From positions 1-34,560 of the forward strand of contig JAJRRB010000063.1 in the NCBI GenBank assembly GCA_024279915.1: a DNA stretch of 34,560 bases, given 5' to 3'. The notes beneath the pieces were generated by a model. The model had not been told where the DNA came from. It ran no database searches and was given only the letters and a program-made list of their open reading frames with translations. Positions 1 to 34,560 of this stretch are shown here, piece by piece. Numbering within the stretch: the first letter of the stretch is position 1; the number at the start of each line of letters is the position of its first letter. Source of the DNA: Deltaproteobacteria bacterium. GTDB lineage: Bacteria; Desulfobacterota; Desulfuromonadia; Desulfuromonadales; BM103. Made by a program: the position numbers and the translations under genes.

Positions 1-461
1 ATTAGACATTTCAAAAATCTGAATTTCACTTTTGAAGATGGTTTTCGGTCTGTTCAGACGGTTTTTAAAACTAGTAAGTTTTGCAAAGAAGCCCCCTCGC
101 CTCATAATCTCTCCGACAGACCAAACCGATCTGTACTATAAGTTATGTCATTGATTTTGGAGAGGCATAAAACTGGTCGGAAGAGCGATTCTTTGATTCC
201 CTGATATTTAAGAATGGATTTGTGTGAGATATGGCGTTAAGCAGTAAAGAGGAGATATTTCCTAAAAGTCCTCTCGCATTGTTTTGATAGTAAGAAGTGG
301 TGTGTTTGAGGTGCTTACTAGAAACCCTGACTTATAAGAAAACTTTACAAGGGCTTCCTAATAATGGCATTACAGAGCCTAACAAAATCTTATTGAAGTG
401 TGGAATAGAAATCGGCCGATAGGATGCTGTGTCGGCTAATATAAGCAATGAAGGGACTGTA
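1..461. other. Non-coding left flank
   Basis: I see no supported gene before the DUF2293 start. The stretch is AT-rich and holds a short weak stem (GTCT/AGAC) followed by a T-run near 48-68. I see no tRNA, inverted repeat or tRNA 3' half here, so a left attachment site is not inside the window. Confidence 0.5.
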
Positions 462-1148
462 ATGGCAAAGACTGAAGACCTCACTGTCACCATAGCAAAC
501 CGCGAAGGAACTTGCGCAGAATGCAGCATAGAAATAGAGTCGGGGACTATGATCACCAGAAAATTACCTCAAGATGTGTTTTGTCTCACCTGCTCAGATT
601 TGGATCATCTAGTTTATTTGCCCTCGGGGAATACAGCGCTCACTAGACGTGCCCGGAAATACTCCACCTTGAGTGCTGTTGTCATGAAGTTCAGTAAGTC
701 CCGAAGAAGAAATGAGAGGCAGGGAGTCCTTGTCACGACCGAAGGTCTGGTGCACGCTGAAGAGGAATGTCTCTCCGATGAAGATCAACGAGCCAAGAGA
801 CGCGAGAGAGATCAGGTAAGAACGGAGAAGAAGGACGGGAAATACATCCAGGAATTCGCGGCTGAAATTTGTAGACTTTTCCCTGGATGTCCGGACAAGA
901 CTGCTTCTGACATCGCAAACCATGCCTGTGAAAAATATAGTGGCCGAGTGGGAAGAACCTCTGGTGCAAAGGAACTTGAGGAAAGTTACGTGACTCTGGC
1001 TGTTAGGGCACACATCCGTCATACCGAAACGAATTACGACGAACTTCTCAGCAAGAGCTATGATCGAGAATGGGCTCGTGAACAAATCAGAGACAAGATA
1101 GAGGATGTTGTAATCCTGTGGCAAGAAAGGTCAATTGTCATAAACTGA
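462..1148 (+). CDS. DUF2293 domain-containing protein
   Basis: The 228-residue product carries a C-terminal DUF2293 signature: FPGCP, then HACEKYSGRVGR, then RAHIRHTETNYDELL and a basic/acidic helix ending near the C-terminus. The N-terminal third has two CxxC pairs (CAEC and CLTC) that could bind a zinc ion. The biochemical role of the family is not established. The ATG at 462 is preferred, with a purine-rich GAAGGGA ahead of it; a GTG at 429 in the same frame would add 11 residues. The gene is isolated: the next gene starts more than 400 bases later, and it lies outside the 107-bp repeats that bracket the element core. It may be element or host DNA. Confidence 0.8.
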   Translation: MAKTEDLTVTIANREGTCAECSIEIESGTMITRKLPQDVFCLTCSDLDHLVYLPSGNTALTRRARKYSTLSAVVMKFSKSRRRNERQGVLVTTEGLVHAEEECLSDEDQRAKRRERDQVRTEKKDGKYIQEFAAEICRLFPGCPDKTASDIANHACEKYSGRVGRTSGAKELEESYVTLAVRAHIRHTETNYDELLSKSYDREWAREQIRDKIEDVVILWQERSIVIN

Positions 1149-1284
1149 TTACTGAACCTGACAAATAAAAATTAGCCCCTAATTTACAGAGCACACTGGA
1201 GTGAGTAATAGTGCTTATGGAGAAGTAGACCTATATATACTAAAACTTTGTCCATATCTTGGTTGTTGCTCTGCTTAATGTCTC

Positions 1285-1302
1285 ACTTCGGCGCGCCGAA
1301 GT
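1285..1302. promoter_or_regulatory. parS-like palindrome, copy 1
   Basis: ACTTCGGCGCGCCGAAGT is a perfect 18-bp palindrome. Its inner 14 bases (TTCGGCGCGCCGAA) recur at 12822-12835, two bases after the parB stop codon, and at 13593-13606. ParB-family proteins bind perfect palindromes of this size near their own gene, so a centromere-like role is inferred. The sequence differs from the classical chromosomal parS. Confidence 0.6.
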
Positions 1303-1328
1303 TCTGATCATCCCTGCTGATATATGTG

Positions 1329-1435
1329 GCGTTGGCGCAATAAGCGACAACGCTTATAACCGCAAAGCATCCCGCGTTCAATGCGGGTGCTTTGTGGAAT
1401 GAGAAACATGTGCCTTTAAATCAAAGATTACGTTT
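1329..1435 (+). repeat. 107-bp promoter/stem-loop repeat, copy 1
   Basis: This copy matches 13300-13406 at about 96 of 107 positions without gaps. It contains a sigma70-like promoter: TTGGCG at 1332-1337, a 17-base spacer and TATAAC at 1355-1360. Directly after the expected transcription start comes a stem-loop (about 1363-1394) whose arms are CAAAGC..CCCGC and GCGGG..GCTTTG. No ORF follows it closely. It may be a small RNA gene, a regulated leader or an origin-type site; I cannot tell which. Confidence 0.6.
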
Positions 1436-1572
1436 ACACTCCTGTGAAGATGCATTCCTCCCATGTGTCCAGCCTTTCATTTCCTGACGTTTTTACCCTT
1501 CCGTTTTTAATCCTCCCTGTAAGTAAATATTAAGAAGTGATGGCCGATCATCACATCACAGGAGGTTTTAAA

Positions 1573-1926
1573 ATGCGAAGATTTACAACCCTGGAAGAAC
1601 TGCGACTGGCACGGTTGCCACCCACAGTGAATGCTGCCGTGGAGAATGCCTTAACTAAAGAGATTGATCTGGGTGGTACAGACTATGATCCTGACAATAC
1701 CGGTTCCGTCTGGTTGATTGAGCCACAAGACAGTGACTCATCGATTACAGAAAAACTGGGCTCTCCCTTTGCTGAACTGCTCTTCGAGAAAGTCCACCAC
1801 CATCCCGAGCAAAAGCTATTCATTGCCTACTTAGTTCGCAACAACAGCCGCTGCGATACGTTGATCATTCCTGATTCCGATTGGCTGCCGGAAGCCTGGG
1901 CAGTATCTCTGATCTCCCAGACTTAA
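1573..1926 (+). CDS. Hypothetical protein, paralogue of the 3444 gene
   Basis: This 118-residue soluble protein is not recognised. The ATG at 1573 is chosen because GGAGG at 1561-1565 lies at good spacing; a longer form from 1537 would have no such site. Its C-terminal half ends in IIPDSDWLPEAW, which resembles IISDTDWLDSRL of the protein at 3444-3845. The DPDNTGS and DPARHG segments also line up, so the two look like distant paralogues in one gene set. No catalytic motif, signal peptide or membrane segment is seen. A terminator follows at 1957. Confidence 0.65.
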   Translation: MRRFTTLEELRLARLPPTVNAAVENALTKEIDLGGTDYDPDNTGSVWLIEPQDSDSSITEKLGSPFAELLFEKVHHHPEQKLFIAYLVRNNSRCDTLIIPDSDWLPEAWAVSLISQT

Positions 1927-1956
1927 AAAATCCCATAGTAAAACCCAATCACTATG

Positions 1957-1988
1957 CCCCGTCCCTCACTCCGAGAGACGGGGTTTTT
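1957..1988 (+). terminator. Rho-independent terminator
   Basis: Arms CCCCGTC (1957-1963) and GACGGGG (1977-1983) are followed by TTTTT. It lies between the hypothetical gene and the DUF2787 gene, only about 10 bases before the next ribosome binding site, so it could also act as a leader attenuator. Confidence 0.8.
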
Positions 1989-2008
1989 CATTTCTACAAG
2001 GAGGCTCC

Positions 2009-2410
2009 ATGACCATTGATACTGCGACCTGCCCGCTACTGTTATCCAAAGAGTTGGTCGATGTTCTCAATGAGGCTTTGGCTGATCAACAGCTTCAACC
2101 CGGTAACGGTGTAGCTCTCAACTTTCGCGATCCAAGTTACAGCGCTGAGGCTGGTGGTTTCCATCCCGTCGAGATAGGCGTTGATCCTTCCGGCAAGGTT
2201 CTCTACATCACCGACTTCGCCTACGTCGGCCTGGCTCCCTTCGCTGAGCTCGCCAAGGAGATCGACTTCGACTTTCAGTTCGGTTTGCTGCAGCACTTTG
2301 GACACGAATACCCGATCTCAACGGGTCGGGAGTTGTTCGAGATCTGGCAGCGTAATTTTGTCAGCTACCACCGGATGGGGGTGTACGAGCTCACCGTGTC
2401 GGTGTGCTGA
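2009..2410 (+). CDS. DUF2787 family protein
   Basis: The 133-residue product matches the DUF2787 family. NFRDPSYSAEAGGFHPVEI at about residues 38-56 is the hallmark, followed by LYITDFAYVG and a C-terminal RNFVSYH segment. The function is unknown, but members are common in integrative elements and genomic islands of gamma-proteobacteria, often near radC-like genes, as here. AAGGAGG lies just before the ATG. The gene is followed by the DUF1232 gene after 27 bases, probably in one transcript. Confidence 0.85.
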   Translation: MTIDTATCPLLLSKELVDVLNEALADQQLQPGNGVALNFRDPSYSAEAGGFHPVEIGVDPSGKVLYITDFAYVGLAPFAELAKEIDFDFQFGLLQHFGHEYPISTGRELFEIWQRNFVSYHRMGVYELTVSVC

Positions 2411-2437
2411 TCTCGCCGGTTAACTACAAGGAGAAGG

Positions 2438-2851
2438 ATGATGAGCAAAGAGAAAATCACCACACCAGAAGATGTAACGGATCTGTCTAAATTATCTAAA
2501 CACTACGACGAAGACAAACTCTGGGGGAAACTAAATAAGCTACCCAGCTCAACGCTGAGCTTGATCCTGGAAAAAGTCATGACCTTGCGCGAGTTGCTTT
2601 TCGACAGCTCGACACCGCTTTGGGTGAAAGGGACTCTGACCGGTGTCGGTGCCTACGTCTTGATGCCTATGGATTTTGTACCCGACTTTCTGCCCGGTGG
2701 ATTCCTGGATGATGCCGCGATGCTTGGTTTGGTTTTGGCAAATCTTGACTATCTGATCACCGACGATATTCGGGAAAGAGTCAGGGTGCGCATGGGAAAA
2801 CCCCTACCAAAATCGGCAGCCGACGCTAAGGACGATAGTGACAAGGAATAA
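2438..2851 (+). CDS. DUF1232 (YkvA-like) small membrane protein
   Basis: This 137-residue protein has the DUF1232 core, a hydrophobic stretch with the diagnostic segment YVLMPMDFVPDFLPGGFLDDAAML in the middle (about residues 70-93). A second hydrophobic helix follows, then a charged C-terminal tail. The family is thought to be membrane-associated and its role is unknown. Two adjacent ATG codons (2438 and 2441) follow AAGGAGAAGG. The stop codon precedes a terminator hairpin at 2878. Confidence 0.88.
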   Translation: MMSKEKITTPEDVTDLSKLSKHYDEDKLWGKLNKLPSSTLSLILEKVMTLRELLFDSSTPLWVKGTLTGVGAYVLMPMDFVPDFLPGGFLDDAAMLGLVLANLDYLITDDIRERVRVRMGKPLPKSAADAKDDSDKE

Positions 2852-2877
2852 CATCACAACTGATGTAATCGAACTGG

Positions 2878-2906
2878 CCCATCCCTACCAAAGGGATGGG
2901 TTTTTT
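2878..2906 (+). terminator. Rho-independent terminator
   Basis: Arms CCCATCCCT (2878-2886) and AGGGATGGG (2892-2900) are followed by six T. It stands after the DUF1232 gene and about 8 bases before the ribosome binding site of the RadC-like gene. Confidence 0.85.
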
Positions 2907-2924
2907 GCTTATGGAGGACATTGC

Positions 2925-3416
2925 ATGTTTATCGAATCTCTATTTGAAAGCTCAGAACCTCAGACCGTACGTTGCAAGATTATTCGTCCGGTATATGAAG
3001 CCCTCACCGTGAGTGACGAGGTTGCCAAATACTTTGAAAGCTCGGGTGCGATCACATCCTCTGCCGAAGTCAGCGCACGTTTTCATCCTCTCCGAAGAGA
3101 GACACGCGAGCACTTCCTTGCTTTGCATGTGGATTCCAAAAACAGGCTTTTGTGTTTGGATCGCATCTCGACCGGGAGTTTGAACGCTTCGATCGTTCAT
3201 CCACGCGAAGTGTTTAAGAGCTGCCTATTGTCATCAGCGGCAGCGCTGATCCTTCTGCACAACCATCCAAGCGGAGATCCAACACCCAGCAGAGAAGATC
3301 ACGAAATCACGACTCGGTTAAAAGAGGCAAGCGAGCTGCTCGGTATCCGGTTGCTAGATCACGTCATCATCGGAGATCCTAGTCACTACAGCTTTGCTGA
3401 CCAAGGTCTGCTCTGA
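2925..3416 (+). CDS. RadC-like JAB/MPN domain protein
   Basis: The 163-residue product ends in a RadC-type JAB domain. It has a complete metal-binding motif, LHNHPSGDPTPSREDHE (His112, His114, Asp125), and an upstream region VHPREVFKSCLLSSAAAL typical of the family. RadC-like proteins on mobile elements are usually short, as here, and lack the N-terminal helix-hairpin-helix of chromosomal RadC. Despite the name, a DNA-repair role is not supported for the family, and the substrate is unknown. The ATG at 2925 is chosen because GGAGG lies 6-7 bases ahead; the upstream in-frame extension crosses the terminator hairpin and is unlikely to be translated. Confidence 0.9.
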   Translation: MFIESLFESSEPQTVRCKIIRPVYEALTVSDEVAKYFESSGAITSSAEVSARFHPLRRETREHFLALHVDSKNRLLCLDRISTGSLNASIVHPREVFKSCLLSSAAALILLHNHPSGDPTPSREDHEITTRLKEASELLGIRLLDHVIIGDPSHYSFADQGLL

Positions 3417-3443
3417 ATGCATCCATAAAGAAAGGAGGTAAAC

Positions 3444-3845
3444 ATGACCAAGCTGACACGAGCCGATCAGGCTGTTCAACTCGAAGGTAAGATTCCAGCC
3501 TTAGCGATTCTACGTATGAAGCAATTGCAGGGTACGGACGATCTCTATGATCCAGCTCGGCACGGCTACATCGTTGTGTTAAGCGAGAATGGCGACATTG
3601 TGGCTGACTTTCCAGAACTCGGTGACAAGGGCTTGCTCAGTGGTACCGACGATTGGCCTGTGTTCGATTATGTTGAGAAATTCAATGATGGAACGGGTGA
3701 TGTTTACGAGGCTGTTGCCCATTTGAATAACGAGCAAGTTCTGGCCTTCATCATTTCCGATACAGACTGGCTGGACAGTCGTCTGCGTACAGTGCTTGAA
3801 AGTTACCTATCTCCCCACTCGCCGGTTACACCCATCAATCCTTGA
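3444..3845 (+). CDS. Hypothetical protein, paralogue of the 1573 gene
   Basis: This 133-residue soluble protein is not recognised. AAAGGAGGT ends six bases before the ATG, a strong ribosome binding site. It shares the C-terminal IISDTDWL-type segment and overall layout with the 118-residue protein at 1573-1926. It is acidic, with no membrane segment or catalytic signature. It lies 27 bases after the RadC-like gene and is likely cotranscribed with it. Confidence 0.65.
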   Translation: MTKLTRADQAVQLEGKIPALAILRMKQLQGTDDLYDPARHGYIVVLSENGDIVADFPELGDKGLLSGTDDWPVFDYVEKFNDGTGDVYEAVAHLNNEQVLAFIISDTDWLDSRLRTVLESYLSPHSPVTPINP

Positions 3846-4037
3846 TCTCACGTTTCCACCGTGGAGCCCTCCCTGGTGACGGGTGTCTCCTGTTACTGCT
3901 GTCTAGAAAATTGGGATGGTGTAAAAGGGAAAATTGCAACGAAACTGGACTCAAAACCAACCTGGGACCAACCTAATCCGGCATGTCAGTGGAAGGTTCC
4001 AGGTAGCTCATGCAAAGGTTAAGAGTCGTCCAAAAGA

Positions 4038-5120
4038 TCACCCGACAGATGGGGTGGTTTTTGTGGGCTTGCGGAATGACCAGATGTATTTCGAACTAAG
4101 GGGTTGTCGGATGGCTCTTGCTGTATCTTTGGCAGAGACGCCGATGGCCCTTTCCCTCATCTTGTCGACAGGAGCGACATCGACCGGGTTGCCCCTGAAG
4201 GGGTAAGAGCGGTGCTTGAGATTGATGACGTTTACGAATTTTTCAATCCGGCGGTTGAGCTCCGTACTGCCTGCGAATTTGCCTGGGATCATTATTCGAT
4301 CATGCTGGTATGTGGAGGGTGGGTCCATCAAAAAGGTCACATCTTTGAGTTTGTTTCCCCTGATTCGTTCTGTAATCTCTTTGCGGGAGGCCTGGTTAAG
4401 CTCGCTATCATTATCGTCAGCATCGCAAGTGAGATCCAAAGCCGTGCTAGTAGGCTCGGTCTCGTATGACGCAGGTGACCGAGACGAGACGAAGTGAATC
4501 TTACGCATGTTACGGGGGAGCATTTGCTGCATCCTCGACAAGGTACGTACAAAGGAGTCTGCATTAAGTCTAGTTTTGAAAGCCTTGGCAAAGAGTAGTC
4601 CTGACCGGCGTTCAATAATGAAGAGAATCTTTCCTTTCACGGTGTTACCGTCTGCATCTGTCCATGAAATGCGAACGGTATGTGATGCTATTGAGTACGG
4701 TTCTGCGCGTTTGGTGGTGGACGTCTCTTGCAGTTTGCCTGACAACTCCCTTTCCAGGTATGCGTAATATTTTCTGTCACTCCAAAACCCGGTCAGATCA
4801 TCACTAATCCCTTCATGCTGTCTGATGGCGCGTCTCAAGAACGGTTGTATTGGATTTAGGTATCTGGCGAGGTCTGGATAGCTGTATCTGGTGAGACGTA
4901 AAAGCTCTTGAAAGAGTAAGTCCTCAAATCTGCTGACCCCTCCCCTACGTTTGGTCTGTCCTGGTTTGTTCTCCAAAGAATTCCTTCCCTTCCAGCGTTG
5001 AACGTCCGAAGTGTTCACGCCCAGTGCCTTGGCTGTATTTCGTACAGATAGTTTGCTCTCGCGAATTTCTGCCCTTTTCCATGTGGGGAAGTGTTTGCTC
5101 ATTGGCTTACTGTACGCCAT
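4038..5120 (-). CDS. Transposase/integrase-core-like protein (possibly domesticated)
   Basis: This is the only reverse-strand gene of the core (360 residues). The N-terminus (about 15-50) looks like a helix-turn-helix: KLSVRNTAKALGVNTSDVQRW. The middle has an RNase H-like start resembling the integrase core of IS3/IS481 transposases (TDADGNTVKGKILFIIERRSGLLFAKAF, then NADSFVRTL). A basic RRIEKFVNVINLKHRSYPF segment occupies the place where the last catalytic Glu and helix usually sit. The second acidic residue (TDNG-type) is not evident, and I see no terminal inverted repeats. It may therefore be a DNA-binding regulator or an inactive relative rather than an IS enzyme. It is divergent from the recombinase at 5257. 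Confidence 0.55.
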   Translation of the reverse strand: MAYSKPMSKHFPTWKRAEIRESKLSVRNTAKALGVNTSDVQRWKGRNSLENKPGQTKRRGGVSRFEDLLFQELLRLTRYSYPDLARYLNPIQPFLRRAIRQHEGISDDLTGFWSDRKYYAYLERELSGKLQETSTTKRAEPYSIASHTVRISWTDADGNTVKGKILFIIERRSGLLFAKAFKTRLNADSFVRTLSRMQQMLPRNMRKIHFVSSRSPASYETEPTSTALDLTCDADDNDSELNQASRKEITERIRGNKLKDVTFLMDPPSTYQHDRIMIPGKFAGSTELNRRIEKFVNVINLKHRSYPFRGNPVDVAPVDKMRERAIGVSAKDTARAIRQPLSSKYIWSFRKPTKTTPSVG

Positions 5121-5256
5121 AGAGTGTGAAATTACAAAGGCTATAAGAGGGCTGCCGTCCTGAAAAGGGGCGTGTATCCCTCATGAAGTCATGGACTAGA
5201 AAAAGAATGTAAGTGACCGATAATAGCGAGTAATTATTAGATAAGGAGGTACTCGT

Positions 5257-6435
5257 ATGCGTAAGTCTAAAACTATCAAGATGACGGTAAGAAGTCTAAG
5301 TAAATTACAGCCACCCCCAAAGAACGCCAGCAGTCCAAGTAATGAATGGACTTGTGCTCAGCAGGCCAATCTTGCCCTTGCACACTATAAGAGTGGCGCA
5401 ATGGCGTGGCGTTTCAAGGCAAAGCTGGGTGACGAGCGTATAAACATGACGCGCGGTCGTTACCCAACTTGGGGGATTGATGAAGCCATCGAGTGGGCTC
5501 GTGAGATGAGGCGGCTTGTAGACCAAGGCATTGATCCCCGCTACCACACTAACGGTAATGACGATGTAACGCTTCGTGATTTTGTTACGAAGAGTTTCAA
5601 GCCTCACGTAAAGAAGCATTACAAGTCCTGGAAAAATGCTGTTGGCATGCTCAACAAGCGAATCGTCAAGCACTTCGGTGATCGAAAACTCAAGGCGATC
5701 GCAAAAAAGGAAGTCGGCGCGTTCCACCGTGCACTGACAGAAGAAATCAGCGGCACGACGGCTAATCGGTACTTGGCCTTGCTTTCAAGTCTTTACAAGA
5801 TGGCGATCGAAGAGGAGTTGGTCGAGATCAACCCTGCTCGCGGGGTTAAAAAGGCCCCGGAAAACAAGTCCCGAGATCGTTACTTGCATGCAGATGAGTT
5901 TGAAAGGTTCATCAAAGTTCTAGAAGCGAATCTGCATAAACCGTCGTACCAGTTGATCTTCATTTTGATTGCACTTGGCCCTCGTAGCGGCGAGCTAAAA
6001 GATCTCCGATGGTCCGACGTAAATCTGTCGGATGCCACCCTCTATTTGCATGATACGAAAAACGGTGAAAGTCGCTATGTGGCAGTCAACAGCGTTGCGC
6101 TTGACTTGCTAACAAATATGCATAAAAAGCGACGTCGGTCCAGTCCCTGGGTTTTCCCAAGCAAGAAAGGTCAAAGTGGTCATCTGGTCGATATCCGGCA
6201 CCCTTTCAAGGCTATTTGCGAAGCCGCTAAAATCAAAAATATCAGACCTCATGATTTACGTCGTAGCCATGCAACGCAGCTTTTAAACGCGGGTGTGGAC
6301 GTAATGATTGTGAAGGAAATTCTTGGTCATAAATCTCTCAGGAGCACCCAAGTTTACGCGCGAGTTACGACATCCTCGATGGCTAAATCAAGTGAAATTG
6401 CCTCAGCCAAGATTAGGGAGGCGATGAATGGTTAA
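5257..6435 (+). CDS. Tyrosine recombinase (element integrase)
   Basis: The 392-residue phage-type integrase has an N-terminal arm-binding region with DERINMTRGRYPTWGIDEA, a core-binding SAM-like domain (about 103-200) and a C-terminal catalytic domain. All catalytic residues are visible: Arg243 (GPRSGELKDL), Lys268 (DTKNGESR), His332 and Arg335 (RPHDLRRSHAT), His358 (LGHKSL) and Tyr367 (VYARV). It should cut and join attachment sites; the tRNA 3' halves near 34 kb are the likely sites of this or a related enzyme. AAGGAGGT at 5243-5250 precedes the ATG and sits between arms CGAGTA and TACTCG that could partly mask it. The polymerase follows after 83 bases and a hairpin. Confidence 0.95.
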   Translation: MRKSKTIKMTVRSLSKLQPPPKNASSPSNEWTCAQQANLALAHYKSGAMAWRFKAKLGDERINMTRGRYPTWGIDEAIEWAREMRRLVDQGIDPRYHTNGNDDVTLRDFVTKSFKPHVKKHYKSWKNAVGMLNKRIVKHFGDRKLKAIAKKEVGAFHRALTEEISGTTANRYLALLSSLYKMAIEEELVEINPARGVKKAPENKSRDRYLHADEFERFIKVLEANLHKPSYQLIFILIALGPRSGELKDLRWSDVNLSDATLYLHDTKNGESRYVAVNSVALDLLTNMHKKRRRSSPWVFPSKKGQSGHLVDIRHPFKAICEAAKIKNIRPHDLRRSHATQLLNAGVDVMIVKEILGHKSLRSTQVYARVTTSSMAKSSEIASAKIREAMNG

Positions 6436-6464
6436 CGAGAGGGTAGGTGATTACAAACTCAATG

Positions 6465-6493
6465 CTGGCCCCGCTCATTTGGGGTGGGGCCAG
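6465..6493 (+). terminator. GC-rich stem-loop before the polymerase gene
   Basis: Arms CTGGCCCC (6465-6472) and GGGGCCAG (6486-6493) are perfect, but the T-tract behind is weak (TTGCTTT). It lies between the recombinase and the polymerase, just before the polymerase ribosome binding site AGGAG. It may be a weak terminator or an attenuator. Confidence 0.55.
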
Positions 6494-6518
6494 TTGCTTT
6501 CTATCACAGGAGATAACA

Positions 6519-7502
6519 ATGCAAGAAATGATTGAAGAGTATCGAGAATTTTTTGACCTGATGAAGGTCAACCGGAAGAAGTCGGTCATATACGACGAGG
6601 TGTATTTCGTAGCAATTGATGCTGAATGGTACGAATCGGGCGGACGAAACGTCATCTTGAGCTACCAGCTTGCGTCAGTTTCTGAGTCAGCAGTCAATAA
6701 CATCATCCTCTACATGCCGCCGGGTAAACGCATGAAGCTCTGTGAACTCGTTGAGGCCGGAATTAAGTCAGTTAACGGCGGACAACTTCCTCTCTTTAAA
6801 CCCGGTCGAAAGGTTCTTGTTGTTCTGATAGCGCATAATTTTACAGCAGAATGGAGCGCCCTTGATGACCGCAACGCTGATTATATCACCGAAAATCTGA
6901 TGGTGATCCGTAAAACGCCTGTGACGAAGAGGGCGATCAAAATTAACCTGTCTGATTGCACTTCCGTCGATGTTCATTTCTACGACAGCATGCACTTGGC
7001 CCCTGCTGGTTATAAAAGCCTGCAGGCCATGTCGACTTTGCTGGGTGAAAAGTCTCTTGAAAAGGACGATATCTCTCAAACAGACAAAGAGAACATGAAC
7101 CTTTTTTTGCAACGTGACCCCGTCGGTTTTGAGCGCTATGCATTAAGAGATACGGAGGTGACACTCAGGTTGTTTGTCCTCCTTCAGAAATCTTTGAACA
7201 TGCTCGCATATGGTGAGATTAGGCAATTGTTTCGCACCTTAGCTGCAGCTTCTGTTGATGGATTTCTGGAATCTAATCCCTGGTTCGTAAATTACCGTAA
7301 AGCTTTGCGACGACCTGAGTTCTGGGATGCGAAGCGTCTTGCCGAACGTGCCTTTCATGGTGGTCGCAACGAAGGGTTTTTTGTTGGCCGAACCGAAGAC
7401 CATCCTGAAAGCCAAGACAAAGTCTGGGTCGATGTCGACTTTTCTGGTTGTTACCCGACTGCCATGGCTTTGTGTCCGAAAATCAAAACAGAGGAGGGTT
7501 AG
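6519..7502 (+). CDS. Family B DNA polymerase (piPolB-like), N-terminal part: exonuclease domain and motif A
   Basis: This 327-residue piece holds the 3'-5' exonuclease domain and the first catalytic polymerase motif. Exo I is AIDAEW (Asp34, Glu36), Exo II is around IAHNFTAEW (His106-Asn107, with Glu where Asp is usual), and Exo III is YALRD (Tyr207, Asp211). Motif A is DFSGCYP with catalytic Asp307. The ATG at 6519 follows AGGAG and is preferred over an upstream in-frame codon inside the hairpin. The frame ends at a TAG (7500-7502) only 20 residues after motif A, and the same frame continues at once with ATG at 7503. It cannot polymerise alone, because motifs B and C are in the next piece. 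Motif order and context point to a pipolin-type polymerase split in two, or one polypeptide made by readthrough. Confidence 0.85.
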   Translation: MQEMIEEYREFFDLMKVNRKKSVIYDEVYFVAIDAEWYESGGRNVILSYQLASVSESAVNNIILYMPPGKRMKLCELVEAGIKSVNGGQLPLFKPGRKVLVVLIAHNFTAEWSALDDRNADYITENLMVIRKTPVTKRAIKINLSDCTSVDVHFYDSMHLAPAGYKSLQAMSTLLGEKSLEKDDISQTDKENMNLFLQRDPVGFERYALRDTEVTLRLFVLLQKSLNMLAYGEIRQLFRTLAAASVDGFLESNPWFVNYRKALRRPEFWDAKRLAERAFHGGRNEGFFVGRTEDHPESQDKVWVDVDFSGCYPTAMALCPKIKTEEG

Positions 7503-7505
7503 ATG
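7491..7505 (+). promoter_or_regulatory. Strong ribosome binding site at the polymerase split
   Basis: GAGGAGG at 7491-7497 lies 5 bases before the ATG at 7503, which directly follows the TAG of the first piece. This arrangement would let ribosomes start or restart on the second half and argues that the second half is translated. Confidence 0.7.
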
Positions 7506-10025
7506 CAATACCTGCCTCTTAAATACAAAATTTATGACAAAGTTTTTGCCAGTCTGGAAGCTGAAAAGGTTGCACCTCTGACGATTCGAAATGCCAAGCG
7601 GGCATTGAAGAACTCAGTCCGAACTTTTGATCGATATCTTAAACGTCTGAAAAATGGAAATCATGCCTGGGTCATTCGTCAGGCGGCGATAGTTGTCGAC
7701 AATACGTTGATTAACAAATGGGCTCAGGAAGTCAAAGAAGCTGATGAGAAAGGCGATGATCGTTTTGAGACCTTTTTGATCCCAGGTTTTGCGCGAGTGC
7801 GGTTCAGCTTTCCTGATGATGTTCAATATCCTTGCCTACCTGTCCGTGATCCACATTTTGGCCTGATTTATGTTCAGAAGGGTGAGACCTATGCCACGGC
7901 GGCTGAGATCCTTCTTGCTTTGCAGGCTGGTGCCACAGTTGAGGCTTTGACCAGTGTTGAGTTTTCAGTGGTAAGCAAATACGGGAGACCCGAATGCCCT
8001 TTTATGCCCTACCTCAAGGGTTTGATTTCAGAAAGAAAGCGATACAAAGCTGAAGATTCAGTCTCCTCGAAGATCATGGAAAAAGCTTTAAAGGAGTCTG
8101 TAAACAGTACGTATGGAAAAACAGCGCAAGGCGTTAATCCCCGTAAAGTGGTGCAGGCTCATGATGGCGATACAGAGATCTTGGGGCCATCAAAAATCAC
8201 CGAGTCAATTATGGCGAGTTTGACCACCGGTCTTGCCCGAGCGGCTCTATCTGCGGTTCTTCTCGCAATTGAGCGTTTCAACCAAGGGAAAACAGAAAAA
8301 GATCAAATCAGTATTGTCTCCGCGACAACTGATGGGTTGCTGATAGGGCTACCGGCTCCATCAAAATACACAGTTGTCGGAGACTACTATTCCAGCCCCT
8401 CCCACGAGGAAATGGCCGCTGGAGCGACGCCAGAATTTATTGAAAAGCCGGAGCCGAAGATTGCCGATGTTCTAACCCGTTTCGGCTGTGGAGAACTCTT
8501 GGTGCTTCTGGAGGACTATTTGCCACTACGGCAAATGCGACATTCTAGAAGAGTGCTTACAGATGATGATACCTACCTTGAAATCAAGCATTTCGCTGAC
8601 GAGGTGTCTGGTTATAAAACCCGCGGTCAAAAGGCGAGGCTGTCAACTCAGCATTGTTCATTTATGGCTAAGTTTGGTCAGCGGCCTCCCTTCAGCGACA
8701 TCATCTCTGATCCAGAAGAGCGCAAGAACGTCATGGCGACAGGCGGAATAGCCAAAAATACAATTGAAGCTAAATGGATTGAAGAATATGCCAGTTTAGG
8801 AGATGGAAAGGTTCGCGAATACAATTTTTATACCCTCAACTCGTTTACAGAGATCCAGAATGGCTTGGCTCTAGATCTCACACAAAAAGTCACTACACGA
8901 AAGTTCAACAGCGACTTCGACTGTAAACGTAAATTCAAAAAAGTCATATATAAAGACGGTTCTACACAGATCTCTCCTGTAACCATTCCTTTTGAAACAC
9001 ATGCCCAGATGAAAAAAACTCGCGCTGTGTCACAAGCAATTCGTAAAGCCGGATATATGGCGACTCCTGAGCGAATTCTGGAACAGATCGACTTGCAGGT
9101 CAAGGCAACTAGAGCCCGTGGTGGAACTCCTGTGACCCTAGCCCGGTTGATGTTGCGTGGTGTTCTGCAAGGGCACATTCCTATGAATCAAGCTATCGCT
9201 GATTATGCTGCCCTTGCGCAATCGCTGAATGATGCCTGGATTGAGTTAGGTTTGGACAATACCGCACCGAAGGTTTGGTCAATATCTGATCTAAAAAATG
9301 CCAAACGTGGACTTTGGGAACCTGGTTTCATCCATGAAACCTTACCTCTTGTTGATTTGCTGGAACGATTGTGCGTCATTTTCGGGGCTGATCTTGAGAC
9401 TGTTAAAGCATTAGTTTTTGTCTCTGACAGTAGTCTTGATGAAAGTGTCGGTTTGATTGAAGACGTAGCAAAGGCTGTCGTGCTTGCGCCACGCCAAGGG
9501 ATTGCTCCTTTTTCCACACTCTATATAGAGGGTTCCCTACCGACCAGACAACGTGTACTCGATGCCTTCCATCCCCACCTGACGGAATCACGATTATCTC
9601 AACTGATCAAAACGAGTTTTGTGCCGGAGCAGCGCGCCAGTTCCGATCGACCACGCATTCGACGATTGCTTGCACGCCTGGGAATAAATGGGGTGCTGGC
9701 AGCAACCTGTGCCCGAGTTCTTGCGCCGGTTAAAGAACGCAAAGTTCGGGATCGGAAAATGCCAAAGAACTCGAAATGTACGGAAATGTTTGTTCAAGCA
9801 CTCTTTCAACCCGACATCGTTTCATTTCACATTGATAAAGCGAGGTTGTTGCATCATTTCGCTGAATACGATCTTACACGCGAGATTTACGGCTCATTGC
9901 GTCAGCGTAAATTCACAGCCCGTGTGCTCAGTAACTCATCAACCAACCGTCGTCAGATAAGGCAGATGGCGAAGAGGTTGGGTATCGATCCTCACCCCTT
10001 TTTCAATGCACTTCTGAATCAGTGA
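7503..10025 (+). CDS. Family B DNA polymerase (piPolB-like), C-terminal part: motifs B, C and KTRG
   Basis: This 840-residue piece continues in the same frame after the TAG. The first ~95 residues are a helical, Lys/Arg-rich segment, in the place where pipolin polymerases carry a specific insertion between motifs A and B. Then come GFARVRFSFPDDVQYPCLPV, motif B KESVNSTYG (Lys197, Asn201), motif C SATTDGLL (Asp277) and KTRG at 372-375. From memory, KTRG replaces the KxY motif in primer-independent polymerases. The last ~300 residues form an extension I do not recognise. Such enzymes replicate DNA without an added primer. With the first piece it would make about 1,168 residues, longer than the E. 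coli pipolin enzyme as I recall it. It lies 6 bases upstream of the next gene. Confidence 0.85.
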   Translation: MQYLPLKYKIYDKVFASLEAEKVAPLTIRNAKRALKNSVRTFDRYLKRLKNGNHAWVIRQAAIVVDNTLINKWAQEVKEADEKGDDRFETFLIPGFARVRFSFPDDVQYPCLPVRDPHFGLIYVQKGETYATAAEILLALQAGATVEALTSVEFSVVSKYGRPECPFMPYLKGLISERKRYKAEDSVSSKIMEKALKESVNSTYGKTAQGVNPRKVVQAHDGDTEILGPSKITESIMASLTTGLARAALSAVLLAIERFNQGKTEKDQISIVSATTDGLLIGLPAPSKYTVVGDYYSSPSHEEMAAGATPEFIEKPEPKIADVLTRFGCGELLVLLEDYLPLRQMRHSRRVLTDDDTYLEIKHFADEVSGYKTRGQKARLSTQHCSFMAKFGQRPPFSDIISDPEERKNVMATGGIAKNTIEAKWIEEYASLGDGKVREYNFYTLNSFTEIQNGLALDLTQKVTTRKFNSDFDCKRKFKKVIYKDGSTQISPVTIPFETHAQMKKTRAVSQAIRKAGYMATPERILEQIDLQVKATRARGGTPVTLARLMLRGVLQGHIPMNQAIADYAALAQSLNDAWIELGLDNTAPKVWSISDLKNAKRGLWEPGFIHETLPLVDLLERLCVIFGADLETVKALVFVSDSSLDESVGLIEDVAKAVVLAPRQGIAPFSTLYIEGSLPTRQRVLDAFHPHLTESRLSQLIKTSFVPEQRASSDRPRIRRLLARLGINGVLAATCARVLAPVKERKVRDRKMPKNSKCTEMFVQALFQPDIVSFHIDKARLLHHFAEYDLTREIYGSLRQRKFTARVLSNSSTNRRQIRQMAKRLGIDPHPFFNALLNQ

Positions 10026-10031
10026 GGACTG

Positions 10032-11093
10032 ATGGATTCGTATTATTTTCCAGTAATTGATGCCGAAACTTTTGTGGTTGATGAAGTTCGCACTGAAGCT
10101 AACGGTGCAACCAGAAGGGAATCTTTGCGTGATGAACTCTTGGTGTTTCACTGCATCCGAGCCGGTCCATTGACAAGAAAGATATTTGTTTTTGCGTACG
10201 CCGCTGTATCGAGCGGTGAACGTTTTCAGCGAGTTACGATCCGTAGGAAGGTTGATCGCAAAACCAGGAATATCAAGCTTCGGGTCGAGCCTGCAGCACA
10301 GTTTTTGAACTTTTTGCTCAAAGAGGCCAAACAGAATTGGTCGAAAGAAGAGAGGCGAAGAAAGATGAAAGTCCTAGATGATGAATTTGCTGAGGCGATG
10401 GGTTTTATGCGCCAAAAGCTTGGTCTTGGAGGGGCAAAACCTCCAAGTTTTACGTATCGAGTCACCGATGATGCCGCTGCCGCGACCGGTGATATGGAAC
10501 TGCAGAAGATATTGCGCACAAAAGTTACAGAAGGGTCGCTGTCCGAGAAGCAACGGTATCAGTTAAAGAGATTTCTTGAAGAAGGATATCCCTTGGATGC
10601 TGAAGCGGTCATGACTGCAGTGCGGGCGACTCAGTCACGAGAGCACATCAGTGCTATTTCCCTGAAATCAATTGATGGGAAACAACAGGTGACGATCGTC
10701 AACGCAGAAGGTCAACGGTTGACCATTTTGGAGCATAAGTTTCGGGATCTGCTAAAGCATCCAGACTCAGATCGGCTTTTGCACAAATACACCTGGCAGG
10801 ATAGTAAGAGCAGAGAGGTTGATTTTGTTTTCTCTGGAGAGCCCGAAGGAATTGTTGTCGCCAGACTAAACACAGCAAGTTGCGTGTTAGACGTACTTCG
10901 TCTGGATGAAGCGAGTCGTACTCATTATGATCGTGCCAGATTTGTCTTAGATCTTGATTATGTCTGTTGTCTGTACATCGTGCTGCAACGTATCCGCGAT
11001 GACCGTGAGCGTTATGACCGTTTATTGGAACAGTCTGATGCCTCAGTCGGTTTTGAATCATTCAACGGGGTTTTGAGCCCCGAGTATCTTTAA
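10032..11093 (+). CDS. Unrecognised protein downstream of the polymerase
   Basis: The 353-residue product is not recognised. It starts six bases after the polymerase stop with GAGGA as ribosome binding site, so it is almost certainly in the same operon. The N-terminal half is basic and includes a charged KEERRRKMK helix. The middle has a LSEKQRYQLKRFLEEGYPLDAEAV helical segment, and the C-terminal half is mixed and acidic near RLDEASRTHYDRARFVLDLDYV. No catalytic motif or membrane segment is seen. The tight linkage suggests a replication accessory protein, but this is inference only. Confidence 0.7.
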   Translation: MDSYYFPVIDAETFVVDEVRTEANGATRRESLRDELLVFHCIRAGPLTRKIFVFAYAAVSSGERFQRVTIRRKVDRKTRNIKLRVEPAAQFLNFLLKEAKQNWSKEERRRKMKVLDDEFAEAMGFMRQKLGLGGAKPPSFTYRVTDDAAAATGDMELQKILRTKVTEGSLSEKQRYQLKRFLEEGYPLDAEAVMTAVRATQSREHISAISLKSIDGKQQVTIVNAEGQRLTILEHKFRDLLKHPDSDRLLHKYTWQDSKSREVDFVFSGEPEGIVVARLNTASCVLDVLRLDEASRTHYDRARFVLDLDYVCCLYIVLQRIRDDRERYDRLLEQSDASVGFESFNGVLSPEYL

Positions 11094-11103
11094 GGAGAAA
11101 AAA

Positions 11104-11817
11104 ATGAGTAAAGGCGAAGATAAAAATTTACAAAATGTAGTGTCTGAATCATCCGTAAAAGAGAAGTCTCAGACTAAAACTGCAAAGCCCCTGGAAGAGT
11201 TACTCGGAGGTGTTGTTAAAGCAAATGAGGCACTGTCTCTGGGGCTATCCAATCTGGCAACGCTGTCCGAAATTGCCGGTGGCCGGATCTCGGTCGCTCC
11301 TCTTTTTAACAAGCCCTTCTTGGAAGGTGCGATTGGCTTTCGTCGGTCGGGTGGAAGTTTGGGTCTAACTGTCGCCTGCGGTACGGCTCAAGCCCAGACG
11401 ATCCCTCTGGGTAAGTATGTCGCGCTGGTGGAGAAAATGTATGACCCTGATCGCCCCTCGATCGTATTGCAAAAACCTTCCGACCCTGACAACAAACAGT
11501 CTGGTCGCGGGATGATATTGAGTCGCATTGTCCCTGGTTCTTCAGCGATCGTGATTGGCTTGGGTTATTCAGGTCGTATCGTGGAAAAGCTCGAAGACTA
11601 CGTTACAGCCGACGTTTATTATCTGAGCCGGTCGGTGCTGGCAGCCTTTTATATCGCAGCAAAAATGCAGCTGAGCACGGAGGATACTCTCAACGAGCTT
11701 ATCACCGCTTTTGAAGGTTGGTACAAGTTCGGTATTCCGCTGGATCATTGCAATCCATACGAGCTGGGGGGTGCCATGGTGAAGGATTCTTCTGTACAAG
11801 GAAAGACACTGGTGTAA
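11104..11817 (+). CDS. Unrecognised protein, polymerase operon
   Basis: The 237-residue product is not recognised. It has a polar, disordered-looking N-terminus rich in Lys, Ser and Glu (1-35), then a compact Gly/Ala/Leu-rich domain (about 45-215) without clear transmembrane helices. AAGGAG lies 5 bases before the ATG, and the gene begins 10 bases after the preceding stop, so the polymerase and the two unknown genes form one transcription unit. TAA is followed at once by TAG and then by a strong hairpin at 11827, which probably closes the unit. Function cannot be assigned. Confidence 0.68.
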   Translation: MSKGEDKNLQNVVSESSVKEKSQTKTAKPLEELLGGVVKANEALSLGLSNLATLSEIAGGRISVAPLFNKPFLEGAIGFRRSGGSLGLTVACGTAQAQTIPLGKYVALVEKMYDPDRPSIVLQKPSDPDNKQSGRGMILSRIVPGSSAIVIGLGYSGRIVEKLEDYVTADVYYLSRSVLAAFYIAAKMQLSTEDTLNELITAFEGWYKFGIPLDHCNPYELGGAMVKDSSVQGKTLV

Positions 11818-11826
11818 TAGGCAAGT

Positions 11827-11873
11827 GGGGAGAGACTGCCTTTTTTTAGGGAGTCTGTGGGCAGTCTCTCCCC
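11827..11873 (+). terminator. Perfect 14-bp stem-loop after the polymerase operon
   Basis: Arms GGGGAGAGACTGCC (11827-11840) and GGCAGTCTCTCCCC (11860-11873) match in full. The 19-base loop begins with seven T, while no T-run follows the right arm. It may end transcription or protect the 3' end of the message. Confidence 0.6.
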
Positions 11874-12004
11874 CTGAAGTTCACGCTGTCGTACGCGTGT
11901 TTCCTGGATAAAGCGCTAATTCATCAAGCATCAAAACATGAACCTTGATCGGGTCCGATACAAGCAAGAAGGGCTCTTAAATCGCAATAACGGAGATAAT
12001 GATA

Positions 12005-12820
12005 ATGAGCAAAAATGATAGTACAACGGTAAAGAAATTCCTGGCTGAAAATGAAAAACTGGAGGATCGTAAGCTCTATGATGTGCCTCTTGATGCCTTA
12101 ATCCCTGATCCTGATCAGCCCCGCAAACACTTTGACGAAGCCGCTATAGATGAATTGAAGGCGTCCATAGAAAAACATGAGGTGTTGCAACCAGTCATCT
12201 TTAGGCAGGATGAAAACGAAAATCTTGTCCTGGTGTCAGGTGGAAGGCGTTACCGAGCATCACAGCTTGCCAAAAAGAAGACCATCCCGGCAATCTTCAT
12301 AGCGAAGGGAAATGCCACAGAAATCGCCTTAGTCGAGAACCTTCTTCGCGAGAACCTGACCGCCATCGAAGAAGCTGAAGGTCTTATGAAACTTCAGGAT
12401 TCGCAGAAGTACAGCCAGGAACAACTCTCAGAGATCATTGGTAAGGGCGTGTCGACCATCTCTGAAATACTTTCCCTGAACAAGTTGCCCGAGTCGGTCA
12501 AGAATGAATGCCGTGAAAATCCTGCATATTCTAGGCGTGTTTTGGTAGAAGTCGTTAAGGCTAAAACAGAAGCAAAGATGGAAAAGAGGTTCAAGGAAGT
12601 GAAAGATGGTGGGCTTAAAAGCGCCGCTGTCAGGACTAAGTCCCGCAAACCGAAACACGATAGTCCCAAGGCTGTCATCTGGGAGAAGAAGATCGAGAAA
12701 TTCCGCAAAGCTGTCGACAAACTTTCAGTTGAAGATCTCGGTGATGGACGAGAACTCGTGGGTCAGTCCCTTGGTTTTCTGGCTGAATCTCTACTGGAAA
12801 AGGCAAAGGCATGTAAGTAA
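12005..12820 (+). CDS. parB: ParB/Spo0J-family partition protein
   Basis: The 271-residue ParB-like protein has the N-terminal CTP-binding domain with LIPDPDQPRKHFD, the GGRRYRA box (79-85) and ENLLREN (111-117). A helix-turn-helix follows at about 136-160 (YSQEQLSEIIGKGVSTISEILSL). The C-terminus is helical and would dimerise. ParB proteins load as CTP-dependent clamps at a palindromic parS site and normally work with a ParA ATPase; no parA is seen in the window. The palindrome at 12822 begins two bases after the stop, and two more copies lie at 1285 and 13592. The ATG at 12005 is preferred over 12... 11999, since GGAG at 11992 is too close to the latter. It may segregate an excised form or act as a regulator. 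Confidence 0.9.
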   Translation: MSKNDSTTVKKFLAENEKLEDRKLYDVPLDALIPDPDQPRKHFDEAAIDELKASIEKHEVLQPVIFRQDENENLVLVSGGRRYRASQLAKKKTIPAIFIAKGNATEIALVENLLRENLTAIEEAEGLMKLQDSQKYSQEQLSEIIGKGVSTISEILSLNKLPESVKNECRENPAYSRRVLVEVVKAKTEAKMEKRFKEVKDGGLKSAAVRTKSRKPKHDSPKAVIWEKKIEKFRKAVDKLSVEDLGDGRELVGQSLGFLAESLLEKAKACK

Positions 12821-12821
12821 A

Positions 12822-12835
12822 TTCGGCGCGCCGAA
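12822..12835. promoter_or_regulatory. parS-like palindrome, copy 2
   Basis: TTCGGCGCGCCGAA is a perfect 14-bp palindrome starting two bases after the parB stop codon. It has the same core as the copies at 1285-1302 and 13592-13607. Confidence 0.65.
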
Positions 12836-12869
12836 ATTCAAAATTTAACGAGATGAAAGAGAGGAAGTT

Positions 12870-13169
12870 ATGAAGGTACTAAAACAAAAAAATGGGTCGT
12901 TCAGGCTCATAGCTGATAACGATGATGAGAACGTAGCTATCTGCATCATCCAGGAGTTAAATGAAGTGGCGATGGATGCGATGAGGAACTTATATGGAAC
13001 CCGTGGTGCTGAAAAAATCTGTAATAGCTGCGGTTCTTATGAAGGTGAACTTGTTGCAGTGGAAAGTGATGGTGAAAACATGCTGAGCTTGGAAGATGCT
13101 GAAGCGCAATTTAACTTCTGCACTATACCGGGTGAAAAGTTTCTGCCGATAGAATACGGTTGTGAATGA
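12870..13169 (+). CDS. Small acidic protein of unknown function
   Basis: The 99-residue product is not recognised. It is acidic, starts after GAGAGGAAG, and contains a CNSCG pair around residue 51. It lies 49 bases after parB, with the parS-like palindrome between them. It could be a cotranscribed partner of parB. No domain can be named. Confidence 0.55.
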   Translation: MKVLKQKNGSFRLIADNDDENVAICIIQELNEVAMDAMRNLYGTRGAEKICNSCGSYEGELVAVESDGENMLSLEDAEAQFNFCTIPGEKFLPIEYGCE

Positions 13170-13299
13170 ATGATCTTAGAAAAGGTCCGATCTTTTAGAT
13201 CTCTACTAAGCTGTGTATCGAATGGCTAAAATTTCTGTGATGTGGTGAGAGATAGGGGGGGCCGGGTCAGTATGACCGGTGCCCTCTATCTCGTTGTTT

Positions 13300-13406
13300 G
13301 CGTTGGTGCGATAAGCGACAACGTGTATAATCGCAAAGCATCCCGCGTCCAATGCGGGTGCTTTGTGGAATGAGAAACATGTGCCCTTCAATCAAATAAC
13401 ACGTTT
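13300..13406 (+). repeat. 107-bp promoter/stem-loop repeat, copy 2
   Basis: This copy is about 90 percent identical to 1329-1435, of equal length and in the same orientation. The promoter is stronger here: TTGGTG at 13303-13308, a 17-base spacer and a consensus TATAAT at 13326-13331. The following stem-loop has unchanged arms, and its only difference from copy 1 lies in the loop, which suggests that the fold is under selection. Confidence 0.65.
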
Positions 13407-13480
13407 GCTTTTCATGTGATGTTGTTTTCTTTGGTTTGGCGCTTTCCCTCGCTTCATTCTTTTGCTAACCCCATCTGGTT

Positions 13481-13590
13481 GAGAATCTTCTGCGGGAGAA
13501 CCTGAATCCGATCGAGTAGGCCTGTCGAAACTGCCCCCAAGGGTTTGATGGTGACGATCGAAGGGGTGTTGTCTGTTGCTGAGTAACAAA
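13481..13590 (+). pseudogene. Remnant of a second parB-like gene
   Basis: Codons 13481-13516 read ENLLRENLNPIE, the classical ParB box that intact parB carries as ENLLRENLTAIE. The next codon is TAG where Glu is expected before Ala. Downstream, out of frame, there are traces of a helix-turn-helix coding region. At the nucleotide level it differs clearly from the intact parB, so it is a diverged homologue rather than a recent copy. The palindrome follows directly behind, as it does behind the intact gene. Confidence 0.6.
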
Positions 13591-13591
13591 T

Positions 13592-13607
13592 CTTCGGCGC
13601 GCCGAAG
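13592..13607. promoter_or_regulatory. parS-like palindrome, copy 3
   Basis: CTTCGGCGCGCCGAAG is a perfect 16-bp palindrome directly behind the parB remnant, with the same core as the copies at 1285 and 12822. Confidence 0.62.
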
Positions 13608-13629
13608 TTCCTATTGTGACAATGAATTG

Positions 13630-13661
13630 CGAGGCTTCAGATTTACAGATCTGAAGCCTCG
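13630..13661. terminator. Strong stem-loop
   Basis: Arms CGAGGCTTCAGAT (13630-13642) and ATCTGAAGCCTCG (13649-13661) are perfect 13-mers with a 6-base loop, followed by the AT-rich ATTTATTTAT. It is probably a terminator that isolates the core from the hsd operon. Confidence 0.65.
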
Positions 13662-13814
13662 ATTTATTTATAAGCTGAAATGTTTGCCGAAAAGTGCATA
13701 GCTCATTGAAATCTTTAGATTGATTGAAAATTTTACGTAAAAGTTGTAGCATCCCAAGTTATTAATTCTATGTAAAAAATGATTTGCTCTTTGAGCCAAT
13801 AAGGATGTGACCTC

Positions 13815-15950
13815 ATGACACCAGGCAACTTTCAGCAACTAGCGAATTTCATTTGGTCTGTAGCCGATTTGCTGCGTGGGCCGTATCGTCCGCCGCAATA
13901 TGAGCGGGTTATGCTACCGCTGACAGTTTTGCGCCGTTTCGATGCGGTGCTGGCTCTTACTAAAGATGAAGTGCTGAAAAGATATGAGACCCTAAAAGGG
14001 AAGGATCCAAAGCTAGTCGACAGAGTGTTGAATGAATTGGCAAAGGGAGAGGATGGCCAACCTCTTGGTTTTCACAATCATAGCCAACTTGATTTTCGTA
14101 AGCTAAAAGGCGACCCAGACAATGTTGCTCATCACCTAAATGACTACATTGCCGGTTTCTCGGGAAACATCCAGGAGATATTCAACAGCTTCGAGTTTGA
14201 TCAGGAAATTCAGAAGTTGGATCAGGCCAACCGCCTCTATCAGGTGGTCGCACAGTTCGCCGAAATCGACCTGCACCCGAAGCATGTCGATAACATCACC
14301 ATGGGGCTGGTATTTGAAGATCTGATCCGACGCTTCAATGAGGCGGCCAACGAGACAGCTGGTGACCACTTTACTCCGCGTGAGGTCATTCGCTTGATGG
14401 TCAACCTGCTGCTGGAGCCTGATAGCCAGGTCGTAACGCAAGAAGGAAAGATTGTTACGATATGTGACCCCGCGTGCGGAACCGGTGGAATGTTGGCCGA
14501 AAGCCAGAATTGGATTCGCGAACATGCTGCTAACAAGAACGTTACCGTAAAGGTTTACGGTCAGGACTACAACCCGCGCTCCTACGCCGTCGCCGCTTCC
14601 GACCTCTTGATCAAGGGGCATCGCGACAGTCGCATCGAGTTAGGTAATACCCTAACCAACGATCAGTTCGATTCTATGCACTTCGACTATCTACTTGCTA
14701 ATCCGCCTTTCGGAGTGGATTGGAAAGGGGAAAAGAAGGAGATTGACCGCTGGCCAAACTTTCGAGGTTACAATGGTAAGTTGCCCCGAATCAACGATGG
14801 CGCGCTGTTGTTCCTGATCCACATGATTTCCAAGTTTCAGCCCTGGAAAAAAGGTAACCGTGATAAGCCTGGCTCGCGTGTCGCCATTGTCTTCAACGGG
14901 TCACCGCTCTTCACTGGTGGTGCAGGCAGTGGCGAAAGCGAAATCCGCCGTTGGATCATCGAGCACGACTGGCTGGAAACAATCGTCGCCCTGCCGGAAC
15001 AGATGTTCTACAACACCGGCATCAGTACCTTCGTCTGGGTGCTCAGCAACCGCAAGGAAAAACATCGTAAGGGCAAGCTTCAGCTGATCGACGCACGCGA
15101 GCGCTGGACACCAATGAAACGCAGCCTTGGCAATAAGCGCCGTTGGCTGAATCAGTCCGCGATCGATGATATCACTCGCGAGCATGGCAGCTTGACCGAA
15201 ACGAAGACCAACAAGGTGTTCGACAACATCGATTTCGGCTACCGCCGCGTCACCATCCTGCGCCCGCTGCGCCTCAGGGCTCAGATTACCCAGGAGTCCA
15301 AGGAACGCTACCTCGACACATTCCCAGAACTGCTAGATTTCCTACTTACGGTTGAAGAGGTGTTGGGATCTGAATCGTATGAAGACTGGAATGCAGTGCA
15401 GAAAGAGGTGCAAAAAATAGTTAAAAACCTCCCCGATGATGTCGATGGGTGGTCCAAGGGAGCCAGAGGCACAGTACAGAGAAAGGCTTTCCGTGAGGTA
15501 TTCACGGTAGTTGATCCTGAAGCTGCTCCGGTTGTTGCCAAATTGTTTAAACCGGCAAAGCTAGATTCCGAGTCCTTGTTTCCAGGACAGACATTGCCGA
15601 ATCTAGAGCTGAAGGAACTAAAAGCACTGGTAGGGATAACGACCGGAGAGGATGGTTTTTTCGTAGAATATGAAGCTGATCCAGCGTTGAAGGATTTTGA
15701 AAACATCCCTCTCAAGGAGGATATCGTCAGCTACGTGCTGCGCGAAGTGCACCCCTATGTGGCTGACGCCTGGATCGATCGTACCACGCTGGACGAGCAG
15801 GATGGCGGAATCGGTAAAGTGGGCTACGAAATCAACTTCAACCGCGAGTTCTTCCAGTACCAGCCTCCACGCTCGCTGCAGAAGATAGACGCTGAGTTGG
15901 AGGCGGTGGAGAAGCGGATTATGGGTTTGTTGCGAGAGGTGACGGAGTGA
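13815..15950 (+). CDS. hsdM: Type I restriction-modification methyltransferase subunit HsdM
   Basis: The 711-residue N6-adenine methyltransferase modifies the recognition sequence together with HsdS. It has an N-terminal HsdM helical domain (about 1-170), then HFTPREVIRLMV, the SAM-binding motif DPACGTGGM (from Asp218) and the catalytic NPPF (Asn296). It is longer than the usual ~500 residues because of a C-terminal extension (about 500-711) that ends in helices likely to contact HsdS. AAGGA precedes the ATG by 9-10 bases. It begins an operon in which every following gene overlaps the previous stop by about four bases. Confidence 0.95.
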   Translation: MTPGNFQQLANFIWSVADLLRGPYRPPQYERVMLPLTVLRRFDAVLALTKDEVLKRYETLKGKDPKLVDRVLNELAKGEDGQPLGFHNHSQLDFRKLKGDPDNVAHHLNDYIAGFSGNIQEIFNSFEFDQEIQKLDQANRLYQVVAQFAEIDLHPKHVDNITMGLVFEDLIRRFNEAANETAGDHFTPREVIRLMVNLLLEPDSQVVTQEGKIVTICDPACGTGGMLAESQNWIREHAANKNVTVKVYGQDYNPRSYAVAASDLLIKGHRDSRIELGNTLTNDQFDSMHFDYLLANPPFGVDWKGEKKEIDRWPNFRGYNGKLPRINDGALLFLIHMISKFQPWKKGNRDKPGSRVAIVFNGSPLFTGGAGSGESEIRRWIIEHDWLETIVALPEQMFYNTGISTFVWVLSNRKEKHRKGKLQLIDARERWTPMKRSLGNKRRWLNQSAIDDITREHGSLTETKTNKVFDNIDFGYRRVTILRPLRLRAQITQESKERYLDTFPELLDFLLTVEEVLGSESYEDWNAVQKEVQKIVKNLPDDVDGWSKGARGTVQRKAFREVFTVVDPEAAPVVAKLFKPAKLDSESLFPGQTLPNLELKELKALVGITTGEDGFFVEYEADPALKDFENIPLKEDIVSYVLREVHPYVADAWIDRTTLDEQDGGIGKVGYEINFNREFFQYQPPRSLQKIDAELEAVEKRIMGLLREVTE

Positions 15951-17272
15951 AAGCGACCGAACTACTCTCGACCCTCCCAAGTGGCTGGCAAACCGTGCCG
16001 ATCAAAGCGGCCTGCTACTTCACTGTTAGTAATGTTGATAAACACTCGATAGAAGATGAGATTCCGGTCCGACTCTGCAATTACACTGACGTTTACAAAA
16101 ATGAACGTGTATCTCCGGAGCTCGAATTAATGGCGGCCACTGCCACACAAGATGAAATCGAGAAATTTCATCTTGTGGTTGGTGATGTCATTATTACCAA
16201 GGATTCAGAATCTTGGGACGATATTGGTATCCCTGCGTATGTTGAGGCCACAGCGGAAGACTTTGTTTGTGGTTATCACCTTGCCTTCATGCGCCCGAAC
16301 AATGAGTTGCTTGATGGGCGATTTCTTTTCCGTTGTGTACAATCACGGCCAGTCGCACTCCAATTGGAATTGGAAGCAAGTGGAGTAACACGATATGGCT
16401 TGCCGAAGGGTGCCATTGGTAATGCGATTATCCCTTTGCCATCGCTCGAAACTCAGCGCCTGATCGCCGACTACCTCGACCGCGAAACCGCGCGCATCGA
16501 TACGCTGGTGGTGGAAAAGGAAAAGATGCTGGTCCTATTGGAAGAAAAGCGCTTAGCCCTCATCAGCCGCGCCGTCACCCGCGGTCTCGACCCCACCTCT
16601 CCCCTCAAACCCTCCGGCCTCGACTGGCTAGGGGATATCCCGGCGCATTGGGACGTGATTCAAGTGAGATTTGCTTGCCCATCCTTACAGACGGGGCCGT
16701 TTGGTTCACAGCTTCACGCTGAAGAGTACATTGATAATGGGACACCCGTTATCAATCCAGTCCATTTGAAGGACAACAAGATCACCCCTGACTATGGCAT
16801 ATCCGTCGATGATGAGACGGCTGATCGTCTCAGTGTGCATAAGCTCAAGGAAGGTGATGTTGTTTTTGGGCGACGTGGCGAGCTTGGCCGATGTGGTGTT
16901 GTCGAACTGTCTCAAGTTGGTTGGCTATGTGGCACGGGCAGTCTTCGCGTTCGCTGCGATCAGACCATGGTTGACCCCAAGTATCTAGCTTTAGTTTTCA
17001 ATGGGACAGACGCTGCCAAGCGTTTAACTGTTGAGTCAGTAGGGTCCACAATGGACAACCTTAATACGGAGATGCTTAGCCATTTTCGCATCCCTTACCC
17101 ATCGATCGACGAACAGAAGGTCATCGTTTCTCAAGTGGAAACAGCCCATACGAAAACTCGCAAACTCATCGACCAACTACTTAAATCCATCGATCTTGCT
17201 AAAGAACGCCGCGCCGCTCTGATAACCGCCGCAGTGACCGGACTAATCCCCATAGAGGAGATAAGCGTATGA
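15947..17272 (+). CDS. hsdS: Type I restriction-modification specificity subunit HsdS
   Basis: The 441-residue specificity subunit has two target-recognition domains, each opening with a typical W motif (LPSGWQTVPI; WLGDIPAHWDVIQV). Each is followed by a conserved helical repeat: PSLETQRLIADYLDRETARID at about 165 and PSIDEQKVIVSQVE near 385. It therefore recognises a bipartite sequence. It starts at GTG 15947, overlapping the hsdM stop, and ends in ATGA shared with the next gene. The recognition sequence cannot be read from the DNA. Confidence 0.94.
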   Translation: MKATELLSTLPSGWQTVPIKAACYFTVSNVDKHSIEDEIPVRLCNYTDVYKNERVSPELELMAATATQDEIEKFHLVVGDVIITKDSESWDDIGIPAYVEATAEDFVCGYHLAFMRPNNELLDGRFLFRCVQSRPVALQLELEASGVTRYGLPKGAIGNAIIPLPSLETQRLIADYLDRETARIDTLVVEKEKMLVLLEEKRLALISRAVTRGLDPTSPLKPSGLDWLGDIPAHWDVIQVRFACPSLQTGPFGSQLHAEEYIDNGTPVINPVHLKDNKITPDYGISVDDETADRLSVHKLKEGDVVFGRRGELGRCGVVELSQVGWLCGTGSLRVRCDQTMVDPKYLALVFNGTDAAKRLTVESVGSTMDNLNTEMLSHFRIPYPSIDEQKVIVSQVETAHTKTRKLIDQLLKSIDLAKERRAALITAAVTGLIPIEEISV

Positions 17273-18474
17273 AATTGGAACGCCTCAGCCTCGTCTACTG
17301 CGGTGGTTTTGAGCAGATCGGCATCGACTTCGAGAAAGACGTCACCCTGATTGCCGGGGTCAACGGCGTCGGTAAGTCCACGCTGCTACGCCTAATCGCC
17401 ATTCTGTTGTCGAAAGCCAACCGGCGGCTCCGCTTGACCGGCGAGCGGCCGCTTAAATTCAACAAAGATCACGTATTCATTGGCGCATCTACCGCAACTG
17501 CCAAGCTTACCTTCGACATTGCGGAACGGAAGTTGATTGCCGACCTTAACGTCAAGATAAATCGAAAACAGTTAGAAAAATTCGATTTAGTAGGTCTGTC
17601 AGATAAAGCAATACATCAAAACATGCTGTCGGTGCTGTATACCCCTAAACGCCAGTTGCCAGGGCAGCCTCGAACTCTGCCGGAAGCCAGACCCTTCGAC
17701 CCTTCCATCGCCTATAGTCACGCCTTGCACGATCGTGAAGTCGAGTTGCGCGAATTCATGCACTGGTTCCGGACCCAGGAGAAACTGGGGGGCACCAACG
17801 AGCCGCGCCGCTTAAAAGTGTTGGACGCCCTGCGGGCTGTGGCCAACGAACTGGTGCCGGAGTTCAGCAACCTGCGAATACAGGAGAGCCCGCGCCTCGG
17901 TTTTGTTGTGGACAAGTGCGGCCAGCCCTTTTACCTGCATCAGCTCTCCGACGGTGAACGCGGCCTGCTGGCGCTGGTGTTCGATCTGACCCGCCGCCTG
18001 GCTATCGCCAACCCTGAAAGCGACAATCCCATTGCCGAGGGGGTTGCGCTGGTACTCATCGACGAGATTGAATTGCATCTGCATCCGAAATGGCAGCGGA
18101 ATGTGATCAAGCTGCTACCGTCAATTTTCAAGAGCTGTCAATTCGTAATCACAACCCATTCACCTCAGGTTATAGGTGAGGTTCAAGCCCGAGCCGTGAG
18201 GATACTTTCCATTAAGGACGGCCGAGTCGTCAGAGAAACACCCGGCATGGCTTACGGTGCCGACTCGAACTGGATATTGAATGTCCTGATGGGTGCCGAC
18301 GAGATGAGCGAGGATATTGAAAAGGATCTTGAGGAAATCGCGCGCCTTATCTCAGAGCGAAAGCTAACACTCGCCAGAGAAAAAGTTGATGATCTTCGGA
18401 CACGCGTCGGTAATACAGAGGCTATTCAAAAACTGGTCTCCACCATCGAACGGATTGAGCGGCTGGGCAAATGA
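17269..18474 (+). CDS. ptuA: PtuA-like AAA ATPase (Septu-type defence)
   Basis: The 401-residue ABC/SMC-like ATPase has Walker A GVNGVGKST (30-38), the signature LSDGER (226-231), Walker B LVLIDEIELHLHP (Asp265, Glu266) and the switch histidine in ITTHSPQ near 293. With the HNH protein next to it, this matches the two-gene Septu pattern, in which the ATPase binds and controls the nuclease during phage infection. It overlaps both hsdS and the HNH gene by ATGA, so translation is coupled inside the hsd operon. It could instead be a general OLD/RecF-like ATPase; the neighbour favours PtuA. Confidence 0.8.
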   Translation: MKLERLSLVYCGGFEQIGIDFEKDVTLIAGVNGVGKSTLLRLIAILLSKANRRLRLTGERPLKFNKDHVFIGASTATAKLTFDIAERKLIADLNVKINRKQLEKFDLVGLSDKAIHQNMLSVLYTPKRQLPGQPRTLPEARPFDPSIAYSHALHDREVELREFMHWFRTQEKLGGTNEPRRLKVLDALRAVANELVPEFSNLRIQESPRLGFVVDKCGQPFYLHQLSDGERGLLALVFDLTRRLAIANPESDNPIAEGVALVLIDEIELHLHPKWQRNVIKLLPSIFKSCQFVITTHSPQVIGEVQARAVRILSIKDGRVVRETPGMAYGADSNWILNVLMGADEMSEDIEKDLEEIARLISERKLTLAREKVDDLRTRVGNTEAIQKLVSTIERIERLGK

Positions 18475-19172
18475 GAAGGATTGTAAAGAACCAGACGCCT
18501 GAGTGCTTGCAAACATTTATCAACGAGCAACTTGGGATCGAACCTGAGCCGGTCAATGTAAACTACAGGTGTTTTCGCGCCAAAGCAGATTTGCTCGCTA
18601 TTCTGACGGCTGAGCAATTCGGTCTGTGTGGTTATACGGGCGCACCTGTCGATGAAAGAATCTCAAACCTTAAAAGCCCATCCGGTCAAGCTTCATTCAG
18701 AAATCATATCGAGCACTTGAAGTGCCAGGCAACTTGCCGGCAAGAATTGACGGATTCTGGTGGCGAGTATGGCAAAGACCTTTGCGATGATCTCAACTAT
18801 TTCAACATGATCGCTGCGGTTGAAGTGCGGGGGGCAGAAAACGAACACTTCGGTGCAGTAAAAAAGAGAGATCTTCCATTAGCTGTGCTGCCTACCCAGG
18901 GAGAATGTGATGAATACTTTAAATTTCGCGAGGTGGATGGTGGCATAGATGGTTTGAACGAGGATGCTGAGAAGAGTATCAGTGTGCTTGACCTTGATCA
19001 TGACACCCTTAAAGGCTGGAGAAAATCGGCTGTTGATGCGTGGCTAGATCCTGAGGTTATTCAAACTCGTCAAGATTTTGAGGCCGTGGTCCAGGAAATG
19101 GAGGCGCTTGTTGAAGAAAAGCTTCCAGAATACGCATTTGTCATCGGGTCGATTGCAAAGGAGTATCTATGA
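18471..19172 (+). CDS. ptuB: PtuB-like HNH endonuclease
   Basis: This 233-residue protein begins MRRIVKNQTP, like the TIGR02646/PtuB family. Its HNH core reads HIEHLKCQ (His79, Glu81, His82) followed by DLNYFNMIAA (Asn109-Asn112). The zinc CxxC usually found ahead of the core is only partly kept (LCGYTG), so metal binding there may be lost or different. As the partner of the ATPase it would be the toxic effector that cuts nucleic acid on activation. It overlaps the ATPase and hsdR by ATGA. Confidence 0.8.
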   Translation: MRRIVKNQTPECLQTFINEQLGIEPEPVNVNYRCFRAKADLLAILTAEQFGLCGYTGAPVDERISNLKSPSGQASFRNHIEHLKCQATCRQELTDSGGEYGKDLCDDLNYFNMIAAVEVRGAENEHFGAVKKRDLPLAVLPTQGECDEYFKFREVDGGIDGLNEDAEKSISVLDLDHDTLKGWRKSAVDAWLDPEVIQTRQDFEAVVQEMEALVEEKLPEYAFVIGSIAKEYL

Positions 19173-20311
19173 TGAAACAAACCTCCGAAGCCGCCTTTGA
19201 AACTGCTATTGAGACCGTCTTGCTGGGCAACGGTTACGGCAAGCTCCCCTCAGGCGCATTCGATACCAAGCGGGCAATCTTTCCTGAAGAAGCGTTAGTC
19301 TTCATCCGAGAAACCCAAGCAAAGACCTGGGAAAAGCTGGAAGCCCTACACGGACCTGAAACCAGCGAGCGTGTGTTGCAGGCCCTTTGCAAATGGCTGG
19401 ATACTCACGGCGCACTTACCACGCTGCGTCACGGCTTTAAGTGTTTCGGCAAGACTCTTCGTATTGCCTTCTTCCGTCCGGCCCATGGACTTAACCCAGA
19501 GCTTGAGGGGCGCTATCGGGCTAACCGATTGGGTATTACCCGGCAGCTTTACTTCAGCAATAAGAATCAAAAATCGCTGGATGTGGTGCTATCGGTCAAC
19601 GGCGTTCCCGTGGTAACCCTGGAGCTAAAAAATCCTCTCTCTGGCCAGACGACGGCCAACGCTATCCATCAATATCGCCACGATCGTGATCCGCGCGAAC
19701 CAATCTTTCTGTTTACTAAGCGTACCCTGGTGCATTTTGCTGTTGATACCGAAGAGGCGCACATGACGACGCGCCTGGCTGGTACCAGTACCCATTTTCT
19801 TCCGTTTAACCGGGGGAGTCAGGGTGGTGCAGGCAATGAGCCTGACAAGGACGGTCGTAACTACAAGACTGCTTATCTTTGGGAAGAGGTATTGCAACGG
19901 GACAGTCTGCTGGATCTTCTGGAGCGTTTTCTTCACCTTAATGTCGAAGAAAAGGTTACGGACGAAGGTAAAAAGGTTCGCAAGGAGACCATGATTTTCC
20001 CCCGTTATCACCAGCTGCAGGCCGTACGAGAATTGGTGATGGCGGCGAGCTCCGAAGGCGTGGGCCACAACTATCTGGTGGAGCACTCGGCGGGCAGTGG
20101 GAAGAGCAACACCATTGGCTGGTTAGCACATCGGCTTTCGTCTCTGCATAGCGGTCAAGATGAGCGCATCTTTGACAGCGTGGTGGTGATAACCGACCGG
20201 GTCGTGCTTGACCGCCAGTTACAGAATACGATCTATCAGTTTGATCATCGACAAGGTGTGGTGTTGAAGATTGACGAGGATTCGCGCCAGCTTGCAGAGG
20301 CCCTGGAATAG
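19169..20311 (+). CDS. hsdR: HsdR, N-terminal part: nuclease domain and Walker A, cut by in-frame TAG
   Basis: The 380-residue first part of the type I restriction subunit contains the PD-(D/E)XK nuclease (LDVVLSVNGVPVVTLELKNP, with the catalytic Asp and Glu-x-Lys) and helicase Walker A HSAGSGKSN. It stops at TAG 20309-20311 in the middle of the first RecA-like domain (RQLAEALE, then stop). The same frame continues directly with GVPIIITTLQKFPF, which is the expected next stretch of HsdR. So one in-frame amber codon interrupts an otherwise full-length gene of about 1,010 codons. Unless the codon is read through, restriction should be lost while modification remains. Confidence 0.9.
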   Translation: MMKQTSEAAFETAIETVLLGNGYGKLPSGAFDTKRAIFPEEALVFIRETQAKTWEKLEALHGPETSERVLQALCKWLDTHGALTTLRHGFKCFGKTLRIAFFRPAHGLNPELEGRYRANRLGITRQLYFSNKNQKSLDVVLSVNGVPVVTLELKNPLSGQTTANAIHQYRHDRDPREPIFLFTKRTLVHFAVDTEEAHMTTRLAGTSTHFLPFNRGSQGGAGNEPDKDGRNYKTAYLWEEVLQRDSLLDLLERFLHLNVEEKVTDEGKKVRKETMIFPRYHQLQAVRELVMAASSEGVGHNYLVEHSAGSGKSNTIGWLAHRLSSLHSGQDERIFDSVVVITDRVVLDRQLQNTIYQFDHRQGVVLKIDEDSRQLAEALE

Positions 20312-20314
20312 GGT

Positions 20315-22201
20315 GTGCCGATCATCATCACCACCTTGCAGAAATTCCCCTTTGTCTCTGGGCAGTTGATGAAGATGGCCGAGGAACGTGGCGAAGGGAA
20401 AAGTTACCTGCCGACTCGCAAGTACGCGGTGATTATCGACGAGGCGCACAGCTCCCAATCTGGCGAGACGGCGACCGAACTGAAAGGTGTGCTGGCTGGA
20501 GCCGAACTGATCAAAAAAGCACGGGAAGCAGCTCAGGAGGACGGTGAAGTTGACCTGGAACGATTGTTTCGTTCTATGGCTAAGCGCGGTCGCCAGCCCA
20601 ACATGAGCTTTTTCGCTTTTACCGCTACCCCGAAACACAAGACCCTTGCGATTTTCGGGCGGGATGGTGAACCCTCTCATCGATACACCATGCGCCAAGC
20701 TATCGAGGAAGGGTTCATCGAAGATGTACTCAAAAGCTATGTCACTTACAAAACCTACTATCGGTTGACCAAAAAGGCCGAGGACGATCCCAATGTTGAG
20801 CGCAAGAGGGCGGCGCGGGCTCTTGCGCGTTTCATGCGCCTGCATCCCCACAACATTGGTCAGAAGACCGAGGTGATGGTTGAACATTTCTACCAGCATA
20901 CTCGCCATAAGATAGGCGGTCACGCCAAGGGGATGGTGGTGACGGGGTCCAGACTTGAGGCTGTTCGCTACAAGCTTGAGTTTGATCGCTATATAAGTGA
21001 AAAGGGTTATCCGATAAAGAGTCTAGTCGCCTTCTCTGGTACGGTGGAAGACGACAAAGTCCCGGAGAAAACCTACACCGAAGTCGAGATGAATGACGGG
21101 GTGAGGGAAAGAGAGCTGCCTGAGACTTTTGCTAAGACTGATTATCGAGTGTTGTTGGTGGCCGAAAAGTACCAGACCGGTTTTGACCAACCTTTGCTAC
21201 ACACTATGTACGTGGATAAACGGCTAGCGGGTATTCAGGCAGTGCAAACCCTTTCACGGCTAAATCGCACACACCCACTTAAGGACGATACCTTCGTTCT
21301 CGATTTCGTTAATGATCCTGAGGAAATCCAGGAAGCTTTCCGCCAGTATTACGACGGGTCAGTTATCGGCGAAGATGTTGATCCAGATCGTCTTTATGAG
21401 GTGAAGGCGGAGCTCGACGAGACCGGCATTTACCTTCAAACTGAAGTGGATGAGTTCTCGCATATTTTCTTTGCACCCAAGCGTCGTCAAAGTCCTACTG
21501 ACCACAAGAATATGAATGCCATTCTTGATCAGGCAGTTGCACGCTTCATCGACCTACAAAACGATGAAGAGGAAGAAGCAGAATTGTGGCGCGGCAAAGT
21601 CCAGGCTCTCCGCAATCTCTACAGCTTCCTGAGCCAGGTCATTCCTTATCAAGATAGTGATCTGGAAAAGCTATTCACTTACTTGCGTCACCTGGCCTTA
21701 AAGCTGCCCAAACGTAAGAGCGGGCCCGGATATCAGTTTGACGAGGAAGTGGATCTCGCCTATTACCGGCTGCAAAAAATCAGTGAAGGGTCGATCAACC
21801 TTAGCGAAGGTTATGCAAAACCACTTGATGGGCCGCGTGAAGTGGGATCAGGTATGGTTCGAGAAGAAAACGTTACTCTGTCCAAGTTGATCGATCTGAT
21901 CAACGAGCGCTTTGGGGGTGAACTCACGGAGGCGGATCAACTTTTCTTTGACCAACTTTCGGAGGCTGCCAGCCAAAACGAGACGTTGCGTAAAGCAGCC
22001 GGGGTAAATTCACTCGATAAGTTCCAGCTGGTTTTTAGACAAGTTCTGGAATCGCTGTTCATCGAGCGTATGGAACTAAACGAAGAGCTTTTTTCGGACT
22101 ACATGAGTAAGCCGGAATTGCAGGAAGTTATCTCAAAATGGCTCGGTAGCCAGGTGTATAACAATCTTGTTAACCGCAGCAACAGCCCTTCAGGGGACTG
22201 A
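20315..22201 (+). CDS. hsdR: HsdR, C-terminal part: helicase domains after the TAG
   Basis: This remainder of HsdR lies in the same frame. It has Walker B YAVIIDEAHSSQSG, motif III FTATPK, the C-terminal helicase motifs (EKYQTGFDQPLLHTMYVDKRL; QTLSRLNRTHP) and the helical domain that contacts the methylase core. The GTG at 20315 has no convincing ribosome binding site, unlike the second half of the polymerase, so independent translation is doubtful. Either the gene is a pseudogene by one nonsense change, or TAG is decoded. Confidence 0.85.
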   Translation: MPIIITTLQKFPFVSGQLMKMAEERGEGKSYLPTRKYAVIIDEAHSSQSGETATELKGVLAGAELIKKAREAAQEDGEVDLERLFRSMAKRGRQPNMSFFAFTATPKHKTLAIFGRDGEPSHRYTMRQAIEEGFIEDVLKSYVTYKTYYRLTKKAEDDPNVERKRAARALARFMRLHPHNIGQKTEVMVEHFYQHTRHKIGGHAKGMVVTGSRLEAVRYKLEFDRYISEKGYPIKSLVAFSGTVEDDKVPEKTYTEVEMNDGVRERELPETFAKTDYRVLLVAEKYQTGFDQPLLHTMYVDKRLAGIQAVQTLSRLNRTHPLKDDTFVLDFVNDPEEIQEAFRQYYDGSVIGEDVDPDRLYEVKAELDETGIYLQTEVDEFSHIFFAPKRRQSPTDHKNMNAILDQAVARFIDLQNDEEEEAELWRGKVQALRNLYSFLSQVIPYQDSDLEKLFTYLRHLALKLPKRKSGPGYQFDEEVDLAYYRLQKISEGSINLSEGYAKPLDGPREVGSGMVREENVTLSKLIDLINERFGGELTEADQLFFDQLSEAASQNETLRKAAGVNSLDKFQLVFRQVLESLFIERMELNEELFSDYMSKPELQEVISKWLGSQVYNNLVNRSNSPSGD

Positions 22202-22309
22202 GTTCATGTCTGGGCATACGAAAAGTATTTCGATAATTATTGAATGGTTTGGTCCGTATAGCTTGGATTTGGGTACCTGAAGACGGGGATAAGGGGAGAT
22301 AGCTGGAAT

Positions 22310-24148
22310 ATGAATGAGGTAAATAAAGCGGAGACCATGACAGGTTTGTGCGAAGGTCAGATAGATAATAATAAGCTATGTAGGAAAACCATCTATGAAC
22401 TTTTAGGGGAAGATTTTTATATTCCTGCTTATCAGCGAGGATATCGTTGGTCAACTATTCAGGTTAAAGAGCTTCTAGACGATATCTGGGAATTTAGTCA
22501 ATCGGGGGATGATAAAGCATCTTTCTACTGTTTGCAGCCAGTTGTGGTGGTTAAAGGTGATGGTCATTGGGAAGTAGTAGATGGGCAGCAGCGACTTACT
22601 ACGCTTTATGTGATACTTCATTATTTAGAAAAAGAACACTTACGCCGGGAGTTGAAAGAAGCATATAAAAAATCTTTATTTACAATCGAATATGAAACTA
22701 GAAAAGAAAGCGAAGACTTTTTAAAAAACATTCGGGAAGATTCGGCCGATACAAATATAGATTTTTATCATATATACAAAGCCTATGAGACTGTTGAACG
22801 CTGGTTTAGTGACCGAGATTATAACGATAACAACGCATTCTTGGGCACATTATTGGCCAAGCCTGACACGCCCCATTCGGTACAGGTGATATGGTATGAC
22901 TTAACTGATGAATGCAGAGAAAATGATTATGCGATAGATGTTTTTTCCCGCATTAATATTGGAAAGATTCCTTTGACTAATGCCGAATTGGTTACAGCAT
23001 TATTTTTGCAAAGTAGCCATTTCCACCAAGAAAAAGCCAGTTTAAAGCAGATACAGATTGCCACAGAGTGGGATGCAATTGAAAAGAGTCTGCAAGAGCC
23101 CTCATTTTGGTATCTTCTTTATTCCCCAGATTCGAAGCGGCGATACGATTCGCGAATAGAGTATATTTTTGATTTGATGAAAGATAAGCCAGCTGGTGCT
23201 GAAACTTTCTATACTTTTCATGAGTTCAATGCCGCTTTCAGGGCCAGCAGGGAAGAGAAAGGCCGAGTTGATATTGATTCACTCTGGATGGAGGTGAAAA
23301 AGTACTTCCTGACATTTGATGAATGGTATCGTGATCGTGATTTATACCATTTGATCGGATTCTTAGTAGATTGCGGGGTATCAGTTCGAGAGATAAAAAC
23401 CAAATCCGAGGAAAGTGGTTTAACTAAGGCAGAATTTAAAGAGTATTTGAAAAGTGAAATACGTAAAAGGGTGTCGTACAAGCTAGACGCACTTGATTAT
23501 GATGATAAAAAGGCAATACGCAAAGTGCTTTTGCTTTTTAACATCCAAACTCTTTTGGCAACCAAAGAAGCCGATGTTCGCTTTCCCTTTGATCGATACA
23601 AAGAAGAAAACTGGGATATTGAGCATATTCGATCTCAGACAGATCAAGAGATGTCCGGGGATTCTTCACGCCGCGAATGGGCAAAAGATATACTGGAGTA
23701 TTTTGCTGGAACCAGGGACTATTCTGAAGCTGCTACAAGCGGCGATTCAGAAGAAATATCAGATTTTATTCGCAAAACATGCGAATTGTTGAGTGCAAAC
23801 AAGATCGATGATGCTTTGTTTAAAAGCCTTTATGATGGGATTGCAGCTGAATTTCAGGAGGATGATGCTTTCGGGATAGATGGTGTAGGGAACTTAACTC
23901 TGCTAGATGCAACAACTAATCGTAGCTACAAAAATGCGATGTTCCCCATTAAGCGTAGACGCATTATAGATAATGATATGAACGGTGTGTTTGTTCCTAT
24001 TTGCACTAAGAATGTATTCTTGAAGTTCTATAGTAAGAAATTAGGCGACGTTATGTATTGGAAGGAAACAGATGCCGACGATCACTTGGAGGCGATAAGG
24101 CAAGTTTTAAAAGAGTACCTGCCAAGTCAGGAGGATGCTCATGAGTGA
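22310..24148 (+). CDS. DUF262 + DUF1524 (GmrSD-type) restriction protein
   Basis: The 612-residue protein has an N-terminal DUF262 domain, a ParB-like NTPase/nuclease fold with IPAYQRGYRW (39-47) and VVDGQQRLTTLY (89-100). The C-terminal DUF1524 HNH-type region has WDIEHIRSQ (His439) and GNLTLLDATTNRSYKN near 527-542. This order is that of the fused GmrSD type IV enzymes, which cut modified phage DNA, and of SspE. The gene has distinctly lower GC than the hsd operon, suggesting separate acquisition. It is followed by a second DUF262 gene with an 8-base overlap, so the two form a pair. Confidence 0.88.
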   Translation: MNEVNKAETMTGLCEGQIDNNKLCRKTIYELLGEDFYIPAYQRGYRWSTIQVKELLDDIWEFSQSGDDKASFYCLQPVVVVKGDGHWEVVDGQQRLTTLYVILHYLEKEHLRRELKEAYKKSLFTIEYETRKESEDFLKNIREDSADTNIDFYHIYKAYETVERWFSDRDYNDNNAFLGTLLAKPDTPHSVQVIWYDLTDECRENDYAIDVFSRINIGKIPLTNAELVTALFLQSSHFHQEKASLKQIQIATEWDAIEKSLQEPSFWYLLYSPDSKRRYDSRIEYIFDLMKDKPAGAETFYTFHEFNAAFRASREEKGRVDIDSLWMEVKKYFLTFDEWYRDRDLYHLIGFLVDCGVSVREIKTKSEESGLTKAEFKEYLKSEIRKRVSYKLDALDYDDKKAIRKVLLLFNIQTLLATKEADVRFPFDRYKEENWDIEHIRSQTDQEMSGDSSRREWAKDILEYFAGTRDYSEAATSGDSEEISDFIRKTCELLSANKIDDALFKSLYDGIAAEFQEDDAFGIDGVGNLTLLDATTNRSYKNAMFPIKRRRIIDNDMNGVFVPICTKNVFLKFYSKKLGDVMYWKETDADDHLEAIRQVLKEYLPSQEDAHE

Positions 24149-26660
24149 GGTGAACGAACTTTCAAATTCAGGTGAACGGCTGAGTTTCTTTAAGCTATTT
24201 AGTGACAAGGGACTTAAGGTAGAAATACCCATTATTCAGAGGGATTACGCACAGGGAAGACCCTCTGAAAGTGAGGTGCGAGAGGTTTTTCTGGATGCAC
24301 TATATGACTACCTTGAGCAAGGCGACCCACATAGGGATTTAGATTTTGTATATGGAAGTATTTTGTTTGAAGGAGGTTCGCCACGTTTTGTTCCTCTTGA
24401 TGGACAACAGCGTTTAACGACACTGTTTCTATTGCATTGGTACTTAGCTCAAATCTCAGACGACATGGAGTTGTTGAGGGATGTAACCTGCAAAGATAAT
24501 AAGTCCCAATTCAGTTACGAGACTCGCGCTAGCTCGAATGAGTTTTGTGATGCATTGATGGCTTGTGATCTTAATATGGATAGTTTACTTGAGGCTGATT
24601 CAGGTAAAAAGAACAGTTTGTCAAAAACGATTCTTGATAAAGGGTGGTTTTATTTGTCGTGGATTCATGACCCCACCATCCAATCAATGTTAAACATGCT
24701 TGATTCTATTCATGTAAAATTTTCTGGTAATCCAGAGTTCTTCCTGCGGTTGGTTGATGACAAGAAGCCTGTAATAACCTTTTTATTCCTCAATTTACAA
24801 GAATTCAGCTTGACTGATGATTTATATATAAAGATGAATGCGCGCGGAAAGCCGCTTACTCCTTTTGAAAATTTCAAGGCTAAGTTTGAGCAACAAATAA
24901 AATCGATGAGGGGTGATTTACCACAATATGAGCTTAATTTTAGTGACAAGCCAGTAGACGGGTATGAGTATTTTATACACAAGCTAGATAAGGAATGGGC
25001 CGATCTTTTTTGGTTTTATCGTAATTTGTCAACAAATGATGACACTTTCGATGACGAGTTGATGAATTTCATTGGCCTTATCATTGCTAATCACTATTTA
25101 TTAGAGGAAAGCTTAAAGCAAGACAAGCAGGCTTCAAACTTCAATAAGTTCTTCGGGTGGCAAGGTAAGGTTAGGGCTTTATCTTTTCAGAGATATAGTG
25201 AACTAGGGTGCTTGTCACCTGATTTAGTGGCACATCTAATATCTATATTGGACTACCTCTCCGGTGATGGTTTGGGACAGGCTGGGCTTAACTCATACCT
25301 GGAAGATAATTGCTATTATTCAGAAGAAACTATTTTTAAGAAAATAATTACAAATGACACGAGCTATCAAGAAAAGCTGCAGTTCTTTGCCTTTTATGCT
25401 TGTCTGGAAAAAAATCTCACTAGAGATGAATTGATTGAATGGTCACGCGTTGTTTATAACCTCACAGAAAATACAATAATCAATACGCTTGATGATTATC
25501 GAGATGCTCTGATTAGCATAAGTAGGCTGATTGACGGTTATGATTCCATTTTGGATGCGCTCAAAGGTGACTGTAGTGTCTCTAAGTTTAGTGGTGCCCA
25601 GGTTCTTGAGGAAAGAATCAAAGCCCACCTAATAGGGATATCAAAAGAGTGGTCTGATCTTGTTGTAGATGTTGAACAGCACTCATTCTTTAGAGGGCAA
25701 ATTGGGTACGCCCTGAGATTTTCAGGCATATTGGATTTCTATCGTGAAAACAGTTGCTGCAAGTGGGACGAAAAACAAGACACAGACTATTTTGAAAAAT
25801 TCAAAAAATACTCTGTGTCCGGGGCTGGGCTTTTTTCTCTAATTCAGGGTAGTTCTTTAGCAATTGACTATGCGTGGGAAAGGTCCGTTTTGAGCAAGGG
25901 CGACTATTTTACGCGGGCCAGTGCAAATAGGCGGAATATGCTATGTACCCGTTTGATCAAAAATAATATTGAACGTGATCATAGCTGGAAGAGGTTGCTG
26001 AGATTGTCTGTATCTCCTGATAGTGAATGGGAAAAGCGACAAGATTATGTAAAAGATGTTTTCGATGATAGCCGTTTCAACGAATCCGATATTGAGGAAT
26101 CATTGAAGTCCATCTGTAATGATGCCTTGGCAGACCCTGAGATAGAAGGTTGGAGGAAGGCATTCATTAAGTATCCGGATTTGTTTGCTGAGTGCCGCCA
26201 AGGGTTTATTGCTAAAAATTCGAATGAAATAATCTTGCTTCATGAGTCACAAAGGAATCATTATCATAGCGAATTCTACTCCAGAATCTTAGATCTAGAA
26301 TTAGAGGATAGAAAAGAACAAATTTTACCATTTAAGAAGCTTCCCTACGAGCATGTTAGAAGCAGAGATGACTCTCCATATGTATCCCTCGGTCAATGGA
26401 GTTACAACGAAAACATTCACTATGTTGAAATATGGTTTGACTCTGATTCATATACGATTTTCTTCTATGGGGATGAACCCCTCGATTATTCTCCCGAGCT
26501 TGTTCACGAGTTGGAAGCACATGGTTTTTCAATTTCTGATGAAGTTTATTATGAAGAATGTGGCACTAATTATACTGCCAGCGCAAAAACTAAGGATGAA
26601 GTGTTTGAGAAATTGAATGGTTTGTGTTCAGGGTTAAAGAATTTAGTGGATCAGTTGTAG
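24141..26660 (+). CDS. Large DUF262 protein, partner of the GmrSD-type gene
   Basis: The 839-residue product has an N-terminal DUF262 domain with the variant signature PIIQRDYAQGR (30-40) and PLDGQQRLTTLFLLHW (86-100). The remaining ~600 residues are mostly helical, and I see no HNH core. The ATG at 24141 is chosen because CAGGAGG sits about 7 bases upstream; an in-frame ATG at 24135 lies too close to it. The coding end is TAGTAG. Pairs of a DUF262-DUF1524 gene with a QRDYAQGR-type gene occur in defence islands, so a two-component system is likely. The division of labour is unknown. Confidence 0.85.
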   Translation: MSEVNELSNSGERLSFFKLFSDKGLKVEIPIIQRDYAQGRPSESEVREVFLDALYDYLEQGDPHRDLDFVYGSILFEGGSPRFVPLDGQQRLTTLFLLHWYLAQISDDMELLRDVTCKDNKSQFSYETRASSNEFCDALMACDLNMDSLLEADSGKKNSLSKTILDKGWFYLSWIHDPTIQSMLNMLDSIHVKFSGNPEFFLRLVDDKKPVITFLFLNLQEFSLTDDLYIKMNARGKPLTPFENFKAKFEQQIKSMRGDLPQYELNFSDKPVDGYEYFIHKLDKEWADLFWFYRNLSTNDDTFDDELMNFIGLIIANHYLLEESLKQDKQASNFNKFFGWQGKVRALSFQRYSELGCLSPDLVAHLISILDYLSGDGLGQAGLNSYLEDNCYYSEETIFKKIITNDTSYQEKLQFFAFYACLEKNLTRDELIEWSRVVYNLTENTIINTLDDYRDALISISRLIDGYDSILDALKGDCSVSKFSGAQVLEERIKAHLIGISKEWSDLVVDVEQHSFFRGQIGYALRFSGILDFYRENSCCKWDEKQDTDYFEKFKKYSVSGAGLFSLIQGSSLAIDYAWERSVLSKGDYFTRASANRRNMLCTRLIKNNIERDHSWKRLLRLSVSPDSEWEKRQDYVKDVFDDSRFNESDIEESLKSICNDALADPEIEGWRKAFIKYPDLFAECRQGFIAKNSNEIILLHESQRNHYHSEFYSRILDLELEDRKEQILPFKKLPYEHVRSRDDSPYVSLGQWSYNENIHYVEIWFDSDSYTIFFYGDEPLDYSPELVHELEAHGFSISDEVYYEECGTNYTASAKTKDEVFEKLNGLCSGLKNLVDQL

Positions 26661-26714
26661 TAGCTCAGACTTGATCTGACGCCGAGTTTGAAAAAAAGTG
26701 TGGGTTACCGGAGA

Positions 26715-26740
26715 GGTAGGTCGGGTAAAATGGACACCAT
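26715..26740 (+). repeat. 26-bp direct repeat, left copy
   Basis: GGTAGGTC, seven variable bases, then ATGGACACCAT. It matches 33698-33723 at 22 of 26 positions in the same orientation. The pair brackets the LRAT/HTH, helicase and STAND genes. ATGGACACC resembles insertion-sequence ends, so a relic is possible. Confidence 0.45.
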
Positions 26741-26802
26741 AACCGTTGTCCCGCTGGGGTATAAGTAATATTGCAAATTTGAAGTACTCATTGGTGCGCG
26801 CG

Positions 26803-26849
26803 AAAAGCAAAGAGATTGGGTCGGTTGACCGAATCTCTTTGCTTTTTTT
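26803..26849. terminator. Strong bidirectional terminator
   Basis: Arms AAAAGCAAAGAGATT (26803-26817) and AATCTCTTTGCTTTT (26832-26846) continue with an inner GGTC/GACC pair. The T-run on the plus strand and the A-run on the other side suit both convergent genes, the DUF262 gene and the LRAT-like gene. Confidence 0.88.
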
Positions 26850-26867
26850 GTTTTCGTGATCTCAATA

Positions 26868-27230
26868 TCATTTTTTCAGAAGCTGATATAGCAATACTCC
26901 GCTTATAAGAGTACATGCTACTAGCTGCGGACTTGAAGCTTTCCCAAAAATGATGCTCGATGAACTATGATCACAGTTGTATCCAGTGTATGAATACTTT
27001 CTTGGGGTTAGCATTGCAGAAGAAAGCCTGTTAAGAATGGTTCCCCTGTTGTTGGCGGGGCTTTTAACCACTTTGACTGTTTTCCCGACAGAAAAGTCTT
27101 TGAGAGTGGATGTGTGTTCACCTCGCTGAGGGGTGTTGTGAAACACTCTCCCGTCTGACATAGCAACCCCTTTGTGCATAACAGGCCCTTTGGCGCGTAG
27201 TAGCAAATCTCCTGGTTCGATTGCGTGCAT
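26868..27230 (-). CDS. LRAT/NlpC-P60-like protein with C-terminal membrane anchor
   Basis: This 120-residue protein resembles lecithin:retinol acyltransferase-like papain-fold proteins. EPGDLLLR opens the domain, MHKGVAMSDGRVFHN contains the catalytic-type His, and YNCDHSSS carries the Cys nucleophile of the NC motif. The last ~20 residues are hydrophobic and end in two Lys (CTLISGVLLYQLLKK), so membrane attachment is likely. Family members transfer acyl groups or cleave amide bonds. The ATG at 27230 has a near-perfect AAAGGAGGT seven bases upstream; longer starts would run into the operator. It is divergent from a helix-turn-helix gene and shares an operator region with it. Confidence 0.7.
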   Translation of the reverse strand: MHAIEPGDLLLRAKGPVMHKGVAMSDGRVFHNTPQRGEHTSTLKDFSVGKTVKVVKSPANNRGTILNRLSSAMLTPRKYSYTGYNCDHSSSSIIFGKASSPQLVACTLISGVLLYQLLKK

Positions 27231-27308
27231 AACTGCACCTCCTTTACTTTGTTGTGATTTCATCTGGATCTTACCTCCCGAATAAGTTATAATCATAAAA
27301 ATCGTTAG

Positions 27309-27331
27309 CCATATTCGTAATACGAATATGG
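27309..27331. promoter_or_regulatory. 23-bp perfect palindromic operator
   Basis: CCATATTCGTA and TACGAATATGG flank a single central A. The palindrome lies between the divergent LRAT-like and HTH genes and is best explained as the binding site of the HTH protein at 27376, controlling both promoters. Confidence 0.75.
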
Positions 27332-27375
27332 TGCATAAAATCACATAAACTTTAAAGTGTCAAGGTGTATTTACT

Positions 27376-27729
27376 ATGCAAGTAGTGACATACAATGCTT
27401 TAGTCGGCTTCGAAATTGAACAGGTGAGAAAGACCTTAAATCTAGATCAATCGGAATTAGCTAAACGCACTGGGATCTCTCAGCCAGTTTTGTCCCGGCT
27501 AGAGAAGGGAAAAGCCTCTATTACAATTGATCAGCTTTTTTCCTTGTGTGCTGCAATGCAGAAGTCTCCTCATGATGTGATAGAGAAGGTGCATCGAAGT
27601 GTTGAAGCTATCAAACGTGAACAGTCGGTGCAGTTAACGACCAATAAAGAGATTGGGCCAGGAGCTGGAGCCTTCCTCTCTGGTGCGGCACTGGGGGCAG
27701 TGTTAGGTATACTGCTGTCAAGAAAGTGA
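27376..27729 (+). CDS. XRE-family regulator with C-terminal hydrophobic helix
   Basis: The 117-residue protein has a Cro/CI-type helix-turn-helix at about 11-66 (VRKTLNLDQSELAKRTGISQPVLSRLEKGKASITIDQL). A polar linker follows, then a C-terminal small-residue hydrophobic segment (GAGAFLSGAALGAVLGILLSRK, described here in part) that looks membrane-inserting or oligomerising. A tail of this kind on an XRE repressor is unusual, and the divergent LRAT-like neighbour has one too. The palindrome at 27309 is the likely operator. Regulation may depend on membrane location. Confidence 0.8.
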   Translation: MQVVTYNALVGFEIEQVRKTLNLDQSELAKRTGISQPVLSRLEKGKASITIDQLFSLCAAMQKSPHDVIEKVHRSVEAIKREQSVQLTTNKEIGPGAGAFLSGAALGAVLGILLSRK

Positions 27730-27749
27730 ATGGAGACAGGAGAATGCGC

Positions 27750-27785
27750 ATGACTTTCTTTAATCAATCGGGACTTGACAGTTAA
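27750..27785 (+). CDS. Possible 11-codon leader ORF
   Basis: AGGAG at 27738-27742 is seven bases before an ATG whose short frame encodes MTFFNQSGLDS. Its TAA overlaps the ATG of the helicase gene (TAATG). The helicase start itself lacks a good ribosome binding site, so translational coupling from this mini-ORF is plausible. Confidence 0.4.
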   Translation: MTFFNQSGLDS

Positions 27786-29872
27786 TGACTACGGTCATCA
27801 AGCAGATCCGGAGCGCTGACGAAGCGATCTGTCGGAATATCGAATCGCTCGCTGACCAGCGGGCATTGCTCTCGCAGAACGTCCTCTCACAACTCCGTAA
27901 CCTAGTCGAGGGCGTTGCGGTTCGTCTCCACACGGGCTCATCCGATGTCGAATTCAACTACGCCGCGGTTGAACCAGGACTCACCTTCGTCAAGAGCAAG
28001 GCAAGGTTCAACTTCCTCGGTAAGTCCCACAAACTGATTCAGAAAAGTGCTTCCCACTACACACTGGACGGGGATGCTTCTGAGCGTTTGATGCTCAAGT
28101 ACTATGAGTACCTCTACCGCATCCGCAGCTTGCTTCAAGACAACTGTGGAGTCTCAGTGCTGTCGAACCTTGAGGCCTTCCCGGTTGACCTCGATCCGTC
28201 ACTACGGGAGTACCACGAGAAGATCGCAGCAAGGGTTGAGGCGGTTCGTTCAAATCCACCGGTCAGCAGCCCCAGGGATCGGTACTACATCCACAAAACG
28301 CGCCCGTTCTTCCTCGGCGGGCGTATCTACTACGAGGTCACCTTCTACCGCGCCGTCAACAAGGTGAGTAAGTTCGACCGCATCATCGCCTTCACCGATA
28401 TCGACATGACCGACAAGTACTCGGCCATGTTGACGCTCCAGCGGGACTCGATCGAAGTGCTTGGCCAGACGATGCCGATCACCATCATCCGCGAGTGGGA
28501 GGTCTCGATTCGCCCGTGCGAGTTCAACAACTTCTCGCGCCTACTGGGCATAGCCATAACCGTTCAGACCAAGTCGCAAGAGTATCGCTACTTGATGCGG
28601 GGGCTGACGGCGGGCTCCGGCAGCTTGCTCGACTTGGTTGACATACCCGACGAGCAGTACGCGACTGCGAGGGCGGTAGGTACGGCTGGCGTCGCCAAGC
28701 CGCAGATTTTCCCTGTGTCGGATGAAGCGCGCCGCATCGTGAGGTCAGCTTCCCCAGGGTACAATATCCTCCGATATCTCTTGCTGAGGATGCACAATCA
28801 GATCCTCAAGCCGCAGTATCAATGGGATGAATGTGGTCTTCTCTCCGGGATGAAGCTTCTGTACGGCTGCATCCCCTTTGACACAATGCCGTTCTGTACA
28901 TCGCTGCCAGGGCACAACCCCCGGTATTGGGATCTCGTCGAGAGCCTCGATGTGGCCGGTCGGAACCACGAGTTGCTCGTTCGATGTGTGAAGAACAACG
29001 TGGAGCGTCATGGAATCCTCTATACGCCCGTGGCCGACCTCGATGAATTCGGAGACGTCAACGCCTTGATTTCCACGTATAACAGCAAGCTCTACTACAA
29101 ACATAGAGAGCATCGGGCGCTTATGTCCGACAAGGGGCACGTCTTCATCCGCGGGTATGAGAAGGATACTGTCTCCATCGTCGAAGAGCTTCAGGCTTAC
29201 TCATTGTCCGGGATCGCCGGTTACACCCAAGCCGTCGAGCGCTGGTTCGATGAAACATCTCATGGCATCGACGACCCAGTGAAGGAGGATGCGCTCAAGC
29301 AGTTGTTCAGCCAGTCGCGCGTAGCTCTGATCTACGGAGCAGCTGGTACTGGCAAGTCAACGATGGTGGACCACATCGCGCACTACTTCAACGATAAGGA
29401 GAAGCTCTTCCTCGCACACACCAACCCAGCAATCGACAACCTCAAGCGCAAGGTGACCGCGCAGAATTCGGCCTTCAGGACGATCAGCAGCCAGATATAC
29501 AGGAGTGCCTCAGATCCCGAGTACGATCTACTCGTCATTGACGAGTGCAGTACCGTGAGCAACGCTGACTTGATCAAGGTACTGGAAAAGACATCCTTCA
29601 AGCTACTTGTGCTCGTTGGCGACGTCTATCAGATCGAGTCGATCCAATTCGGCAACTGGTTCGGAATCATTCGTTCATTCATCCCGAGCACGTCGGTGTT
29701 CGAGTTGACGACGCCATTCAGAACAACGAACGACTCTCTCTTGAGCCTCTGGGACAAGGTTAGGGCCATCGAAGACGACATCGCCGAGGTTATGGCCCGC
29801 CACGGGTACTCGACCGTGCTCGACACGACGCTGTTTGAGGCCCAGGACAGGACGAGATTATCCTGTGTCTGA
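27785..29872 (+). pseudogene. SF1 helicase/ATPase, N-terminal part, frameshifted
   Basis: This 695-codon part starts with a long N-terminal region without a recognised domain (1-500), then a superfamily 1 helicase core. Walker A is YGAAGTGKST (518-526 region) and Walker B is LLVIDECSTV (Asp586, Glu587); GDVYQIESI and LTTPFRTT follow. The frame is lost at 29844-29853, where AGGAC occurs twice in tandem; removing one copy restores the frame with EAQDEIILCLNYDG. Base composition is higher in GC than in the DUF262 genes. A defence helicase is plausible from the context, but the copy is probably inactive. Confidence 0.8.
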
Positions 29873-30486
29873 ACTACGATGGCCTCTATGGCATTAACAA
29901 CATCAACCGTTTTCTACAGAGCAGCAACCCCGGTAAAGCAACCACCTGGCGCGTCTCCACATACAAGGTCGGAGACCCTGTCCTCTTCTACGAGACCGAG
30001 CGGTTCCGACCGGTGATTTATAACAACCTTAAAGGCCTGATCGTCGGCATCGACCGCATACCCGGTCAAATTCAGTTCGACGTTGAGCTTGATCGGCCGC
30101 TTAGCGAGTTCGATGTAATCGGTGATTAGCTCGAATGGGTGGAAGGCTCGACAGTGCGCTTCTCCGTATTCGAGACTGACATCAGCGATGAAGACGACGA
30201 CTCACTAAACACCACGGTGCCATTCCAGGTGGCCTACGCAGTGTCGATCCATAAGGCGCAGGGCCTCGAGTATGACTCCGTCAAGATAGTAATCACCGAT
30301 GCCAATGAAGACGACATCACACACAGCATCTTCTACACAGCCATAACTCGGGCACGTGAGCGTCTGCGGATCTTCTGGACGCCCGAAACGCAGCAGGGCG
30401 TTCTGCAGCGCCTTCATCGCAACACCAACCCAAAGGACGTCCATCTTCTTGCTAGCCGTAATGGCCTTACGCCAGTCAGCGGATGA
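29851..30486 (+). pseudogene. SF1 helicase, C-terminal part, with in-frame TAG
   Basis: This stretch continues the helicase after the 5-bp duplication: DEIILCLNYDGLYGINNINRFL and a TYKVGDPVLFYET segment. A TAG at 30127-30129 (IGD, stop, LEWVEGSTVRF) interrupts it. The last part has the UvrD/RecD-type C-terminal motifs VSIHKAQGLEYDSVKIV and FYTAITRARERLRIFW. The gene therefore carries two lesions, and a full version would be about 900 codons. A GTG at 30139 could give a 115-residue fragment, unlikely to be functional. Confidence 0.8.
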
Positions 30487-30552
30487 GTTACATGGACATT
30501 CTAAGGGATAAAGCTTTTGCCATTAAAATGGAAGATACAGCGCAGAGGTCAA

Positions 30553-33500
30553 ATGCAGTTGCGGGCTAAGCAAATTGCCCCGCCTAAGGAGTGGGGGACG
30601 TTCGAGGATTTGTGTCACGCTTTGTTCAAGCGGGTGTGGCAAGATCCGCTTGCGCAGAAAAACGGGCGGAGGGGGCAAGCACAACACGGCGTCGATGTTT
30701 TCGGTTCCCCGAATGGTGACCACCGTGCCTACTGGGGCGTCCAGTGTAAGGGCAAGGACAGCAACTACAGCAGCAAGGTCGAATGGTCGGAAGTAGTGGC
30801 GGAAATAACCAAGGCGGAAAAATTCTCTCCCAAACTGGAAAAGTGGATATTCGCGACAACCGCTCCTGTGGATGCCGCCCTGCAAAAGGCCGCCCGGGAA
30901 CTCTCGGTCAAGCGCGGGGCCGAAGGTCTATTTAGCGTCGACGTGATGGGCTGGGAAGAAATCCAGGCCCTGATGGCTGGCGCGCCTGACGTGATAACTG
31001 AATTCTATCCTGAGCACGCCGATCACCTGCCTCAGGTGATCGAGGCATTGCGTGTTCTACCTTCGCTCGAAGCAAATCTCGCAAGTCTCGCTGAAAGGAT
31101 CGATGCGAAGCTGCTTGAGCCTACGAATCCTCACGGCTCTGTAGTTTGGGAAATGGTGGCGTTTGATGGCGGCCGGGGGTTGGGCCCCGCCCTTATGGGC
31201 TATTCGCTGGGGCCGTCTGACGCTACCGCGTGTCCGCGTTTGTCCGAAGTTAATACCATCGTGGCACAACTAAAGATTGCTTATTCGGCGCGCCTAACTG
31301 GCGAGCCTGGTACTGGAAAGTCGATCTGCTCATATCAAGCAGCGAAGGAAATGGCGGTTGAGGGATTTGAAGTGCTGCGCCTGCTCGATCCTCAGGCCGA
31401 CAATATTTCGTTAGAGGCGGCATTGCCCGGCAAGAGTCGCCTGTATCTCATCGACGACGCCCACCTCCTAAAGCCTCACATCCTTAATCGGATAGAGGAT
31501 CAGGCAGGTCCAACTCGTCTAGTTCTTTCGACGCACAACGCTCTTGAGCACGTCAGTCATAGAGGCGCGATAACGCTCGACGCGAAGCGCGCGGTAAAGA
31601 CGATTGCAGCTGCGCTACGAGCCGAATTGCCCAAGACTCTGGAGGCAGTGCGCCTCGCTGACGATACTGTGGGCGAGCGCATGATGGACGCCGATCTAGG
31701 CGAACGATTGGATAACGCTGAAAGTGCTGCGGATCGTCCCTGGCAATTCTGCTTCGTGCTCGGAGGAGGCTGGCGTCGATCCAAGCAAGCAGCGGATTCC
31801 GCCCGTGCAGCTAATGCTGATATCATCCTTGCAGCTGTTGCGATACGGCAACTGGTATCTCGCGACGCGCGAGCAGTTCCTGGCGAGATTGAGGAAGTCT
31901 GTGAATGTGCCGGTATCGAAATAGGAAAGATCAATCAGGGATTGGGGTGGCTGGGGGGGCAAAGACTGATCGTCGGCGCGGCGGATTGCCGGACCCCCCA
32001 TCAGCGCTTTGCCTCGGTCGTGCTCAAACGAGTTCTTGAGGGGCAGCACAAGGAAGGGCGCGAGAAGATCGCCACAATGATCGAAGGTGTGTTGCGCAAT
32101 CCGCGATTCCCGTATGCCGGTTTGCGAGTCTTGATACATGAACTTCGCTTCGGAAGCGGTGACTATATTTGGACACGCCTCATCGGGCAGCAGGGGATTG
32201 AGGCTGCGGTTGCGCGATGCTGGGCGGCCGAAGGTTCGGATCGTGGTTTCGCGGCCCTCGCCCTTTCAGACTTGTGGGATTTTGCAGAAGGTGGAGCTGC
32301 CTCCGTTGTTGGTCCACATGTGACCACACTGGCGAATTGGATTTCCAACCCCAGCGATGGGGCATACGGCTTCGGCCATATCATGAACTCTCTTGCTCAG
32401 CAGAATCGTGATATCGCTGAGAAAGTTGTCGCCGCCGCCGACCCTATTGCAATTGCAACGGCCTATTCCAATGCTAATCCTGATACGGCCTATGGCTTAG
32501 CCGATCTCTTGCGCAGCATCGCCTACGTTAAAGTCGATGACTTTAACGCTAAGGTTCGGGCTGTTCTTGATCAGGACAAACTGCGCGAGCTCGCCAAGCA
32601 GGAAGCTTTTCTGGAGCGTGCCTTCGTCTTTGCGAAATTCTGTGCTTCGGTGGCTTGGTGGGACGAGAATCTGGCGCTAGAAATGGCTGAACTTTTTGTC
32701 CCGACGGCCCAGCAAGTTCTTGCCAAAGATCCGGTGGAGGGGTTTCATCAACTCAGCCATGACTTCGCTTCAACAGTGCTACGTGTGTTTGACGTGCTGC
32801 ATGTGTATGTCGGAAAGCTGAAGCCGACTCGCTATCAGTGGACAATTGCGCGGCGTATGTGCGAAAAAATTGACCCCAAACGGGTCGCTGAACACATCTC
32901 GGCGGTGCGCCCCCGGCATTTTCAATCGGCAGGCTTCTTCCTCCATTTTCTCTGCCAGTCGGCACCGCAAAAATACGAAGCGGTCGTGCGTCAACTTGAT
33001 TGGGGGAAGCTGGATTCGGTCATCGGCGATGATTGGGCGAATATGCCTCATGATACCGAGGTGCTCTTGGGGACACTATATTCGCGGCCAGCGACGCGGC
33101 ACTTCGTCCAAAAATTCATCACCGAGAGGGCCGACCGCATTGTGCATTTTCCGCCGCGTCTCATGCTGATGGTGCCAGAAGTGGGGGTTGCACATTTGGA
33201 CAAGGGTAGATCACTACGTCTCGCGCAACATGACCATTTGAGTTGGGACATCGGCGGCATGGCTTTGGCTCTATTCGCTGAAGAAAACCCCGAATTAGTC
33301 GAGCAGGCTGTCGCTCCATTTGTTGATGAGATAATACGTGGCGTGACAAGATATAATCGTAATTTTACTGGGCCAGCTGAGGGATTTATCTATGTCGTGA
33401 TCAACTATGCGCCTGTCGTCTGGCACTCGGTTCTGACAAAACTTGATCCAGCCGTAGCTGAAGAGAATTTTGCTGAATGTCTAAGAGGGGACAAAGATCA

Positions 33501-33660
33501 TCGTAGGGCGACAGCGATGGTGATTGAATCGGCAACAACACTGGATGGGCCTGTTGGTGACATGGCCCGGCGCTTGCGGGCACGGTTCCCGAAGGCATCA
33601 ACAGTGAAGACTGACACCCTGCGCTGTAGTAAACGGGGATCCCGTAAGCGCAAAAGATAA
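30553..33660 (+). CDS. Nuclease-STAND NTPase, Avs-like predicted defence protein
   Basis: The protein is 1,035 residues from the ATG at 30553, which has GAGG just upstream; a TTG at 30517 would add 12. The N-terminus (about 15-150) is an Mrr/PD-(D/E)XK nuclease: WGTFEDLCHALF, QHGVDVFG (Asp48) and VQCKGKD (Gln64-x-Lys66). A P-loop NTPase follows, with GEPGTGKS (250-257) and LYLIDDAH (Asp301, Asp302). The remaining ~650 residues are helical repeat-like, as in the sensor part of STAND proteins. By analogy with Avs proteins, ligand binding at the C-terminus would trigger oligomerisation and DNA cutting. No partner gene is apparent. Composition matches the preceding helicase. Confidence 0.75.
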   Translation: MQLRAKQIAPPKEWGTFEDLCHALFKRVWQDPLAQKNGRRGQAQHGVDVFGSPNGDHRAYWGVQCKGKDSNYSSKVEWSEVVAEITKAEKFSPKLEKWIFATTAPVDAALQKAARELSVKRGAEGLFSVDVMGWEEIQALMAGAPDVITEFYPEHADHLPQVIEALRVLPSLEANLASLAERIDAKLLEPTNPHGSVVWEMVAFDGGRGLGPALMGYSLGPSDATACPRLSEVNTIVAQLKIAYSARLTGEPGTGKSICSYQAAKEMAVEGFEVLRLLDPQADNISLEAALPGKSRLYLIDDAHLLKPHILNRIEDQAGPTRLVLSTHNALEHVSHRGAITLDAKRAVKTIAAALRAELPKTLEAVRLADDTVGERMMDADLGERLDNAESAADRPWQFCFVLGGGWRRSKQAADSARAANADIILAAVAIRQLVSRDARAVPGEIEEVCECAGIEIGKINQGLGWLGGQRLIVGAADCRTPHQRFASVVLKRVLEGQHKEGREKIATMIEGVLRNPRFPYAGLRVLIHELRFGSGDYIWTRLIGQQGIEAAVARCWAAEGSDRGFAALALSDLWDFAEGGAASVVGPHVTTLANWISNPSDGAYGFGHIMNSLAQQNRDIAEKVVAAADPIAIATAYSNANPDTAYGLADLLRSIAYVKVDDFNAKVRAVLDQDKLRELAKQEAFLERAFVFAKFCASVAWWDENLALEMAELFVPTAQQVLAKDPVEGFHQLSHDFASTVLRVFDVLHVYVGKLKPTRYQWTIARRMCEKIDPKRVAEHISAVRPRHFQSAGFFLHFLCQSAPQKYEAVVRQLDWGKLDSVIGDDWANMPHDTEVLLGTLYSRPATRHFVQKFITERADRIVHFPPRLMLMVPEVGVAHLDKGRSLRLAQHDHLSWDIGGMALALFAEENPELVEQAVAPFVDEIIRGVTRYNRNFTGPAEGFIYVVINYAPVVWHSVLTKLDPAVAEENFAECLRGDKDHRRATAMVIESATTLDGPVGDMARRLRARFPKASTVKTDTLRCSKRGSRKRKR

Positions 33661-33953
33661 CGTGTGAATCTTTCTTTTTTTCGTTGTTCAGTGTTGCGGT
33701 AGGTCTGAGAAGATGGACACCATGTGATGTGCTACTGACGTGTTGAGGCGGTCCTGAGATGTTTGAAGACTTTGTCCCTGTGTTGTCTCTGTTGCCTCTA
33801 TGTTATCCCTGCGGAGTATATAGAAAGTCATAGCTTCCGAGGGCTTTGACGGTTTTTGGCAGGAAAGCCATGAGTCGTAAAATGAGGCGATTCGTGCTGT
33901 AACCATTTGAACTAAAAAGAAAAATAGCCCTTGCCTCCGATTTGATTATTTTT
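33661..33953. other. Non-coding stretch left of the tRNA scar
   Basis: No convincing gene is seen. The 26-bp repeat copy lies at 33698-33723. The rest may hold recombinase arm-binding sites next to the attachment site, but I see no clear repeated motif. Confidence 0.4.
33698..33723 (+). repeat. 26-bp direct repeat, right copy
   Basis: GGTAGGTC and ATGGACACCAT match the copy at 26715-26740; 22 of 26 positions are identical. It lies 38 bases after the STAND gene. Confidence 0.45.
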
Positions 33954-33998
<45 letters not shown>

Positions 33999-34420
33999 GT
34001 TAAATCAATGGCTTAGTCTATTGTACAGCTAAGACCTTTTTGCTTTTTCAGCCTTTGTGGTACCACTGTGGTGCCCTTGTTGTAGAAAGTATTCTGGCAG
34101 CATTCCCTACGGTCACAGGGTATTCAGGATGATTGATTCGTCACAGGAAATGAGTTGGTTCCAGGTTGGTTTTATGGGACAAGAGGGGTTCTACAGGGGG
34201 CCGTGTTTAGGCCGTGTGGCCATGAACGCAGAGGGTTTAACCTGTTAGGGCGGCGCTAGCCCCGACCTTTCCCTTTTTGCCTTGAAACGCTGAGTTAAGG
34301 TGCTGAATTTGTTGAACAATACCTATCTTTGTGTGAACTGAGCCTGATTGTGCCATTTGGTGAAATAGTCGTTATTTATCAGTACGGTAGCTGGCTTTTT
34401 GTTGCCGTTTGCGCGCAAAA
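33999..34420. other. Residual segment between two tRNA scars
   Basis: These 422 bases have no supported gene. They hold a terminator (34010-34041) and GTGGTACCACTGTGGTGCC-like inverted sequence near 34060. They may be what remains of an older integrated element. Confidence 0.45.
34010..34041 (+). terminator. Terminator behind the tRNA-Arg half
   Basis: Arms GGCTTAG (34010-34016) and CTAAGACC (34029-34036, one bulge) are followed by TTTTT, as expected behind a tRNA gene. Confidence 0.6.
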
Positions 34421-34465
34421 CTTTTAATCAGATGGTCGTGGGTTCGATCCCCCCCCGGCTCACCA
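34421..34465 (+). other. attR-like scar: 3' half of tRNA-Lys (anticodon UUU)
   Basis: The sequence from loop CTTTTAA reads as tRNA-Lys: TCAGA, GGTCG, T arm GTGGG-TTCGATC-CCCCC, acceptor CCGGCTC, A and CCA. There is one mismatch in the T stem (T opposite C). No 5' half (GAGCCGG) precedes it at tRNA distance, so it is not an intact gene. It is best read as a second integration scar. Confidence 0.68.
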
Positions 34466-34473
34466 TTTTTAAA

Positions 34474-34508
34474 TCCGCACCCAGTAGTGTTAAACTGCTG
34501 GGTGCGGA
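34474..34508. terminator. Stem-loop behind the tRNA-Lys half
   Basis: Arms TCCGCACCCAG (34474-34484) and CTGGGTGCGGA (34498-34508) are perfect. The hairpin separates the tRNA-Lys half from tRNA-Glu and may be a processing or termination signal. Confidence 0.6.
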
Positions 34509-34520
34509 AACATTTTAAAT

Positions 34521-34560
34521 GTCCCTATCGTCTAGCCTGGCCCAGGACACCGCCCTTTCA
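34521..34560 (+). tRNA. tRNA-Glu (anticodon UUC), 5' part, cut by the window end
   Basis: GTCCCTATCGTCTAGCCTGG, then CCCAGGACACCGCCC and TTTCA, fits tRNA-Glu up to the anticodon loop, with UUC at 34557-34559. The 3' half lies beyond the window. It marks host chromosome. Confidence 0.85.

What the first reader, a model, noticed from the sequence alone, without database searches (positions are those of the whole stretch)
6519..10025. Pipolin-type DNA polymerase split by one in-frame TAG between motifs A and B
The two frames together carry Exo I-III, motif A (DFSGCYP), a Lys/Arg-rich insertion, motif B, motif C (TTDG) and KTRG, and they sit next to a tyrosine recombinase. I read this as a primer-independent family B polymerase. 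The split falls 20 residues after motif A, and the second half has its own GAGGAGG and ATG directly behind the TAG. A naturally two-subunit piPolB would be new to my knowledge. Readthrough or a recent nonsense change are the alternatives.
Basis: partly seen in the sequence, partly recalled or inferred. Interest (0 to 1): 0.85.

Follow-up and report, generated by a model that had tools for sequence, protein, structure and literature searches.

The report
A primer-independent DNA polymerase in two pieces
In the draft genome of a bacterium, a mobile element carries a primer-independent DNA polymerase gene cut in two by a stop codon, with an unusually strong ribosome-binding site and a new start codon right at the cut, so it is probably made as two proteins; a chance mutation or a draft-genome error remains the main alternative.

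Summary
Two frames, 6519-7502 and 7503-10025, meet at TAGATG and together carry the family B motifs. By sequence they encode a piPolB rather than a phi29-type polymerase.

All seven other loci found have sense codons at this point. Five are uninterrupted; two are broken elsewhere. So the split is not a conserved family trait.

The host draft has many nonsense lesions. I counted 12 other in-frame stops inside genes (8 TAG, 4 TAA) in 830 kb, two of them in this window. Taken alone, that argues for a plain nonsense mutation.

One feature argues against it. The ATG behind this TAG has a Shine-Dalgarno of -12.5 kcal/mol. Of 8,316 internal in-frame starts in those 830 kb, one is as strong. None of the 12 other stops has a restart better than -5.8. 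The chance of such a start within 10 codons is 6e-5 to 2.6e-4.

Best reading: a translationally coupled, two-polypeptide piPolB (about 0.55). Recent nonsense or assembly error: about 0.38. Readthrough is unlikely: RF1 is intact, and no CUA tRNA or PylS was found.

The parts
5257..6435 (+). tyrosine recombinase (integrase) of the element
   Evidence: Phage_integrase E 1.5e-34; phrog_1 E 5e-63
6464..6494 (+). terminator-like hairpin (13 pairs) between integrase and polymerase genes
6519..7502 (+). piPolB N half, 327 aa: exonuclease motifs and polymerase motif A; ends at TAG 7500-7502
   Evidence: 43-55% identity to five open relatives
7492..7497 (+). Shine-Dalgarno AGGAGG of the second cistron, 5 nt before the ATG, duplex energy -12.5 kcal/mol
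7490..7519 (+). possible hairpin holding the Shine-Dalgarno with UAGAUG in its loop; weak support (7 of 200 shuffles and 11% of 4,000 random 41-mers fold as well)
7503..10025 (+). piPolB C half, 840 aa: motif B, motif C (TTDG), KTRG and the long C-terminal extension
   Evidence: (DNA_pol_B_2 E 1.2e-4, below its cut-off)
10032..11093 (+). 353-aa protein found behind piPolB in all seven other loci; no Pfam or PHROGs match
11104..11817 (+). 237-aa protein found behind the former in all seven other loci; no Pfam or PHROGs match
34420..34465 (+). 3' part of a tRNA-Lys gene, probable att site at the right end of the element
   Evidence: identical to the 3' part of the complete tRNA-Lys on contig C15

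Best explanation
This is a piPolB of an integrative pipolin in a bacterium of the same class as a Geobacter MAG, whose gene has become a two-cistron unit. Ribosomes translate the exonuclease/motif A part (327 aa) and stop at UAG; translation then restarts at the AUG directly behind it, from a very strong Shine-Dalgarno, to make the motif B/C part (840 aa). The two chains would assemble into one polymerase whose catalytic aspartates of motif A and motif C sit on different polypeptides. Shown: the two open frames, the complete set of motifs, the strong start site, the position of the break in a variable loop, and the open downstream two-gene module. Inferred: that both chains are made, that they associate, and that the complex polymerises DNA without a primer.
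For: Restart site: SD -12.5 kcal/mol, ATG at the codon after TAG. Of 8,316 internal in-frame ATG/GTG/TTG in long frames of 830 kb of G000 one is as strong, and none of 3,227 ATGs. Chance of such a start within 10 codons of a random codon is 6e-5 in G000 (166,674 codons) and 2.6e-4 in the same-genus genome G001 (77,407). Only 2 of the 22 gene starts listed for the window are stronger, and 2.4% of 289 gene 5' ends in G000 reach it. At the 12 other interrupting stops listed the best restart within 15 codons is -5.8, and 4 of the 12 have none. Both halves keep the motifs with no further lesion. Identities of N part, C core and C extension to G016 (0.44/0.42/0.29) are like those between the open relatives G160 and G016 (0.46/0.44/0.31). 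The break lies in a loop where G176 and G244 carry about 24 and 27 extra residues (counted). The two downstream genes are found behind piPolB in 7 of 7 other loci and are open here.
Against: Single case. None of the 7 other loci is split here: 5 are open (1,199 aa, or 1,223-1,278 codons stop to stop) and the two others are broken at other places. The host draft carries many nonsense lesions (12 others counted in 830 kb, judged partly by eye), two of them in this same element, one with a frameshift in the same gene. The contig's ends look like those of a k=141 short-read assembly, with a filled and an empty site in one assembly. Against G160 the C extension is less alike than the N part (0.55/0.48/0.36), a steeper drop than in most pairs of open relatives. 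No expression data. The hairpin over the start is not clearly above chance. The structure model was too poor (pLDDT 46) to judge the interface.
Confidence: 0.55

Rival explanations
1. A recent nonsense substitution, or a base error or strain mixture in the draft assembly, in an otherwise ordinary single-chain piPolB; the gene is a young pseudogene or intact in the living cell.
For: In-frame stops elsewhere in the same genome: NuoG (TAG; the only TAG in the list, same-genus orthologues of the same length open; codons CAT, CAA, CAG, AAC, AAC, AAT in six relatives), arginase, a histidine kinase, CheA, an ABC permease, Wzy-TPR, HsdR, helicase (TAG); UvrD tail, a VWA protein, a propeller protein twice (TAA). 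The own paralogue on C98 has two frame breaks and G058 one. The same-genus control G001 showed no convincing case in 27,938 aligned codons. Truncated piPolBs are reported in E. coli pipolins (PMC7385651, passages).
Against: It needs the stop to fall by chance directly before an ATG with a Shine-Dalgarno of a strength seen at 1 of 8,316 internal starts; the other 12 stops have nothing like it. Over a very large scan such coincidences can still turn up.
Confidence: 0.38
2. The UAG is read through (suppressor tRNA, pyrrolysine or partial recoding), giving one full-length chain.
For: 9 of the 13 interrupting stops listed are TAG and none TGA (no TGA has P 0.03-0.07 under single substitutions), and they sit in otherwise open genes.
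Against: RF1 intact, 558.5 bits. No CUA anticodon among the 44 tRNAs found (150 of 165 first-look candidates were scored). PylS only as two weak hits far below the cut-off. 77 of 372 frames of 300 or more codons end in TAG. The TAG excess is within what single substitutions give (P 0.07-0.14). The contexts of the three TAGs of this window share no motif by eye.
Confidence: 0.05

Closest known systems
piPolB of pipolins (recalled type case: E. coli 3-373-03; here compared with S. epidermidis plasmid pSE-12228-03)
   Same: Exonuclease and polymerase motifs, motif C with a single Asp, integrase next to it and a tRNA-overlapping att site as in integrative pipolins
   Different: Two open frames instead of one; a long C-terminal extension shared with the relatives found here; only 23-27% identity to the plasmid enzyme in the aligned parts
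Split archaeal PolB3 of Methanobacteriales and Nanoarchaeum equitans (PMC4104785, passages only)
   Same: A family B polymerase made from two genes
   Different: Those are linked to inteins; here no intein sequence is seen, the two frames abut at TAGATG, and the polymerase is of the piPolB group in a bacterial mobile element
Protein-primed PolB (phi29)
   Same: Family B motifs; same pPolB+piPolB cluster (PMC7544198, passages)
   Different: No significant BLASTP match of the C half (E 2.9); motif C here lacks the first Asp

Membership tests
piPolB / pipolin | Family B polymerase motifs Exo I-III, A, B, C | tested here: met
   read by eye; shared out over two ORFs
piPolB / pipolin | Motif C lacks the first Asp | tested here: met
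   TTDG in window and relatives; feature taken from a PMC7544198 passage
piPolB / pipolin | Closer to a known piPolB than to protein-primed PolB | tested here: met
   (C half E 2e-21 to pSE-12228-03, 2.9 to phi29). That this plasmid is a pipolin is recalled; a PMC9710591 passage names S. epidermidis plasmidic pipolins without the plasmid name. One yardstick of each kind; no tree was built.
piPolB / pipolin | Integrative element with tyrosine recombinase and att overlapping a tRNA | tested here: met
   right end at the 3' part of a tRNA-Lys. The left att was not found in the contig.
piPolB / pipolin | One uninterrupted polymerase chain, as in the open relatives | tested here: not met
   TAG at 7500; 5 of 7 other loci meet it
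piPolB / pipolin | DNA synthesis without a primer | not testable with these tools
   needs an enzyme assay
Translationally coupled split gene | Stop and start abut, with a strong own Shine-Dalgarno | tested here: met
   TAGATG, SD -12.5
Translationally coupled split gene | Same split kept in relatives | tested here: not met
   none of 7 loci; the nearest are at most 55% (N) and 42% (C) identical, so no close kin could be checked
Split intein polymerase | Intein pieces at the junction | tested here: not met
   by alignment only: sequence on both sides of the junction aligns with open relatives, leaving no room for an intein; no intein model was run
UAG recoding / pyrrolysine | PylS or CUA tRNA, loss of RF1 | tested here: not met
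   (draft, 98.45% complete)

The most novel reading that the evidence does not exclude
A naturally two-subunit primer-independent family B polymerase: one active site whose motif A and motif C aspartates come from two polypeptides, made in a coupled way by termination-reinitiation at UAGAUG, arisen by gene fission in a variable loop without an intein.
Probability: 0.5. Interest if true: 0.75.

Novelty: new variant of a known kind. Interest (0 to 1): 0.55.

Why it matters
If real, it may be the first split piPolB: I saw no mention of a two-gene piPolB in the passages of PMC9710591, PMC7385651 and PMC7544198 or in the listings. The library lacks most subscription papers and the founding 2017 piPolB paper, so this is not proof of absence. 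It would show how a replicative polymerase can be cut between motif A and motif B and still be kept, and it would offer a ready-made two-chain polymerase for assay. If it is a nonsense allele, it shows how easily draft genomes give apparent split genes, and that the Shine-Dalgarno at the break is a useful test.

Tried and rejected
Pyrrolysine and amber suppression: tested and rejected. The first Pyl query (PylC-like domain: none in G000) was a poor choice, as it also rings in 6 of 14 controls, B. subtilis among them. Finding close relatives failed: genome contigs with the C half 0 of 29 candidate stretches, with alignment A2 3 of 108 (the same loci as G016, G160, G222); viral contigs 0 of 4, 0 of 127 and 0; phages none. 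Metagenome contigs were not scanned (the cap was 0). PDB sequence search gave nothing credible. The AlphaFold model of a relative's core had pLDDT 46 (5 sequences) and was not used for fold searches; only a helical stretch behind the split (residues about 321-390 of that model) was confident. RNA hairpin at the start: kept only as weak. An extra codon at the break was considered as a sign of remodelling and dropped: it holds against G160 and G222 but not against G016. The coding-score scan for interrupted genes gave 38 candidate sites (21 TAA, 13 TAG, 4 TGA). I sorted gene junctions from interruptions partly by eye and by Pfam/NCBIfam on both pieces; the list also takes the two propeller stops and the helicase stop. 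CheA, the permease and the VWA case rest on one-sided family matches, and Wzy-TPR and the propeller protein on domain order or repeats. One candidate (C24:8638, TAA) was left out as unclear. The raw list holds many stops from antisense query frames, which I dropped by eye; I likewise discounted the two TGA hits in G001 there. G016 showed one frame-change candidate and G160 none.
Full report
WHAT IS THERE. The window is one whole contig (C57, 34,560 b) of a 3.83 Mb draft genome, G000, in 99 contigs. ORF-N 6519-7502 and ORF-C 7503-10025 lie in one frame, separated by TAG (7500-7502), with ATG directly behind it and AGGAGG 5 nt before the ATG. Motifs Exo I-III and A are in ORF-N; B, C (TTDG) and KTRG are in ORF-C. 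The integrase is at 5257-6435. The right end of the contig carries the 3' part of a tRNA-Lys gene and is identical over its last 141 nt to the end of contig C15, which has the complete tRNA. The left end shares exactly 141 nt with contig C23 before diverging. Shared ends of 141 nt suggest a short-read assembly with k=141 (that such a k is usual for some assemblers is recalled). C15 running straight past the tRNA-Lys into the same downstream sequence suggests occupied and empty sites in one sample.

FAMILY. The C half matches the polymerase of pSE-12228-03 at E 2e-21 and the N half at 1e-6; the C half gives E 2.9 with phi29. tblastn of the C half found 32 plasmid records (30 Pseudosulfitobacter, 2 Staphylococcus) and no phage record. 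A PMC7544198 passage states that piPolBs lack the first Asp of motif C; the window fits. I file it as a piPolB by sequence; its biochemistry is untested.

RELATIVES. A profile search of 277 genomes of the class, G000 included, gave matches in 9; two of these (G238, G245) are weak and may be other polymerases. The remaining 7 genomes hold 8 loci, the window included. G016, G160, G222, G176 and G244 are open (1,199 aa, or 1,223-1,278 codons stop to stop). G058 has a frame break behind motif C. The own paralogue on C98 runs through three frames. In other samples, each with G000 included, 2 of 58 near relatives, 3 of 136 of the order and 2 of 395 drawn from the phylum matched. That Geobacter's class is Desulfuromonadia is recalled. 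None of the seven other loci has a stop at this point. G160 and G222 have 7 codons between the conserved Ile and Tyr; G016 has 8, as the window does when TAG is counted. G176 and G244 carry about 24 and 27 extra residues in this loop (counted). The nearest relatives are at most 55% identical in the N half and 42% in the C half.

THE CASE FOR A PLAIN LESION. HsdR in the same window is cut by TAG at 20309 (TIGR00348 105-325 | 347-670). The PDC-S53-like helicase has a 5-bp tandem duplication at 29844-29853 and a TAG at 30127. In 829,825 bases of G000 I list 13 in-frame interrupting stops, this one included: 9 TAG, 4 TAA (two of the TAA lie in one gene). The sorting was partly by eye. NuoG is the clearest: same-genus orthologues of the same length are open, the G000 copy is the only one in the list with a TAG (G000 has another, open NuoG copy), and six relatives read CAT, CAA, CAG, AAC, AAC, AAT there. 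UvrD aligns past its TAA with an 88% identical, open G001 protein, and a gene 8.7 kb from the NuoG stop shows a frame change (C75:198354). G001 gave no convincing case in 27,938 aligned codons, against 55,242 in G000 (raw list filtered by eye). So a TAG in a gene of this genome is not remarkable in itself.

THE CASE FOR A REAL SECOND CISTRON. The start behind this TAG is remarkable. Its Shine-Dalgarno pairs with the 16S tail at -12.5 kcal/mol. Among 8,316 internal in-frame starts in long frames of those 830 kb, one is as strong, and none of the 3,227 ATGs. The chance of such a start within 10 codons of a random codon is 6e-5 in G000 and 2.6e-4 in G001; at the very next codon, 6e-6 and 2.6e-5. 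At a laxer -9 the within-10 figures are 0.48% and 0.44%. The 12 other interrupting stops have best restarts of -5.8, -5.6, -4.0 or weaker, and 4 of 12 have no start in 15 codons. Allowing for 13 stops looked at, the within-10 coincidence stays below about 0.4%; it cannot be corrected for the unknown size of the first-stage scan. Against G016 the halves keep the conservation pattern of open enzymes; against G160 the C extension lags somewhat. The pair of downstream genes (353 and 237 aa), found in 7 of 7 other loci, is open.

READTHROUGH. RF1 is intact. RF2 ends in TAG, behind what reads by eye as the usual in-frame TGA frameshift site. 77 of 372 long frames end in TAG. None of 44 tRNAs found reads UAG. 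PylS hits stay below 20 bits against a cut-off of 178, which 1 of 14 control genomes passes. The excess of TAG among interrupting stops is near what single substitutions give (P 0.07-0.14; absence of TGA P 0.03-0.07).

CONCLUSION. I favour a translationally coupled two-chain piPolB at 0.55, a nonsense or assembly lesion at 0.38, readthrough at 0.05. Whether the chains assemble and work is inference. The structure model was too weak to add to it.

PRECEDENT. Split family B polymerases are known in Methanobacteriales and N. equitans and are linked to inteins (PMC4104785, passages). Truncated piPolBs are reported in E. coli pipolins (PMC7385651, passages). I saw no report of a two-gene piPolB; the 2017 founding paper is not held.

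Noticed in passing
window 19169-22201: HsdR of a type I restriction system with PtuA/PtuB-like ATPase and HNH genes is cut by one in-frame TAG at 20309; methylase and specificity genes are open.
   Followed up: yes
window 27785-30486: PDC-S53-like helicase broken by a 5-bp tandem duplication (29844-29853) and a TAG at 30127.
   Followed up: partly
window 10032-11817 and L004, L010, L013, L022, L030, L031, L181: Two proteins without Pfam or PHROGs match (353 and 237 aa) lie behind piPolB in all eight loci: a conserved accessory pair of these piPolBs.
   Followed up: partly
L004 (C98) 5254-9070: Second pipolin in the same genome whose piPolB runs through three frames; by eye the shifts look like single-base losses in short runs.
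   Followed up: partly
L087 9637 (C75:189637), L109 15364 (C24:75364): NuoG and arginase genes of the host draft carry single in-frame TAGs; NuoG relatives have sense codons there.
   Followed up: yes
window 34420-34560 and L188 5724-5864: Filled and empty tRNA-Lys site appear in one assembly, so the element may be absent from, or excised in, part of the population.
   Followed up: partly
window 1329-1435 and 13300-13406: A 107-nt direct repeat (90% identical) flanks the integrase-piPolB-ParB part of the element.
   Followed up: no
window 6464-6494: Strong terminator-like hairpin between integrase and piPolB; by eye the C98 copy has a hairpin-like sequence at the same place (L004 about 5278-5302).
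   Followed up: no
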